From NCBI GenBank assembly GCA_020627655.1, contig JAHDGM010000014.1, positions 1-57,511 of the forward strand: a DNA stretch of 57,511 nt, read 5' to 3'. The position numbers and the translations under genes were made by a program. Below the pieces are notes generated by a model. The model was not told the origin of the DNA. It was given only the letters and a program-made list of their open reading frames with translations, and ran no database searches. This DNA comes from Hellea sp. GTDB taxonomy: Bacteria; Pseudomonadota; Alphaproteobacteria; Caulobacterales; Maricaulaceae. Positions 1 to 57,511 of this stretch are shown in pieces. Every line of letters begins with the position of its first letter. Positions within the stretch are counted from its first letter, which is position 1.

Positions 1-683
1 GTCGCAAGAGCTTCTGCGATTGGATAATAGCGATCACAGGGTTTACCGAAAAACTTTGAAATAAATACGATCTGGCGGTGAGAATTACGATCATTGGCTG
101 GGCGCTGCGGTTCATTCATAGAGCGATCCGTCCAAAGCTTCATGTTTAGATTGGCTTCGCAGCCAAGCCCGTCGGATCGCTTAAACATTAAATCATACTG
201 CGTGCTATCGCTGGTCTTTCGCCAACCATCACTTAAGAGCCTGCGTTCATATTGTTTAAAACTTTTAGCGTGCTCGCTAATTGGTTCAATTGGCATGAGT
301 TTTTCACAGGTGAACAACATAAAACCCCCACTCATAATCAATCCTTTTTGAACTTTTTGACATCCGTCGATAGGACCTGTTTGGGGGAGACGTTTAAGAT
401 CGATAATCCCGGCGAGTATGAGATCGCCTTTGGCTGCCGCCCGTTTCAGCGCAGCTTGTCTTCGTTTCTCGGCGATGCGCCTTTTCTTGGCGGCTGCAAT
501 TTTTTGATGTTTCTTGGATGCTATGAATTCTGCTTGAATGCGATAGTGGTAATCTTCATAGGGCCGCAATATCTGTACATTTTCAGTCTGCGACTGATGC
601 CATAATTGATCAAGGGCAATATGTTGATCACCCCCGTAACTGGCGGGTGATAACATGAATGAAAATAAAATGCTCTTTAACAT
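1..683 (-). CDS. Hypothetical exported protein, 3' end beyond window
   Basis: A minus-strand frame is open from an ATG at 683 to the left edge, so at least 227 residues are present and the C-terminus is missing. The first residues (MLKSILFSFMLSPASYG) look like a short signal peptide. Residues of about 55-87 are a basic, Ala/Lys/Arg-rich helix (repeated AAKKRR-like runs) that may be a coiled coil, followed by a globular part with several cysteines (about 106, 124, 175, 218) and aromatic residues. I do not recognise a family. It begins 40 bp after the end of trpB on the same strand, where trpA is usually found in alphaproteobacteria; it is not trpA. The frame has no internal stop over 680 bp, while plus-strand frames here are short, so I take it as real. 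Confidence 0.7.
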   Translation of the reverse strand, partial: MLKSILFSFMLSPASYGGDQHIALDQLWHQSQTENVQILRPYEDYHYRIQAEFIASKKHQKIAAAKKRRIAEKRRQAALKRAAAKGDLILAGIIDLKRLPQTGPIDGCQKVQKGLIMSGGFMLFTCEKLMPIEPISEHAKSFKQYERRLLSDGWRKTSDSTQYDLMFKRSDGLGCEANLNMKLWTDRSMNEPQRPANDRNSHRQIVFISKFFGKPCDRYYPIAEALA

Positions 684-723
684 GCATCTCTGACATAAAA
701 GTCACAGATTTAAAGATGTTTAA

Positions 724-1950
724 TTATCCATCTGTTCCGGCACTGATATTTTCGTCCAAAGCTTCGGCAATGGTGAAAATGTCTTTATCGCCGCGTCCTG
801 ACACATTTAAAACGATCACGCCGCCTGGGCCGATCTCTTTGGCCAGTTTGAGAGTTGCGGGGAGGGCATGACTGGATTCGAGTGCTGGCAGAATGCCTTC
901 GAGGCGGGCGCAGAGTTGAAAAGCTTCCAAGGCTTCATCATCTGTGGCGGATACATATTCCGCCCGGCCAATATCATGCAAATAAGCGTGTTCCGGGCCG
1001 ATACCAGGGTAATCAAGTCCAGCGGAGATTGAGTGGGCGTCATTGATCTGTCCGTGTTCATCCTGCAGCAAATATGTACGGTTTCCATGCAGGACGCCGG
1101 GTTTACCACCGGTCAGGCTGGCAGCGTGCAAGCCGGTGCCAATTCCGTGTCCAGCAGCCTCAACGCCAATCAACCGGACATTTTGATCTTCAATAAAAGG
1201 ATGGAAAATGCCCATGGCGTTAGAGCCGCCACCGATACAGGCGACGATCGCGTCGGGGAGGCGGCCTTCTTTTTCCAAAATTTGAGATTTCGTTTCCTCG
1301 CCAATGATTTTTTGAAAATCACGAACCATGGCGGGATAAGGGTGTGGTCCAGCAACTGTCCCGATACAGTAAAATGTGTCGCCCACATTAGTGACCCAGT
1401 CGCGTAGAGCTTCATTCATCGCGTCTTTAAGCGTGGCGGTGCCGCTCTCTACCGAGCGGACTTCAGCCCCTAAAAGCCGCATTCGGAATACATTGGGTTT
1501 TTGCCGGACAATATCGACCGCGCCCATATAGACAATACATTTCAGGCCAAAGCGGGCTGCGACAGTGGCGGTGGCCACGCCGTGCTGACCTGCGCCAGTT
1601 TCGGCAATGATCCGGGTCTTGCCCATGCGCCGCGCGAGCAATATCTGGCCCATGCAGTTATTGACTTTATGCGCTCCGGTATGGTTGAGTTCTTCGCGTT
1701 TGAAGTAAATTTTAGCGCCGCCTGCATGTTCGGATAAGCGCTCGGCGAAATAGAGAGGACTGGGACGACCCACATAATCATTCAAAAAATATTTCAGGTC
1801 TTTTTGAAATGCTGGATCAGCTTTGGCTTCGGCATAGGCCTTTTCCAGCTCCAGAATAGGGGGCATCAAAGTCTCGGCCACATAACGTCCGCCAAATGAT
1901 CCAAAGCGTCCGTTTTCATCCGGAAGATTTACATTAGCCTGTTTGCCCAT
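724..1950 (-). CDS. trpB: Tryptophan synthase beta subunit
   Basis: Catalyses the last step of tryptophan synthesis, joining indole and serine with pyridoxal phosphate. The 408-residue protein has the usual length. The opening [17 protein letters not shown], the PLP-lysine motif HTGAHKVNN (Lys95), the glycine-rich phosphate cup GGGSNAMG (about residues 239-246) and the C-terminal SGRGDKD are all present. Cytoplasmic; the partner is TrpA, whose gene is not in the window. In related bacteria trpF, trpB and trpA are neighbours; here trpF lies about 3.6 kb upstream behind unrelated genes and no trpA follows. The function is certain; the broken neighbourhood is the odd point. Confidence 0.97.
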
Positions 1951-2026
1951 TTGGATACCTCTTGACTGAACGGAGGCTTTTAAATGGCTGTGATAGATTT
2001 AGCCAGACAAATTCTTAGGAAGTTTT

Positions 2027-2554
2027 TTAAGTGAGCTCAATTTCCAGTTCGAGATAGCGGTAATGCGCGATCTGACATGCCCATTGTAATAAAGTGTTTT
2101 GCAGGTCTGTGTTTTTATGGACTTTTTTTGAGAATTCGATGCAAAAAAGTCCACTTTTCCAGTTAAGGCCAAAAACAGGAAGGCTCAAACCATATCCAGT
2201 CGGATTTTCAAACAGACCATTGAGAAAGGTTTCGTGAGGGACAAAGCTAAAATAATCACGCCATTCGAAACTTTTCATCTGTTTTAATGTATAGTTTATG
2301 AGTGGATCTATCGTGCCTCCGAGGCCCAGCCTATAATTCTCCAAGTGGTTTTTTTGAATGCCCCAGGATGATTTTATCTTTGCAAAGATAGGACTATCCG
2401 AACTTTTATTTCCAAATTGTATGTACAAATATTTTTCGGCAGAAATTTTAGGAATCAAGCTAGCGAACAGGGTTTCCAGTTCAGCAATAGTAATGGAATT
2501 CTCACACGCATTTTTGAAGGCATGCATGTGTTTTATAAGGGTTTCTTCCTGCAC
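2027..2554 (-). CDS. LuxR-type autoinducer-binding domain protein without HTH
   Basis: A 175-residue protein resembling only the N-terminal signal-binding half of LuxR/TraR quorum-sensing regulators. Tyr74, Asp83-Pro84 and Trp98 keep the 9- and 15-residue spacing of the acyl-homoserine-lactone contact residues of that family (Y-x8-DP-x13-W), and a later stretch (TGYGLSLPVFGLNWKSGLF) matches the usual G-x-S-x-P-V-hydrophobic strand. The protein ends at residue 175 with no GerE-type helix-turn-helix, and the downstream 75 bp do not continue it. The start is a GTG at 2554, or an ATG at 2527; neither has a clear ribosome site. It diverges from a PAS-AraC regulator 120 bp away. Possible roles are signal sponge, or dominant-negative partner as described for the truncated TraR homologue TrlR. 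No luxI-like gene is visible. The family is my reading of motif spacing. Confidence 0.65.
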   Translation of the reverse strand: MQEETLIKHMHAFKNACENSITIAELETLFASLIPKISAEKYLYIQFGNKSSDSPIFAKIKSSWGIQKNHLENYRLGLGGTIDPLINYTLKQMKSFEWRDYFSFVPHETFLNGLFENPTGYGLSLPVFGLNWKSGLFCIEFSKKVHKNTDLQNTLLQWACQIAHYRYLELEIELT

Positions 2555-2674
2555 AGTATAATAGGCTTTCGCGACGATTCAGTTGTAAGTTAAAAGTTGA
2601 TTTGAGCAAAATTATGCCCAATATTCTTGGCGCATTCGTTAGAAATAACTTTATAATTCGTATAGAAAACAACC

Positions 2675-3403
2675 ATGCAAGACGAATTAGATATTAGAAG
2701 TTTAACGACCAATGTTGAACAGCTTTTCGATGATCTACACAACATTGTATTTTATATTAAAGATGTTGAGGGCCGCTACAGGCTTGTCAATAATTCTCTG
2801 GTACGCCGTTCTGGAAATGAGAGCAAATCGCAAACTTTAGGTAAGACACCTACGGAATTGATAGGGGCTAAAGATGGGAAAGTTTATGAAAAGCAGGACC
2901 AGAAATTATTCGAAACGGGTAAGCCGGTTCGAAATTGTCTTGAGCTACGCACTTATGCCAACGGATCTATGGGTTGGTGCCTAAGTCATAAATATCCGTT
3001 GCTAGGTAAAACGGGTGCAGTCATTGGATTAATGGGCATTACCGTTGATTTAAATATGCCAGATAATACGGGCAGGGATTATTTGGATTTGTCCGAGGCT
3101 ATACAGCATATCCAGGCCAATCTATCGGAAAAACCGACAGTTCAAAAAATGGCAAAAATAGCCCATATGTCAGTCTATCAGCTGGACAAGAAAATGCGCC
3201 AAATATTTAATCTGACGGCAGGGCAATGGATCATACAACAGCGAATTGATCGAGCGTGTGGCTTGTTAATTGAAACAGAACATCCTCTATCAAGTGTCGC
3301 CATGGAAATAGGGTATTCTGACCAAAGTGCCTTTGCGCGTCAATTCAAACTTACAACCGGCATGACACCAGGCCAGTTTCGAAAAAGCCGTAAGCGTTCA
3401 TAA
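2675..3403 (+). CDS. PAS domain-containing AraC-family transcriptional regulator
   Basis: A 242-residue one-component regulator. Residues of about 10-125 form a PAS-like sensor (NIVFYIKDVEGRYRLVNN and, later, GAVIGLMGITVDL). Residues of about 140-240 are an AraC/XylS helix-turn-helix pair: KMAKIAHMSVYQLDKKMRQIF is the first HTH, and VAMEIGYSDQSAFARQFK followed by GMTPGQFRK is the well-conserved second one. The PAS ligand is unknown. It diverges from the HTH-less LuxR-like gene and ends 19 bp from the converging molybdopterin oxidoreductase gene, so these three form a compact block inside the trp region. The target is not evident; the neighbouring divergent promoter is the obvious candidate. 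Confidence 0.85.
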   Translation: MQDELDIRSLTTNVEQLFDDLHNIVFYIKDVEGRYRLVNNSLVRRSGNESKSQTLGKTPTELIGAKDGKVYEKQDQKLFETGKPVRNCLELRTYANGSMGWCLSHKYPLLGKTGAVIGLMGITVDLNMPDNTGRDYLDLSEAIQHIQANLSEKPTVQKMAKIAHMSVYQLDKKMRQIFNLTAGQWIIQQRIDRACGLLIETEHPLSSVAMEIGYSDQSAFARQFKLTTGMTPGQFRKSRKRS

Positions 3404-3422
3404 CTGGAAGTTTGAATAAAGT

Positions 3423-5498
3423 TTAGACTCGTTCCACATTCACAGGCACACCATTAAGCACGGCATTTCCTGACAATTTATCCACGATGTTTGGATCTGT
3501 CAGATCGTTAATAGAAACGCCAGGGCGTTCATTGGCAACGGAGAGTTTCACCCCTTTTTTACCGTGACCATAGCCGTGCGGAATAGAAATTACGCCGGGC
3601 ATAAGATCATCTGTGATTTCGGTTTCGAGTTCTACAGAGCCAATGCTGTTAAACACACGGGCCATAAATCCGTCGGCAAGACCAAGCGTTGCGGCGCTAT
3701 CAGGATGGATCATCATAGTACAGCGGTTAGGCCCTTTGATCAGGCGACGACTATTATGCAGCCAGCTATTATTTGAGCGAACATGGCGCCGGCCAATGAG
3801 TAGAAAGTTTCCAGTATGGGCGGCTGCAAGACTTTGTTCAAAATTATCCAGATCGGATCTGATGGCGTCCGGCATACATTCAATTTTGCCATGATCAGTT
3901 TTCAGGCGTTCGGGAAGCCGGGGTTTAAGCTGACCCATATCATAACCATTATCATGACGGGCAATTTCATCGAGAGTAATTTCGACGGGACCGACTTTAA
4001 TAGCTTCGGCGAGCATTTCCCTAGGTTCTATTTTTGGATCAGGCTGCGCGCCGTTTAGCGTTTTTATGGCTGAGGTTAGGCTGTGCAGAATTTCCCAGTC
4101 AGCCTTATCGCCGTTTTTAGGAAAAAGCGCTTCTGAATAAGAGGCGTAATTGCGAATGGATAGAGGTGCGAAAAACAGATTATAGTGATCATTTTGCAGT
4201 GGTCCGCAGGGCGGTAGGATATAATCGGCGTTCAGGCTTGTTTCGGTAATATACATATCCACTGAAACCATCAGATCCAGGCTTTCCATAGCTTTGCCAA
4301 TATGCTGACCACCAGGTGCGGATAAAACGGGATTGCCAGCTATCGTGATCAGTGCGCCGATCTGACCTTCACCAGGCGTGGTCATTTCGGCCGCGAGTTC
4401 GGCACTGGGTAATTCACCTAAAACTTCGGGCGATCCTTTTAGCCGGGTGGCATAACGTCCATAGGAACCAGTGCCGCTGCGCTCCACTGGATCGAATAAA
4501 GCAGCGGGGAACATGGTTCCGCCGATCCGATCGACATTGCCCGTGGCGATATTGATCATTTGTATCAAATATTGGTTGAGCGTTCCAAAGCGAACAACAG
4601 AGACGCCCATACGTCCGTAAATGGCAGCGGGCTGACCACTGCCAAGTTCGGCGGCCATTTCGTCAATTGCGTTTTGCGCGACGCCGCAATGTTCTGTCAA
4701 AGCCTCAGAGCTGAAACTTTCAAGACGTGTTAACAAGTCTGGCCAGTTGGCAAGCATGGGTTCCAGCCGTCCGGGCTTGATGAGGTTCTGCGCCTTAAGA
4801 GACTTTAAAATAGCCAAAAATAAGGCGGTGTCTGTACCGGGCCGTACAAAGTGATGTGCATCGGCGATTTTTGCTGTTTCTGTGCGGCGGGGATCAATAA
4901 CAACTAGCTTGCCGCCCCGTTCCTGCAAGCGTTTAACCCGGTTTCTAAAATTAGGCACTGTCCAGATAGAGCCATTAGACGCCATAGGGTTGCCACCCAC
5001 TATGATCAGGTATTTTGTCCGGTCAATGTCTGGTACCGGATACATGGCGTTGTGGCCGTAAACCCATTTTTGGGCAATCATATGGGGAATTTGATCGAGC
5101 GTCGTCGCTGAATAAATGCCTTTGCTGCCCCACATTTTAAGAAAGCTGCGCATATAAAAATTTGTGGCATAATTATGGGCGTTGGGATTTCCCAGATAAA
5201 CAGCTGGGACTTTAGGGCCTGCTTTTATGATTTCCAGTTTTTCTGCTATTTCGCGAAAGGCCTGATCCCAGCTGATTTCCTGCCACTTACCGTCAACTTT
5301 TTTGATGGGCTTTTTAAGGCGGTCCGGATCGTTCTGAATATCTGGAATGGCCGTGGCTTTCGGGCAGATATAGCCTTCGGATAATACGTGATCCGGATTG
5401 CCTTTGACAGATGTGACCTCACCATTTTTGACTGTCATGAGCACGCCGCAATTAGCTTCGCATATGTGACAAGTTCGGGCGTGGATAAATTCGGTCAT
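3423..5498 (-). CDS. Molybdopterin-dependent oxidoreductase, cytoplasmic
   Basis: A 691-residue catalytic subunit of the DMSO-reductase superfamily. The N-terminus carries a [4Fe-4S] motif (Cys10, Cys13, Cys17, Cys45), followed by bis-MGD binding segments (IVGGNPMASNGSIW, VVIDPRRTETAKIADAHHFVRPGTD, AIYGRMGVSVVRFG) and a C-terminal dinucleotide-binding barrel (LIGRRHVRSNNSWLHN, ISIPHGYGHG). No twin-arginine signal precedes the Fe-S motif, so it should act in the cytoplasm. It belongs to the group often labelled thiosulfate/polysulfide-reductase-like or simply molybdopterin oxidoreductase; the substrate is unknown and no electron-transfer subunit lies beside it. A strong ribosome site (AAGGAG) precedes the ATG. 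It sits between trpF (54 bp upstream) and the regulator pair. Confidence 0.9.
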   Translation of the reverse strand: MTEFIHARTCHICEANCGVLMTVKNGEVTSVKGNPDHVLSEGYICPKATAIPDIQNDPDRLKKPIKKVDGKWQEISWDQAFREIAEKLEIIKAGPKVPAVYLGNPNAHNYATNFYMRSFLKMWGSKGIYSATTLDQIPHMIAQKWVYGHNAMYPVPDIDRTKYLIIVGGNPMASNGSIWTVPNFRNRVKRLQERGGKLVVIDPRRTETAKIADAHHFVRPGTDTALFLAILKSLKAQNLIKPGRLEPMLANWPDLLTRLESFSSEALTEHCGVAQNAIDEMAAELGSGQPAAIYGRMGVSVVRFGTLNQYLIQMINIATGNVDRIGGTMFPAALFDPVERSGTGSYGRYATRLKGSPEVLGELPSAELAAEMTTPGEGQIGALITIAGNPVLSAPGGQHIGKAMESLDLMVSVDMYITETSLNADYILPPCGPLQNDHYNLFFAPLSIRNYASYSEALFPKNGDKADWEILHSLTSAIKTLNGAQPDPKIEPREMLAEAIKVGPVEITLDEIARHDNGYDMGQLKPRLPERLKTDHGKIECMPDAIRSDLDNFEQSLAAAHTGNFLLIGRRHVRSNNSWLHNSRRLIKGPNRCTMMIHPDSAATLGLADGFMARVFNSIGSVELETEITDDLMPGVISIPHGYGHGKKGVKLSVANERPGVSINDLTDPNIVDKLSGNAVLNGVPVNVERV

Positions 5499-5551
5499 GC
5501 TAACTCCTTGCCGGAAGTTTAAACAAGCTATGAGGCGTTATGCAATTAATT

Positions 5552-6187
5552 TCATAATTTTACTTGCTGGATCAAGGATCTGATTTTGTCGGAGTCTTTA
5601 ATGCCTGGAGCACTTTCAACTCCAGAGCTTACATCAAGTATGGGCGCGCCGGTCGCCATAGCCTGTTTTATATTATTTGGATTTATACCACCGGCCAAAA
5701 GATATGATTTCGGTAGAGGTGCGCCCTTTAAAATATTCCAGTTAAAGCTCAGGCCATGACCGCCCCGCGCGCTTTCGGGTTTAGGTGGTTTGGCATCAAA
5801 GAGTAACATATCCGAAAATCCAGCAAAACTCATGGCCGCGATAATATCAGCACGAGTCGAGATAGGTAGGGCTTTAATTGTTTTCACGCCGTAGCGTGTT
5901 GCAATGCGGGCGATGTGATCGGCCGTCTCATCTCCATGAAACTGGATATAGTCCGGTTGCATGTCTGTTATAATTTTTGCGATCATATCATCACTAGCAT
6001 TTACGGTGACTGCCACGCGCGGGATAATGTCTTTAGCAGGTAAAGAGAGCTTGGCGGCCTCATTGATTGATAATCTGCGCTTGCTTTTAGCCTCAACGAT
6101 AAATCCCAGATAATCGGCGCCATATAGAATAGCGGCTTCGACATCTTGAGCTCTGGTAAGACCGCATATTTTGACCTGAGTTGTCAT
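5552..6187 (-). CDS. trpF: Phosphoribosylanthranilate isomerase
   Basis: Converts phosphoribosylanthranilate to CdRP, the third step of tryptophan synthesis. The 211-residue (beta/alpha)8 barrel starts VKICGLTRAQD, with the catalytic Cys of the KICG motif, and continues with YIQFHGDE, LLFDAKPPK and LLAGGINPNNIKQA, ending LDVSSGVESAPGIKD, all typical of TrpF, including the Asp in FDAK and the phosphate-binding SGVE. Cytoplasmic. It is the first trp gene here in transcription order, but a 2-kb oxidoreductase gene and two regulators separate it from trpB. It may be co-transcribed with the downstream oxidoreductase (54 bp apart). Confidence 0.96.
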   Translation of the reverse strand: MTTQVKICGLTRAQDVEAAILYGADYLGFIVEAKSKRRLSINEAAKLSLPAKDIIPRVAVTVNASDDMIAKIITDMQPDYIQFHGDETADHIARIATRYGVKTIKALPISTRADIIAAMSFAGFSDMLLFDAKPPKPESARGGHGLSFNWNILKGAPLPKSYLLAGGINPNNIKQAMATGAPILDVSSGVESAPGIKDSDKIRSLIQQVKL

Positions 6188-6252
6188 GCCTTACCCTAGC
6201 GCGCCTATATAGGGGCGCAAGTGAAATAGGCGGGCCCTACTCAGATTTGACT

Positions 6253-6705
6253 TTATGTCTCGCAATAAGCTTTGATGTTGTTCAGAACAGTCCTCCAGCC
6301 AGTAATACAGCCATTATAATAATCATCGGCAACCTGATCATCTGGAATGCCTGTTTGCAGAACCTCCAAGATTGTAAACTCGCCTTGTTGGGCCATGGTG
6401 AAATGTGCGTCCAGCTTGGCCTCAAATGGCAGGTCGCCAAATTTGGATTGATAGGATTGATAATGAAGGCTTAGAGCGCGGGCCGGCTCAAACCGCGTAA
6501 TCAAAGTTTTGGTGAGATAATCAGGATTATCTTTATCGCTACCCCAGCTAATGGCCAGAAAGCCATCGGTTTCCGGCATGATAATAACCTGATTAGCTTC
6601 CCACCAGTCCTGTATGGCTGACGGCGTGATGAGGGCTTTAAATACGGTTTCAGCTGTAGCGGAAATGGAAACAGAGTCTTTTATGTTTCGCGTCATGGCC
6701 GCCAT
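6253..6705 (-). CDS. SRPBCC (AHSA1-like) domain protein
   Basis: A 150-residue protein of the START/SRPBCC ligand-binding fold, AHSA1-like subgroup. It opens with IKDSVSISATAETVFKALITPSAIQDWW, a common start of this family, has the aromatic middle LHYQSYQSKF and ends with a long helix CITGWRTVLNNIKAYCE. No catalytic residues can be named; members bind hydrophobic ligands in a helix-grip cavity. Cytoplasmic. Start may be the ATG at 6705 or the one at 6696. It lies 65 bp upstream of trpF on the same strand. Confidence 0.8.
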   Translation of the reverse strand: MAAMTRNIKDSVSISATAETVFKALITPSAIQDWWEANQVIIMPETDGFLAISWGSDKDNPDYLTKTLITRFEPARALSLHYQSYQSKFGDLPFEAKLDAHFTMAQQGEFTILEVLQTGIPDDQVADDYYNGCITGWRTVLNNIKAYCET

Positions 6706-6766
6706 TATATTCTGAGGGATGTATTAAACAAGCGGATTGTCGGAATTTGGCTTTCCCAAATAAAAT

Positions 6767-6809
6767 GCGGCGCCGTGCGAGGGAGGGGGGCTGTTACACG
6801 GCGCCGCTG
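6767..6809 (-). terminator. Hairpin terminator downstream of hsp20
   Basis: An 11-bp perfect inverted repeat (GCGGCGCCGTG at 6767-6777 and its complement at 6799-6809) encloses a 21-nt purine-rich loop. Read on the minus strand the stem is followed by ATTTTATTT, so it most likely ends the small heat-shock transcript that stops at 6865. Confidence 0.6.
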
Positions 6810-6864
6810 TCGAAGCGGATCTAGTCCCAGGGGAGAGGACGTTTCATCTACGCTTGACCTCTAT

Positions 6865-7350
6865 TTAGGCAGCTTTTGGTTTTCTGGAAGATTTCTGTTC
6901 GATTAATTTTCCGTCATCTTGGCCGCCTATATTGATCTTGCGGGGCTTTAAAGCCTCAGGCAATTCACGTTTCAGTGATATTACCAACAGACCGTTCTTT
7001 AAATCGGCACCTTCTACAAAGACGTGATCGGCCAATTGGAAGCGGCGTTCAAACCCGCGTTCTGCAATTCCGCGATGTAACCAGGTTGTGCCATCGTCAT
7101 TATCGGCGGTTTTTTCCTTGCGGCCTGTCACGGTCAAGACATTTTGATGGCTTTCAATATCAAGCTCATCTTGTGCAAACCCAGCAACGGCCAGCTCTAT
7201 ACGGTAGGTGTCTTCGTCGATTTGAGCGACATTATAGGGCGGATAAGTGGTGCCGTTGTCGACGGATTGAGTGGCAGCGTCGATAAGACTGGCCATACGG
7301 TCAAATCCAACAAAAGATCGGTATAATGGTGAAAAATCGTAAGTTCTCAT
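6865..7350 (-). CDS. Small heat-shock protein, Hsp20/IbpA family
   Basis: An ATP-independent holdase chaperone that binds unfolding proteins in the cytoplasm. The alpha-crystallin domain spans about residues 35-135 (YRIELAVAGFAQDELDIESHQNVLTVTGRK, then GIAERGFERRFQLADHVFVEGADLKNGLLVISLKRELPE), with the tail IXI-like KPRKINI. The start MRTYDFSPLYRSFVGFDRM at 7350 is the family's standard opening and has an AAGGA ribosome site 7 nt upstream; an in-frame TTG at 7371 lies inside the leader hairpin and is not the start. Heat control is suggested by a sigma-32-like promoter and a ROSE-like hairpin on the ribosome site, listed separately. Confidence 0.95.
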   Translation of the reverse strand: MRTYDFSPLYRSFVGFDRMASLIDAATQSVDNGTTYPPYNVAQIDEDTYRIELAVAGFAQDELDIESHQNVLTVTGRKEKTADNDDGTTWLHRGIAERGFERRFQLADHVFVEGADLKNGLLVISLKRELPEALKPRKINIGGQDDGKLIEQKSSRKPKAA

Positions 7351-7356
7351 TTTTAC

Positions 7357-7371
7357 ATCCTTAAAAAGCAA
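7357..7371 (-). promoter_or_regulatory. Candidate ROSE-like RNA thermometer hairpin
   Basis: On the minus strand the leader just before the hsp20 ATG reads UUGCUUUUUAAGGAU. The strand UUGCUU can fold onto the ribosome site AAGGAU with a 3-nt loop, leaving a G-G and a U-U mismatch. That arrangement (U-U/C-G-C-U opposite the Shine-Dalgarno with a G opposite G) is the known signature of ROSE thermometers upstream of alphaproteobacterial small heat-shock genes. The rest of the leader (7372-7442) is GC-rich and can form another stem (GGCGGTGCC region). Confidence 0.55.
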
Positions 7372-7442
7372 TGTTGTTGTTATGGATCCTCATCTTGAGC
7401 GATCCGGTTTAACCAACGGCCCGAAAGGCACCGCCGGGAATC

Positions 7443-7472
7443 ATAGGTAGGAAGTCTGTTTTCCGTTTCAAG
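7443..7472 (-). promoter_or_regulatory. Candidate sigma-32-type heat-shock promoter
   Basis: On the minus strand CTTGAAAC (7465-7472) matches the -35 element of RpoH promoters; after 14 nt the -10 region is CTACCTAT (7443-7450), a partial match to CCCCATNT. Transcription would begin near 7435, giving a leader of about 85 nt that includes the thermometer hairpin. Confidence 0.45.
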
Positions 7473-7559
7473 AGCTGCGCTGTTTGCCAAATCTTTAAGG
7501 ATTATTAACTGTGAATTCGGACAGTAGGGGCTATCTTTACGGGAGTTATGGAGAGCCGC

Positions 7560-8177
7560 ATGAAAGCCTTGAAAACCACAGCCTTGTCATTGCTTTTGGG
7601 TCTGGCCCTTACGGCGTGCAGCACTACAAAGAATAATCCTACAACCCACACCCAAATACAAGATCGTCATAATCAGGCTGTTCAAAATGGCGGGGATAGT
7701 TATTCAGATGGTGAGCTTGTATCGGCTATTTCCACGCATTTGGGCGTTACGGCAGAGTCTGCAGCGACCACCATAGAGCGTCTGTTTAAAGATCGCGGAC
7801 GCCCAGTTGGATATATTACGGGTGAAGAAGGCGGAGGCGCTATTGGTGTCGGGCTGCGATATGGCAAAGGTACACTCTGGATGAAAAACGGCCAGACGCG
7901 GAAAGTGTATTGGCAGGGTCCAACCGTTGGCTTTGATCTGGGAGCAGACGCTTCAAAAGTTTTTACACTTGTTTATGACTTGCAAAATCCTGATTTTATT
8001 TACCGGCGTTATCCCGGCGTTGACGGGAGTGCTTATCTTGTGGCCGGTATGGCTGTGAATTATCAGAGGGCAAACGGGGTTACACTTGCCCCGATCCGGA
8101 CAGGCGTAGGTGTAAGATTAGGCGCTAAGGTTGGGTATACGAGTTATACAAAGAAACGAAATTACATCCCGTTTTAG
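7560..8177 (+). CDS. EipA-like (DUF1134) envelope lipoprotein
   Basis: A member of the alphaproteobacterial DUF1134/EipA family, known in Brucella and Caulobacter for cell-envelope integrity. From the ATG at 7560 (MKALKTTALSLLLGLALTACS) the protein is 205 residues with a lipobox LTAC, so this copy appears to be a lipoprotein, whereas many EipA proteins have an ordinary signal peptide. The domain is clear: GGGAIGVGLRYGKGTLWMKN, VYWQGPTVGFDLGADASKVF, YRRYPGVDGSAYLVAGMAVNY and LAPIRTGVGVRLGAKVGYTSY. It probably works in the periplasm on peptidoglycan or outer-membrane homeostasis. An alternative start at 7548 would only add four residues ahead of the signal. Confidence 0.9.
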   Translation: MKALKTTALSLLLGLALTACSTTKNNPTTHTQIQDRHNQAVQNGGDSYSDGELVSAISTHLGVTAESAATTIERLFKDRGRPVGYITGEEGGGAIGVGLRYGKGTLWMKNGQTRKVYWQGPTVGFDLGADASKVFTLVYDLQNPDFIYRRYPGVDGSAYLVAGMAVNYQRANGVTLAPIRTGVGVRLGAKVGYTSYTKKRNYIPF

Positions 8178-8206
8178 AAGAGCTGTTTTAGATTTCTATC
8201 TGTCCT

Positions 8207-8701
8207 TTATTTACGGATGGGTAGGTAAACGTCAGCCGGAATATAGGGGGCTTCAGGATAGCTCGTGACAGGCGGTGTGTATTGCGGCGTGTCCTCAATC
8301 ATGACCGCGCATGTGCCATCTGCCATTTTATATTGCCCGTCCTCACATTCGGTGGTCGCAATTGTTGTCGTCGTTACGGGCGTCGAAACGCTTGTCGTTG
8401 TTGGAGCTGGCGTTTCGATAACCTGATATGTTGGGATGACCCAATAGCCGCTGCACCCCTGATTGGCACTGCTTTCAGTGGAAGTACCATATCGGCTTCG
8501 CGGGGCGTAAGCCGTATTACCGCAATTGGATAAGCCGGGTGAACCATATGCCTGTTGACCCGCATAATAGCCAGTGGCTGCAGTGCTCTCGCCATAATAA
8601 TAGGAGTCAGCGCCATAGCCACTATCACTATAGCTACAGGCGGACAGTAAAAGACTGCTTACTAGGAGGGCGCAGCTCTTATTGGTCAGATATTTGATCA
8701 T
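8207..8701 (-). CDS. Tyr/Gly-rich lipoprotein of unknown function
   Basis: A 164-residue exported protein. The signal ends in a good lipobox (LLLSACS) with Cys22 as the lipid site. The N-terminal third is rich in Tyr, Gly and Ser, followed by a short Cys-containing part, a Thr/Val-rich linker (TTTSVSTPVTTTTI), then a small Cys motif ECEDGQYKMADGTCAVM that resembles metazoan-like chitin-binding or EGF-like Cys pairs only superficially. I do not recognise the family. GAGG precedes the ATG. Its leader holds two adjoining GANTC sites and a CtrA-type box lies 45 bp upstream, so cell-cycle control is likely. Confidence 0.75.
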   Translation of the reverse strand: MIKYLTNKSCALLVSSLLLSACSYSDSGYGADSYYYGESTAATGYYAGQQAYGSPGLSNCGNTAYAPRSRYGTSTESSANQGCSGYWVIPTYQVIETPAPTTTSVSTPVTTTTIATTECEDGQYKMADGTCAVMIEDTPQYTPPVTSYPEAPYIPADVYLPIRK

Positions 8702-8712
8702 GATATCCTCTT

Positions 8713-8722
8713 GATTCGAATC
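8713..8722. promoter_or_regulatory. Two adjoining GANTC (CcrM/GcrA) sites
   Basis: GATTCGAATC is a 10-bp palindrome made of two abutting GANTC methylation sites, 12 bp upstream of the lipoprotein start at 8701. In alphaproteobacteria promoter GANTC sites methylated by CcrM recruit GcrA, and gcrA itself is in this window. Confidence 0.5.
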
Positions 8723-8745
8723 ATGATCACGTTGGCATCAAGTCG

Positions 8746-8761
8746 TTAATGGGCTGTTAAC
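8746..8761. promoter_or_regulatory. CtrA-type box between lipoprotein and esterase genes
   Basis: TTAATGGGCTGTTAAC fits the full CtrA consensus TTAA-N7-TTAAC without mismatch. It lies 45 bp upstream of the minus-strand lipoprotein gene and 117 bp upstream of the esterase start. A third TTAA follows at 8767. Confidence 0.55.
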
Positions 8762-8817
8762 CATAGTTAATCAGCGGGGAATTTGTCCTCTGATCTTGAC
8801 AGTTGGCCCGTAATTTT

Positions 8818-8839
8818 TCATTGAACGAGCGTTCAATGA
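8818..8839. promoter_or_regulatory. 22-bp perfect palindrome, TetR/BetI-like operator
   Basis: Two 10-bp arms, TCATTGAACG and its exact complement CGTTCAATGA, flank AG. A -35-like TTGACA lies at 8796-8801, so the palindrome would overlap the -10/start region of the esterase promoter, the usual place for a repressor. The half-site ATTGAACG resembles, from memory, that of BetI operators; a BetI-like repressor is encoded at 11796-12374. Confidence 0.6.
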
Positions 8840-8877
8840 AATCAAAAATAATGATTCATGTTCATCTGGGAGGAAAT

Positions 8878-10194
8878 ATGAAAAGTTTTATACGGGGCAA
8901 ATCTATGTCCTTAAAAGCCTGTTTAATTGGAGCAGCATCGGTTTTTATGGTGGCATCACCTGCGATGGCTCAAACCTACACTTTAGAAAAAGATGTGCCG
9001 GTTGTTCTAACCAAGAGCAGTGGCCAAGAAGCATTATATAAATTTTATGCCCCTGCGGGTGCAACAAATTTGGTGATTAAAACCTCCGGTGGAACAGGTG
9101 ATGCTGATCTCTGGGTTAATTTTGGATCTGATCCGACATGGCTGAATTATGATTGCCGCCCCTATCTTCAGGGCAGCGATGAAACATGCCTTTTTGCGGA
9201 GCCGCAAGAGGGGTATTATTACATATCTGTTGATGCCTATACGGCGTTTAGCAATGTAACGCTCTCTGGCACATATAATGATACGCCGCCGCCGCCTTCT
9301 GCTGCGGTTCAAAACATTGCTGCAGCTGGTGACAGCATTACGCGTGCTTTTGCGGCAGATTGTACGGGGAATGTATGGCTTTGGGATCTTGCCTGTTTGC
9401 TGGGTGGTGATCAACCCGAGCATTCCTGGTTTGATGGCTGGTCATCCCATGTACTGAGTGTACATGACAAATATAAGGCGCTCGACGGATCGATCACGGC
9501 AAATAAAGATGCAGCGACAACAGGAGCTGAAATGTTTGGTGCAGGCGATAATGGTCCAGAGCCCAATTTTGCAGAACAAGCCGCAATGATTGTAGCTCAA
9601 TCTCCTGTTCCTGATCATGTTGAAGTGGTTTTGGGTGGTAATGATATTTGTAATCGTAATTGTACCAATCCGAAAAACTGTAGTGACCCATTATACTCTG
9701 ACAGTGAGTGGCGTGGTGCCGTTCGCTCTGGCCTGAACACACTCATGACTGGCTTGCCAGAAGGCGGTACCGTTTATATGGGCAGTGTCGCCAGAGTGCA
9801 AAACTTGCGAGATGCAGGTTTGGCTAAAGAAGCAGGTGATTCTGATATCAACTGTCAGTCTTTATGGTCGACTTATGATGTTTGTCAGATCGTAACAGCT
9901 GGTGGTCGCTATAACGGAGAAGGGTTGCGTAAGCGGCATGCTGCTGTTGCCGAAAGACAACAGCGTTATAATGAAATTTTACGCGAAGAAGCTGAGGCGT
10001 ATAATAACAATTCAAATGGCCAAAATCCCAAAGGTATCGAAGTTGTTGCTGAATATGTTGATGAAAATACATATGGCATGGGAACATTTGACTTTACAGC
10101 TAATGACATTGACGGTGGAGATTGCTTTCATCCAAATGTAGCCGCTCAAAACCTTATTGCAGATTTTATGTGGAACTCGAATCCCGACAAGTAA
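8878..10194 (+). CDS. Secreted SGNH/GDSL esterase with PPC domain
   Basis: An exported hydrolase of 438 residues. The ATG at 8878 follows GGAGGAAAT and opens a signal peptide ending ASPAMAQ. Residues of about 35-130 form a bacterial pre-peptidase C-terminal (PPC) beta-sandwich (LYKFYAPAGATNLVIKTSG, GDADLWVNF, GYYYISVDAY), unusually at the N-terminus. After a short Pro linker comes an SGNH hydrolase: block I AAGDSITRAF with the nucleophile Ser, block III GGNDICN with the oxyanion Asn, and block V DCFHPN with the catalytic Asp and His. Several Cys pairs suggest disulphides. The substrate is unknown; lipid or choline esters are possible. An upstream in-frame ATG (8803) lies before the operator and is unlikely. 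A strong terminator follows. Confidence 0.88.
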   Translation: MKSFIRGKSMSLKACLIGAASVFMVASPAMAQTYTLEKDVPVVLTKSSGQEALYKFYAPAGATNLVIKTSGGTGDADLWVNFGSDPTWLNYDCRPYLQGSDETCLFAEPQEGYYYISVDAYTAFSNVTLSGTYNDTPPPPSAAVQNIAAAGDSITRAFAADCTGNVWLWDLACLLGGDQPEHSWFDGWSSHVLSVHDKYKALDGSITANKDAATTGAEMFGAGDNGPEPNFAEQAAMIVAQSPVPDHVEVVLGGNDICNRNCTNPKNCSDPLYSDSEWRGAVRSGLNTLMTGLPEGGTVYMGSVARVQNLRDAGLAKEAGDSDINCQSLWSTYDVCQIVTAGGRYNGEGLRKRHAAVAERQQRYNEILREEAEAYNNNSNGQNPKGIEVVAEYVDENTYGMGTFDFTANDIDGGDCFHPNVAAQNLIADFMWNSNPDK

Positions 10195-10218
10195 TTGTTG
10201 AAATTATCAGAATGATTT

Positions 10219-10248
10219 AAAGCGGCCCTTGTGGCCGCTTTGTTTTTT
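10219..10248 (+). terminator. Intrinsic terminator after the esterase gene
   Basis: A 9-bp perfect stem (AAAGCGGCC and GGCCGCTTT) with loop CTTGT is followed by GTTTTTT. It separates the esterase from the next gene, whose start is only 17 bp further on. Confidence 0.85.
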
Positions 10249-10264
10249 AATTTACGAGAATTTC

Positions 10265-11779
10265 ATGACTAAATTTTGGAGCTATTTGCTAATTGCTGGA
10301 TTGCTGTGCGCATGTCAGCCGCAAACCAACGAAGATAGATCAATTGATGTCAAAACAAAGCAGGCGCAATCTACTGAAACTCAGTCGGAGCATGTGGCCA
10401 GGATCAATGGTCAGGATATTAGCCTCTCTGAGCTCGACAAACCTCTACGTCTTGCTCTGTTTGATCTGGAGTGGCAAAAGTATAAACTTCGAAAAGCGCG
10501 GCTGAACCAACTCGTTGAAACGGCATCAGACAGTCATGATGGTGCAAAACCTTTTAACGCCGAACTTCTTCTGGAACCGCCGTTTCCGCCAAGGCTTGTA
10601 TTGCCGATTGATAATAGACCTATTCGGGGAAATCCAAAATCCCCTATACGCTTAAGTGTTTTTTGTAGCTATCAATCCAGCCATTGTGCGCGGTTGCAAC
10701 CCGTTCTGGAGCAAATAGAGGTTCAATATGGGTCTATGGTCAGTTTCGCATATTATGATTTCCCGCAAGGATATCACCGATATGCCATGGATGCAGCCAA
10801 TGCGGTTCGCTGTGCAGCGGCTCAGCAAGATTCAAGAGATTTTCAAAGTTCAATTTACGGCGCGTTTGATGATTTAAATCAAGAGCGCTTCGAATTGATT
10901 GGCCGTCAATTAAGATTAGATGAGGCAACATTTGAAACATGTCTGAACAGGAAAACATATTCCGAAGCTATCAAAAAGGATGTTGCACTTAGTCAATCTT
11001 TGGGTTTTGGCAGCGTCCCTATCGTGCTTGTGAATGGTTTATATATTAAGGGCCCGCAAACATTGGAAGCGTATCAATATTATATAGATCATGAATTGGC
11101 CCGATTGGGTGAGAAAATTACAGGGCCGATAAAACGCAAGAAATCAAAACTGCCTTTGCAATTACAAGGAACATTTATTGGTGATAGTTCTGAAAAATCT
11201 CGCGCTATAATTAAACTTGTCAAGACCGGGCAGGTACAAACCTTCTTTGAAGGACAGATCGTAACAGACGGTGTTGAATTGACGGATATACAAAAAGATC
11301 GAGTTGTAATCGATAATCAGGGGCAGGCTGAATATATCCTGATACAAGCAAGCTTTGGTCAGGCCGGCAAAGAATTTGAAGCGATAGATGGTGAAAAAAT
11401 AGACGCGGACAATATACTTCCGGACCGGGTGCGCGACTCAGCGGCAAATGGAACTTTTCGTGATAAAAGCAAAATCATCCTGGATCGCAATTGGGTGATG
11501 GATCATTTAACTCAACAAGACGTGCTGGCGGGGCATTTTAAGCCGGCTGAACATAAGGCCAGCGGATTTAATCTTATGCGTCTTGAAGATGTTGAGGGGA
11601 ATGATTTTTATGAGACATTAGGGCTTCGTCCGGGGGATGTTATTATGCAAGTAAATGACGATTGGCTGCATTCAGGGCAAAATCCATTATGGGATTCTTT
11701 AAGGCTGAATAACGAAGTTGGTGTTACTATAATGCGCCGTGGACGGCCGGTACGTTATTACTATCAAATTAAAAATTAA
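10265..11779 (+). CDS. Lipoprotein fusing SurA-like, DsbA-like and GspC (HR plus PDZ) domains
   Basis: A 504-residue envelope protein with an unusual architecture. The start ATG at 10265 gives a lipoprotein signal (LLCAC, Cys17). Residues of about 45-85 (VARINGQDISLSELDKPLRLALFD) resemble the N-terminal helices of SurA/PpiC-type proteins. Residues of about 118-282 form a DsbA-like thioredoxin fold, with the cis-Pro loop GSVP (Pro252), but the active site reads S-S-H-C (138-141): the first Cys of CXXC is Ser, while Cys134 lies just upstream. Residues 296-362 (LPLQLQGTFIGDSSEKSRAI onward, FFEGQIVTDGVELTDIQKDR) match the homology region of GspC, the inner-membrane link of type II secretion, and residues of about 430-504 match its PDZ domain (LGLRPGDVIMQVND). 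No other secretion gene is in the window. Confidence 0.8.
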   Translation: MTKFWSYLLIAGLLCACQPQTNEDRSIDVKTKQAQSTETQSEHVARINGQDISLSELDKPLRLALFDLEWQKYKLRKARLNQLVETASDSHDGAKPFNAELLLEPPFPPRLVLPIDNRPIRGNPKSPIRLSVFCSYQSSHCARLQPVLEQIEVQYGSMVSFAYYDFPQGYHRYAMDAANAVRCAAAQQDSRDFQSSIYGAFDDLNQERFELIGRQLRLDEATFETCLNRKTYSEAIKKDVALSQSLGFGSVPIVLVNGLYIKGPQTLEAYQYYIDHELARLGEKITGPIKRKKSKLPLQLQGTFIGDSSEKSRAIIKLVKTGQVQTFFEGQIVTDGVELTDIQKDRVVIDNQGQAEYILIQASFGQAGKEFEAIDGEKIDADNILPDRVRDSAANGTFRDKSKIILDRNWVMDHLTQQDVLAGHFKPAEHKASGFNLMRLEDVEGNDFYETLGLRPGDVIMQVNDDWLHSGQNPLWDSLRLNNEVGVTIMRRGRPVRYYYQIKN

Positions 11780-11795
11780 CGGTAGTTATTGGACC

Positions 11796-12374
11796 TTAGT
11801 CACTTAAAACTTTATCTAAATAATCCAGACAAATAGCGCGAGCCTGAGGCCGTCTTATGCCTTTGGAATCAAATGCACCGCGGAGCCATAATCCATCAAT
11901 CAGCGCCGCCAAGCCTTGGCCTGCCATTTTGGCATCTTTTTTTGGTAATAACTGCTTCAGCCAATAGGTCAGATTTGTTCTCAGGCGCGCGAGGTTTATT
12001 TTCTGAAGCCTGTTAAGAGCCGGAACATGCAAAGCCTGCCCCCAAAACGCCAGCCAAACTGTAATAGCTTCAGGTGAGACCTGATCTTCGGCGAAGTTGC
12101 TGTTTATAATTGCGATGATTTGTGATTTGGGATCTTCTTTGACTGTTTCGCCATTGCGCAAATTGGTTTGAAGTTTTTTCATCAAATTTCGCATTGTGGC
12201 TTCTAAAAGCCCGTCCTTACTCCCGAAATAATGGATAACAATACCAACCGACATTTTAGCTTCTTCGGCCACACGTTTAACTGTTGTGCCAGCAAAGCCG
12301 TATTTATGTATGCAGCGAAACGCAGCTTCAGTCAGCTGGTCGCGGCGAATGGCTTCTAAATCAGATTTGGCCAA
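11796..12374 (-). CDS. TetR-family repressor, BetI-like
   Basis: A 192-residue TetR-type regulator. Residues 6-60 hold the HTH (AAFRCIHKYGFAGTTVKRVAEEAKMSVGIVIHYFGSKDGLLEATMR). The ligand domain carries stretches characteristic of the choline-sensing repressor BetI: SPEAITVWLAFWGQALHVP, LARLRTNLTYWLKQLLP and GLAALIDGLWLRGAF. No betA, betB or choline transporter gene is in the window, so a role in choline or betaine control is inferred from family only. The palindrome ahead of the esterase gene (8818-8839) is a plausible target; I saw no similar palindrome in its own upstream region (12375-12555). Confidence 0.85.
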   Translation of the reverse strand: MAKSDLEAIRRDQLTEAAFRCIHKYGFAGTTVKRVAEEAKMSVGIVIHYFGSKDGLLEATMRNLMKKLQTNLRNGETVKEDPKSQIIAIINSNFAEDQVSPEAITVWLAFWGQALHVPALNRLQKINLARLRTNLTYWLKQLLPKKDAKMAGQGLAALIDGLWLRGAFDSKGIRRPQARAICLDYLDKVLSD

Positions 12375-12555
12375 TGGAATCCCGAAGATTAGTTTGCATT
12401 GATGTCACCGTGATAGGATGACTCTTACTCTGTCATAAGCAGTTTTCCTCAAGACGCAAAATTATTCCCCTAAAAAGCTAAATGACGCTCTTGGCGTGTG
12501 CAAAGGACCATGATAGCCACCCAGATAAGTTAAACTATGCCGATATGGAAACCCA

Positions 12556-13398
12556 TTGAGCGATACGAAGACATTTCAGGGGGAGCTTTCACCGACACGC
12601 GTAAACGCTCGAGAATTCGGGCGGTGGAACGGACTTGGACTATGGACTCTTTATACCAAGGAAGTTCGGCGGTTTATGCGGGTCTGGCCTCAGACTTTAC
12701 TGGCGCCGATCGTTTCCAATCTTCTTTATATGACTGTTTTCGTGTTGGCTTTTGCGGAAATGCGGGGCGGCGGCTCGGGGGCGTTTATCGCCTTTTTAAT
12801 ACCGGGCCTGATCATGCTTGGAATACTTAATAATGCGTCGTCCAATACCTCATCGTCCATTATGACGGGCAAATTGATGGGCTCGATTATTGATGTGCTC
12901 ATGCCGCCTTTATCACATGTGGAAATGGCGATTGCCTATATAGGCGGCGGAATGACCCGGGGCATATTTGTGGCCATTGTCACGGCTATTGGATTGTCCT
13001 TGTTTGCCATATATGCCGGGCAGTCCATGTGGCCGGCCCAGTGGTGGGCTTTGTTTTATTTTGGTCTGTCAGCAGCCATGATGATGTCCATGGTTGGGAT
13101 ATTATCGGGCATATGGGCCGAGAAATTCGATCAACTCGCTGTCGTTAATCAATTCATTATTCTGCCGCTCTCTTTTCTATCCGGGACATTTTATTCCATC
13201 GAAGGATTGCCCGCAGGGCTTCAAGCTGTCATGCGTGCTAATCCATTGTTCTATTTAATCGATGGATTTCGCTACGGATTTAGCGGTGTGGCCGAAAGTA
13301 ATCTTATGATCGGGGTTATCCTGATCGCTGTTATCAATATCATCTTACTGATAATCGTTTTGCGGGTTCTAAAAACCGGCTGGCGGTTAAAAGCCTAA
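12556..13398 (+). CDS. ABC-2 type transporter permease (YadH-like)
   Basis: A 280-residue inner-membrane permease of the ABC-2 family (NodJ/YadH type). About six hydrophobic segments follow an N-terminal cytoplasmic stretch ending YTKEVRRFMRVWPQTLLAP; the family motif near the C-terminus is present (LPLSFLSGTFYSIEGLPAGLQAVMRANPLFYLIDGFRYGF). The start appears to be a TTG at 12556 preceded by GGAAA; ATGs at 12537 and 12545 are in other frames, the latter stopping at once. No ATP-binding gene adjoins it, which is unusual; argD follows 12 bp later and may be co-transcribed. The substrate is unknown. Confidence 0.88.
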   Translation: MSDTKTFQGELSPTRVNAREFGRWNGLGLWTLYTKEVRRFMRVWPQTLLAPIVSNLLYMTVFVLAFAEMRGGGSGAFIAFLIPGLIMLGILNNASSNTSSSIMTGKLMGSIIDVLMPPLSHVEMAIAYIGGGMTRGIFVAIVTAIGLSLFAIYAGQSMWPAQWWALFYFGLSAAMMMSMVGILSGIWAEKFDQLAVVNQFIILPLSFLSGTFYSIEGLPAGLQAVMRANPLFYLIDGFRYGFSGVAESNLMIGVILIAVINIILLIIVLRVLKTGWRLKA

Positions 13399-13410
13399 TG
13401 GAGAAATATT

Positions 13411-14616
13411 ATGGCTAAAGGGGATCATCTCTACGATTGTTACGCGCCGCCTGCTCAGGAATTTGTGCGTGGTGAAGGTGCGTATCTTTATACGGAAAAG
13501 GGCGAGAAATATCTCGACTTCATTGCTGGTATTGCTGTTAACGGGCTTGGTCATGGCCACCCGGCTTTAATCAAAGCCGTGAAAGATCAGTCGGATAAGC
13601 TTTGGCATTTGTCCAATATGTTCCGTATTCAAGGTCAGTATGAACTTGCCAGGAAATATTGTGATGAGCTTGGCTGGGCGGGCAAAGTGTTTTTTACCAA
13701 TTCAGGTGCTGAGGCTGTTGAATGCGCTATGAAAACCGCGCGTCGCTACCATTATGACCAGGGCGATACGGAGCGTTATGAAATCATAACTTTCACCGGT
13801 GCTTTCCACGGCCGAACAATGGGCACGATCAATGCGGGCGGTAATCCAAAATATCTCAAAGGCTTTGGTCCCGCGCTTCCGGGTTTCACGCATTTGGATT
13901 TCGCCGAACTAGAAAATCTTGAAGAACATTTATCGGATAAAACAGCGGCTGTTTTGTTTGAGCCTGTCCAAGGCGAAGGCGGCTTGCGCCCCATTCCAAT
14001 TGATACGCTGATCAAAGTGCGTAACCAGTGCACTGAAAATGGTACGCTGCTTATTTATGATGAAGTGCAGTGCGGCGCGGCCCGTACCGGTAAGCTTTTT
14101 GCGCACCAATGGGCGGAAGGCAAAGCAGATCCTGACATTATGGCAGCGGCCAAAGGTATTGGCGGCGGTTTTCCTCTGGGGGCCTGTATCGCCCGCGAAG
14201 ATATTGCCAAAGTTATGGTGCCGGGCACACATGGTTCCACTTATGGTGGCAATCCCATGGCTATGGCTGTTGGGAACGCGGCCTTTGACGCCATGACCGA
14301 GCCGGGATTTTTGGCCCACGTCAACAAGACAGCCAATTTCCTCAAGCAACAATTTGAAGGCCTGAAGGATGAGTTTCCGGATGTTGTGGATGAGCTGCGC
14401 GGTAAGGGTCTTTTGATCGGTATGCGCCTTAAGAAACCGGCACTTGCCGTGCGTAAAAATGCTTTGGCCAAAGGTCTGTTATGCGGCTCAGCCGGAGACA
14501 ATGTCCTGCGTATGGCTCCGCCGCTGATCATTGATGAAAATCATGTCCGCGAGGCCATAGGCATTTTGCGCGAATGTTTCAAAGAGGCTCAAGCGGCAGA
14601 AGATTTTGTCGCTTAA
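13411..14616 (+). CDS. argD: Acetylornithine aminotransferase
   Basis: Transfers the amino group from glutamate to N-acetylglutamate semialdehyde in arginine synthesis, and may also serve in lysine synthesis. The 401-residue protein is full length for a class III PLP aminotransferase: FTNSGAEAVECAMKTAR (phosphate loop), FTGAFHGRT, LIYDEVQCGAARTGKLFAHQ with the PLP Asp, AAAKGIGGGFPLGA with the Schiff-base Lys, and HGSTYGGNPMAMAV. GGAGAAA precedes the ATG. It leads the argD-argF-metallopeptidase unit. Confidence 0.97.
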   Translation: MAKGDHLYDCYAPPAQEFVRGEGAYLYTEKGEKYLDFIAGIAVNGLGHGHPALIKAVKDQSDKLWHLSNMFRIQGQYELARKYCDELGWAGKVFFTNSGAEAVECAMKTARRYHYDQGDTERYEIITFTGAFHGRTMGTINAGGNPKYLKGFGPALPGFTHLDFAELENLEEHLSDKTAAVLFEPVQGEGGLRPIPIDTLIKVRNQCTENGTLLIYDEVQCGAARTGKLFAHQWAEGKADPDIMAAAKGIGGGFPLGACIAREDIAKVMVPGTHGSTYGGNPMAMAVGNAAFDAMTEPGFLAHVNKTANFLKQQFEGLKDEFPDVVDELRGKGLLIGMRLKKPALAVRKNALAKGLLCGSAGDNVLRMAPPLIIDENHVREAIGILRECFKEAQAAEDFVA

Positions 14617-14644
14617 TTTCTGATAGAAATTTTAACGTCTTTCA

Positions 14645-14677
14645 GCTAAACCCCGTCTTTTGGTTTTGGGGTTTAGC
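14645..14677 (+). promoter_or_regulatory. Hairpin occluding the argF ribosome site
   Basis: A 10-bp perfect inverted repeat, GCTAAACCCC (14645-14654) and GGGGTTTAGC (14668-14677), with a 13-nt loop, ends 3 nt before the argF ATG. The GGGG of the right arm is the only plausible ribosome site, so the hairpin would hide it. It lacks a T-run after the stem, so it is not an ordinary terminator; translational control or mRNA processing between argD and argF is inferred. Confidence 0.55.
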
Positions 14678-14680
14678 GCT

Positions 14681-15610
14681 ATGACACAGCCGAAACACTT
14701 TTTATCTCTGGCTGATATTCCGGCATCCGAGTTGCGTTCTATTTTGGATGAAGCGCATCGTCGTAAGAAAGCACGGGCAGGACTGCCTAAAGGTGTTGCT
14801 GATATTGACGCTCCATTTTTGGGTGAGACTTTGGCGTTGATTTTTGAAAAATCATCCACACGGACGCGCTTTTCTTTTGATATGGCCATGCGGCAATTAG
14901 GCGGGGCGTCTATTACGGCCTCATCGAATAATATGCAGATTGGCCGTAGCGAAACTATCGAAGATACGGCCAGAGTTCTATCCCTGTTTGTGGATGGGAT
15001 TATGTTGCGTGCCAATAGTCATAAAACGGTTGTGGAACTGGCCCGAAACAGTTCTGTACCGGTCATCAACGGCCTAACGGATTATAATCATCCCTGCCAG
15101 ATTATGGCTGATCTTCAGACCCTGGAAGAAAAAGGTGGGCAGCTTTCGGATATGACTCTGACATGGGTAGGCGATGGTAATAATGTAGCCGTGAGTTTCA
15201 TTAATGCTGCCGCTAAATTTGGTTATCGGTTACGCCTGTCAACACCGTCTGCCTATGCGGTTTCAGGTCAAACCATCAGTGCGGCTCGAAATGCAGGCGC
15301 GAAAATTGATCTTGAGACTGATCCTTTAAAAGCCTGCGATGGCGCCGATGTTGTTATTGCAGATACCTTTGTCTCTATGGGCGATAAGGATGCAGAGCAG
15401 CGCCTTACCGATCTTATGCCCTATCAAGTGACAGATGCTTTAATGGAAAAGGCTGGCCCTGATGCGTTGTTTTTACATTGCCTTCCCGCCCATCGCGGAG
15501 AAGAAGTCGCGGCCTCGGTTATTGATGGCCCTCAATCTGTTGTCTTTGATGAAGCCGAGAACCGGTTGCATGCGCAAAAAGCCATAATTACCTGGTGCCT
15601 GACTGGATGA
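14681..15610 (+). CDS. argF: Ornithine carbamoyltransferase
   Basis: Makes citrulline from ornithine and carbamoyl phosphate in the cytoplasm. From the ATG at 14681 it is 309 residues, the usual size. Carbamoyl-phosphate site [15 protein letters not shown], the [11 protein letters not shown] motif, [16 protein letters not shown], and the ornithine-binding [13 protein letters not shown] are all present. The gene lies 64 bp after argD with a hairpin over its ribosome site, and its TGA overlaps the ATG of the next gene (ATGA at 15607-15610), implying translational coupling. Confidence 0.97.
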
Positions 15611-17151
15611 TCTTGAGGCGATTAGATCAAATAATCTGCTTTTTTGCTGTGATGGCCTGTGAACGTCAGCACCAACCCGTTCTAGAGCCCGACATATATC
15701 AAGGATATAATGTTCATGCAGAAGAAAGCATATTAGCCGAATCTCCAAACTTTAAATTAATGGGCTATGTTGATCAGGAATTCGCTGCCGAACTTTTAGA
15801 AGACTTAGAAATATTTCGGCAGGTATTGTTTGAAACCAATAATATTCTTCTCAAAGATAATTTCCCAAAACTCGAAATATTATTCGTCGACCAATCGGAT
15901 ATCTACGGAGCTTTTATTGTGGGCGAGTTTTCAATTGCTCATTATTCAAAAAGTCTCAATGGCAGTAAAGTTGTCGTAAACTTTAATGATTTTGGCCGTC
16001 TTTCAGAAAACATCAGGCGAACCTTATTTCATGAATATGTGCATTACTTCAATGATTTTCATTTGGATTATAATACGCCTCTCTGGTTGAATGAAGGGTC
16101 TGCGGAGTATTTCGCATCATTCCAAAATGTGGGAGATGATGGTGAATATGGTTTTGGCTATGAAGAGGCGGGTTATATAAATTACCTTGGCCATAAAAAG
16201 ACGCAGTGGTTGTCATCTGAACAGTTCCTGGAGAACCTAAAGGATTACCCGATTATACCCGGATATTTTGGCGAAGCCGCGCAGCAACGACAAAGTGCCT
16301 ATTACGCACAATCATGGCTATTATATCATTGGCTTCAAACAACCGATAAAGGTGAGCTTGCCAAACAAAAATTAATACAAGCGTTGAATAGTGGGGGCGA
16401 TGTTCAAAAATCTTTTCCCGAAGATATGGAAGCGGTTTTAAAAGCACATTTGGAAACGGCTATGTTTAAGAACCTGGCTAAAACGATTCATTTAGATTTA
16501 GACCCTGTCGACATCTCAATAATATCTATTTCCAGAGATGAATTGTTAAGCCGAGTATTATTTCAACTTTATCTGGATCCTGGTTCGGAGAGCAGAGTGC
16601 CAGTCGTGGCACGTCTTTTTAATGAAATAAAAGACGGGATAGAAGATAATCCCTATGTGGGCGTCTTGGCATCTATTGGTTTATGTGAAGAAGGATTAAC
16701 GGCTTATGGGCAAGCGGGTCTTGTCCAGGCATTTGATCAGACGGAAGAATATGAAATTCGTAGAGCGGCTGCTATGACCTACTTATTGTGTGCAACTCAA
16801 AAACGAAAAGACCATATGATCCGGTCTTTACAATTAGTGGAAGAGACAAAGTCTGAAGGTGTCACGGATCCAGATCTGGATTTTCAATACCTGACGTATA
16901 GAGAACGATACGGAGCCTCAGGTTCTGAGAAGGTCATGCTTCAAAATATATTTGATAGCGCCCATCATAAACGACGGCCAATTCAAGCTTTGGGGCTGGT
17001 CCAGGTGTTGCTGACATTAGGGGACTATAACGAAGCAGATGCTATTCTTAAGCGGGCAGCGTTGTGGAATAATGATGATGTGGTTGCTGAGAGACGAATA
17101 AGCCTGCTTCGAACAGAGGTTGACGGTTACCTGCAGTCAGGTGATGAATAA
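15607..17151 (+). CDS. Lipoprotein zinc metallopeptidase (gluzincin-like) with helical repeat tail
   Basis: A 514-residue protein starting at the ATG that overlaps the argF stop. The hydrophobic start ends in VMAC (Cys18), a possible lipobox. HEYVH (142-146) followed by [12 protein letters not shown], with Glu163 as third ligand, is the zinc site of MA-clan gluzincin peptidases (DUF1570-like group). Residues of about 330-514 look alpha-helical and TPR-like ([21 protein letters not shown]). It probably acts in the periplasm. Translational coupling to argF is unexpected for an exported peptidase and may only reflect gene packing. The start is well supported by the overlap; the lipobox is less certain because an Asp lies in the signal region. 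Confidence 0.8.
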
Positions 17152-17213
17152 CCTGTAGGCTGAATAGATCATTTCACATACTATATATTGATTCTTGTGG
17201 ATATTTTTCGAGG

Positions 17214-17228
17214 TTAATGAAACCTTTA
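17214..17228. promoter_or_regulatory. Weak CtrA-type box upstream of gcrA
   Basis: TTAATGAAACCTTTA fits TTAA-N7-TTAA with one mismatch, 154 bp upstream of gcrA. CtrA represses gcrA in Caulobacter, which makes the position of interest. A single GATTC (GANTC) site lies at 17190-17194. Confidence 0.25.
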
Positions 17229-17298
17229 TCTTGTGGCTTGAGATAAATTCTATACGATATGTTGTGAGGGCAGGGTCGGATCACCGATTTTGAGACAC

Positions 17299-17322
17299 TA
17301 TATATTGCGTTATATATTGCGT
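17299..17322. repeat. Tandem 12-bp repeat in the gcrA promoter region
   Basis: TATATATTGCGT occurs twice head to tail without mismatch, 60-83 bp upstream of the gcrA start. An imperfect relative (TATATATTGATT) lies at about 17184. The repeat may be a regulator site, or a duplicated promoter element. Confidence 0.6.
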
Positions 17323-17381
17323 TTTTGCGATATTCTGGGAAATCTTGCGCAGTTCTGCGCGAATTATAAGGACATAAAAGC

Positions 17382-17900
17382 ATGGCTTGGACTGAAGACC
17401 GCGTAGAAGTTTTGACAAAATTATGGGCGGAAGGCTTAAGTGCCAGCCAAATTGCCAAGGAGCTTGGTGGTGTGACCCGTAATGCGGTTATTGGTAAAGT
17501 ACACCGCTTAGGATTATCAGGACGTGCCAAGCCATCCCGGCCTAAAAAAGTGGCAAGTGCCAGGTCGGCCACGCCGCGTAAACGCGCCGCCGCGAAGCCG
17601 AGGCCGATCAAAACGGTTGCCAAAGCACCTGCACCAGCCGCGCCGCCTCCGCCTCCACCTGTGGAAGCTAAGCCTTTGCCAAATGGTGAATATGCAACAA
17701 TCCTGACCATACGGGATCATATGTGCAAATGGCCGATCGGCGATCCAATGGCTGATGATTTCCGTTTTTGTGGTCGCAAAAACAAGCAGGGCGAACCTTA
17801 TTGCGAAGCGCATTGCAATGTTGCCTATCAACCAAGCCGCCGCCGCGGTTCGGGCCCCAAGGCGTTGCCGCCGCGTCGTCCAACCCGTTATATTACTTAA
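17382..17900 (+). CDS. gcrA: Cell-cycle regulator GcrA
   Basis: A 172-residue sigma-70 cofactor that stimulates promoters with CcrM-methylated GANTC sites. The N-terminal MAWTEDRVEVLTKLWAEGLSASQIAKEL and VTRNAVIGKVHRLGLSGR form the diagnostic DNA-binding helix-turn-helix. A basic, Pro/Ala-rich linker (residues of about 47-95, with a run of prolines) leads to a C-terminal Cys/His-bearing segment (CKWPIGDPMADDFRFCGRKN, PYCEAHCNVAYQP) that contacts RNA polymerase in the family. AAGGA precedes the ATG. It converges on phoB 15 bp away. Confidence 0.97.
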   Translation: MAWTEDRVEVLTKLWAEGLSASQIAKELGGVTRNAVIGKVHRLGLSGRAKPSRPKKVASARSATPRKRAAAKPRPIKTVAKAPAPAAPPPPPPVEAKPLPNGEYATILTIRDHMCKWPIGDPMADDFRFCGRKNKQGEPYCEAHCNVAYQPSRRRGSGPKALPPRRPTRYIT

Positions 17901-17915
17901 TAAGATTTCGCCTGG

Positions 17916-18605
17916 CTATTGGCTGGGCTCAAACGCATAGCCGGCTGAGCGCACTGTCCGAATAGGATCGTGCCCGCCGGCTTTTTTTAAGGCTTTGCGC
18001 AGCCTGCCGATATGAACGTCAACTGTGCGCGCTTCCACATAAACATCCCGGCCCCAGATGGCGTCCAGTAATTGTTCCCGCGAAAAAACCCGGCGGGGGT
18101 GACGCAGGAAATGATCCAGCAGGCGAAACTCGGTCGGGCCGAGGTGAATTTCCTGTTCTTTGCGGTGAACGCGAAAAGCTTTTGTGTCGATTTCGATGTC
18201 GCCTTGCCGGATAATATCTTCAAGAATTTCGGGTTGAGCGCGGCGCAGAACTGCCCGCACGCGAGCCAGTAATTCCGGCATGGAATATGGTTTGGTCACG
18301 TAATCATCAGCGCCGTAATCCAGTCCCGTGATTTTATCAGTCTCATCGCCGCGGGCGGTTAATATGATGATAGGCGTAGTCCGGGTTTCAGATCGCCTGC
18401 GTAGTCGGCGACAAACCTCAACACCTGAAAGCCGAGGCATCATCCAGTCCATTAAAATCAGGTCTGGCGTCCGCTCCGTGGCTTGCAAAAGGGCATCTTC
18501 TCCATCACGGGCAATGGTGACATCATATCCTTCTTTGTTGAAGTTATATTCCAGCAAAGTTGCCAGAGCATCTTCATCTTCGGCAATTAAAATATACGGT
18601 TTCAT
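17916..18605 (-). CDS. phoB: Phosphate regulon response regulator PhoB
   Basis: A 229-residue OmpR/PhoB-type regulator. The receiver domain (1-120) has the acidic pair EDED near the N-terminus, phospho-acceptor Asp in LILMDWMMP (about 53), Thr in ILTARG and Lys in DYVTKPYS. The winged-helix domain (about 130-229) has LGPTEFRLLDHFLRHPRRVFSREQLLDAIWG and the PhoB-like VEARTVDVHIGRLRKALKK...IRTVRSAGYAF. Paired with PhoR upstream. No ribosome site precedes the ATG, but a PHO-box-like sequence ends 24 bp upstream, so a leaderless, self-activated transcript is possible. Confidence 0.95.
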   Translation of the reverse strand: MKPYILIAEDEDALATLLEYNFNKEGYDVTIARDGEDALLQATERTPDLILMDWMMPRLSGVEVCRRLRRRSETRTTPIIILTARGDETDKITGLDYGADDYVTKPYSMPELLARVRAVLRRAQPEILEDIIRQGDIEIDTKAFRVHRKEQEIHLGPTEFRLLDHFLRHPRRVFSREQLLDAIWGRDVYVEARTVDVHIGRLRKALKKAGGHDPIRTVRSAGYAFEPSQ

Positions 18606-18629
18606 GGTAAGGTTATGTGCGTTTTGACC

Positions 18630-18647
18630 ATGAAGCTTTTATGACAG
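18630..18647 (-). promoter_or_regulatory. Candidate PHO box upstream of phoB
   Basis: On the minus strand CTGTCATAAAAGCTTCAT has one perfect 7-bp PHO half-site, an A-rich 4-bp spacer, and a second half matching at 4 of 7 positions. It overlaps the 3' end of phoR. Binding here would place the transcription start close to the phoB ATG. Confidence 0.4.
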
Positions 18648-20021
18648 ATTTGTGAAGTTTAGTAAAACTTGATCTTTATCCGCATCATGCAAAGTGTCAG
18701 GGGTGCCGTCTTTATGAGAGACCGGAATCAAGATTGTAAATTCTGTACCTATTTTTTGTGCCGTTTCGATCATCAGGCCGCCTCTGTGTCGCATGACGAT
18801 ATGTTTGACGATGGCAAGGCCAAGCCCTGTGCCTTTTTCCTGAGAGTTACGATCACCGGCAATGCGGTAAAATCGTTCTGAGAGCCGGGGCATGTGGTCT
18901 TTTGAAAATCCCGGACCTGCATCGCGTATACGAAGCTGAGCATAGGCGATACCTGTTTGCGGTGGGCTGACAATACGTCGGCGCGCGCTGCTATCGCTTA
19001 GAGGCGTGCCCGAAAAGGCAAGCTCGGCTTGCCAGTCATGGATCAGGTCGGCGTTCAGTCTCACTTCACTGCCTGGCGGACTGATTTTAATAGCATTATC
19101 AATGATATTTAAAACCAACTGCACCAGTTCATCCTGCGTTCCTTTTACTAATAAGGCTTTTGGTCCGATATATAGCAGCTGGATGTCTTTGGCGTCGGCC
19201 ATGGGCGTGACAGCTTCGCGTGCGGCAATCACAGCAAGATATAAGTCCGCCGTTTCAGTCGGGGCTTTATGCTCGGAAAGTTCAATCCGGCGCAGTGATA
19301 AAATATCATTGATCAGACGCTGCATGCGTTCAGCCTGTTGTTGCATGATCCCCAGAAATTTAGTTCTGGCCTCAGGGTCGTTCTTGGCGTGTCCGTTTAA
19401 GGTTTCAATATACCCAAGTAGTGAGGCGACCGGAGTTTTAAGCTCATGCGAGGCATTGGCCAGAAAATCAGCGCGCATGGCATTGGCCCGTTCTAAGTCT
19501 GTGACATCATAAAAGACTATTATGGCGCGGCGTGCTGCGGAGTCCTCTATTGTCGTTTTTAAAGTCGAGGCCGTTACGCGAATATGGCGTTCAACCGGAT
19601 CATGAATTTGATATACTAGTGGTTCCACGCGCCGACCTGATAACACATTTTGGGTCAGGTCTTCGATTACATCGTCCGGGGTAAGCGTTGCAACAGATGA
19701 ACCGGTGCGGGCATTTGGAAAAAGTTCATGAGCGGCTGGATTGATATGAATCATTTTCTGCTGCCCATTTATGATGATAATCGCTTCTTGAAGGGATGCG
19801 GCGAGGCGCATTTCCCCGCGTAATGTGGGCAAGCGGCCATTAGCTTCATTTGAAGCTGGGCTGGAATTTACGAGAGACAAATCACTAAATAATTGGATAG
19901 TGACAACTACCATAGACGCTATGCCGGCTTTAATCCAATCAAGACCAAGCGGTAAAATTCGCAAGAGAACCAAGCCAATCACAAAAGTTAGTAATAATGA
20001 TATAAGTTTTTTGGGGCCCAT
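18639..20021 (-). CDS. phoR: Phosphate regulon sensor kinase PhoR
   Basis: A membrane histidine kinase of about 460 residues. One or two membrane helices lie at residues 5-45, followed by a PAS domain (EAIIIINGQQKMIHINPAAHELF), the dimerisation domain with the phospho-acceptor His in FLANASHELKTPVASLLGYIETL, and an ATPase domain with N-box VLNIIDNAIKISP, G1 RIRDAGPGFS, and G2 GTGLGLAIVKHIVMRHRGG. The ATG at 20021 is preferred over the in-frame TTG at 20030. phoB follows 33 bp downstream. The pst transporter and phoU genes that often separate phoR and phoB are absent here. Confidence 0.93.
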   Translation of the reverse strand: MGPKKLISLLLTFVIGLVLLRILPLGLDWIKAGIASMVVVTIQLFSDLSLVNSSPASNEANGRLPTLRGEMRLAASLQEAIIIINGQQKMIHINPAAHELFPNARTGSSVATLTPDDVIEDLTQNVLSGRRVEPLVYQIHDPVERHIRVTASTLKTTIEDSAARRAIIVFYDVTDLERANAMRADFLANASHELKTPVASLLGYIETLNGHAKNDPEARTKFLGIMQQQAERMQRLINDILSLRRIELSEHKAPTETADLYLAVIAAREAVTPMADAKDIQLLYIGPKALLVKGTQDELVQLVLNIIDNAIKISPPGSEVRLNADLIHDWQAELAFSGTPLSDSSARRRIVSPPQTGIAYAQLRIRDAGPGFSKDHMPRLSERFYRIAGDRNSQEKGTGLGLAIVKHIVMRHRGGLMIETAQKIGTEFTILIPVSHKDGTPDTLHDADKDQVLLNFTNLS

Positions 20022-20209
20022 AATGCTCAATGTTTACGTTCTAATAAGGCTTATACAGTCATATGTCTTTGGCTTGAAAGCTATTTTCCGCATGGTCTGA
20101 TGAATCAATGTGATATATTAATCACAGTCTCGTTTATTATCGTTTTTCAATAAATAATAATTGACTTTCGGCATTTTTCTATTATCCATGGGCTCAAGGA
20201 GAAAAGACT

Positions 20210-21637
20210 ATGCGTGTGATGTGGTTGACCGCGACAGCTTTAGTGCTGCTACCGGGATGTAACACACTGGATATCAGGCCAGAGCCTACACCAGTTGTGA
20301 GTGAAATTGCTGAGCCGCCACAACAGGATTGGTCGGAATATGCGCCTGACGAACTTCCAAGTACGGACTGGATTGCTGATTTCAATGATCCTGTTTTAAG
20401 CCAATTGGTCACAGAGGCTTTAGAGGCAAATACATCAATCAGATCAGCGGGTGCCCTATATGAAGCGGCCAGAGCGCGCCTTGATATATCCGAGGCGGAT
20501 CGTCTCCCGACCGTGACAGGTGGTTTTACCGCCAGTAACCGTCAGTTGGGTTTGGATCTTTTCGGGGATCAGGGGGATGGGGACTTTGGTGATCTTTCTT
20601 CAACCGCTTTAAGCCCGTCTGTAAGTGCCAATTGGGAACCGGACTTATGGGGCCGGTTGAAAGATCAGGTTAATAGCAGTGAGTTAGATGTCACGGCGGC
20701 GCAGGCAGATTATGCTGGTGCTCGTCTTGCGGTGACGTCCCGGGTGGCGCAAAATTGGTTCGATCTCATAGAAGCCCGCTTATTGCTTGAGTTGTCTCAA
20801 AGAGATGTCGAGACACAAAAGCGAGCCTTGCGTTTGACTCAAAGACGTTTCGAGAGCGGCGTGGCGGGATCCAGTGATGTTCGCCTTGCGCGCTCATCAG
20901 TAGCAGGTGCCGAAGCTACCGAGGCAAGCCGTAAGCAAAGGGTTGCAGCATTGGCGCGCGGCCTGGAAATTTTAATGCGGCGCTATCCGGCAGATGCGCT
21001 GGATGCGGCAGCGGACCTGCCGCCCCTCCCTAATTTTACCGGCGCAGGTCTCCCGGCGCAAATGTTGACGCGACGTCCGGATTTGCTGGCTGCAGAGCGG
21101 CGCTTGAAGTCATCAGGCCTGAGTGTGGATATTGCTCGTAAAGCTTTATTGCCAAGACTGTCATTATCATCATCTCTGACATCTGGCCAAAATTCACTGG
21201 AACGTCTGTTTGATTTGAAGTCATTAGTTGCCAGTCTGGCCTCTAACCTAACGCAGCCAATATTTAATGGCGGATCCTTGAAGGCCAATGTCCGCCAGCA
21301 AGAAGCCTTTTTATTGCGTGAATCAGAAGTTTATGCTGACGCCGTATTGCAGGCTTATTTGGAAGTCGAAAATGCATTGGATGCAGAGCAGCGTCTGGCA
21401 GAGCGGGAATCTGCCTTGCGAGTGGCCTTGGAAGAAGCCCAACAAGCTGAAGCGCGCCTTGAGCGCCGCTATGCCGAAGGACTTGCAACAATTCTACAGT
21501 TGCTTGATGCGCAATCTCGGCGTATTTCTTCTGAAAGCCAGTTGATCAGTGCGCGAAAAGAGCGTTTGGCAAACCGTGTCCGGCTTCATGTAGCTTTAGG
21601 CGGCGGTATTTATGGAGATGAAAACATCGGGCTCTAA
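20210..21637 (+). CDS. Outer-membrane efflux lipoprotein, NodT/OprM family
   Basis: A 475-residue TolC-like channel, first gene of an RND efflux operon. AAGGAG precedes the ATG; the signal ends LLPGC (Cys17) for lipid attachment. Two outer-membrane efflux repeats are evident: SADWEPDLWGRLKDQ-type SANWEPDLWGRLKDQVNSSE with the long helix that follows, and the second LPRLSLSSSLTSG, TQPIFNGGSLKANVRQQEAF with ARLERRYAEGLATILQLLDAQ. It would be the trimeric outer-membrane exit duct for the pump encoded next. The gap to the next gene is 34 bp. Confidence 0.95.
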   Translation: MRVMWLTATALVLLPGCNTLDIRPEPTPVVSEIAEPPQQDWSEYAPDELPSTDWIADFNDPVLSQLVTEALEANTSIRSAGALYEAARARLDISEADRLPTVTGGFTASNRQLGLDLFGDQGDGDFGDLSSTALSPSVSANWEPDLWGRLKDQVNSSELDVTAAQADYAGARLAVTSRVAQNWFDLIEARLLLELSQRDVETQKRALRLTQRRFESGVAGSSDVRLARSSVAGAEATEASRKQRVAALARGLEILMRRYPADALDAAADLPPLPNFTGAGLPAQMLTRRPDLLAAERRLKSSGLSVDIARKALLPRLSLSSSLTSGQNSLERLFDLKSLVASLASNLTQPIFNGGSLKANVRQQEAFLLRESEVYADAVLQAYLEVENALDAEQRLAERESALRVALEEAQQAEARLERRYAEGLATILQLLDAQSRRISSESQLISARKERLANRVRLHVALGGGIYGDENIGL

Positions 21638-21671
21638 CTGAAGCGCTCGATGACCTGTGTGGATATATAAT

Positions 21672-23012
21672 ATGCAACAAAACAATAGAGCACCAGCAGG
21701 TGCGACACGGAATACCGGAATCGGCCGCAAGATATTAATGGTTCTTGTGCCGGTTTTGCTCGTTGTGGGCTTCTTGGGACTAACGGCGCTACTCATTCGT
21801 TTAAATTCAAAGCCAGAAGAAAAGAAAAGGGCGTTTAATCCGTTAGCGGTTGTTGCCGATTATGCTGTACAGGATGATGTAACTTTAAGGGTTACGGCAC
21901 AGGGTGAAGCCCGTCCGCGCACCGAGATTGATTTGGTTCCGGAAGTTGGCGGCAAGATTGTGTATGTTTCGCCTAACTTTGTTGATGGGGCATTATTTAA
22001 AAAAGGCGAAACGCTTATACGAATTGATGATTCTGATTATAAAATCGCGGTTATTCGGGCTGAGTCTGGTGTGGCGCAAGCCGAGCAAGCTCTGGCACAG
22101 GAAATTGCTGAAGGCGAAATTGCAAGGCGTGATTTTGAAGAACTGGGTACAGGCGAGCCGACAGCATTGGCTTTACGGAAGCCGCAGCGTCAACGGGCCG
22201 AAGCAGCGCTTCAAGCTGCCAATGCGGAGCTGCAGGCGGCGAAACTTCAATTGCAAAGAACGGCTGTGCGAGCTCCTTTTAGTGGGCGTGTTAAATCCAA
22301 AAGTTCTGATATCGGTCAATTTGTTGGCCCCGGCGCACGACTGGGGCGTATATTTTCGACGGATATTTTTGAAGTGCGTTTGGCGTTAACCGATGCGGAT
22401 CTTGCCAAGCTTGATTTACCTATTGCCTTTGTAGCCAAAGACCGAGCCAGCGCACCTGCTGTTAAACTGATGGCAACTGTAGCCGGACGGCAGCAGACCT
22501 GGGATGGTCGTATCATGAGAACGGATAGTAGTTATGATACGCAGACGCGTGCTCTATTTGCGATTACCGAAGTTTTTGACCCCTATGGTAAGGGGCTCTC
22601 GGATCTGAATATGCCACTGGCACCCGGACTGTTCGTCCAAGCCGAAATTAATGGCCGCTTGATCGAGAATGTAATTGTTCTTCCGCGTGACGGACTTCGT
22701 CCTGAAGATAAGGTTTATGTTGTCGATGATAAGGGCAAGGCGGAAATTCGTGATGTCAAGGTTATCGATACATCACCAGAGCGTGCCGTGTTAGCGTCCG
22801 GTGTTGAAGTTGGGGAATTAATTATTCTCTCACCCATGGAAAAATCCAGGACCAGTATGACGCTCAAGGTTCTAGACGCAAATGATCCAACAAAAGTACT
22901 CGTTGATCCGCCAAAGCCAAAGTGGATGGACAAGGATAAAGAAAATAACGAAAAAGCGGATACGGAAGAATCTGCTACGCCTGAAAATAATAGTGCAGAG
23001 AGCGGAGAATAG
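21672..23012 (+). CDS. RND efflux periplasmic adaptor (membrane fusion protein)
   Basis: A 446-residue adaptor with one N-terminal membrane helix (ILMVLVPVLLVVGFLGLTALLI). It shows the lipoyl half-motifs GKIVYVSPNFVDGALFKKGETLIRID and LQRTAVRAPFSGRVKSKSSDIGQFV on each side of an alpha-hairpin (residues of about 115-180), then beta-barrel and membrane-proximal parts (LAPGLFVQAEINGRLIENVIVLPRDGLR). The C-terminal 50 residues are charged and Lys/Glu-rich, probably disordered. The ATG at 21672 is chosen over an upstream in-frame start. It links the channel upstream with the pump downstream. Confidence 0.94.
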   Translation: MQQNNRAPAGATRNTGIGRKILMVLVPVLLVVGFLGLTALLIRLNSKPEEKKRAFNPLAVVADYAVQDDVTLRVTAQGEARPRTEIDLVPEVGGKIVYVSPNFVDGALFKKGETLIRIDDSDYKIAVIRAESGVAQAEQALAQEIAEGEIARRDFEELGTGEPTALALRKPQRQRAEAALQAANAELQAAKLQLQRTAVRAPFSGRVKSKSSDIGQFVGPGARLGRIFSTDIFEVRLALTDADLAKLDLPIAFVAKDRASAPAVKLMATVAGRQQTWDGRIMRTDSSYDTQTRALFAITEVFDPYGKGLSDLNMPLAPGLFVQAEINGRLIENVIVLPRDGLRPEDKVYVVDDKGKAEIRDVKVIDTSPERAVLASGVEVGELIILSPMEKSRTSMTLKVLDANDPTKVLVDPPKPKWMDKDKENNEKADTEESATPENNSAESGE

Positions 23013-23030
23013 CCGCTCGGAAAGTTTGAC

Positions 23031-26000
23031 ATGAAGTCTCTAATCGCATGGTTTGTTAAAAACCCGGTCGCTGCCAATCTTATGATGGTTGCCATGTTTG
23101 TGGCAGGGATTTTCGGTTATAACACAATGGAGCGGGAGTTCATCCCGCAAACCACTATTAACGGCATGTCTGTATCCGTTAGCTGGCCGGGGGCATCACC
23201 CAGAGATGTTGAAGAGCAATTAGTCGTTCGCATTGAAGAGGCTGTCGACGGATTAGACGGGATCGATTACATCGAGTCCAGTGCCCGCGAAAGCAGTGGT
23301 AATGTCAATATCAGAACTAAATTGCGGGTCGATTACGAAAAGCTTCTAGATGAAGTTAAAGCCCGCGTAGATACAATCCAGAATCTACCCCCCGATGCGT
23401 TTCGTCCACAGGTTTTCCGTTGGGATGCCCGTCCTGATATGATGTATATGGCACTGCATGGTGACATTGACCGTCTGACCTTACAGCGTATGGCTAATGA
23501 TTTACGTCTGGATATTACGCGCGAGACAGGCCTTCAGCTCACGCAGCAAATTTCTAAAATACCCGAGCAGGTCACAATTGAAATTTCAGAAGATGCGCTG
23601 CGTCAATATAATCTGACTTTCAGTCAGGTTGCGAGCGCCATTTCCGGCTCATCCGTAAACCTTTCAGCGGGAACAGTGGAAACGACCGGGGGTAATCTGC
23701 AATTACGTGCCCGCTCTTTGGCTAATACTCAAGCGGAGTTCGAAGAAATTATTATTCGCCAAACTGCACAAGGCGGCACTATTCGTCTTAAGGATATCGC
23801 TAACATAATCGATGGCTTTGAAACTGATAAATTTGCGGCCACTTTTAAAGGCGAGACGGCGGCCGTTTTCATGGTTTTATCTCCAGACGAGATGAATATC
23901 ACTGAGGCTGGCAAAGCCCTCCGAAAGTTTGAAAAAACAGCCAATGAAAAACTTCCGCCAAATGTAAGGTTCAGTATCTGGTTTGATGGTTCAACCATGT
24001 TTGACAGCCGTATGAGTTTGATCAGCGGTAATGCTTTATCGGGCATGGTGTTGGTTTTAATCATTCTGATGCTGTTTTTACGGCCTGCTGTAGCTCTTTG
24101 GGTGACAATAGGTATTGCAGCTGCTTTTGCGGGAGCTTTGGCGATTGCTCCATATATCGGCATTACCCTGAATATGATTTCCCTATTTGCCTTCTTATTG
24201 GTGATCGGGATTGTGGTGGATGACGCTATCGTGGTTGGCGAGTCTGTTTACTTTCATGTTGAAAACGACATTCCGGCTGAGCGCGGCGCAATTGGCGGTG
24301 CCAATATGGTCGCTAAACCAGTGTTTTTTGCGGTTATCACAACCATCATGATGTTTATTCCCTTCTTATTAATGACGGGACCTATTCAATCTATGACCGC
24401 GCAGATCAGCCTTGTGGTTATTGCAGTCCTGATCTTCTCATTAATAGAAGCCTTTTTCATTCTACCGGCTCACTTACGTCACTTAAAGCGCCGTGAAGGA
24501 GCCTTAGGCCCACTGGCTCGCTTTCAAAAACGTATTGCGGATTCGCTTGTATCTTTTGCCACCAATATTTTCCGGCCTTTTGTCGCTATGTTGATCAGGT
24601 TTCGATATATCACTCTGGCCGTCTTTGTCGGTTTGTTCTTTATGTCACTTGGATTGCTGCGCGCCGGTATTGCGCCTACGGCTATGGTTCCAGAAGTTGA
24701 AGGTGATATGATTTCCTTCTCGGCGCGTTTTCCTGAAGGTACTACATTTGAACGTCGCAACCAGGTACGTGAGCAGGTCGATGCAGGTATAGCGGCACTT
24801 AATGAAAATGCTTTGGCGGATTTCGGGGTTGATTTTGATCTCATTACAGAACCCGGAACCATTACAGATGGCCGGCAAGTACAGGGTTTCTTAGGCCTGT
24901 CAGATCCAAATGATCGACGCTCTATTTCCACAAAAATGATTGCCGATAAACTCGAAGAATATGTTGGCCCAATCCCTGACGCCTATCGCGTAAATTATGG
25001 TGTTACCGAAGGGGGAAGCGGTGATGGCGGCGGGGTTCGTTACGGCGTGGCTTCAGCTTATCCGGAAGATCTTAAAAAGGCGCTTTTGGAAATTAAAAAT
25101 GAGCTGGAAACCTATAGCTCGGTACCCTCTGCCTGGGATGGATTAGAATCATCGGCTCAGGAAATTCAATTTAACCTTAAGCCTGATGCTGAAAGCTTGG
25201 GGCTAAAACTATCGGATGTAACGCGCCAAGTTCGTGAAGCCTTTTATGGCCGCGAAGTGCAGCGCCTGCCGCGAAACGGTGAGGATGTTCGGGTCATGGT
25301 GCGCTATCCAGAAGCGGCCAGAGAATCCATAGATAGTCTTCAGAATTTGAGGATTAGAACGGCAAGCGGTGTCGAAGTTCCGCTTTATTCTGTGGCAGAT
25401 GTGAGCTTTGCAGAAGGCGTAACCCGTATCAGTAGGCGGGATCGCAAGCGCGTTGAATATACGGGCGCTCGCGTTCGCGGAGGCCAGGACGAAGTTGCTA
25501 AAATTCGTAAGGATATGGATGAGGAATTTTTCCCGCAATGGGAACTGCGCAATCCGCGTGTTGAACGGGTAGTGGTTGGTGATGATATGATCGAAACCAA
25601 TTTCATGAAGGAAATATCTATATCGGGTGTTGTGATTTTGTTCTTAATGTATGGCTTGCTGGCCATCGCGTTCAAATCTTACGCACAGCCACTACTTATT
25701 ATGATCGCTATACCTTTTGCGCTGGTTGGTATGATTTTCGGCAATATTGTAACTCAGGTTCCATTCGGGATTATGTCCATGTTCGGCTTCTTTGCGGCAT
25801 CGGGTGTGGCGGTGAATGATAACCTTGTTCTTATAGATTATGTGAACCGTCTCAGATCCAAAGGGGTTGGAGCCTATCAGGCTATGCTGGATGCTTGTGT
25901 GGCGCGTTTCCGGCCCATCCTGCTCACATCGGTGACGACATTTATGGGCATTATGCCGATCTTATTTGAAACGTCGACACAGGCCGAGTTTTTGAAACCG

Positions 26001-26237
26001 ATGGTGGTTGCTTTGGCTTTTGGAGTCTTGTTCGACTTCTTCCTGACATTGATGCTCGTGCCGGCCATGTACGGAATTGGCGTGGATATTAGTCGTTTAG
26101 CCAAAAGTTTGTGGCGCGGCGAAAAACAATCGCCTCTAGGCACGCAATATGATCCGAATATTGCCCTGGCTTTGGAAGAGTTTGACGCAGAAATGCTAGA
26201 ACAGCCTAAAGGTCTTCAGGCTGCCCCTGCCGAATAA
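23031..26237 (+). CDS. RND multidrug efflux transporter, inner-membrane pump
   Basis: A 1068-residue AcrB-type proton-driven pump (HAE family), full length. The N-terminus MKSLIAWFVKNPVAANLMM, the first periplasmic loop (SWPGASPRDVEEQLVVRIEEAV), TM4 with VVDDAIVVGESV holding the proton-relay Asp pair, and the second-half counterpart GVAVNDNLVLIDYVNRLRSKG are readable. The second half carries Asn-Asp rather than the usual second Gly-rich signature, common in this subfamily. The subgroup (often found with a NodT channel) has no defined substrate. GGAAAG precedes the ATG, 18 bp after the adaptor gene. Confidence 0.96.
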   Translation: MKSLIAWFVKNPVAANLMMVAMFVAGIFGYNTMEREFIPQTTINGMSVSVSWPGASPRDVEEQLVVRIEEAVDGLDGIDYIESSARESSGNVNIRTKLRVDYEKLLDEVKARVDTIQNLPPDAFRPQVFRWDARPDMMYMALHGDIDRLTLQRMANDLRLDITRETGLQLTQQISKIPEQVTIEISEDALRQYNLTFSQVASAISGSSVNLSAGTVETTGGNLQLRARSLANTQAEFEEIIIRQTAQGGTIRLKDIANIIDGFETDKFAATFKGETAAVFMVLSPDEMNITEAGKALRKFEKTANEKLPPNVRFSIWFDGSTMFDSRMSLISGNALSGMVLVLIILMLFLRPAVALWVTIGIAAAFAGALAIAPYIGITLNMISLFAFLLVIGIVVDDAIVVGESVYFHVENDIPAERGAIGGANMVAKPVFFAVITTIMMFIPFLLMTGPIQSMTAQISLVVIAVLIFSLIEAFFILPAHLRHLKRREGALGPLARFQKRIADSLVSFATNIFRPFVAMLIRFRYITLAVFVGLFFMSLGLLRAGIAPTAMVPEVEGDMISFSARFPEGTTFERRNQVREQVDAGIAALNENALADFGVDFDLITEPGTITDGRQVQGFLGLSDPNDRRSISTKMIADKLEEYVGPIPDAYRVNYGVTEGGSGDGGGVRYGVASAYPEDLKKALLEIKNELETYSSVPSAWDGLESSAQEIQFNLKPDAESLGLKLSDVTRQVREAFYGREVQRLPRNGEDVRVMVRYPEAARESIDSLQNLRIRTASGVEVPLYSVADVSFAEGVTRISRRDRKRVEYTGARVRGGQDEVAKIRKDMDEEFFPQWELRNPRVERVVVGDDMIETNFMKEISISGVVILFLMYGLLAIAFKSYAQPLLIMIAIPFALVGMIFGNIVTQVPFGIMSMFGFFAASGVAVNDNLVLIDYVNRLRSKGVGAYQAMLDACVARFRPILLTSVTTFMGIMPILFETSTQAEFLKPMVVALAFGVLFDFFLTLMLVPAMYGIGVDISRLAKSLWRGEKQSPLGTQYDPNIALALEEFDAEMLEQPKGLQAAPAE

Positions 26238-26271
26238 ATATCGTAATTGATTACAACAAAGGAATAATAGC

Positions 26272-28359
26272 ATGAAACTTAAAAACTTGATTGTGCCAAG
26301 CGCAATGGTGTTGATGATGACCGCTTGTAAGGGCTCAGATACGGTCACAAAAACGGATAATGTCGAGACCAAAATTACAGAAACTACACAGGTATCCACT
26401 ACGCCTGAGCTGGGCACATTTGGTGTCGAGCTCAAAGATATGGATAAGGCTGTTAAGCCGGGGGATAATTTCTTTGAATATGTCAATGGAACATGGCTCA
26501 CAAATACGGAAATTCCTGCCGATAAATCTAATTATGGGTCATTTGGTATTCTGGCTGATCGCTCTGATGAAAATGTAAGAAAGATTATTGAAGAAGCTGC
26601 GGCAAAAAAGGCGGCTAAAGGTACTGAAGAACAGAAAATCGGTGATTTCTACGCAGCCTTTATGGATCAGGATGCTATTGAAATTAATGGAACAGCTGTC
26701 GCTGCCACTGACATAAAGCGTATTCAGGCCGCCAAAACAAAAGCTGACATAGCCGCAATTATGGGTGACCCGACTATGGGGGTTAATGCGCCTGTGGCCG
26801 GTTGGGTCGATGTGGATGTCAAGGACATCGGAAACTATATTTTTTATGTCACCCAGTCTGGCCTCGGTATGCCTAACAAAGATTTTTATCTGGATGAAGG
26901 TGAAAAATTTGCCGGTTACCGTGAAGCCTATGTGGAAATGCTGACGACTATGCTGCGCGAAGCTGAGTTGCCCAATGCGCGTGAACGGGCCGAAGCGGTG
27001 ATGGCATTTGAAACCGAAATGGCCAAAGTGCACTGGACACCGACAAAACGCCGGGACCGCAGTCTGACTTATAATAAAATGACGACTCAGGAAATGAAGG
27101 ACTTTGCTCCAGGCTTTCCTTGGGACGCCATGTTACAGTCATCGGGCCTTGGTGATCAGAAAGCTTTTGTGGTGCGCGAAACGGACGCTATTCAAAACTC
27201 TGCAAAGATATTTAACGAAACGCCGGTTGAAGTTTTAAAAGACTATATGATCGCTCATTATATGATCGGGCATGCTGCTTATCTGCCGTCTCGCATTGAT
27301 GAGGCTACTTTTAATTTTTATGGAAAAGCGCTTCGGGGTACGGAACAACAAAGAGACCGCTGGAAGCGCGCCGTTGGCCAGATTGATGGCTATATGGGTG
27401 AAATGGTTGGGAAAGTTTATGTCAAAAAACATTTTCCGCCCAATGCTAAGAAGCAAATGGACGATCTGGTTGAAAACCTGAGATCGGCTTTCAAGGACGG
27501 TATCGATAATCTGGAATGGATGGGCGAAGCAACAAAAGTTGAAGCGCAGGAAAAATTGCGCAAGTTTAATCCAAAAATCGGTTATCCTGACGAATGGACG
27601 GACTATTCTACCTTACAGGTGGATCGGGATGATTTGATCGGTACAATAAAATCAGCCAATGCTTGGCAGTGGAATGATATGATCGGCAAATTGGGTGGGC
27701 CAATTGACCGTGGTGAGTGGGGTATGAACCCGCAAACTGTGAATGCCTATTACAGGCCATCTTTGAACGAAATTGTTTTCCCTGCAGCTATCCTGCAAGC
27801 TCCTTTCTTTGACCCTAATGCAGACCCTGCTGTTAATTATGGCGGTATCGGCGCAGTAATCGGTCATGAAATGGGACATGGTTTTGACGATCAAGGCCGC
27901 AAGACAGACGGCAATGGCGAACAGAGAGACTGGTGGACAGAAGAGGATGCTGCCGGGTTTAAAACCCGGGCGGATCAATTAATTGCTCAGTATAACGAAT
28001 TTGAGGCCCTGCCTGGAGAATTTGTCAATGGTGAGTTCACGCTTGGAGAAAACATTGGCGATCTCACTGGACTGACTATGGCCTATGCCGCCTATAAAAA
28101 GTCCTTAGGCGGAAAACCGGCCCCAGTTATTGACGGCCTTACAGGTGATCAGCGTTTCTTTTTAGCGTATGGCCAGATCTGGAAGCGTAAGTTTCGTGAA
28201 GATGAGCTGCGCAACCGTTTGAAAAGCGATTCTCATAGTCCGGGTGAATATCGCGCTAACGGTATCGTTAGAAATTTTGATGCCTGGTATGATGCTTTTA
28301 ATGTGCAACCGGGTGATGCTCTTTATCTACCGCCGGAAAAACGGGTGAAAATCTGGTAG
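26272..28359 (+). CDS. M13-family (neprilysin/PepO-like) metallopeptidase lipoprotein
   Basis: A 695-residue zinc endopeptidase. The signal ends MMTAC (Cys15), so it is probably a periplasmic or outer-membrane lipoprotein. The N-terminal M13 domain starts DKAVKPGDNFFEYVNGTWLTNTEIP; the catalytic domain has NAYYRPSLNEIVFPAAILQ, the zinc motif HEMGHGFDDQGR (His532, Glu533, His536), third ligand Glu593 in GENIGDLTGL, and the end NFDAWYDAFNVQPGDALYL. It follows the pump gene by 34 bp and could share its transcript; a terminator follows. Confidence 0.95.
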   Translation: MKLKNLIVPSAMVLMMTACKGSDTVTKTDNVETKITETTQVSTTPELGTFGVELKDMDKAVKPGDNFFEYVNGTWLTNTEIPADKSNYGSFGILADRSDENVRKIIEEAAAKKAAKGTEEQKIGDFYAAFMDQDAIEINGTAVAATDIKRIQAAKTKADIAAIMGDPTMGVNAPVAGWVDVDVKDIGNYIFYVTQSGLGMPNKDFYLDEGEKFAGYREAYVEMLTTMLREAELPNARERAEAVMAFETEMAKVHWTPTKRRDRSLTYNKMTTQEMKDFAPGFPWDAMLQSSGLGDQKAFVVRETDAIQNSAKIFNETPVEVLKDYMIAHYMIGHAAYLPSRIDEATFNFYGKALRGTEQQRDRWKRAVGQIDGYMGEMVGKVYVKKHFPPNAKKQMDDLVENLRSAFKDGIDNLEWMGEATKVEAQEKLRKFNPKIGYPDEWTDYSTLQVDRDDLIGTIKSANAWQWNDMIGKLGGPIDRGEWGMNPQTVNAYYRPSLNEIVFPAAILQAPFFDPNADPAVNYGGIGAVIGHEMGHGFDDQGRKTDGNGEQRDWWTEEDAAGFKTRADQLIAQYNEFEALPGEFVNGEFTLGENIGDLTGLTMAYAAYKKSLGGKPAPVIDGLTGDQRFFLAYGQIWKRKFREDELRNRLKSDSHSPGEYRANGIVRNFDAWYDAFNVQPGDALYLPPEKRVKIW

Positions 28360-28365
28360 TTTGTA

Positions 28366-28388
28366 AGCCCGCCTATATGGCGGGTTTT
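28366..28388 (+). terminator. Intrinsic terminator after the M13 peptidase gene
   Basis: CCCGCC (28368-28373), loop TATAT and GGCGGG (28379-28384) followed by TTTT. It probably ends the efflux/peptidase transcript before the ABC genes. Confidence 0.7.
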
Positions 28389-28404
28389 CTATTTAGGACA
28401 TAAT

Positions 28405-29028
28405 ATGCTTGAATTAAAATCTGCAGGGAAGCGATATAAGAAACAATCCATTTTCAATAATCTGACACATGCTTTTCCTGTAGGGGTTACTATCATGACA
28501 GGAGCAAGCGGTGTGGGTAAGTCCACTCTCTTGAGGCTCTGCGCCAGCGCAGAAAAACCCAGCAGCGGCGAAATTTGCTGGCGAGGGCAAAATATTCGAA
28601 AGAACCTCAAACCGTTTCGAAAAATATTAGGCTATGCGCCTCAGATCATTGATTTCCCTGAAGACCTGAGTGCAGGAGATTTCATGCTGCATGTGGCGGC
28701 TATGAAATCTATTCACGTCAAGCCGGCCATAGCGCAAAGTCATGCTATTTTGGGCCGTCTTGGATTATTGCGGGATATTGATAAATCCATAAGAAGTTTT
28801 TCAGGCGGGATGCGCCGCCGGCTTGGAGTGGCTCAGGCGTTTCTGGGAGAACCAGAATGTTTGATCATTGATGAACCAACGGCCGAACTCGATCCAAAAA
28901 CTGCGCGAAGTGTCCATGAGCTAATTTTTGAACATGCCAGTCAAGCGGTCATAATTATGACGACTCATTTGGAAGACAGCCTGTCGGATTTTCAATTTGA
29001 TCGTTTTGAGCTTACGCAAACCTCATGA
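28405..29028 (+). CDS. ABC transporter ATP-binding protein
   Basis: A 207-residue ATPase. Walker A GASGVGKST, Q-loop YAPQ, signature FSGGMRRRLGVAQAF, Walker B CLIIDEPTAELDP and the switch His in TTHLED are all present, so it should be active. TAGGA precedes the ATG. Its stop overlaps the start of the permease gene (ATGA at 29025-29028), which is the usual ABC-2 exporter arrangement. It would drive export of an unknown substrate, but the permease is frameshifted in this sequence. Confidence 0.93.
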   Translation: MLELKSAGKRYKKQSIFNNLTHAFPVGVTIMTGASGVGKSTLLRLCASAEKPSSGEICWRGQNIRKNLKPFRKILGYAPQIIDFPEDLSAGDFMLHVAAMKSIHVKPAIAQSHAILGRLGLLRDIDKSIRSFSGGMRRRLGVAQAFLGEPECLIIDEPTAELDPKTARSVHELIFEHASQAVIIMTTHLEDSLSDFQFDRFELTQTS

Positions 29029-30409
29029 GTGCTTTTGCAACATTCTTTAAGCAGCAGTGGAGTCGTCACTTACGCAGTCCGGCTCTGTGGGTTGTAATCC
29101 TTGGGACAATGATCGGAGCGCGTTATATCATTCCATTGCCGGATGCCGGTTATTCGACCTTATCCGTAAACAATCATTACCCTGAGCCCAGCTCCAGCGT
29201 TATGGGCCTTCAATTAGGTGTTGTTACGGCGCTGTTAATGACGCCGCTAGCTTATATTTTCTTAAGAGCGGGTCCTACACGGGTTCAGCCTTGGCAAATC
29301 GATGCGGTCACGCCGTCCCGGAGATTTGCTCGAAACCTTGGGCAGGGAATGGCCGATATCAGTGTTTTATGGCTCTTACTCTTCTTTGTGGGTGTTGCGG
29401 CCTTATCTTAAGTCTTTTCCGTTTACCACTTTCATCTATTCGTCCTCTGGATACATTTTTAGTAATCTTCGTCATTGCAGCTCCGGCTTTGGCGCTGATT
29501 GCCGGGTTTCGCATGTTAATGCAAAGTCGGCCCTGGCTTCGCGGGGCTTGGGGCGATGTGCTCTTCTTTATATTTTGGATGGCGGGTATTATAGTGGCGG
29601 CCACTCAGTTTTCAAATGGTGGCGGAAGTCCATTTCAGGATATTTTTGGATATGCATCTTCTATTTCTGGATCAACAGATATTGTATTGCATTCCGTAAG
29701 TGTTGGCGCTGGACCCACAACAAATGGGGCTATTGATCTGGATCCGGTGAAGGGGATCAGTGAACCGGATTTTCTAATATCGCGCCTTTTATGGTTGATT
29801 GTGTCACTGGGCGCCATGTGTGTGGCTGCTGTTATATTTAAACCTCGAAATATAAAGCTCAAAACTAAACGCCAGGGAATAATAGCGCGTCTTCTGTCTG
29901 GTTTAGACCCGTTAGGACAGTTAGCTATGACACCGATTCTGTCAGGCCTGGGCGCAATACATCCGCTCATCCGAACCAATTTGAAACAACTAGTCCCTAG
30001 CGGTTGGGCAGGATTAGTTCTGGTCGGGATATCTATATCCGGCTTTATACTGCCATTTCGCAAAGCGGTTGGGCCAGCGCTCATGCTGGTCATGATATTT
30101 CTGATTTCACATCAGAGCAGTCTTTGGGAAAAACGTCATAACCGACAGTTTAGAGTAACCCTGCCAAATGGTCTTGGTTCGCAATTTTTCATGACTTGGT
30201 TGTCGATTGTTCTGTTTACGGCTCTGCTGTTAATCCCGTCCGTGATCAACGGCGTGATGAAAGGTAATCTTATGACATTTACGCCGGATATGATTGGTTT
30301 GACATTTATTATGCCAGTTGTGATCCTGGCGCTAGGCGTTGTTACGCGTACGGGTATAATGGCCCGTTTGCTGATGCTGGCTGTTTGGTATGTGTATTTG
30401 AATGTGTAA
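29025..30409 (+). pseudogene. ABC transporter permease interrupted by a frameshift
   Basis: The reading frame that starts at 29025 (MSAFATFFKQQWSRHLRSPA) runs through two or three membrane segments and stops at 29411. A second frame, open from before 29291 and meaningful from about 29399 (LILSLFRLPLSSIRPLDTF onward), carries on with further hydrophobic helices to 30409. Read together they give one permease of about 460 residues, paired with the overlapping ATPase gene. The shift falls around 29395-29408, and the natural junction is a move to the -1 frame. I saw no convincing slippery heptamer, so a recent 1-bp indel or a sequencing error is likelier than programmed frameshifting. Confidence 0.75.
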
Positions 30410-30410
30410 G

Positions 30411-31592
30411 CTAACGAGAGCCGCCGGTACGCACAGCGTCCAGCATGGCTTTGGCCCGACCGGAAACTGTATCGTCACAGTCTGCAATTTGCGTATAGCG
30501 GCGCCGTAATTTACCTGGAAGATCATTTAAAGATTTCTCGCCGAACTTTTCGGCTGCGCCGTACAGTTTACTCAAGGTCGCTGCCGGTCCGGCAAGAGGT
30601 AAAAACCCTGAATGCGCCGTTCGGTTTTCTGCAGCATAGACGGATTTATAGCTGTCCTGACTAGCGCCTAGATCAACATACCGATACCCAAGATTTTCCG
30701 CTTCATCGATGAGAATTTCAAGGAGTTGCGTACCGGGTGAATATGAATGGAACTCTGGATTATAAGCGACCATCCAGCTGTGAAATGTGACACCATCAGT
30801 CAGCCCCATATCCATGGCGGCGAGTTGGTCGCCGAGATATAAAACGTGTAAATCACATCTTAAGCCATCTTCTTTGAGCCAGAGTCTTTCAAGAAGGCTG
30901 GACGTCCAGCGCGCTGAAAGCACGTCATACCGCCCGGTTTCAGCAAGGCGTTCACGTTTCCAGCTCATCAATTGGTCATAGGCTTGTCGGTTCTGACTAC
31001 GCAGTTCTATTCGTCTTGAGCCAATATCTTCTTCGCATTTGCGGATTCGCCGCCGATTACTTTTCAGCGTACGGCGATAGCTGCTCGACTGTGCGGCCCT
31101 CCATTGTTCCGCGCCGCCGCTTAGATCAATCAAACAAAGGGGAAATTCTTCTTGATGAAAGGCAGAGATATCCTGTTGGTTACCTATCATTGCGCTGTAA
31201 TGAAGGGCTCCTATACCTGCTTGTTTCAATACTTCTAGATGATCAATTGTTTGACCGGGCGCTTCTATAAAACCATGATAATCCGTCATTGGCGCGCCAA
31301 TGGGGCGTGCAAATCCTCCTATAGCGGATTGCGGACCTTGGAATGGGAAAAAACTGATGGGTACGCCCTTTTGCGATACTATGACAACATGCGTATCATC
31401 CCGTAATTCGCCTAATAGGCGTGTATATTCGGGGTGAAAATAAGGGCTGTAGAGGGCCGGATTACCATCACGCAGGGATGTCCACACCTCTACTTCAGAA
31501 GCGTTCAAGTCAGATGGTCGTTTGACCGCTATGTTATATTCGGATGCCACAACACATGACCCCACGCTAATCGTTTTGTAATTATGAAACAC
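30411..31592 (-). CDS. GNAT/FemAB-like acyltransferase (CelD/BcsL-like)
   Basis: A protein of about 380-393 residues resembling CelD-type GNAT acyltransferases linked to cellulose, capsule or holdfast polysaccharide; HfsK of Caulobacter is a related kind. Readable parts are SPYFHPEYTRLLGEL, the basic stretch SSYRRTLKSNRRRIRKCEE, DLHVLYLGDQLAAMDMGL, and PGTQLLEILIDEAENLGYRYVDLG, the acyl-CoA-binding region. The start is unclear: GTGs at 31592 and 31550 are possible and neither has a strong ribosome site. It converges on the ABC permease with one base between stops. Cytoplasmic. Modification of an envelope sugar is inferred. Confidence 0.75.
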   Translation of the reverse strand: MFHNYKTISVGSCVVASEYNIAVKRPSDLNASEVEVWTSLRDGNPALYSPYFHPEYTRLLGELRDDTHVVIVSQKGVPISFFPFQGPQSAIGGFARPIGAPMTDYHGFIEAPGQTIDHLEVLKQAGIGALHYSAMIGNQQDISAFHQEEFPLCLIDLSGGAEQWRAAQSSSYRRTLKSNRRRIRKCEEDIGSRRIELRSQNRQAYDQLMSWKRERLAETGRYDVLSARWTSSLLERLWLKEDGLRCDLHVLYLGDQLAAMDMGLTDGVTFHSWMVAYNPEFHSYSPGTQLLEILIDEAENLGYRYVDLGASQDSYKSVYAAENRTAHSGFLPLAGPAATLSKLYGAAEKFGEKSLNDLPGKLRRRYTQIADCDDTVSGRAKAMLDAVRTGGSR

Positions 31593-31706
31593 AAGCTATC
31601 AGAATTAGGTTATTATCAGTTTAATGGCCTCTGCGAAGGATGTTTTGTTTTTCAAGGTTAAATTGGCGCTATACTTTTATAGAAACCACGTTAAAAATTC
31701 TTTGAT

Positions 31707-32573
31707 ATGGGTTCACATCACGATCATGATCATTGTCATAGCGGAGCCGGACAAGGACGGATAGCTCTTGCGGCTGTTTTGACAGGATTGTTCATGGTCG
31801 TAGAAGTTGTCGGAGGTCTAATCTCCGGCTCTCTTGCCCTGTTGGCTGACGCAGGTCACATGTTAACGGATTTCGTTGCTTTAAGCCTTGCGTGGGGCGC
31901 TTTCGCTTTAGCCAAAAGGCCGGCTAATGATCGTCACACTTACGGCTTTGAACGCCTACCGGTATTGGCGGCTTTTGTTAACGGTTTAACATTGTTCCTG
32001 GTGGCAATCTGGATTGTGGTTGAAGCTTATCAGCGTTTTCAGGATCCAGGTCATATTCTGGCGGGGCCTATGCTTTATGTAGCCATAGCTGGCTTGGTCA
32101 TTAATATTATTGTTTTTTATATTTTAAGCGGTGCGGATCAGGAAAATCTAAATGTTCGAGGAGCTGTGCTTCATGTGTTGGGCGATATGCTAGGGTCTGC
32201 CGCCGCGATTGTGGCAGCGTTGATCATCATGAAGACCGGATATATGGCGATTGATCCAATATTATCGGTTATTGTCTGTATTTTAATTTTACGCAGCGCT
32301 TGGTATGTGACCCGTGATAGCGCGCATATATTATTGCAGGGAGCTCCAAAGAACCTGAACCGGACTGAGATTGAGACCGATCTAAAGACTGAAGTTGAGG
32401 GTGTTCAGGATGTTGAGCATGTTCATCTTTGGTCTTTAACGGATGGCCGCCCCATGATGACCGTTGAAGTGGTCGCGGCGGGCGATGTGGATCGATCCGA
32501 TCTAAGGGCTCGCATAAAGCAAAGGCTTGTCGACCGTTTTGATTTAGATCATGTGACGCTGGATATTCACTAA
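31707..32573 (+). CDS. Cation diffusion facilitator (CzcD/ZitB-type) transporter
   Basis: A 288-residue inner-membrane metal/proton antiporter. A His-rich N-terminus (SHHDHDHCHSG) is followed by six membrane helices with the metal site LLADAGHMLTDFVAL in TM2 and VLHVLGDMLGSAAAI in TM5 (HxxxD in both), which favours Zn/Cd/Co. The cytoplasmic C-terminal domain (VEHVHLWSLTDGRPMMTVEV) is present. No clear ribosome site precedes the ATG at 31707, so a leaderless message is possible. No metal regulator adjoins it. Confidence 0.93.
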   Translation: MGSHHDHDHCHSGAGQGRIALAAVLTGLFMVVEVVGGLISGSLALLADAGHMLTDFVALSLAWGAFALAKRPANDRHTYGFERLPVLAAFVNGLTLFLVAIWIVVEAYQRFQDPGHILAGPMLYVAIAGLVINIIVFYILSGADQENLNVRGAVLHVLGDMLGSAAAIVAALIIMKTGYMAIDPILSVIVCILILRSAWYVTRDSAHILLQGAPKNLNRTEIETDLKTEVEGVQDVEHVHLWSLTDGRPMMTVEVVAAGDVDRSDLRARIKQRLVDRFDLDHVTLDIH

Positions 32574-32580
32574 AGCCGGA

Positions 32581-33108
32581 TCAAACACTAATCCCCATTC
32601 GTTCCTCAAAACGGCGAATGAAATTGATCTGATCCTGATTGATAGGCGTTTCCGTGACGGCAATATCCTGCAACATGGCGGAAAGTTCAGCGGCTTCATC
32701 ACGACTTATTTTATTTCGGAGTAAATCAACCATTGGGTATAAAGTGCTTTCAGCCTGATTAAGATATTGGGACAGGCTCCGCATTTGAACAACCATATCT
32801 TGGGCATCCGTGCGCGCTATCTGCATATGCGTTTCCAGCTGTCCGGCAATAGCAGCGGTTTGTGTGTCGGATATGCGGCCGAGTTCGTCCATGCGCGCGA
32901 TTGAAATCATCAAAACAGCGGCAGCTTCCACGGGGTTTTCGACCAGAGCCAAGCCTTGTTTACCGGCCTTTTTACGGTATCGCATCTTGCGGGGTATATT
33001 GCCGATTTCCTGAGCGGCTTCTGCAATGTCGGCTGCGTTACGGCTGGCTCGACTTAACCAAAACAAAATGGCGCCAATTGCAACAAAGATAGAAATGATG
33101 ACATGCAT
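32581..33108 (-). CDS. Membrane-anchored TerB-like protein
   Basis: A 175-residue protein with an N-terminal membrane helix (MHVIISIFVAIGAILFWL), a short basic stretch, and a helical domain (ENPVEAAAVLMISIARMDELGRIS through LLRNKISRDEAAELSAMLQDIA) resembling the TerB/DjlA-N fold. The role is unknown; TerB-like domains occur in stress and phage-response systems and often bind metal through acidic residues. GGAG precedes the ATG. It is the last gene of a same-strand envelope set that includes the extensin-like, trypsin-like and DUF350 genes. Confidence 0.65.
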   Translation of the reverse strand: MHVIISIFVAIGAILFWLSRASRNAADIAEAAQEIGNIPRKMRYRKKAGKQGLALVENPVEAAAVLMISIARMDELGRISDTQTAAIAGQLETHMQIARTDAQDMVVQMRSLSQYLNQAESTLYPMVDLLRNKISRDEAAELSAMLQDIAVTETPINQDQINFIRRFEERMGISV

Positions 33109-33172
33109 AAGTTTCTCCGCGAGGCCTAGGATAAAAAATTATCTGAGGTCTGACAATAATTGATTGAGCGGC

Positions 33173-33913
33173 CTAGCGGCAACTGGTCGTTGGCCCCATA
33201 TCAAAATGGAAATGGTCTGCATGAGCAGCATTAAAATCCGGCGATAATGTCACCCGGAAAATCTTACAGGCCTGTTTGCGCGCTGCGCGTAAGAACTTCT
33301 TACGGTCCTTATCACCGTTCCAGTCTTTTAGAACGGAAATGACCCGACCATCATCCAGCTCAAAACCCATAATGTCAAAAGCATTGGCGTAAGCATGTTC
33401 ACTCCATTGACCAGAACTATTGCCGACTTGGCGACGACAAGAATAGCTGCCGGCATGATGCACGCTTTTCACGCCGCTACCCAGATGGGTTTTTGCGGCC
33501 ATATCGATTTCCCGCATCCAGATATACAGGCCAGCCGATAAAGGACATTGCATGGTTACTTTTTTGGGTTTTAAAGTCGCGGCGGCGCTGCCATCTACAT
33601 GCCGTGCAATATCCCAGCCGCAAGGGTCTTTAACCCGGTGCGGGTCCGCCCTCATTGTCATAAAATCATCTGCACTTTCGACCAGTTCAGCACAGGTGGA
33701 CGAAGGTGACAAGCTAAGCCTTAAGAGCTGGAGATCGGTTGAAAATCCGGTGGGCGCTTGTAAGTCCAAAGGGCGCCACGGCAAATGTTGGTGCGCAATA
33801 TAACGATCAGCCAGATAGCCCAGACCCAGCAGTAAAAGCCCGAAGGCGAGTAAGCGTACGGGAAAGCTGCCGAAGCCCTTTAATTTTCTGCGCCATTTAT
33901 AGGGAATGCGCAT
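33173..33913 (-). CDS. Extensin-like family protein (M15-like peptidase fold)
   Basis: A 246-residue protein of the alphaproteobacterial extensin-like C-terminal domain family, related to M15 D,D-carboxypeptidases. One N-terminal membrane helix (PVRLLAFGLLLLGLGYLAD) anchors a periplasmic domain with VHHAGSYSCRRQVG, SEHAYANAFDIMGFEL (His and Asp zinc ligands) and HADHFHFDMGP. Conserved Cys residues suggest disulphides. A role in peptidoglycan trimming is inferred. It lies 5 bp after the trypsin-like gene on the same strand. Confidence 0.88.
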   Translation of the reverse strand: MRIPYKWRRKLKGFGSFPVRLLAFGLLLLGLGYLADRYIAHQHLPWRPLDLQAPTGFSTDLQLLRLSLSPSSTCAELVESADDFMTMRADPHRVKDPCGWDIARHVDGSAAATLKPKKVTMQCPLSAGLYIWMREIDMAAKTHLGSGVKSVHHAGSYSCRRQVGNSSGQWSEHAYANAFDIMGFELDDGRVISVLKDWNGDKDRKKFLRAARKQACKIFRVTLSPDFNAAHADHFHFDMGPTTSCR

Positions 33914-33918
33914 AGTGG

Positions 33919-34713
33919 CTATTTTACCAGACAGATGACTTGAGCAATCCGCCGATCCCGGCGATAGGCATCTGCGTAGGTTCCGTACTTATTCACATCA
34001 ATCGGTTCTTGAGGGTGTTTGGCGGCAGAGTTAATCAAGCGGTCTACATTTTTGGGCGCAACTGTATAAACTCGGCCCCTGCGGGGGCTTTCAGCGGCGA
34101 CAATACCGACAACTTCGCCGTCTTTATCCAGAACTGGCGCGCCGGAGAGGCCTCCCAGTGATCCATTGAGACCGCGCGTGCGGCCAAGTTCAGTCCAGGC
34201 TAAAATCGGTTCTTCTGTATTATATCGTCCTCGGACTATGAGTTTATGACGCCCGAGCAGAGCGCCAACCACTTCACCGGGCCTGCCTTGTGGAAAGCCA
34301 AAGAAAAAACCATGTTCGCCGATCTGGCGCTGTGTTGTAAAATCTGTTGGCAAGGGCCGACGTTTCCAGTCAGATGTTAAGATGGCCGCGTCGCTATCCT
34401 TTGAAACTGTGGCCTTGAGTTTCATGGCTCTTCCCCGGCTAAGGTTAAGCGCAACGCTATCACATCCATCGACAACATGGCGGGCCGACAGCCACGTTCC
34501 CTGATCGTCAATGGCAAAGGCCGTTCCCACTCCGGATTGGGGGTCCTCAATATCAACTAAAACAGTTGGGTCCCGCGGGCTTTCCTTGGGAAGTAAAGGC
34601 CCGAGTTCAGGCGGCGGGGGCGGTTGCGGTAAATCTTCATGTGAAGCCCGGGTCGCATTGAGATAAATGAGAAAGACGATCAAGCCATATATGAGCCAGT
34701 CGGGAATCCTCAT
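33919..34713 (-). CDS. Membrane-anchored trypsin-like serine protease
   Basis: A 264-residue protein with an N-terminal membrane helix (DWLIYGLIVFLIYLNA), a Pro-rich linker, and a chymotrypsin-fold domain. The catalytic triad is readable as His79 (SARHVVDGC), Asp108 (SDAAIL) and Ser190 (GGLSGAPVLDKDG). It lacks a PDZ domain, unlike DegP-type proteases. Periplasmic. The gene sits 5 bp after DUF350 and 5 bp before the extensin-like gene, so the three are probably one transcript, suggesting joint work on the envelope. Confidence 0.88.
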   Translation of the reverse strand: MRIPDWLIYGLIVFLIYLNATRASHEDLPQPPPPPELGPLLPKESPRDPTVLVDIEDPQSGVGTAFAIDDQGTWLSARHVVDGCDSVALNLSRGRAMKLKATVSKDSDAAILTSDWKRRPLPTDFTTQRQIGEHGFFFGFPQGRPGEVVGALLGRHKLIVRGRYNTEEPILAWTELGRTRGLNGSLGGLSGAPVLDKDGEVVGIVAAESPRRGRVYTVAPKNVDRLINSAAKHPQEPIDVNKYGTYADAYRRDRRIAQVICLVK

Positions 34714-34718
34714 GCTAA

Positions 34719-35132
34719 TCAGCCTGCAATGGCAAAGGCCAGCACGATTGATCCGGCGAGTTTAAAGGCGGCCAAGACTAAGGCTGGAGCAGTTTCATTG
34801 TTTTCAATACGTTCGGGAATACCGCGAATAATGATTTCAGTGAACCGGAATAAGAACAGTTGTAAAAACAGACTGGTTGTTCCCCAAACTGCCACATCGC
34901 GTAATCCTATTTTATGGATCATACAGGCCGCGAGCGGCAAGGCCAGGCTTATAATCAAGGCCGAAAAGGATATGGCGGCTGCCATATTACCATTTTGCAC
35001 AAGCTCTAATTCTTTATGCGGGGTCAATTTTACATAAATAACCAGCCCGGCAACATAGATTGCTGTAACAACCAAAAGGTAAAGGATCAGGGCTGGAAAC
35101 CCGGTAGCCAGACTGTTCAGCGCAGCGTCCAT
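34719..35132 (-). CDS. DUF350 membrane protein
   Basis: A 137-residue protein with four membrane helices (ALILYLLVVTAIYVAGLVIYV, AAAISFSALIISLALPLAACM, VAVWGTTSLFLQLFLFRFTE, ALVLAAFKLAGSIVLAFAIAG). This matches the DUF350/YjfL family, where the pattern NxAAAISFSG is typical. Function is unknown; homologues often lie by glutathionylspermidine-synthase-like or envelope genes. It begins the tightly spaced DUF350/protease/extensin-like set. Confidence 0.8.
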   Translation of the reverse strand: MDAALNSLATGFPALILYLLVVTAIYVAGLVIYVKLTPHKELELVQNGNMAAAISFSALIISLALPLAACMIHKIGLRDVAVWGTTSLFLQLFLFRFTEIIIRGIPERIENNETAPALVLAAFKLAGSIVLAFAIAG

Positions 35133-35176
35133 AGTGCTCTCTTTTATTTTTGTTGGCTCTCTTATAGACAGGTTTT

Positions 35177-36331
35177 TTATTTGGCCAAGCGCCGTTTTTC
35201 CATTTTTTTGATTTCAGAAGCCCGCATTTTTTCGCTTTCTGATTTCAGCTGACCACAGGCGGCCAGGATGTCTCTTCCGCGTGGCGTCCTGATGGGCGCA
35301 GCATATCCGGCTTTGTTGATTATCTGGCCGAACCGTTCAATGGTTTCCCAGTCCGAACACTCATAATCACTGCCTGGCCAGGGGTTAAACGGGATGAGAT
35401 TAACTTTGGCCGGAATGCCTTTAAGCAGGTTAATCAATTCACGGGCATGTTTTGGAGTGTCGTTAATCCCTTTGAGCATGACATATTCAAATGTGATGCG
35501 GCGCGCATTAGAAAGGCCCGGATAATTACGGCAGGCTTCCATGAGATCGGCCAGCGGGTATTTCTTGTTAATGGGCATGATTTGAGTGCGAAGGTCATCA
35601 TTGGCCGCATGGAGCGAAATAGCGAGCATAGCATTGGTGCGCTCACCCAGAGGCCCGATTTCAGGGACGACGCCGGATGTGGAAACGGTGACGCGGCGCC
35701 GGCCAATGGCCATGCCTGTATCGTCGGATAATATGTCGATGGCCTGCGCGACTTCGTCTGTATTATACAGAGGTTCGCCCATGCCCATAAAGACGATATT
35801 GGTAAGTTTCCGGTTCTCAAATGTGGTTGGCCATTCGCCCAAATCATCACGGGTCATCATGACCTGCAGCACAATTTCCTGAGCTGTCAAATTGCGGACA
35901 AGTCTCTGCGTCCCTGTATGGCAAAACTTACAGGTCAAAGTGCAGCCGACCTGAGACGAGACACACAGCGCGCCGGAACTGGATACATCTGGAATGAAGA
36001 CGCTTTCGACTTCAATACCGGGGGCCATACGAACCAGATATTTTCGTGTTCCATCAACGCTGATCTGGCGTTCGACAATTTCCGGGCGATCCAGTGTGAA
36101 GTGCTCGGCCAGTTTTGCCTTGAGGGGCTTAGCCACATTACTCATCTGGTTCCAATCCGTGACACCGAAATTATAGATCCATTGAAATATCTGCGCGGTA
36201 CGCATTTTGAGCTTTTTGGGTTCAACGCCCATATCCGCCAGATGCTGGCTGATCTGCGCGCGGGACAGTCCGGGCAATCTGATTTTGCCGGTCACGGGCT
36301 CCGGCGTATTGGATATCAGGGTTTTTGACAT
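35177..36331 (-). CDS. rlmN: 23S rRNA (adenine2503-C2) methyltransferase RlmN
   Basis: A radical SAM enzyme that methylates A2503 of 23S rRNA and A37 of some tRNAs. From the ATG at 36331 ([12 protein letters not shown]) it has 384 residues. The [4Fe-4S] motif is Cys130-Cys134-Cys137 ([12 protein letters not shown]). [33 protein letters not shown] and the C-terminal catalytic Cys in [10 protein letters not shown] are present. An upstream in-frame ATG (36367) is less likely. Cytoplasmic. Confidence 0.96.
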
Positions 36332-36371
36332 GGCGCGGCCCATATCATGGGCTGGCACTATTGCCAATGGT

Positions 36372-36818
36372 TTAGGCAGTATGGCTTTGTAGCAATTGAG
36401 TAAGCGCGGGACTTTCAGTGCCTATATCGGCGAGCGTATAATCTGAAAGCACATCATAAAAGGCGCTTTGCGCACGGGCCAATGCTCCGGTCAGGCCGCA
36501 AGCTGACCGCAGCTTACACTGGCCGCCGTCTTTACGCATACAGTCAACCAATGGCGTGCCGGCCATATGTTCGGCCTCCCTGACAATATGTCCAATATTG
36601 ATCTGATCTTGAGGCAGGGCCAGCGAAAGTCCGCCCGATCTTCCCCGTTCGGATGTGATATAACCTTGACGGGTTAGCCACTGCGCTGCCTTGGCCACAT
36701 GATGAAAAGAAATGTCATAGGCTTTCGCAATATTAGCGGCCGTGGACTTTTGACCCTTATGGGCTGCCAGATACATTAATATCCGCAAAGAATAATCCGA
36801 AAACGTTGTGAGGTTCAT
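36372..36818 (-). CDS. nsrR: Nitric-oxide-sensing Rrf2 repressor NsrR
   Basis: A 148-residue Rrf2-family regulator. The start [20 protein letters not shown] at 36818 is the canonical NsrR opening; the frame remains open far upstream but that part is meaningless. Winged [39 protein letters not shown]. Three Cys ligands for an Fe-S cluster lie at 93, 101 and 107 ([16 protein letters not shown]), with the NsrR-like end YTLADIG. NO destroys the cluster and relieves repression. It diverges from a small membrane gene and a globin gene with a candidate operator between. Confidence 0.92.
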
Positions 36819-36863
36819 CTCTTTCCCTGTGTCAGCCTGACGCTTGACCCTTGTGTAATAGAG

Positions 36864-36880
36864 TTGTATTAAATACGCAA
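36864..36880. promoter_or_regulatory. Candidate NsrR operator
   Basis: TTGTATTAAATACGCAA contains the perfect inverted repeat GTATT-A-AATAC and fits my recollection of the NsrR consensus (ATGyATTTmAAATrCAT) at about 12 of 17 positions. It lies between nsrR and the small membrane gene, 26 bp upstream of the latter. Confidence 0.45.
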
Positions 36881-36906
36881 ATAAAATGTGTAATTTAGAG
36901 ATTTTC

Positions 36907-37074
36907 ATGCCGATCTTAAGAGCTTTTGCCAAATTGTTCCTCTTGCCCGGAACCATTGTGATCAATGCTCTGGATGTCTCGGTAGAGGATGACGGCGGCG
37001 TGTTACGGTCATTTGTGAACATGATTTTCTGGGGTATTTTGGCTGTGGTGATTATGTTGCCATTTGTGTTTTGA
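36907..37074 (+). CDS. Small membrane protein upstream of globin gene
   Basis: A 55-residue protein (MPILRAFAKLFLLPGTIVIN onward) with one or two hydrophobic segments, the second being FVNMIFWGILAVVIMLPFVF, split by an acidic turn (DVSVEDDGG). It starts from an ATG at 36907; an alternative at 36886 overlaps the promoter. Its stop lies 2 bp before the globin ATG, so the two are almost certainly co-translated. I know no named family; a membrane partner for NO handling is inferred from position. Confidence 0.6.
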   Translation: MPILRAFAKLFLLPGTIVINALDVSVEDDGGVLRSFVNMIFWGILAVVIMLPFVF

Positions 37075-37076
37075 GT

Positions 37077-37508
37077 ATGACGGCTCAAATTACAGAGGCT
37101 GACATCAACAAGGTCGTGCGCGCCTTTTATGCTGACGTGCGCAGGGACGATCTATTAGGGCCGGTCTTTGCAACGAAAATTCATGATGAAGATTGGGAAA
37201 GCCATATGCTGCATATTGCAGATTTCTGGTCTTCCATATTTCTAAAGACGGGCCGCTATAACGGCAATCCTATGCAGAAACACGCATCACTTAGCCAGAT
37301 TACGCCGGAACATTTCCGTCGATGGCTTTCACTGTTTGCCCAGACTCTGAATGATACGGTAACACCAGAACAGGCCTCCAAATTTTACGCCATGGCCGAA
37401 CGAATTGGCAGTAGCCTTCAAATGGGCCTAGCCTTTCAATATGAAAAAGCGGGCGTCAAGGACCACCCATTTACAGACTTTGGCCTCCGCCGCTCCAAAC
37501 TCGGTTGA
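37077..37508 (+). CDS. Group III truncated hemoglobin
   Basis: A 143-residue globin of the group III truncated type. From the ATG at 37077 it reads TEADINKVVRAFYADVRRDDLLGPVF, FWSSIFLKTGRYNGNPMQKHASL and ITPEHFRRWLSLFAQTLND, all typical of that group; the His in the QKHASL region and the one in PEHF are candidates for the proximal haem ligand. Cytoplasmic. Beside nsrR, NO detoxification or sensing is the likely job. Confidence 0.92.
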   Translation: MTAQITEADINKVVRAFYADVRRDDLLGPVFATKIHDEDWESHMLHIADFWSSIFLKTGRYNGNPMQKHASLSQITPEHFRRWLSLFAQTLNDTVTPEQASKFYAMAERIGSSLQMGLAFQYEKAGVKDHPFTDFGLRRSKLG

Positions 37509-37624
37509 TTGTGAATTTCGTGCAAGCTGACTTGGGTTTTTAGTTTTAAGTTCTAATTCAACGTCGATCCCCATAGCGGACTTTGGAAAGTAATGTTGAA
37601 ATCAGTCGATGACGTTCCTAATTA

Positions 37625-38314
37625 ATGAGCATGGCCAAAAATGTATTACTTTTAAAAGCATCCAAAGATGTATGCGGCAGTGAAACCAATTTGATTAAAA
37701 ATCACTGCGAACTCTTAGGAATGAAAGTTTATGAAAGTAGCATTGGGTCATATGCCGAGCTGCAAAATTCATTTGAAGACTACCATAAAAAGAACCTAAA
37801 TTTCGATTACATATACCTATGCACTCATGGAAACACGGAGTGTTTCCTCGCAGATATGTCAGGGACAAAAGAATATATAAAATGGGCAGATTTCTCTTCT
37901 GAACTATGCGTTCATGGTTTGCTCTCAAATTCAGGAATCGTACTCTTAGCATGTTGCAAAGGGGGATTTTCAAAAGTTGCATATGACATCTTCGCATGCT
38001 GCAATACCGTGAATTATATATGCGGGATAAAATGGTCCATAGCGCCATGGGACATTACCACGGGATTTGTGGTCTTCATTCACAACATGGAGACCAAACG
38101 AGCCGAGCCTAGATATGCGGCGTTAAAAGCCTCTCAAGCCACGGATTATACCTTTCACTGTTATGACCGCGATGAGATTGAAACTAACCCGGCTTATTAT
38201 CAAAGAGCAGCTCAATTGTTTTCTGATCTAGGATGGATTGATGACAGTGGAGAATGGGTTGAGACTGATCCCAATGTCAACAAGTTTGCAGACAAAGAAG
38301 TACTGGGGTTGTAG
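37625..38314 (+). CDS. Stand-alone caspase/CHAT-like protein
   Basis: A 229-residue protein that I read as a CHAT/caspase-fold cysteine peptidase. A Rossmann-like start (KNVLLLKAS) is followed by strand DYIYLCTHGN with the catalytic-type His68-Gly69, then SNSGIVLLACCKGG, which matches the L-x-A-C strand of CHAT proteins with Cys110 (Cys111 adjacent). The rest (YICGIKWSIAPWDITTGFVVFIHNME) fits the strand and helix after the Cys. No signal or other domain is present. Start 37625 or 37631. Codon use is more AT-rich than the neighbours (many AAA, TTT, ATA), hinting at transfer. No partner gene adjoins; globin lies before, IalB after on the other strand. Confidence 0.6.
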   Translation: MSMAKNVLLLKASKDVCGSETNLIKNHCELLGMKVYESSIGSYAELQNSFEDYHKKNLNFDYIYLCTHGNTECFLADMSGTKEYIKWADFSSELCVHGLLSNSGIVLLACCKGGFSKVAYDIFACCNTVNYICGIKWSIAPWDITTGFVVFIHNMETKRAEPRYAALKASQATDYTFHCYDRDEIETNPAYYQRAAQLFSDLGWIDDSGEWVETDPNVNKFADKEVLGL

Positions 38315-38356
38315 TATCCTAATGTCCGCACTGCCCCCTAAGCGCCAATCCTAGCT

Positions 38357-38857
38357 TTATGAACAGCTTTGTTTGGCCTTTTTAAGGGCGGCCGTTATGC
38401 CTTTTAGTGAGAAGCTATAATTCACTTTTGTACCGCGGCCTGAAACAGCATTAATTTTCATGGTGGAACCAGCGCGCATTTTCTTCAGTAAACTCTGTTC
38501 ATCGCCATTATCATCGATAAAGGCTTCGTTTTGCGAAGTGTACATGGAGAATTTTGAGTTCCCAACCTGTATTTCTGGTGGGTTTTCAGATCTTAAAGAA
38601 AAGTCAGCCATAAAGCTGGGCTGCTCACTGGCAGCGCCAGATCGCCAGTTGGCGACCAGAAAATAAATGTCGCCATGGCGGACTGAAGAAGGGGATTTCG
38701 TTTTGGCTTTGGATAGCACGTAACAAATGCGGTCGCCCCCGTCCTGACGGGTATAAACGCTCCAATCTCCGTAACTGCCTTGTAATTTGGGGCTAGCCAT
38801 GGCGGTTTGGGGCAGGGCCAGCACAGATAATATCAATAGGCTTTTTAAGATATGCAT
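38357..38857 (-). CDS. Invasion-associated locus B (IalB) family protein
   Basis: A 166-residue periplasmic protein with a signal peptide ending TAMASP. It has the family's opening YGDWSVYTRQDGGDRICYVLSKA, the middle VANWRSGAASEQPSFMADFSL, and an ending with a conserved Cys. IalB proteins occur widely in alphaproteobacteria and need not relate to invasion in a free-living species; the biochemical role is unknown. AGAGGA precedes the ATG. A CtrA-type box lies 38 bp upstream. Confidence 0.85.
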   Translation of the reverse strand: MHILKSLLILSVLALPQTAMASPKLQGSYGDWSVYTRQDGGDRICYVLSKAKTKSPSSVRHGDIYFLVANWRSGAASEQPSFMADFSLRSENPPEIQVGNSKFSMYTSQNEAFIDDNGDEQSLLKKMRAGSTMKINAVSGRGTKVNYSFSLKGITAALKKAKQSCS

Positions 38858-38894
38858 GAGATCCTCTTTTCACCCTTATAGCGCCTGAACAATG

Positions 38895-38909
38895 TTAAGG
38901 AGGGGTTAA
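38895..38909. promoter_or_regulatory. CtrA-type box between IalB and PilZ genes
   Basis: TTAAGGAGGGGTTAA is an exact TTAA-N7-TTAA match in a 135-bp divergent intergenic region, 38 bp from the IalB gene and 84 bp from the PilZ gene. Confidence 0.5.
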
Positions 38910-38992
38910 AATACATAGAGATCACAGTCAAATTGGCTCGATAATTGCAGGAAAAACCTTGCGAAAGAATTTGATCTCAAATGGAGACACAT

Positions 38993-39253
38993 ATGCCTAT
39001 TAATACGGCAAGAGAAGAGCGCCGGGCACGTCCGCGTACGCGCGCCTTTAAGCAGTCCAAGATTATCTTTAACGATGGGAAGTCCATATATGATGCTGTA
39101 TTGCGAAATGTAACGGCTTACGGGGCAACTTTAACCGTTGCGAGGCCGGAATTATTGCCACTGGATTTCAATCTGATGATCGTGAATGAAAATTTCACTG
39201 TGCCCTGCAGCGTACGTTGGCGGCGGGCCGATACTGTTGGCGTCGTATTTTAG
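38993..39253 (+). CDS. Single-domain PilZ protein
   Basis: An 86-residue PilZ domain. The N-terminal ERRARPRTRAF carries the RxxxR-like cyclic-di-GMP motif, and VRNVTAYGATL-like RNVTAYGATLTV stands at the D/NxSxxG position, here N-x-T-x-x-G, a mild deviation. The end CSVRWRRADTVGVVF is typical. The start at 38993 has GGAG 8 nt upstream; an earlier ATG at 38981 overlaps that site. A cyclic-di-GMP receptor role, possibly in motility or polar development, is inferred from family. Confidence 0.85.
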   Translation: MPINTAREERRARPRTRAFKQSKIIFNDGKSIYDAVLRNVTAYGATLTVARPELLPLDFNLMIVNENFTVPCSVRWRRADTVGVVF

Positions 39254-39255
39254 GC

Positions 39256-39594
39256 CTAAATTTCTTCTAAAATACTGGTGCCTTTGGAAAAATCGCCACA
39301 GGTCCATTTCCAGCGTTCATGAAGGCGGATTTTACCGTCTTCAAGCACTTCCGGGCGCGAGCGGCATTTCCCGGTCATAAGATAGCCCTCATGGGTTATG
39401 TGGTGATAGCGCATATTAATATTGCCATTTTCATCGACCAGGCCGATCAAGTGACCATATTCTATCTCTCCTCCGGAATATTTACCGGTTAAAAGATCGC
39501 CCTTTTGTTTATACTGAAAGATTGTTTCTGAACTGGTCTGACTGCGCCCTTTTGTGCTGACCGGACGAAACAGACGTCCATCATACCAGATCAT
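39256..39594 (-). CDS. Conserved hypothetical protein
   Basis: A 112-residue soluble protein with a repeated beta-strand pattern: MIWYDGRLFRPVS, ETIFQYKQKGDLLTGKYSGGEIEYGHLIGLVDENG, MRYHHITHEGYLMTGKCRSRPEVL, GKIRLHERWKWTCGD. It resembles a widespread small family sometimes mislabelled N-acetylglutamate synthase; function is unknown. Its ATG overlaps the rmuC stop (ATGA at 39591-39594), so it is translationally coupled to rmuC. Confidence 0.75.
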   Translation of the reverse strand: MIWYDGRLFRPVSTKGRSQTSSETIFQYKQKGDLLTGKYSGGEIEYGHLIGLVDENGNINMRYHHITHEGYLMTGKCRSRPEVLEDGKIRLHERWKWTCGDFSKGTSILEEI

Positions 39595-40727
39595 GAGCCC
39601 GCCTTTCTTTCCGGTTTTCTGAAATCTGTAATATTCGTGGTGGGTGCCTGTTCGATATTGTCTTCCAGAGCGTCAATTTTATCCGCTCGTTTGGTAATCT
39701 TATCTGTGGAAATACGGATCTTACGGATATCTTCTGAAGATTGATTAAAGTGCTGCTGCAGTTTAGCGACCCGGTCATCCAGCAGGCTGACATCTTTGGC
39801 CATAAGTCCCACTTCTTTTTGAATGATATGGGCTTGCTCACGCATGGCGGCATCTTTCATGACGGCGCGCATGGTATGAAGCGTGGCCATGAATGTGGTA
39901 GGCGACACGATCATAACTTTCCTTTTAAAGCCGTCTTCAATGACTTTCGGGAAATTTGTGTGCAGCTCAGCATAAACCGCTTCGGATGGCAGGAACATCA
40001 TAGCTACATCATGGGTCTCACCGAAAATAAGGTAGCGATCCGCAATGTCTTTAATGTGTTTCTGGACGTCACGGGCGAAATCGCGCTGGGCGGCAACTTC
40101 GTCCAGTGTATTTTCGGCGTCAGTGAGGCGTCGCCAGCTCTCCAAAGGAAATTTGGAGTCGATGGCCACATCTCCTTGATCACCGGGCATGTGGATCAGC
40201 GCGTCAACGCGCTTCTGATTAGATAAAGTTGCCTGAAATGTGTAAGATTTAGGGGGCAGGTAATCTGTAATCAAATCCTGCATTTGCTTTTCGCCAAAGG
40301 CGCCGCGCGCCTGTTTATTGGATAGCAGGCTTTGCAGGCCCGAAACTTCGCCGGATAAAGTCTCTATGTTTTTCTGGGCGCGATCGATCAAAGCCAAGCG
40401 TTCATGCAGGGCTTTGAGGTTTTGAGAATTCCGCTCCTGGGTATCGACAATGCTTTTACCGACCCGTTCTGAAACCGAATCAAGACGTTGATCGAGGCTT
40501 TCGCGCATTTTGGTCTCGCGGTGGGCTGCATCTTCAGCAAATTGTGACAGACGGCCTTGAAGTTCGGTTTGTTGGCGGTTCATATCCTGTAAATGCCCTT
40601 GCAGGAGCCGAGCGGAACGCCGCGTTGCAAGTAGCGTTAATAACACTGTTAGTAAGACCAATGTGATTAGACCTATAATTTCCATTAAGGTCAGGGTTAT
40701 TTCGCCATAGGTGAATATCGGTTCCAT
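39591..40727 (-). CDS. rmuC: DNA recombination protein RmuC
   Basis: A 378-residue protein with an N-terminal membrane helix (IIGLITLVLLTVLLTLLAT), a long coiled coil (residues of about 35-130) and the RmuC nuclease-like domain: LLSNKQARGAFGEKQMQDLITDYLPP, VDALIHMPGDQGDVAIDSKFPLESW, MFLPSEAVYAELHTNFP and VIVSPTTFMATLHTMRAVMKD. RmuC limits recombination at inverted repeats and is recently tied to defence in some bacteria. Cytoplasmic face of the membrane. Confidence 0.93.
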   Translation of the reverse strand: MEPIFTYGEITLTLMEIIGLITLVLLTVLLTLLATRRSARLLQGHLQDMNRQQTELQGRLSQFAEDAAHRETKMRESLDQRLDSVSERVGKSIVDTQERNSQNLKALHERLALIDRAQKNIETLSGEVSGLQSLLSNKQARGAFGEKQMQDLITDYLPPKSYTFQATLSNQKRVDALIHMPGDQGDVAIDSKFPLESWRRLTDAENTLDEVAAQRDFARDVQKHIKDIADRYLIFGETHDVAMMFLPSEAVYAELHTNFPKVIEDGFKRKVMIVSPTTFMATLHTMRAVMKDAAMREQAHIIQKEVGLMAKDVSLLDDRVAKLQQHFNQSSEDIRKIRISTDKITKRADKIDALEDNIEQAPTTNITDFRKPERKAGS

Positions 40728-40857
40728 GGCTGCACAGTCTCACAGTTTTCAAGGATTCGCAATTCAGCATCTACACGTATAAGTGAGTTGCAATTTGTGT
40801 GTTTCGGATTAGCTTCACTGGCAGATAATATCTTTTCAAAATCCAAGGGAGATTTCG

Positions 40858-41721
40858 TTGAAAAAATCATATGTTTTATCATTGGTTGTTGCTCTGACAG
40901 GTCTGACAGCCTGTAATAATAACGCAGCTGAAACTACAAATAAGATTGTTGAGGCCGAAGTTCAGACTCCGGCTAGCCTTGCGGATGTGTTAGCTCATAG
41001 TCGCCGCGATGAAGAGCGCGCTCGCGACAAGTTCCGGAACCCGAAAGAGACTTTGGAGTTTTTTGAAGTGGGCCCGAATAAGACTGTCGCTGAGGTTTGG
41101 CCGGGTTGGTACACTAATATATTGGCGCCATATCTGAATGAAAACGGCGGAACCTATGTGGCTGTTATGTATCCGGATAGTTTTGGCGAAAGAGCCATAG
41201 AGCGCGTTAATGCGTTTAAGGATAAATACAGCGATGCTGAGACTTACGGTATAATTGAATATGGCGTGTTTGGTGGCAAAGACCACGGAGCGATCATGCC
41301 GGCCGAAAGTGCTGATGTTGTTCTGACATTCCGCAATGTCCATAACTGGATGGGGAGCGGCTATGCGGATCAGGCGTTTGCGGAATTTTACGCCGCTTTA
41401 AAACCTGGCGGTATATTAGGCGTTGTAGAACACCGCCTGCCTGAAACGTCTTTGCAAGACCCACGCGGCGCGACCGGTTATGTTCAGGAAAGTTATATGA
41501 AAGATCTTGCGGCTAACGCCGGATTTGAATTTGTGGGCAGCAGTGAAATTAACGCAAATCCAAAAGATACGGCGGATCACCCTTATGGTGTCTGGACTTT
41601 GCCCCCGTCCTCTCGAACGCCGGAAGAGGGCTCAGCAGAGGCTACGGATTTCAACGCCGAAGCCTATAAAAATATCGGCGAAAGTGACCGGGCGACTTTG
41701 AAATTTAGAAAGCCGTTATAA
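40858..41721 (+). CDS. Lipoprotein with methyltransferase-like domain
   Basis: A 287-residue exported protein of the predicted-methyltransferase family COG4798. The start is a TTG at 40858 after AAGGGAG, and the signal ends LTGLTAC (Cys19). The domain has a class I methyltransferase layout (AEVWPGWYTNILAPYLNENGGTYVAVMYP, ADVVLTFRNVHNWM, LKPGGILGVVEHR), but the glycine-rich SAM loop is degenerate (VWPGWY in place of GxGxG). A SAM-dependent enzyme outside the cytoplasm is biologically odd, so a different function is possible. The family is common in marine alphaproteobacteria. Confidence 0.8.
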   Translation: MKKSYVLSLVVALTGLTACNNNAAETTNKIVEAEVQTPASLADVLAHSRRDEERARDKFRNPKETLEFFEVGPNKTVAEVWPGWYTNILAPYLNENGGTYVAVMYPDSFGERAIERVNAFKDKYSDAETYGIIEYGVFGGKDHGAIMPAESADVVLTFRNVHNWMGSGYADQAFAEFYAALKPGGILGVVEHRLPETSLQDPRGATGYVQESYMKDLAANAGFEFVGSSEINANPKDTADHPYGVWTLPPSSRTPEEGSAEATDFNAEAYKNIGESDRATLKFRKPL

Positions 41722-41808
41722 AACGAAATTACCCATCAATGATTTTACTGGAAATGACTACAGGTTTTCCCGTATAGGAAGACCAAAGGAATTTTGAAAG
41801 GAAACCCT

Positions 41809-42102
41809 ATGACAAATGCAGATATTATTGCAAAAATGAATGAGGCCCTCTCCAAGGCTGGCGGTTTGGACAAATCGGTAAAGTTTGACTTTGGTGATGA
41901 TGGCCAAATTCTAGCTTCCGGAACTGAAGCCAGTGAGTCAAATGATGACGCGGATTGCACGATCTCTGTTACTAAAGACGATTTCGTTGCACTTGCGGCT
42001 GGAGAGCTGGATCCAATGATGGCGTTTATGTCTGGCAAGTTGAAAGTCGCTGGAGACATGTCTGTTGCTATGGGGCTGCAAAGCCTTTTCAGCTCAATGT
42101 AA
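41809..42102 (+). CDS. SCP2 sterol-binding-like protein
   Basis: A 97-residue single SCP2 domain. The start MTNADIIAKMNEALSKAGGLDKSV at 41809 has AAAGGA upstream; the end ELDPMMAFMSGKLKVAGDMSVAMGLQSLF is the family's most conserved part. It binds lipids or fatty acyl groups in a hydrophobic pocket; the bacterial role is vague. Followed by a terminator. Confidence 0.92.
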   Translation: MTNADIIAKMNEALSKAGGLDKSVKFDFGDDGQILASGTEASESNDDADCTISVTKDDFVALAAGELDPMMAFMSGKLKVAGDMSVAMGLQSLFSSM

Positions 42103-42120
42103 ACTGACATATTGTTTTGC

Positions 42121-42149
42121 AAAGGGGCCATTAAGGCCCCTTTATTTTT
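42121..42149 (+). terminator. Intrinsic terminator after the SCP2 gene
   Basis: AAAGGGGCC (42121-42129), loop ATTAA, GGCCCCTTT (42135-42143), then ATTTTT. Confidence 0.85.
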
Positions 42150-42169
42150 GGGAAACTGGGTTGATATAA

Positions 42170-43135
42170 TTGGTGCGGCGCAAGACATATGAAACTGCGG
42201 AAACTGTGCGTCCTATGGGCGAAGCGCTGCCATCTGTCATTCAGAAACAAGCCCGGTTTTACTATGTGGACCATGAGGGCGTACGCCTGCGGGTTATGCT
42301 GGCACAAAGCCCTTTAAAAGACCCGCGCGGCTCCATTATTTTTTGCCCGGGCCGAACAGAATTTATCGAGAAATATTTTGAAACTGTTGAAGATTTTCTC
42401 GGACGCGGTTTTACAGTTTTAATGATTGATCCCCGTGGTCAGGGTCTGTCTGATCGGTTATTGGAGGACCGGCTTAAAAGCTATGTCGGAGATTTTCAGG
42501 ATTACGCAGAAGACCTTGCTTTTGCGGCGGATAGTTTCTCTGAGGACCTGCCTAAACCTCATATTGTTATGGGGCATTCCATGGGAGGCTGTGTCGCTCT
42601 GATGTCAATTATCAGCGGGGCTTTAAATCCTTCGGCCGTTATATGCAGCGCGCCAATGCTGGGTTTATATGATATTGAAACACGCCTTACCGAATGGTTT
42701 ATCCGTATTTTTGCAGTGATGGGATTTGCAAAACGGAACCTGCCTTTTCAAAAGCAGGATGGTGGTTTTCCTGTACCGTTTGAAGGCAATAAGTTGACAT
42801 CGGATAAAGTCAGATTTGAAAAATGGGCGAAATATTTTGCGACGACGCCCCAGCTTCGTGTCGCAGGGCCAACATTTGCGTGGATCGAGCAGGCTATGCG
42901 GGCCATGCGCTATGTCAATCGTAATGCGTCGCAGTTAAAAATACCTGGATTGATTGTGGCTGCTGGCGGCGATCCGATAGTGGACCCGGCTTCAAACCGG
43001 GATTTCGCCGCGGCGGCAGGCATAAATTTTAAAGTCGTGCCCGGAGCTCTGCATGAAGTCTTTCTGGAGCGTGATGAGTTTCGCGATCAGTTCTTTGATG
43101 CTTTTGATGATTTCCTCGAACAGGAAGGGCTATAA
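42170..43135 (+). CDS. Alpha/beta hydrolase, lysophospholipase (PldB-like)
   Basis: A hydrolase of about 320 residues of the serine aminopeptidase/monoglyceride lipase group. The strand-turn motif MIDPRGQGLSDR, nucleophile elbow GHSMGG (Ser about 134), the acid in AAGGDPIVDPASN and the His in VPGALHEVFLERD make a complete triad. No signal peptide. The start could be TTG 42170, GTG 42173 or ATG 42215; none has a strong ribosome site. Confidence 0.9.
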   Translation: MVRRKTYETAETVRPMGEALPSVIQKQARFYYVDHEGVRLRVMLAQSPLKDPRGSIIFCPGRTEFIEKYFETVEDFLGRGFTVLMIDPRGQGLSDRLLEDRLKSYVGDFQDYAEDLAFAADSFSEDLPKPHIVMGHSMGGCVALMSIISGALNPSAVICSAPMLGLYDIETRLTEWFIRIFAVMGFAKRNLPFQKQDGGFPVPFEGNKLTSDKVRFEKWAKYFATTPQLRVAGPTFAWIEQAMRAMRYVNRNASQLKIPGLIVAAGGDPIVDPASNRDFAAAAGINFKVVPGALHEVFLERDEFRDQFFDAFDDFLEQEGL

Positions 43136-43207
43136 GTCCGAGGACTAACGTGACTTTCGTCACATATAGGACTTGAAAATTTGTTATGTTGCGTCACGGA
43201 GCGTAAT

Positions 43208-43354
43208 ATGACTAAAACTTTTGATGAATTCATGATCCGGGTTGGGTTTGAGCCCGATCATATTTCCCGGACCCGATTTCGCCACGTATATTATATGGGT
43301 ATTTTATCCATGTTGATTGTTAGTGGATTATTCCTCGCTCTGATCGTATTATAA
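43208..43354 (+). CDS. Small single-pass membrane protein
   Basis: A 48-residue frame (MTKTFDEFMIRVGFEPDHIS onward) begins at an ATG with GGAG 6 nt upstream. It has a charged N-terminus and one C-terminal membrane helix (MGILSMLIVSGLFLALIVL), ending 1 bp before the stop of the converging tag gene. The clear ribosome site and tight fit support a real gene. Function unknown. Confidence 0.6.
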   Translation: MTKTFDEFMIRVGFEPDHISRTRFRHVYYMGILSMLIVSGLFLALIVL

Positions 43355-43942
43355 TTATCCTTTGTGAGGGCCATAGGCGTGGCACGATAATTCATGATCA
43401 TTAATCATGCCTACGGCCTGCATGAACGCATATAGAATGACAGGACCGACAAATTTAAAACCGCGCTTTTTTAAATCTTTTGACATGGCGATAGATTGAG
43501 GTGAATCTACAGGTACATCTTCTCGCTGAGCCCACCTATTAATGATGGGGTCGCCGCCAACGAAATCCCAGAGATATTCGCTAAAATTTATATTTTCCTC
43601 ATCGCGCATTTGAATGAATATCTGTGCGTTGTGAATAGCTGCATTGATCTTGAGCTTGGACCGGATAATGCCAGCATCGGCTAAAAGCCGTTCTCTGTCC
43701 TTATCTGTGTAATGAGCAATAATATCCGGGTCGAGGCCATGAAAGGCGCGGAGTATGTTCTCACGCTTACGCAGGATCGTGATCCAGGCGAGGCCGGCTT
43801 GCATCCCGTCCTGTATGAGTTTTGAAAATAAGGCTTTGTCATCCCGTATAGGGCGGCCCCATTCCGTATCGTGATAATTGCAATACAGCTCGTCAGCGGA
43901 TGGAACCCAGCCGCAGCGGGGAAGGTCAGGATTATGGCTCAT
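43355..43942 (-). CDS. tag: DNA-3-methyladenine glycosylase I
   Basis: A 195-residue base-excision enzyme removing 3-methyladenine. It opens RCGWVPSADELYCNYHDTEWGRP with the zinc-ligand Cys and His, then KLIQDGMQAGLAWITILRKRENILRAF with the catalytic Glu region, FVGPVILYAFMQAVGMINDHELSCHAY with the second Cys/His pair. Full length. It overlaps the GNAT gene by 4 bp (start 43942, GNAT stop 43939). Confidence 0.97.
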   Translation of the reverse strand: MSHNPDLPRCGWVPSADELYCNYHDTEWGRPIRDDKALFSKLIQDGMQAGLAWITILRKRENILRAFHGLDPDIIAHYTDKDRERLLADAGIIRSKLKINAAIHNAQIFIQMRDEENINFSEYLWDFVGGDPIINRWAQREDVPVDSPQSIAMSKDLKKRGFKFVGPVILYAFMQAVGMINDHELSCHAYGPHKG

Positions 43943-44394
43943 AAATGTTTTTCCATGGCAATGTCAGCCCTGGCATATCTGGGGTGAGGGCCCTCGTGAA
44001 TTACAATCCAACCGCAACGTTTATAAAGCCGGATAGCGGCGGCATTAATTGTATTACTGATTAAATATATCCGGCTCTTACCAAGCTTATCTTTGGCATA
44101 GTTTTCCACATGGTCCATCAAAGCTTTTCCGATGCCGCGGCCTTGGAATTTAGGACTGACAGCCATTTTAGTCAGCTCCCATTCGTTCTCTTCATCTTGT
44201 TTGAGAGCGCAAACCCCTGCAACCTGATCATCTATGATAACGGCAAATATTGAATTTCCGTTTTGGGCATAACTTTCGGGATGATCATACATATATTGAT
44301 CGGACGGCTCGACCACATGTAAATCTTTAATCCACTCTATGTTCAGTTCGGCAAAGGCGCGAAAATCGCGAGGGTCGTTACGCCGAATGTCCAT
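43939..44394 (-). CDS. GNAT-family N-acetyltransferase
   Basis: A 151-residue acetyltransferase. From the ATG at 44394 (MDIRRNDPRDFRAF) it shows ELTKMAVSPKFQGRGIGKALMDHV, the acetyl-CoA pyrophosphate motif, and RLYKRCGWIV near the C-terminus. It overlaps ygfZ by 17 bp upstream and tag by 4 bp downstream, so the three form one unit. Substrate unknown. Confidence 0.9.
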   Translation of the reverse strand: MDIRRNDPRDFRAFAELNIEWIKDLHVVEPSDQYMYDHPESYAQNGNSIFAVIIDDQVAGVCALKQDEENEWELTKMAVSPKFQGRGIGKALMDHVENYAKDKLGKSRIYLISNTINAAAIRLYKRCGWIVIHEGPHPRYARADIAMEKHL

Positions 44395-45163
44395 AGAGTA
44401 AGTCCAGAAGCTGAATTTCAGTGTCTCCGACCATAAGCGGTTTGGGATCATCTGCCAAGTTTGTTACGAGGCGACCCAGCCTCATCATGGCCATGCCATA
44501 ACCGTTTTGTTTGTGCATTATGTCGCCAACCATGCGTGCGTTTTGCGTGATTTCGCTTTTCGTCAAAGCACCTGTATATTTGAAGGCTCGCATTCGTTTT
44601 TTGACTTCGGTTTTTCGGTACATGCGGCTGACAACTTCCTGGCCTATGAAGCAGCCCTTTTTGAAATCGACACCGTTGATATAATCCATATTTACGTTCG
44701 CCGGAAAGACGGCTAAAGTCTCAAAGTCAAATTCACTATCCGGGATACCCAGTTCCAAACGGTGGACATTATAGGCTTGTCCGGTTTCTTCTGTTGAAAG
44801 GTCAGTGCCGTAAATGCGCTGCCCAAGGTCGGGATGTCTGGGATCCGTATAACCCCCAGAGCCTATACCGCCCCACGCTGCGTGAACGGACATATCTGTG
44901 GCTTCTATGGTAATCGGCGCGCGCAGTTTATACATAGCGAGGCGGCGAGTTAGCAAATCACCAAACTTTGCCGCCGTATCAACCAGCAGGTCATCCTTGT
45001 CTTTAATAACAAAAAAATCAGCGATGATTTTACCCTGCGGCGTAAGTAAAGCTGCAAAGGTGATAGGGCCTGAAAGGCTATTAGTGATCAGGCCAGAAAA
45101 CCAGTCCTGAACACCATTGCCACTAAGGCGAAGTACAGATCGATTAAGTTTAGCAATGGGCAT
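44378..45163 (-). CDS. ygfZ: YgfZ/GcvT-type folate-binding Fe-S maintenance protein
   Basis: A 261-residue tetrahydrofolate-dependent protein that helps keep certain Fe-S enzymes active. The start MPIAKLNRSVLRLSGNGVQDWFSG at 45163 is typical; an open frame upstream to 45229 is not needed. TPQGKIIADFFVIK and the signature KKGCFIGQEVVSRM with its reactive Cys are present. Cytoplasmic. Confidence 0.93.
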   Translation of the reverse strand: MPIAKLNRSVLRLSGNGVQDWFSGLITNSLSGPITFAALLTPQGKIIADFFVIKDKDDLLVDTAAKFGDLLTRRLAMYKLRAPITIEATDMSVHAAWGGIGSGGYTDPRHPDLGQRIYGTDLSTEETGQAYNVHRLELGIPDSEFDFETLAVFPANVNMDYINGVDFKKGCFIGQEVVSRMYRKTEVKKRMRAFKYTGALTKSEITQNARMVGDIMHKQNGYGMAMMRLGRLVTNLADDPKPLMVGDTEIQLLDLLYGHSA

Positions 45164-45282
45164 AGGGGTAATATAGGCTGCGCTTTGGGAAAAAGAAGGG
45201 GTTTTAGCGAACTGTATAAATATGAACAAAATATGAATAAAGTTTTCAGATTGGTCTCAGACTTGCTATGATAGACAGTACT

Positions 45283-47055
45283 ATGACCCTTATATCTCAT
45301 CGATTTTTTGCTTTTGTTCTGACCGCAACGGCGTCCAGTTTTGCACTTGCTCAGGCTGACACAAGCTATAGCGCTCAATCTCCGAATTTTAGTGCCTCTC
45401 AGTCTTTACCGGGGTTAACCCCGCAACAAATTGCGGCAGATGTAGAGGCGCGGTTTGACCCGCTCACGGGTCGAACTGAATATATTGCGCAAAACTTTGA
45501 CCCTTTTGAAAGTGATAACAGCATAGCTGGCTCGGCATTACTGCGATCTGCTTCTACAGGCATTTCCCGGGATGGGGCCAATATTGCCGGCGGCGCGTAT
45601 TTGGATGTTTCTGTCATGTACTCGTCCGCCTCTCGTGACCCTTATGATGCTAAAGGACTGGAACATGCCGTCTTTATGAATGGCGAGCCTGTTAATGTCA
45701 TGAGTTATGATGTGCAGACACTGGATTGTGCTCGCGACATAACCCGCATTACTTACGACTCAGGATATTATCGTGGCGACAATTACGGTTATGTTGGTGG
45801 TATCTATCGTCATTTTCCCCGCTATCGCGGGCATGACCATTATTACAGTTATCGGGATCGTATCCGTTATGGAAGCTGGCGGGGGCTGCGTCACAATTAT
45901 TATGGGTATAATGGATATTTTAATGACCGGTATTATGCAGATCGGCGCTCTCGTCACAGAGATCGTGATCGTCATTATGATCGAGACCGTCATGATGGCA
46001 ATGATGACCGCGTAGTGCGGGATGACCGCCGCGATGGGGATGTGAGGAGCGGGCCGGTTTTGAGAACGCCGACACCTCTAGGTGTTGTGACGTCCCGAAA
46101 TGTCATTCGGGCTGATATGCTGGGCGATACCCGGTTAAGTGTTACGCCGCCTAGCCGTGTGGATCCTTCTCTGCCTATTAAAAAAGGCCCTGTTATTCGC
46201 CGCATGGTCCCTATCAAAGATGTCGCCGGCCGGCCGGCGGCTACGCGCACGCCCAGCCGCGTGCCCATTACAAGATCGCGTGACGCGCGTGTGACATCGT
46301 CTCAATCATCGCCCATACGGTCTGCTCCTGTGCGCTCAGCCCCAGTGCGTAGAACTCGTTCCAGGTCACCTATCATTAGTCATGATCAGCAAAATGATCG
46401 ACGTCTGGAAGTCACGCCAAGTCGTAACACAGGGCCAACGTGCCGTCGCAATTCTGTGCGCTCTGCTCTCCGCGCGGAGCCGCGTCAACAATCGCGGCCG
46501 GTTGTCAATGCCCCCACGCGCAACATCACAACCCAAAACGTTACAAACCGGAGTGAACCCAGGCGGGCCGAACCGAGACGAACTGAAACCAGAAGGAAAG
46601 AGCCAAAGCGGCCTGATAAAACACGGGCATCCCGTAATAATAGCTCCGAGAGCAATCGCTCAAACAGGTCTCGATCTAATAATAATCGAAGCCGCGCAAT
46701 GACGGCCCGCAAATCACGATCCGTCAATCAGGCGTTTAAATCCAAAAAGTCCATTCGCCCGGCTATGAAATATTATCCAGCGGGACATACGGAAACCTAT
46801 GTTGATCAGCGCTGCGTTAAGGAAGAGCGTTTGAGTTTGCATATTCCGGCGGATCGCTTGCATGCAGCGCGTTTTGATGGGTTATCAATTGCAATATTGG
46901 ATTGGGAAGGCGGAGATATCCCGGTTTATATCCCGCCTAACTATATCGAAGGTTTTACGCGGGCTAATCCATATTTACAGCGTTCTTCTATAGGTGATGC
47001 CGGGCAACCTTATGATGGCAGTTATAATCGCGGCTATCCTCAAACTGGCCGCTAG
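45283..47055 (+). CDS. Large secreted Arg/Ser-rich protein of unknown function
   Basis: About 590 residues. A signal peptide (FAFVLTATASSFALAQA) is followed by a folded part (residues of about 30-150), a Tyr/Gly/Arg/His/Asp-rich segment with many RDRH and YYGYNGY-type units (about 160-250), a long basic region full of Arg-Ser, Arg-Thr and Pro pairs (about 320-490, e.g. SAPVRSAPVRRTRSRSP, RRAEPRRTETRRKEP), and a conserved-looking end (KYYPAGHTETYVDQRCVKEERLSLHIPADRL). Low complexity makes family assignment unsafe. The strong positive charge suggests binding to polyanions such as surface polysaccharide or extracellular DNA; this is inference. The ATG at 45268 is an alternative start. Confidence 0.75.
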   Translation: MTLISHRFFAFVLTATASSFALAQADTSYSAQSPNFSASQSLPGLTPQQIAADVEARFDPLTGRTEYIAQNFDPFESDNSIAGSALLRSASTGISRDGANIAGGAYLDVSVMYSSASRDPYDAKGLEHAVFMNGEPVNVMSYDVQTLDCARDITRITYDSGYYRGDNYGYVGGIYRHFPRYRGHDHYYSYRDRIRYGSWRGLRHNYYGYNGYFNDRYYADRRSRHRDRDRHYDRDRHDGNDDRVVRDDRRDGDVRSGPVLRTPTPLGVVTSRNVIRADMLGDTRLSVTPPSRVDPSLPIKKGPVIRRMVPIKDVAGRPAATRTPSRVPITRSRDARVTSSQSSPIRSAPVRSAPVRRTRSRSPIISHDQQNDRRLEVTPSRNTGPTCRRNSVRSALRAEPRQQSRPVVNAPTRNITTQNVTNRSEPRRAEPRRTETRRKEPKRPDKTRASRNNSSESNRSNRSRSNNNRSRAMTARKSRSVNQAFKSKKSIRPAMKYYPAGHTETYVDQRCVKEERLSLHIPADRLHAARFDGLSIAILDWEGGDIPVYIPPNYIEGFTRANPYLQRSSIGDAGQPYDGSYNRGYPQTGR

Positions 47056-47262
47056 AATTTGTCCTAATTTGAAACAGTTTAGGCGCTATTGTGTCCAAAC
47101 TGATCCATCAAGACGCTAAAGCCGTCCAAAAATCCCCTATTTTACGATATTTTTTCTGGCATGTCGCTTGCAAGGTATTGTGAGACTGAGACGAGAAGAC
47201 TCATTTAACTTTACGGATTAGAAGCTCCCACTTTAATCCGTGCATATTATATCCCAAGCCTA

Positions 47263-47288
47263 CCCTCACTTCGGTGAGGGTTTTTTTG
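47263..47288 (+). terminator. Intrinsic terminator, 207 bp after the Arg-rich gene
   Basis: CCCTCAC, loop TTCG, GTGAGGG, then eight T. The intervening 47056-47262 holds no gene but a further stem (CGGATT at 47214-47219 with AATCCG at 47235-47240), so the region could be a long 3' leader or a small RNA ending here. Confidence 0.85.
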
Positions 47289-47297
47289 TGGGGAAAG

Positions 47298-47690
47298 TTA
47301 GTTCAGGCCGCGAGGTTCGTGGGGGCTATCCAGAAGGAATGTTGGTATTTCGACGGCGAAGCGGTCCCCCTCGGGTGTCTCAAGATAATAGTTCCCAAGC
47401 ATCATGCCGGAAGGCGCGCTGAGCGGCGCACCAGATGTATAACGAAAAACTTCGCCCGGTCTTAGAACTGGCTGTTCACCAACGACGCCGGAGCCTCGTA
47501 CTTCTTGTACCTGACCACGACTGTCTGCGATTTTCCAAAAACGCTCTACCACTTGAAGGTCTGTCGCAGTCTGGTTCTCGATTTCAACTGTATATGCCCA
47601 AACGAAACAATCATCCGCTGGTGAAGATTGGTCGGCCAGAAAATCTGGTTCTACCCGTACCACGACATCTTTTGTTTTTTGTTCGTACAC
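47298..47690 (-). CDS. apaG: ApaG-type protein
   Basis: A 130-residue ApaG/F-box-associated fold protein. From a GTG at 47690 (VYEQKTKDVVVRVEPDFLADQSSP) the immunoglobulin-like domain shows FVWAYTVEIENQTATDLQVVERFWKIADSRG, GSGVVGEQPVLRPGEVFRYTSGAPLSAPSGMMLGNY and AVEIPTFLLDSP, all typical. In other bacteria it affects Co2+ resistance and Mg2+ efflux; mechanism unknown. The frame remains open upstream to 47738 but that part does not match the family. Confidence 0.93.
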   Translation of the reverse strand: MYEQKTKDVVVRVEPDFLADQSSPADDCFVWAYTVEIENQTATDLQVVERFWKIADSRGQVQEVRGSGVVGEQPVLRPGEVFRYTSGAPLSAPSGMMLGNYYLETPEGDRFAVEIPTFLLDSPHEPRGLN

Positions 47691-47837
47691 AGCCCGTTTC
47701 CCTCTACAACATCTGCCCCGCGATGATAGGGTGAACATCTATGAAAGATGACGGGTACGCAACCCCGTTATCCAGTGAATAAAACAAAAATACAGTTCAT
47801 TCTTGCCACAGGCGAAGGGAGTGTTAGGAAAACGGCT

Positions 47838-48851
47838 ATGAAACAGGGGATTCTTCCACAACAAGCGATTAGCAAGCTGATCGAATCGGGATCAGTAATG
47901 GCCGATAATGGCTTTGATGATGGCCAGATACAACCTGCCAGTCTGGATCTCAGGCTTGGTCAAAAAGCTTATCGCCTGCGCGCTAGTTTTTTACCGGGTG
48001 AAAATCGAACAATAGCGGAATGTCTCGATGATGTGCGAATGCATGAGATAGACATTTCTGCAGGCGCAGTTCTTGAAACGGGATGTGTGTATCTTGTGCC
48101 GCTTCAGGAAGCTTTAAATTTGCCGCATGATCTGTCGGCCGCCGCTAACCCTAAAAGTTCCACAGGTCGTCTCGATGTCTTTACGCGGGTCATTTGTGAC
48201 GGGGCTACGGCGTTCGAAGCCATTCCCAGCGGTTATGAAGGTCCGCTTTACGTGGAAATTGCGCCGCGTACTTTTTCCATATTGGTAAAGCCAGGCGACA
48301 GGCTGGTGCAGATACGATTTAGATCAGGGGAGCATAAAGCTCTTGGAACGCAAACAGTCAGTATCGATCTTCAAGGGTCCGGAACTGATGCCATTATCGG
48401 GTATAGAGCAAGGCGTCATAGCGGCGTTGTGACTTTATCAAATGTTGGCGGCCATACCGCGAAGGATTATTGGGAACCGCTGAGAGCGCCAGAAGGCCTT
48501 TTGATTCTGGACCCAGGAGAGTTCTATATCCTGGCATCAAAAGAGGCGGTTGAAATCCCCATGGATCAAGCGGCTGAAATGGCGCCTATTGCGACTGAAA
48601 TCGGTGAGTTCCGAGCCCATTATGCAGGCTTTTTTGATCCCGGATTTGGCGTCGGAGCCGCTGGCGGGGCAGGCTCAAGGGCCGTGCTTGAGGTTCGAGG
48701 GCGTGATGTCCCGTTTCTACTGCGCCACGGACAGCCTGTTGCGAAACTTGTTTTCGAGCCCATGCAATCTAACCCGGAAACCCTCTATGGGCAAAATGGC
48801 TCTCACTATCAGGCACAAGGCCTGCGGCTTTCAAAACATTTTAAAGACTGA
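47838..48851 (+). CDS. dcd: Two-domain dCTP deaminase
   Basis: A 337-residue alphaproteobacterial 2'-deoxycytidine 5'-triphosphate deaminase, roughly twice the length of the E. coli enzyme. From the ATG at 47838 it opens MKQGILPQQAISKLIESG, then QPASLDLRLGQKAYRLR and AAANPKSSTGRLDVFTRVICD, the deaminase/dUTPase nucleotide motif, and IAPRTFSILVKPGDRLVQIRF. The second half repeats the fold (LILDPGEFYILASKEAVEIP, FDPGFGVGAAGGAGSRAVLEV). It makes dUTP for thymidylate synthesis. It ends 0 bp before the converging radical SAM gene. Confidence 0.93.
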   Translation: MKQGILPQQAISKLIESGSVMADNGFDDGQIQPASLDLRLGQKAYRLRASFLPGENRTIAECLDDVRMHEIDISAGAVLETGCVYLVPLQEALNLPHDLSAAANPKSSTGRLDVFTRVICDGATAFEAIPSGYEGPLYVEIAPRTFSILVKPGDRLVQIRFRSGEHKALGTQTVSIDLQGSGTDAIIGYRARRHSGVVTLSNVGGHTAKDYWEPLRAPEGLLILDPGEFYILASKEAVEIPMDQAAEMAPIATEIGEFRAHYAGFFDPGFGVGAAGGAGSRAVLEVRGRDVPFLLRHGQPVAKLVFEPMQSNPETLYGQNGSHYQAQGLRLSKHFKD

Positions 48852-49793
48852 TTAGGCCGAACAACTCGCGCCGCCGAGGACACAAAATTTAGCGCAGTGA
48901 GGATGGTTGAGCTGTACGGGCGTCAAGCTTTGCGTAAGTGTAGATCCCATTTCAAACTGATCGTCATCCCATAGCAGGGTGCAGGATAAAACGGCCGGGC
49001 TTTCAGCGCCCTTTCTTTTGACGACCATGCGGCTATTAGCGCACATCATGCTTTCGGGATGAATGCCCAATATATCCCAGCACTCAGTGGTGATTTCGGG
49101 AACATCAATCTTTTCATCCATTTCGGGAAATAACATGACAGCTGCGGCGTTATTGGCATCTATATCCCAGCCCTGACGCTCAATTAGTTTTGCATAACCG
49201 GTTCTGGCCTCAGCTTCACTTTCACTAAACATGGCCCGTCCGGCAATATGCATGTTGAGACCGCATTGAGACAGCCAATCCAAACCCTTAAGAGCTATGT
49301 CAAAGCTACCAGAACCCCGTTCAGCATCATGGCCCTTGGCCGAGAAGTGGTCGAGACTTACCCGAAAGGTCATCTTATCGGGAAAGCGCTCTTCTAATTC
49401 CAAAATCGCTTTTTGCACGCGAGGGCGCATCATGGGCTTCATGGCGTTGGTAAGTACCAAAAGGCTATGGCCCCGATCTAAAATCATTTGGCATAATTTA
49501 GGAAAATATGGGTTCATACAAGGCTCGCCGCCGGTCATACCGATTTCGACCTTGCCGATTTTCATGGCATCAATCTCGTCAAGATAGGGCAAGACATCGT
49601 CAGGCGTTAAATATACAAAATGATCGGCTGTGGGCGAACTTTTAATATAACAATTAGCACATTCAATATTACACAGGCTGCCTGTGTTCAGCCATAAAGT
49701 TTTGAGGTGATCCCATGTGACAGAGGCGCGCTTGTCGCCTTTGGCAGTAATCAAAGGATCTGTAAATTTTGATGGATCAATAAGAGCATTCAT
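48852..49793 (-). CDS. Radical SAM protein, SPASM-like Cys tail
   Basis: A 313-residue radical SAM enzyme. The [4Fe-4S] motif is CNIECANCY (residues of about 41-49), followed by MTGGEPCMNP, LLVLTNAMKPMM and FRVSLDHFSAKGHD. The C-terminal part has further Cys residues (MMCANSRM, LSCTLLWDD, CAKFCVLGGASCSA) that may bind an additional cluster. The substrate is unknown; no peptide precursor or partner gene is adjacent. No obvious ribosome site precedes the ATG. Confidence 0.9.
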   Translation of the reverse strand: MNALIDPSKFTDPLITAKGDKRASVTWDHLKTLWLNTGSLCNIECANCYIKSSPTADHFVYLTPDDVLPYLDEIDAMKIGKVEIGMTGGEPCMNPYFPKLCQMILDRGHSLLVLTNAMKPMMRPRVQKAILELEERFPDKMTFRVSLDHFSAKGHDAERGSGSFDIALKGLDWLSQCGLNMHIAGRAMFSESEAEARTGYAKLIERQGWDIDANNAAAVMLFPEMDEKIDVPEITTECWDILGIHPESMMCANSRMVVKRKGAESPAVLSCTLLWDDDQFEMGSTLTQSLTPVQLNHPHCAKFCVLGGASCSA

Positions 49794-50109
49794 AAAGGTT
49801 GTTTATCTCAATCACGCCCAAACCCAAGACACTTTTTTGTTATTCATAGGTCACTGGTACAATGAAAATAATCTATAATTTTGCCCAATAGGGCTGAATT
49901 TTCTGAGTGTATCCATGTGAAACGTTCGTGAAACGCTGCGTGAAACCATATTTTCACGCGCTAATATTGGGGGTTTCGTTAGATGAACCGAATATTAAGT
50001 TCGCATTCAGTCCAAATTCAATTCGCGTCTCTTATAAAGCCAATATGCGAACAGATAATTTGCTCGCCGAGACTATTTATAACGTGACCTAACAGAGAAA
50101 GGGCACACT
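49794..50109. other. Regulatory stretch between radical SAM and glycine-zipper genes
   Basis: A 316-bp region without a supported gene. A short plus-strand frame (49907-50092) lacks a ribosome site and any recognisable feature. The notable content is a cluster of GTGAAAC repeats at 49917-49957, listed separately, placed about 150-190 bp upstream of the glycine-zipper gene. Confidence 0.6.
49917..49957. repeat. Phased GTGAAAC repeats
   Basis: GTGAAAC occurs at 49917, 49928 and 49940 (11- and 12-bp steps, about one helical turn), and an inverted TTTCAC follows at 49952, forming GTGAAA...TTTCAC with the third copy. The phasing is what a multimeric activator site would show. Confidence 0.45.
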
Positions 50110-50601
50110 ATGAAAAAATTAAGTATCACAAAAACGGTCGGCGCGGCTATATTGACCGCAACGTTTAGTTTTTCCGCCAGCTCGGCTTACGCCCAAAGTA
50201 CGGATGAAATTCTCGGAACAGTTCTTGGCGGCGCAGCAGGCGCTCTGATTGGCGGCGAGCTTGATAATAGAGGCTCCAGAACAGAAGGCCGCGTCATTGG
50301 CGGTCTTGTAGGTGCCGGGCTTGGTTATGTTATTGCGGATGAGCTTTCCGGCAATGATCGGGATCGTTATTTACGCCGCCGTTATGAAGGCCGTGCTGGT
50401 GAATATTACAATTATGACGGACGTGCCTATCGCCGTTACCGTGATGCAAATTACGGTTATGTATCGCTGCCGATCTTAGGGAATGATCCTTATTACTATT
50501 TCAATGGCCGTAAAAAGTCTCATCCTGTGTTCGCTCAGCACCCAGGGCGCGGCAAAGGTAAGGGCCTTAGAAAACGCCATAAGAGATTTAACAGATATTA
50601 G
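50110..50601 (+). CDS. Exported glycine-zipper protein
   Basis: A 163-residue protein with a signal peptide ending ASSAYAQ, then a glycine-zipper segment (residues of about 35-75, ILGTVLGGAAGALIGGELDN and GRVIGGLVGAGLGYVIADEL) of the 2TM/Rick_17kDa type that inserts in membranes, followed by a Tyr/Arg-rich tail (RRRYEGRAGEYYNYDGRAYR) and a basic end. An outer-membrane stabilising role is typical of the group. GAAAGG precedes the ATG. Confidence 0.82.
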   Translation: MKKLSITKTVGAAILTATFSFSASSAYAQSTDEILGTVLGGAAGALIGGELDNRGSRTEGRVIGGLVGAGLGYVIADELSGNDRDRYLRRRYEGRAGEYYNYDGRAYRRYRDANYGYVSLPILGNDPYYYFNGRKKSHPVFAQHPGRGKGKGLRKRHKRFNRY

Positions 50602-50612
50602 ATCCCAAAATC

Positions 50613-50637
50613 ACACCCGGCTTTGACCGGGTGTTTT
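50613..50637 (+). terminator. Intrinsic terminator after the glycine-zipper gene
   Basis: ACACCCGG, loop CTTTGA, CCGGGTGT, then TTTG. Confidence 0.75.
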
Positions 50638-50678
50638 GTATGAGGCGGATCAGATGTCTCGTTCAAATTCAAATGGGT

Positions 50679-51551
50679 TTAAGAGCTTAAATAATTTATG
50701 AACTCGCGAGTCGCTAGATTAAGATCAGCATTTTTAGCCCAAACCAAATAAACTCCGAGGTCACGATCGGACCATTCTGGTAAAACTTGTTCCAGCCGAC
50801 CTTCTTCCAAATCCCGCTTCACTTCGTAAAAGGGCAATGTTGAAACGCCTAAACCTGCTAGGGTGAGTCCTCGGACCGATTGAACAGAATCGGCCAGTGC
50901 AACAGTTTTACCCCAAATGACTTTTGGTTTCTGATTACCTTGTCTTAGTTCGAATCCGCTGCGCACGGCCGAAAAACTTATAAAGTCCCAGCTTTGCAGA
51001 TCTTCAGGTTTTTTCGGCTCTGGTTTTTGGGCCAAGTATGATGGAGATGCAATGACAACTCGTTTGTCCTCTGCGATCTTTTTCATTTTAAGGTCGGAAT
51101 CAATCATTCTTCCCATGCGGATGGCCACATCATTACCTTCGCGTAGAAGATTGGTTCGAATGTCGGAGGAAATCAGGTTTAAACGAATGCCCGTATGATT
51201 TTTGGCAAAGTCCGTGATTTTGGAAAATATAGGATTGGATACTAATGTGTCAGGTATGGCCACACGTAAATCCGTTAATTGTTCTTTCGCATCAGACCCG
51301 AAGATCGCTAGCGCTTTCCGTGCGGTTTCGACCATTTTCCGGGACTCTGTATAAAACCGTTCGCCATCACGGGTGAGGGAAACGACGCGGGTTGAACGAT
51401 AAAAAAGCGGCGCGCCAATTTGTTCTTCGAGTTTTTTGACATGCAGGCTTACCTGCGATGGTGAAATAAACAGCTTCTTTGCAGCTGCGCGAAAAGACTT
51501 CTGCTCAACGATCGTTACAAATATCGCTATAGATTTCAGTTGGTCGATCAT
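50679..51551 (-). CDS. LysR-family transcriptional regulator
   Basis: A 290-residue regulator. The N-terminal HTH reads MIDQLKSIAIFVTIVEQKSFRAAAKKLFISPSQVSLHVKKLEEQIGAPLFYRSTRVVSLTRDG, the standard LysR pattern; residues of about 90-290 form the ligand-binding domain (LTLAGLGVSTLPFYEVKRDLEEGRLEQVLP). It diverges from the SnoaL-like gene, 102 bp apart, so it probably controls the SnoaL/MoaF/DoxX set. Inducer unknown. Confidence 0.93.
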   Translation of the reverse strand: MIDQLKSIAIFVTIVEQKSFRAAAKKLFISPSQVSLHVKKLEEQIGAPLFYRSTRVVSLTRDGERFYTESRKMVETARKALAIFGSDAKEQLTDLRVAIPDTLVSNPIFSKITDFAKNHTGIRLNLISSDIRTNLLREGNDVAIRMGRMIDSDLKMKKIAEDKRVVIASPSYLAQKPEPKKPEDLQSWDFISFSAVRSGFELRQGNQKPKVIWGKTVALADSVQSVRGLTLAGLGVSTLPFYEVKRDLEEGRLEQVLPEWSDRDLGVYLVWAKNADLNLATREFINYLSS

Positions 51552-51653
51552 GGGATTTTATTGTTTAAAGTATAGAACAGTGTTGTTGAATATTTTGTAT
51601 ATACGGATTGATGCGGAATTTCTAGTCTCCAAACAAATGAAAGGGACCCAGAG

Positions 51654-52532
51654 ATGAAAAGACTCACTAAATCACATTTGATGACATCATTACTCGCTGC
51701 AAGCGGCCTGTTTCTCGTCGCAGCCTGTACAACACCGAATTCAATTGAAACTCAAAAGGAACAAACAATGACAACGAATACAGAAAAAGCCGTAGCATTA
51801 CTGGAAAGCTTTAATACAGGCGACACAGCACCTGTCGCTTATATCAACCCGAATAAATACATTCAGCATAATCTGGACGTGGGAGATGGCCTGGCCGGTT
51901 TTGGTGAGGTGGTGAAAAATGCGCCGCCCGAAGGGTTTAAAGCAGATGTTATCAGAGCGTTTGCCGATGGCGATTACGTTGTGGCTCATACTAAATATGA
52001 TTTTTTTGGGCCGAAAGCTGGGTTTGATGTTTTCCGGTTCGAAGATGGCCTGATTGTGGAGCATTGGGATAATTTGTCAGAGATCACACCGCCTAACCCA
52101 TCCGGGCACACGCAATTTGATGGCGCGACTGAAATTACAGACCTTGATAAGACGCAGGCTAATAAAGAATTGGTCGCAAATTTCGTAAAAGATGTGCTTC
52201 AAGGCGGGCAAGCGGATAAGCTGGCAACCTATATAAATCCCAACAAATATATCCAGCATAATTCCGCTATCGCCGATGGTCTTGATGGCTTGGGTGCGGC
52301 CCTGCAATATTTCGCTGAGCAAGGACTGATCATGGAATATGAGACAGTTCACAAAGTGCTCGGGCAGGGCAATTTTGTCCTGACAATGAGTGAGGGTAAA
52401 TTCGGCAAAGGTGATCATGTCGCCTTTTATGATCTGTTCCGTGTCGAAAACGGCCAGATTGTCGAGCACTGGGATATCATTCAGCCCATTCCGTCCCGCT
52501 CTGAATGGAAAAACGAAAACGGCAAGTTTTAG
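51654..52532 (+). CDS. Lipoprotein with two SnoaL/NTF2-like domains
   Basis: A 292-residue exported protein. The signal ends LFLVAAC (Cys25). Two tandem copies of a SnoaL-like domain follow, about residues 40-150 and 165-285. Each holds nearly the same core (YINPNKYIQHN) and the same end (FDVFRFEDGLIVEHWDNL and YDLFRVENGQIVEHWDII). NTF2-fold proteins bind or transform small molecules; the His and Asp in these motifs are candidates. The duplication in a lipoprotein is distinctive. First gene of the LysR-divergent set. Confidence 0.85.
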   Translation: MKRLTKSHLMTSLLAASGLFLVAACTTPNSIETQKEQTMTTNTEKAVALLESFNTGDTAPVAYINPNKYIQHNLDVGDGLAGFGEVVKNAPPEGFKADVIRAFADGDYVVAHTKYDFFGPKAGFDVFRFEDGLIVEHWDNLSEITPPNPSGHTQFDGATEITDLDKTQANKELVANFVKDVLQGGQADKLATYINPNKYIQHNSAIADGLDGLGAALQYFAEQGLIMEYETVHKVLGQGNFVLTMSEGKFGKGDHVAFYDLFRVENGQIVEHWDIIQPIPSRSEWKNENGKF

Positions 52533-52540
52533 AGAACCCA

Positions 52541-52993
52541 ATGAAGATAAAACTTTTATCGCTTTGGCTCATGACCCCCGTCTTAATGGCGGGGTGTTCC
52601 GGTCAATCCGCGCAAAACATTCAAACGGAGAACGTTCAAATGGAGAAGGAAAATCAAATGGTTCAAGTCATCGGTAATAGCTTCAAGGTTAACTTTGGAG
52701 CGCCTTATATATTCAAGCTCAATTTTGAATCAGAAACTGATATGTCATTTGTTCAAATTGATGAAGATGGAAGTGAAATCCCAAATGCTCTTAAGGGGTC
52801 AGTCGATATCACGCGCGTTGAAATCAGGCCAAATGTCTACATGGTCTATTGGTCGGAACCTTTTAACAACGACACCAATGTCACCCATGTTCAGGATTTT
52901 GAGAAAGGATGGGTCTGGACGAATATTGCAACACCAGGTCAGCCGTTTGTGAACTTGAACGGGCCGCTAACACCTCTCAAATCATCAGGCTAA
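52541..52993 (+). CDS. MoaF-like lipoprotein
   Basis: A 150-residue protein starting at an ATG 8 bp after the previous stop. The signal ends VLMAGC (Cys16). The domain (GNSFKVNFGAPYIFKLNFESETDMSF, then YMVYWSEPFNNDTNVTHVQDFEKGWVWTNI) resembles the lipocalin-like MoaF C-terminal domain, including the pattern W-x-E...VTHVxDFE.G.V.TN. MoaF domains are usually cytoplasmic and linked to aromatic amine or molybdenum genes; a lipoprotein version next to a double SnoaL lipoprotein suggests small-molecule binding in the periplasm. Function unknown. Confidence 0.75.
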   Translation: MKIKLLSLWLMTPVLMAGCSGQSAQNIQTENVQMEKENQMVQVIGNSFKVNFGAPYIFKLNFESETDMSFVQIDEDGSEIPNALKGSVDITRVEIRPNVYMVYWSEPFNNDTNVTHVQDFEKGWVWTNIATPGQPFVNLNGPLTPLKSSG

Positions 52994-53011
52994 TATCACT
53001 TAGAGGCCGTA

Positions 53012-53395
53012 ATGTTTTTAAAAGCTATAATTCTACTATTATCCGCATTCTTTCTGTTCGCCAGTTCCATCAAAATATTAGGATGGCAGAAAAAAATATT
53101 CGAAATTCAGCTGGCCATGTTCATTAAATATGGCCTGAATAGAACAATCATGGCGCTTGTTGGATTTGCCGAATTATTCGGCGCCATCGCGATTTGGTTT
53201 CAAGGATCCTGGCTTGCGACTTTGGGCGCTTTGGCATTGCTGGGAACGTCACTTGGCGCCATTGTCTGCCATCTCATATGGGATACTTGGAAAGATGGCG
53301 TTCCGGCCATGATCACCGGAACGCTGGCGGCGATCCTTGCCTGGAATATACGAGCAGCGCTTCTGGAACTTATCGGGCAACCCGGCTTGTTCTAG
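53012..53395 (+). CDS. DoxX-like membrane protein
   Basis: A 127-residue protein with four membrane helices (AIILLLSAFFLFASSIKILG, TIMALVGFAELFGAIAIWF, ATLGALALLGTSLGAIVCHL, PAMITGTLAAILAWNI), consistent with the DoxX family, quinone-linked in some members. It follows the MoaF-like gene by 18 bp and is probably in the same transcript. Confidence 0.8.
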   Translation: MFLKAIILLLSAFFLFASSIKILGWQKKIFEIQLAMFIKYGLNRTIMALVGFAELFGAIAIWFQGSWLATLGALALLGTSLGAIVCHLIWDTWKDGVPAMITGTLAAILAWNIRAALLELIGQPGLF

Positions 53396-53435
53396 CGGTC
53401 GCATTGCGAAACCAACCCAATATTTAGAGGACATC

Positions 53436-54308
53436 ATGGCGCTTAAAATTCACGAAACCACGGCGAAATCGATTATTGCGCCAACCAAAGTTCCAAGTGC
53501 GGATTTTGTTATCAATCCTTATACGGGGTGTCAGTTTGCCTGCATGTATTGCTTTGCCAGTTTCATGGGCCGGTTTGTAGGAGAGACAAATCAGAACTGG
53601 GGCAATTATGTTTATGTGAAAACCAATGCTGTTAAGCTGATGGAGAAGGATATTCTCAGACTGCTTAAAAAGGATACACCTCCCAGAATATCTATCAGCA
53701 CAGTTACCGACCCTTATCAGGGTGTGGAACGTAAATACCGTCTCACTCGCGGTATTTTGGAAGTTTTCGTCAAGCATAATTATCAGGGCCGGGTCAGTAT
53801 ACTAACAAAATCTCCAACCGTTCTCGATGATCTGGACTTGTTGCGGCAAATTCCGAACAGCGAAGTTGGTCTTTCTATTTCGACTACTGATGACGGCCTT
53901 AGCCGGAAACTTGAAGTTATGGCCCCCCGGGCCTCTGCCCGGATTGATACGCTCAAAAAACTCAATGCGGCTGGTATAAAGACTTATGTTTTTGTCGGGC
54001 CGTTTCTACCTCATATGTATCTGCGACCGGAAATGATTGATCAGTTGTTCGCGGAAATTGCAGCGGCGGGAACAAAAGACATCAAGGTCGAATATCTCAA
54101 CCTGCCGAAATATGTCCGGCCCAAAATGAAAGACATGTTAAAAGAGGAGCCCAAAGAAATTCAGGCTGTCTACGCCGGTTCCCAAGAAAAAGAATATCGC
54201 AAGCATTTGGAACCGATCATCCGTGACGCCATTGAGCGCCATGGCCTTAAGCTGCGTTTCGGCGAAATTGTCCATCATGTCAGCGACCAGAAACTGGTCG
54301 AGAGTTAA
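53436..54308 (+). CDS. SPL-family radical SAM protein
   Basis: A 290-residue radical SAM protein of the spore-photoproduct-lyase-like group. From the ATG at 53436 (AGAGGA upstream) it shows INPYTGCQFACMYCFASFM with the CxxxCxxC cluster motif, ISISTVTDPYQGVERKYRLTRGILEVF, VSILTKSPTVLDDLDLL and VGLSISTTDD. Such proteins are found far outside spore formers, and may repair DNA or modify other targets; the substrate is unknown. An open frame further upstream overlaps the DoxX gene and is not coding. Confidence 0.9.
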   Translation: MALKIHETTAKSIIAPTKVPSADFVINPYTGCQFACMYCFASFMGRFVGETNQNWGNYVYVKTNAVKLMEKDILRLLKKDTPPRISISTVTDPYQGVERKYRLTRGILEVFVKHNYQGRVSILTKSPTVLDDLDLLRQIPNSEVGLSISTTDDGLSRKLEVMAPRASARIDTLKKLNAAGIKTYVFVGPFLPHMYLRPEMIDQLFAEIAAAGTKDIKVEYLNLPKYVRPKMKDMLKEEPKEIQAVYAGSQEKEYRKHLEPIIRDAIERHGLKLRFGEIVHHVSDQKLVES

Positions 54309-54334
54309 TGGCTAGTTAGTTGCAGGATGACTGG

Positions 54335-54451
54335 TTATTCGAAATGAGCTTCTAAGAATTCCAATAGCTCCTCCGGGTATTTATTATAATATCCATAACC
54401 ATCGAAACGTTTCCCGGTGCCATGGGGTTTGGCACCGGCCGTGATTTCTAT
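54335..54451 (-). pseudogene. Possible C-terminal gene remnant
   Basis: A minus-strand frame of 38 codons without a standard start reads AGAKPHGTGKRFDGYGYYNK and on to PEELLEFLEAHFE, ending at a TAA. The amphipathic end and the His/Gly-rich motif look like the C-terminus of an alpha/beta hydrolase or similar enzyme. A stop precedes it in frame, so it is probably a decayed fragment. Confidence 0.3.
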
Positions 54452-54529
54452 TTAAATTGATCCGCCCTGGGATTGACTGGGCTTTACATTATAGACGGAC
54501 TTTTACACTTCCCTGAAAGTACTCATGGA

Positions 54530-55087
54530 TCAGCGTCTTATTGACCGAATTACTCTGTGATTAAATAAATGAGGAAAGAAGAACGCAACAAATCCAATTA
54601 TCGGAAATAATACCCCAAATATAATCGAAACCAGCTTCGTTTCACTATTCACAGTATTTTTTATAGCGGAAATACTTGGCTTATTGGGGTTTACATAAAT
54701 GGGGTAACTTTCTTTTTGCTTTGCAACATTGCGTAAATCTTGAACGATTTTATTATTTTCCTCGAAACCTGAAGACGCATTATCGTGCAGTCTGTATTGA
54801 TTGCCTTCATAAAGCACATTTTCCCATTTATATTGGTAGATCACATCTACCGAATACGATTTAAAACCGTCATCATTGATATGGGTCCGTATTCTTGCGC
54901 TTTGTATAAGTGCTACATGAGGTGTCCAGGTTAAGGCATCTTTTTCATCAATAAGAATTTTAATAGCCATAGCTGCCATCAAGAAGCCTATAGTCATAAA
55001 AAGCAAGCCAAAAAACTTTACCACTTTCTGCGACGTAAAGAATTCTAATAACTTTTGAGGTGGTTTAAAATTATAACTAAAATTCAC
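54530..55087 (-). CDS. DUF3592 membrane protein
   Basis: A 185-residue protein, GTG start at 55087. A membrane helix near the N-terminus (VVKFFGLLFMTIGFLMAAMAIKILI) and one near the C-terminus (LVSIIFGVLFPIIGFVAFFFPHLF) flank an extracytoplasmic domain with WTPHVALIQSARI, YSVDVIYQYKWENVLYEGNQYRLHD and SYPIYVNPNKPSISAI. This matches DUF3592, function unknown. AT-rich compared with most of the window. Confidence 0.8.
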   Translation of the reverse strand: MNFSYNFKPPQKLLEFFTSQKVVKFFGLLFMTIGFLMAAMAIKILIDEKDALTWTPHVALIQSARIRTHINDDGFKSYSVDVIYQYKWENVLYEGNQYRLHDNASSGFEENNKIVQDLRNVAKQKESYPIYVNPNKPSISAIKNTVNSETKLVSIIFGVLFPIIGFVAFFFPHLFNHRVIRSIRR

Positions 55088-55483
55088 AGTTTAACTTTCG
55101 TTTTCCAAATCGGTTCAAGTTAACATTAAATTGATTGACTTCAAATTCAGACTAATTTTATTTATGGTACAACACCAAGGGCCTCAGCCCTAATATATAT
55201 TAGCTAAAAGAAATGTGTGACTAAAAATCTCAAATGGACGAGTTCCGAGAATTAGCCGAAGAGTTACTGCGAATAACGGCTAATCTTTTTTCTTTTTCTT
55301 GAGGGAATATTTTTTATCTTCCTCAGCACGTCTGGATGCATCTCTTGGGGCCGAAGAGAAAAAGGCCAAAATCTCGGGTAAGTGAATAATCAGATAAAAA
55401 ACAATTCGCTATGGTTAGCAGGGTTTTTATTAGATCGACCATAATTAAAACTAACTTCAGGGTAGGGTTTGTCAAATATATAA
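55088..55483. other. AT-rich stretch with no certain gene
   Basis: A 396-bp region before the palindrome. A minus-strand frame without a standard start (55280-55408) reads IVFYLIIHLPEILAFFSSAP followed by a Lys-rich end and could be a tiny membrane protein or a gene remnant. A hairpin (ATTAGCCG at 55251-55258 with CGGCTAAT at 55277-55284) lies at its 3' end; read on the plus strand it is followed by a T-rich run, which is simply the complement of the Lys codons. Nothing else is supported. Confidence 0.4.
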
Positions 55484-55541
55484 ACTGTAAAGTAAGCTTG
55501 ACATGTCAAGTTAACTTGACATGTCAAGCTTACTTTACAGT
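55484..55541. repeat. 58-bp perfect palindrome with two embedded operators
   Basis: Positions 55484-55541 are a perfect inverted repeat of two 29-bp arms centred on GTTAAC. Within it the 14-bp palindrome CTTGACATGTCAAG occurs twice (55497-55510 and 55515-55528), separated by TTAA, and the outer arms add ACTGTAAAGTAAG and its complement. Each 14-mer includes a TTGACA that could act as a -35 element. The palindrome ends 14 bp before the GTG of the next gene, with AGGAGG between. Confidence 0.9.
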
Positions 55542-55555
55542 AATAGGAGGATGAA

Positions 55556-55954
55556 GTGAGCCCATCAACTGCCAAAAAAAGCTATTTTAAAACAACTGCA
55601 ATTTCTATGACCTTGTATGTAGCAGTTATATTTGCCGTCGCGTTTTACCTTAAGAGCGCTGAAGTTTCTGCTACTACCAAATATATATTGGCGCTTTTAC
55701 CAACGGTTTTTGTGTGGTGGTATCTTTGGGGTGCTTACCGGTTTTATAATGATACTGATGAGTATGAGCGGTCGCGAATCCGTACAGGAGTAATGTTCGG
55801 TGTTTTGTTCATTATGATTTTAACGAGCGGGTGGGGCTTTATGGAAATGCTGGCCGATGCACCACATCTTCCTGTTTTTTATATATTTCCAATATTTTGC
55901 GGGGCGGCAGGGATTGGTCGTTATTTGACCCGGTCCGAAGGTGAAAGCTGCTAA
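55556..55954 (+). CDS. Four-helix membrane protein of an XRE-linked operon
   Basis: A 132-residue protein with a GTG start at 55556 and a strong ribosome site (AGGAGG, 5 nt). Four hydrophobic segments are evident (TLYVAVIFAVAFYL, YILALLPTVFVWWYLWGAY, GVMFGVLFIMILTSGWGFM, FYIFPIFCGAAGIGRYL). I do not recognise a named family, though small proteins of this kind often precede YgzD-type regulators. Its stop overlaps the regulator start (TAATG), implying coupled translation. Confidence 0.75.
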   Translation: MSPSTAKKSYFKTTAISMTLYVAVIFAVAFYLKSAEVSATTKYILALLPTVFVWWYLWGAYRFYNDTDEYERSRIRTGVMFGVLFIMILTSGWGFMEMLADAPHLPVFYIFPIFCGAAGIGRYLTRSEGESC

Positions 55955-56151
55955 TGGAAAACCGTTTGAAATCTATGCGAGCGGAACATGGCTGGTCTCA
56001 GGCAGTACTGGGTGACAAGCTGAATGTGTCGCGCCAGACGATCAATGCCATTGAGACCGGTAAATATGACCCGTCCTTACCTCTGGCCTTCAAACTCGCG
56101 CGTTTGTTTGAGTGTCACATTGAGGATATTTTTAAAGATGAGGCAGAATGA
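55954..56151 (+). CDS. Small XRE-family HTH regulator
   Basis: A 65-residue single-domain Cro/C1-type regulator: MENRLKSMRAEHGWSQAVLGDKLNVSRQTINAIETGKYDPSLPLAFKLARLFECHIEDIF. This is the YgzD-like group, usually autoregulatory and paired with a membrane protein. The upstream 58-bp palindrome is its probable operator. ATG overlaps the previous stop, and its own stop is 1 bp before the next ATG. Confidence 0.93.
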   Translation: MENRLKSMRAEHGWSQAVLGDKLNVSRQTINAIETGKYDPSLPLAFKLARLFECHIEDIFKDEAE

Positions 56152-56152
56152 A

Positions 56153-57073
56153 ATGAAAAAAATTATAGCGTTAGGTGTTGCGGGCATATTGGCAGCCTGT
56201 TCACAGCCTGCAAAAACACCATCACCAGAGAATGCTGCGCAATCGGTGCAAATTGGAAGTGAAACAACTGATGTAAAATCGATTATCACAGTAGAAAAAC
56301 AGGGAAATCCTTCAGGACAGACGATTGTCTTAATTCATGGCCTGGCGTCGAGCAGTAAGGTTTGGGGCGAGACGGCGGCGAATTTGCAGGATTTTGATCT
56401 TCGGTTAGTTCAAGTATCAGGCTTTGCAGGTGCTCCGATTGCCAATGTTAAGACGGATAATTTCACGGATACTGTGGCGGCGGCAATCTATGATAATCTG
56501 GTAACGGATCCCGCCCGCGACCCGGTTATTATTGGCCACTCTATGGGGGGATTTATAGCATTGAAAACGGCAATGCTTCCTGACAGTCCCGCGCAAAAGC
56601 TCATCATTGTTGATAGCCTACCGTTTTTAGCGGAAATGATGATGCCGGGTATGACAGCTGAGCAGGCCGCATCAGGGGCAGAAATGCTTGCGGCACAAAT
56701 GAAAACAATGCCCAGAACCGTCTTTGACGCACAGCAAAAGCAGGGCGCTTTCCGCATGGCTAAAACTAAAGCGTTTCATGAAACTCTAACGCAATGGTCA
56801 AAATCGTCAGATCAAAACCAAATTGCGGATGTTATGGCAGAGCTATTAGGGGCGGATATCAGGGATGACCTATCCAGAATAAAAGCAGAAATTACTGTTT
56901 TGGTTGCATATGATCCAATGATGGGGGTGAAAAAAGAGGCCATCACCAAAATTTATGAAAACCAATATGCCGGCGCTCCGAACCACAAAATTATCGTCAT
57001 TGAGGACAGTTTCCACTTTATCATGGTCGACCAAAAAGAGGCTTTCATCGCGCATGTGATGGACCAATTATAG
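56153..57073 (+). CDS. Alpha/beta hydrolase lipoprotein
   Basis: A 306-residue exported hydrolase. The ATG at 56153 gives a lipoprotein signal (GILAACS). The fold is clear: IVLIHGLASSSKVWGETAANL (oxyanion strand), VIIGHSMGGFIALKTAM with the nucleophile Ser, VLVAYDPMMG with the probable acid, and IEDSFHFIMVDQKEAF with the His. Third gene of the membrane protein/XRE/hydrolase operon, overlapping tightly. Substrate unknown. Confidence 0.9.
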   Translation: MKKIIALGVAGILAACSQPAKTPSPENAAQSVQIGSETTDVKSIITVEKQGNPSGQTIVLIHGLASSSKVWGETAANLQDFDLRLVQVSGFAGAPIANVKTDNFTDTVAAAIYDNLVTDPARDPVIIGHSMGGFIALKTAMLPDSPAQKLIIVDSLPFLAEMMMPGMTAEQAASGAEMLAAQMKTMPRTVFDAQQKQGAFRMAKTKAFHETLTQWSKSSDQNQIADVMAELLGADIRDDLSRIKAEITVLVAYDPMMGVKKEAITKIYENQYAGAPNHKIIVIEDSFHFIMVDQKEAFIAHVMDQL

Positions 57074-57131
57074 CGGTAGTGGCAGTAAAGTATAAATCGC
57101 TCTCGATATTATTTTCAGGAGCTCATAAAAA

Positions 57132-57152
57132 AACCCGCCTTCACGGCGGGTT
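57132..57152 (-). terminator. Bidirectional terminator between hydrolase and ctrA
   Basis: AACCCGCC (57132-57139), loop TTCAC, GGCGGGTT (57145-57152). On the minus strand it is followed by TTTTTTATG, ending ctrA; on the plus strand by CTTTT, ending the hydrolase operon. Confidence 0.88.
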
Positions 57153-57173
57153 CTTTTGAATATTCTACTTAGC

Positions 57174-57511
57174 CTAAGCTGAGAGCTTCTCTTTAGCTGG
57201 TTCGCGCAGGACATAGCCGCGGCCCCAAACCGTTTCAATATAGTGCTCACCGCCTGTTGCCGCTGCGAGTTTCTTACGCAGCTTACAGATAAAGACGTCA
57301 ATAATTTTAAGCTCCGGCTCGTCCATGCCGCCATAAAGGTGGTTCAGGAACATTTCCTTAGTCAGGGTTGTGCCCTTGCGAAGGGATAAAAGTTCCAGCA
57401 TTTGATATTCTTTACCGGTCAGGTGGACGCGGTGATCACCGACTTCGACCGTTTTAGCATCCAGGTTCACTTTAATGTCGCCAGTTGTGATGATGGACTG
57501 TGAATGGCCTT
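57174..57511 (-). CDS. ctrA: Cell-cycle master regulator CtrA, C-terminal part
   Basis: The DNA-binding half of CtrA, a response regulator that controls DNA replication, division and motility. The frame continues to the right edge ([20 protein letters not shown]), so the receiver domain is outside the window. The winged helix is nearly identical to the known Ctr[55 protein letters not shown], then [14 protein letters not shown]. The C-terminus EKLSA ends in two hydrophobic-type residues reminiscent of the ClpXP degradation signal. Confidence 0.97.

Follow-up and report, generated by a model that had tools for sequence, protein, structure and literature searches.

In type II secretion, the homology region (HR) of GspC binds the secretin GspD, pairing strands with its N0 domain; alterations where the two meet abolish secretion (PMC3169554). 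In Vibrio cholerae, VesB alone among the known clients fully relies on the PDZ domain of EpsC (PMC12369372). In addition, LipB and CpaB are described as client-dedicated chaperones of the type II secretion system (T2SS) that are encoded beside their clients (PMC4713064). The choice of clients by the T2SS is still called poorly understood (PMC12369372, PMC7949064). The gene described here joins a GspC-type HR and PDZ region to a DsbA-like thioredoxin domain in one frame and lies next to the gene of an SGNH/GDSL esterase.

This gene was found in the window, by which we mean the whole stretch of 57,511 nucleotides that was analysed (contig JAHDGM010000014.1 of Hellea sp.); its product is called the adaptor below, after the role that we propose for it. 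The preliminary description of the window had read the frame at 10265-11779 as a DsbA-like domain followed by the HR and PDZ domain of GspC. The coordinates were right, and Pfam, NCBIfam and Foldseek agreed with the reading (Table 1). A TTG at 10229, 5' of the ATG, would give a longer open frame. Both halves were recovered in profile searches, as that description had expected. In Pfam, Thioredoxin_4 (residues 118-275, E 3.3e-18), DSBA (residues 130-274, E 3.9e-7) and T2SSC (residues 293-358, E 3.5e-10) all scored over their cut-offs, and the thioredoxin half matched DsbA-like structures by sequence. The NCBIfam model GspC_delta (E 1.4e-19) aligned its positions 94-311, out of 311, with residues 289-503, and TIGR01713 matched residues 291-499 (E 5.5e-12), though both remained below their curated cut-offs, with GspC equivalog scores of 71 bits (cut-off 150) and 45.8 bits (cut-off 101.6). 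For the GspC module, profile matches in the PDB included LspC and OutC. PDZ_6 matched weakly (E 0.057), and the Pfam PDZ models were in general weak and below cut-off. The N-terminal helices had been called SurA-like. An N-terminal domain does exist, but the SurA label is weak: the domain had no Pfam match in the window protein, SurA_N included, and the best match of SurA_N_3 (E 0.064, below cut-off) was seen in one of the six adaptors given to Pfam, with DUF7158 (E 0.0033, below cut-off) in another of the six.

Table 1 Features of the esterase-adaptor locus in positions of the window
Feature	Coordinates	Strand	Description
SGNH/GDSL esterase, partner gene	8878..10194	+	signal peptide by eye; one PPC domain; start at 8878 assumed, frame open from 8803
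Terminator-like hairpin between esterase and adaptor	10219..10241	+	9-bp perfect stem and T run; 0/500 base shuffles
DsbA-GspC adaptor gene	10265..11779	+	504 aa; ATG at 10265, stop ends at 11779
Lipoprotein-type signal	10265..10315	+	ends in lipobox LCAC, predicted modified Cys C17 (sequence)
N-terminal domain, residues 42-115	10388..10609	+	SurA_N-like by eye; also in some DsbA-only relatives
DsbA-like thioredoxin domain, residues 112-283	10598..11113	+	Pfam, sequence and fold matches
Altered active site C134-S-Y-Q-S-S-H-C141	10664..10687	+	CX6C instead of CXXC
GspC homology region (HR) domain, residues 293-358	11141..11338	+	T2SSC; Foldseek to 3oss_C
GspC-type PDZ region, residues 398-504	11456..11776	+	NCBIfam GspC_delta; Foldseek to EpsC PDZ 2i4s

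Structure prediction gave a weak model of the full-length adaptor (pLDDT 62.3, pTM 0.40), in which the N-terminal domain, at low confidence, consists of short strands and one helix. The GspC half was modelled with a mean pLDDT of 74.6. Its top match in Foldseek, and the sole one under E 0.001, was the EpsC PDZ domain (2i4s, E 3.2e-4). Lower in rank were LspC (7oio, E 2.3e-3) and the HR of GspC from the GspC-GspD complex (3oss_C), the latter at E 5.7e-3 with a TM-score of 0.87 by target length and an rmsd of 1.7, and the PDZ proteases DegQ and HtrA2 were also among the PDZ matches. By these models, the C-terminal half of the adaptor carries GspC-type HR and PDZ folds. For the thioredoxin half, a low-confidence part of the full-length model, DsbA/ScsC-type structures came out on top with low TM-scores (best 0.38 by target length).

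The whole architecture is common to 11 proteins, the window's included, and for this reason chance is excluded as its origin. A scan of the contig collection yielded five loci, from two Hellea metagenome-assembled genomes (MAGs), an Oleiphilus MAG, Shewanella hanedai JCM 20706 (L051, genome G154) and an Exilibacterium MAG. Hellea is placed in the Alphaproteobacteria; the adaptor records labelled Oleiphilus, Shewanella and Exilibacterium we take to be gammaproteobacterial. With a profile of the three Hellea proteins, matches were obtained in 3/137 genomes of the window's family, all in its genus: the window's genome (G000) and its congeners G001 and G003. A six-adaptor profile gave full-length matches in two of the 369 genomes from the class of G154 (G154 itself and G239) and in four of the 146 from its family (G154, G599, G617 and G639); a ten-adaptor profile gave them in G000 and G787 among 398 genomes of the phylum (2/398). 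Cut-offs were E 1e-20 for the window's family and E 1e-12 for the class and family of G154, a match was counted only if it ran through both halves, and scoring in the searches of the class and the phylum was confined to the top 3-6 first-look candidates of each genome. Discovery was by the full-length profile for G239, G599, G617, G639 and G787, and by the T2SSC family for G001 and G003.

Thioredoxin_4 was over cut-off in each of the 11 adaptors, and GspC_delta matched them all (E 9.2e-8 to 2.2e-21), in every case below its curated cut-off. T2SSC exceeded its cut-off in seven, fell below it in two (G239, G599) and had no match at E 0.01 in two more (G617, G639). In a midpoint-rooted tree, the GspC modules of the 11 adaptors made up one side of a branch with support 100/99, against 33 ordinary gspC sequences; these came from 34 loci, L015 having been dropped (E 2.6). 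The G239 protein, whose start codon is provisional, was aligned from a cut point before its hydrophobic stretch. Misassembly or a chimera, which the preliminary description had named among the grounds for refuting its reading, was rejected: the 11 fusions form one clade, two of them lie on contigs of 5.9 Mb (G639) and 5.2 Mb (G599), and the architecture is spread over Hellea and the three other genus labels named above. As to spread by plasmids, searching the plasmid collection with P0001 at E 1e-20 gave nothing.

A GDSL-family esterase gene adjoins the adaptor gene in all 11 loci, with Pfam Lipase_GDSL over cut-off each time. It lies upstream and co-directional in eight (gaps of 55 to 396 bases); in the other three, Exilibacterium (L052), G239 (L100) and G787 (L120), the two genes are convergent and therefore not one operon. 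A profile of the esterase catalytic domain recovered the same genomes as the adaptor, with the two genes adjacent, in 3/137, 4/146 and 2/369 genomes. Since G154 lies in two of these sets (146 and 369), 651 distinct genomes were covered; 8 have both genes, 643 have neither and, at the cut-offs applied, no genome has just one of them. For the esterase the threshold was E 1e-40, which leaves more distant esterases uncounted; the adaptor and esterase searches were taken to cover the same genome sets from their equal numbers and matching genome handles, and in the phylum set (398) the esterase was looked for in the neighbourhood of G787 only. The link to the Cys-rich esterase upstream that had been drawn from the window was thus found to extend to every locus. 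Pairwise distances between adaptors correlated with those between their esterases (r 0.94 over 11 pairs; 0/10000 label permutations reached r), a correlation for which common descent accounts in part or in full and from which coevolution is not separated.

The window esterase has 11 Cys, eight of them in the catalytic domain, which starts at about 9313; each of these eight is invariant in the 11 esterases. PPC domains occur in 8/11, one each in G000, G001, G003 and Oleiphilus and two each in four Shewanellaceae; they are absent from the Exilibacterium and G787 esterases, and the G239 esterase has a Flg_new_2 repeat. The esterase profile A5 had no PDB match at E 0.01. The hairpin between the two genes in the window might hold adaptor levels below those of the client. 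A conserved terminator at this place was rejected, as such a hairpin was found in one of the eight co-directional loci; other hairpins, possible terminators at most, are also visible. In G001 (L037:9697-13563) the pair adjoins two subtilases, each with one PPC and one PKD domain in Pfam, so that several secreted enzymes may be clustered here. Elsewhere in the window, a frame at 37625-38314 with HG and ACC motifs resembles, by eye, a caspase/CHAT-like protease; it had no Pfam match at E 0.01.

We consider it rather probable that the product of the adaptor gene is an export adaptor dedicated to one client, the SGNH esterase encoded next to it, and that it works like the LipB and CpaB chaperones. 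The esterase, a putative T2SS client, would reach the periplasm by Sec, where the N-terminal and thioredoxin-fold half of the adaptor would bind it as a holdase or foldase. The HR of the adaptor would dock on the N0 domain of GspD, as that of GspC does, and the PDZ region together with the client-binding half would pass the esterase, once folded, on to the secretin. The transmembrane helix of GspC would be replaced by a lipid anchor (in G239, by a signal that has no lipobox), and with such an anchor the adaptor need not belong to the inner-membrane platform. By analogy, a client-dedicated adaptor is the simplest way of joining the precedents of HR-N0 docking, the EpsC PDZ domain and LipB/CpaB. 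Against this reading stand the GspC scores below the curated cut-offs, the single Foldseek match under E 0.001, the low-confidence model of the thioredoxin half, the convergent genes of three loci and the hairpin between the two genes of the window.

The proposed holdase or foldase activity, rather than that of an ordinary oxidase, is suggested because the nucleophile of the CXXC motif is gone. The preliminary description had noted a CXXC altered to S-S-H-C with an extra Cys seven residues before, and C134 and S138-S139-H140-C141 are indeed present. None of the 11 adaptors has a CXXC; S-x-H-C stands in its place within a common C-x-x-Q-S-x-H-C, in which C134 and C141 are invariant. The three loci L050-L052 (Oleiphilus, Shewanella hanedai and Exilibacterium) were found by patterns including FCSYQSSH, so that the motif may be selected for in these three. 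Two more Cys, C183 and C226, are also found in all 11, and V251-P252, a candidate for the cis-proline loop, is invariant in the 10 proteins aligned. In contrast, C-x-x-C is kept in all 40 DsbA-only relatives read (18 from the class, 16 from the family and 6 from the phylum search, out of 107 listed in these searches as 37, 26 and 44), and none of the 40 has a Cys at the position of C134. The N-terminal domain of the adaptor was recognized in four of the six phylum-search relatives (iE 8.6e-9 to 2.9e-4 in a small database; 0.11 and 1.1 in the other two). From these sequences, the adaptor looks like an N-terminal-domain plus DsbA protein that has, in whatever order, lost the nucleophilic Cys, gained a Cys seven residues before the remaining one and acquired the periplasmic module of GspC.

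The invariance of C134 and C141, beside a client with eight invariant Cys, would also suit a helper for disulphides only, in which this pair repairs or shuffles the disulphides of the esterase and the GspC module places the protein near the secretin with no loading role. We regard this as unlikely: the nucleophile lost from every adaptor is the one that the 40 DsbA-only relatives read keep, and in the adaptor alignment the PDZ region is no less conserved than the HR. One-to-one pairing with the esterase, as seen in enzyme-inhibitor pairs, could likewise mean that the adaptor is a periplasmic inhibitor or guard, which keeps the esterase inactive until export and so spares the cell's own molecules; this is improbable in our judgement, as it leaves the HR and PDZ module unexplained.

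The lipid anchor of the proposed export adaptor would rest on the lipobox. The lipidated form that had been described is predicted for the window protein by its LCAC lipobox (LAAC in both congeners, by eye), but not as a general rule, for a lipobox is present by eye in 10 of the 11 adaptors and the signal of G239 is without the lipobox Cys. In none of the 10 is the +2 residue after this Cys an Asp. According to the +2 rule known from enterobacteria, a residue other than Asp directs a lipoprotein to the outer membrane, and by this analogy the +2 residues of the 10 adaptors point to the outer membrane. They would also fit a lipoprotein that stays in the outer membrane or on the cell surface and tethers the esterase to the cell. 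Such a surface anchor has little probability in view of G239 and of the HR domain, which is known as a periplasmic docking part (PMC3169554).

In G239 (L100:6741-9525) the adaptor gene adjoins a gspA-like gene and a gspB, the latter with T2SSB over its cut-off, a neighbourhood that ties the adaptor to the T2SS by position, once in 11 loci. Together with weak T2SSB matches (E 0.0073, 0.18 and 0.0013, all below cut-off), it could be taken to mean that the adaptor helps to assemble or scaffold the secretin as a second factor of the GspB kind, and that it travels with the esterase by accident. We give this very little credence, gsp genes being next door in one locus as against the esterase in all 11.

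Finally, the preliminary description had offered the protein as a possible new replacement for GspC, and the genomes were surveyed for an ordinary gspC. The window's genome (2.59 Mb in 89 contigs) has one T2SSC match, the adaptor gene, and four secretin matches. One of these is gspD; after it come gspE and, by eye, gspF to gspN, with TIGR02517 (gspD) and TIGR02533 (gspE) scoring over their cut-offs. Roughly 100 bases separate the start of this gspD from the end of its contig, and they encode a 35-residue peptide whose stop overlaps the gspD start. The peptide is 57-79% identical to the C-termini of ordinary gspC in 8/12 congener loci, from 7/9 genomes; no such match was found among the loci of G003 and G005. 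As it matches gspC C-termini directly before gspD, the peptide indicates an ordinary gspC in G000 that was cut by the assembly. Thus the place before gspD is taken by an ordinary gspC tail, and the adaptor gene lies outside the gsp operon. Each of the ten other genomes (G001, G003, G153-G155, G239, G599, G617, G639 and G787) has a further, separate T2SSC match, distinguished from the fusion by its frame length (217-348 aa). All 11 adaptor genomes therefore hold a separate gspC, that of G000 being represented by its tail only. Replacement of GspC in Hellea, for which the T2SSC search of the assembled G000 would speak, is hardly tenable against this tail and the separate frames of the other ten genomes. 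In G003, two ordinary gspC matches (C10, C102) were seen besides the fusion, which may reflect a second T2SS or contamination. L043 and L044, each the second T2SSC match of its genome (G026, frame of 320 aa; G022, frame of 191 aa), were left out.

More tentatively, and with confidence somewhat short of even, the pair may stand for private loading adaptors of type II secretion: a patchily distributed two-gene cassette of a secreted enzyme and a docking module of GspC type, lipid-anchored and fused to a DsbA-like client binder that lacks the usual active site, by which one substrate would bypass, or compete with, general GspC recognition at the secretin. If true, the type II machine would have a new means of selecting its exports, in which the HR-PDZ module of GspC has left the machine and been fused to a presumed client binder that accompanies a single client. 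Such an arrangement would also provide a one-client system in which recognition, docking on GspD and the role of the PDZ region could be studied separately from the remaining machinery. Judged by title and start of abstract, neither a DsbA-GspC fusion nor an adaptor-esterase pair was found among the literature matches listed. Dedicated T2SS chaperones are already known as a kind; a member with a GspC docking module of its own was not found among these matches.

Compared with described protein families, the adaptor shares parts with several. It has the thioredoxin domain of DsbA oxidoreductases, with Pfam scores over cut-offs, but not their CXXC. Four DsbA-only relatives (L114, L115, L118 and L119) have both its N-terminal and its DsbA-like domain and keep CxxC, and the match to them ends before the GspC module. 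The Rcas_1661 family thioredoxin-like (seleno)lipoprotein model (NF041057) matches the thioredoxin half of all 11 adaptors (E 2.8e-9 to 1.6e-20, below the curated cut-off); it is a named lipoprotein family of 247 positions with no GspC part. The Trx7/PDZ domain-containing (seleno)protein family (NF041199), by its name, combines a thioredoxin fold and a PDZ domain in one chain, and its PDZ part alone matches the three Hellea proteins (E 0.006-0.011, far below cut-off). GspB/OutB, also of the T2SS, has a domain that weakly resembles the HR part, with matches below cut-off, and the T2SSB model is without a DsbA or PDZ part.

GspC itself (EpsC, OutC, LspC) has, like the adaptor, an HR followed by a PDZ domain over its periplasmic part, and the predicted folds match 3oss_C and 2i4s. 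In some GspC proteins the C-terminal region is a coiled coil instead of a PDZ domain. GspC is anchored in the inner membrane by a single N-terminal transmembrane helix, in place of which the adaptor has a lipobox-type signal (by eye in 10/11, the G239 signal being without lipobox). The adaptor further differs from GspC by its position outside the gsp operon, its coexistence with a separate gspC, its DsbA-like half and its own clade, and it falls short of the curated GspC equivalog score in 11/11. LipB/Lif and CpaB have transmembrane anchors, CpaB has an SRPBCC domain, and the accessible part of PMC4713064 describes no GspC docking part for them. Like these chaperones, the adaptor is predicted to be envelope-anchored, given its lipobox in 10/11, and is encoded beside one putatively secreted enzyme: it stands next to the esterase in 11/11 loci and, at the cut-offs used, never occurs without it in 651 genomes.
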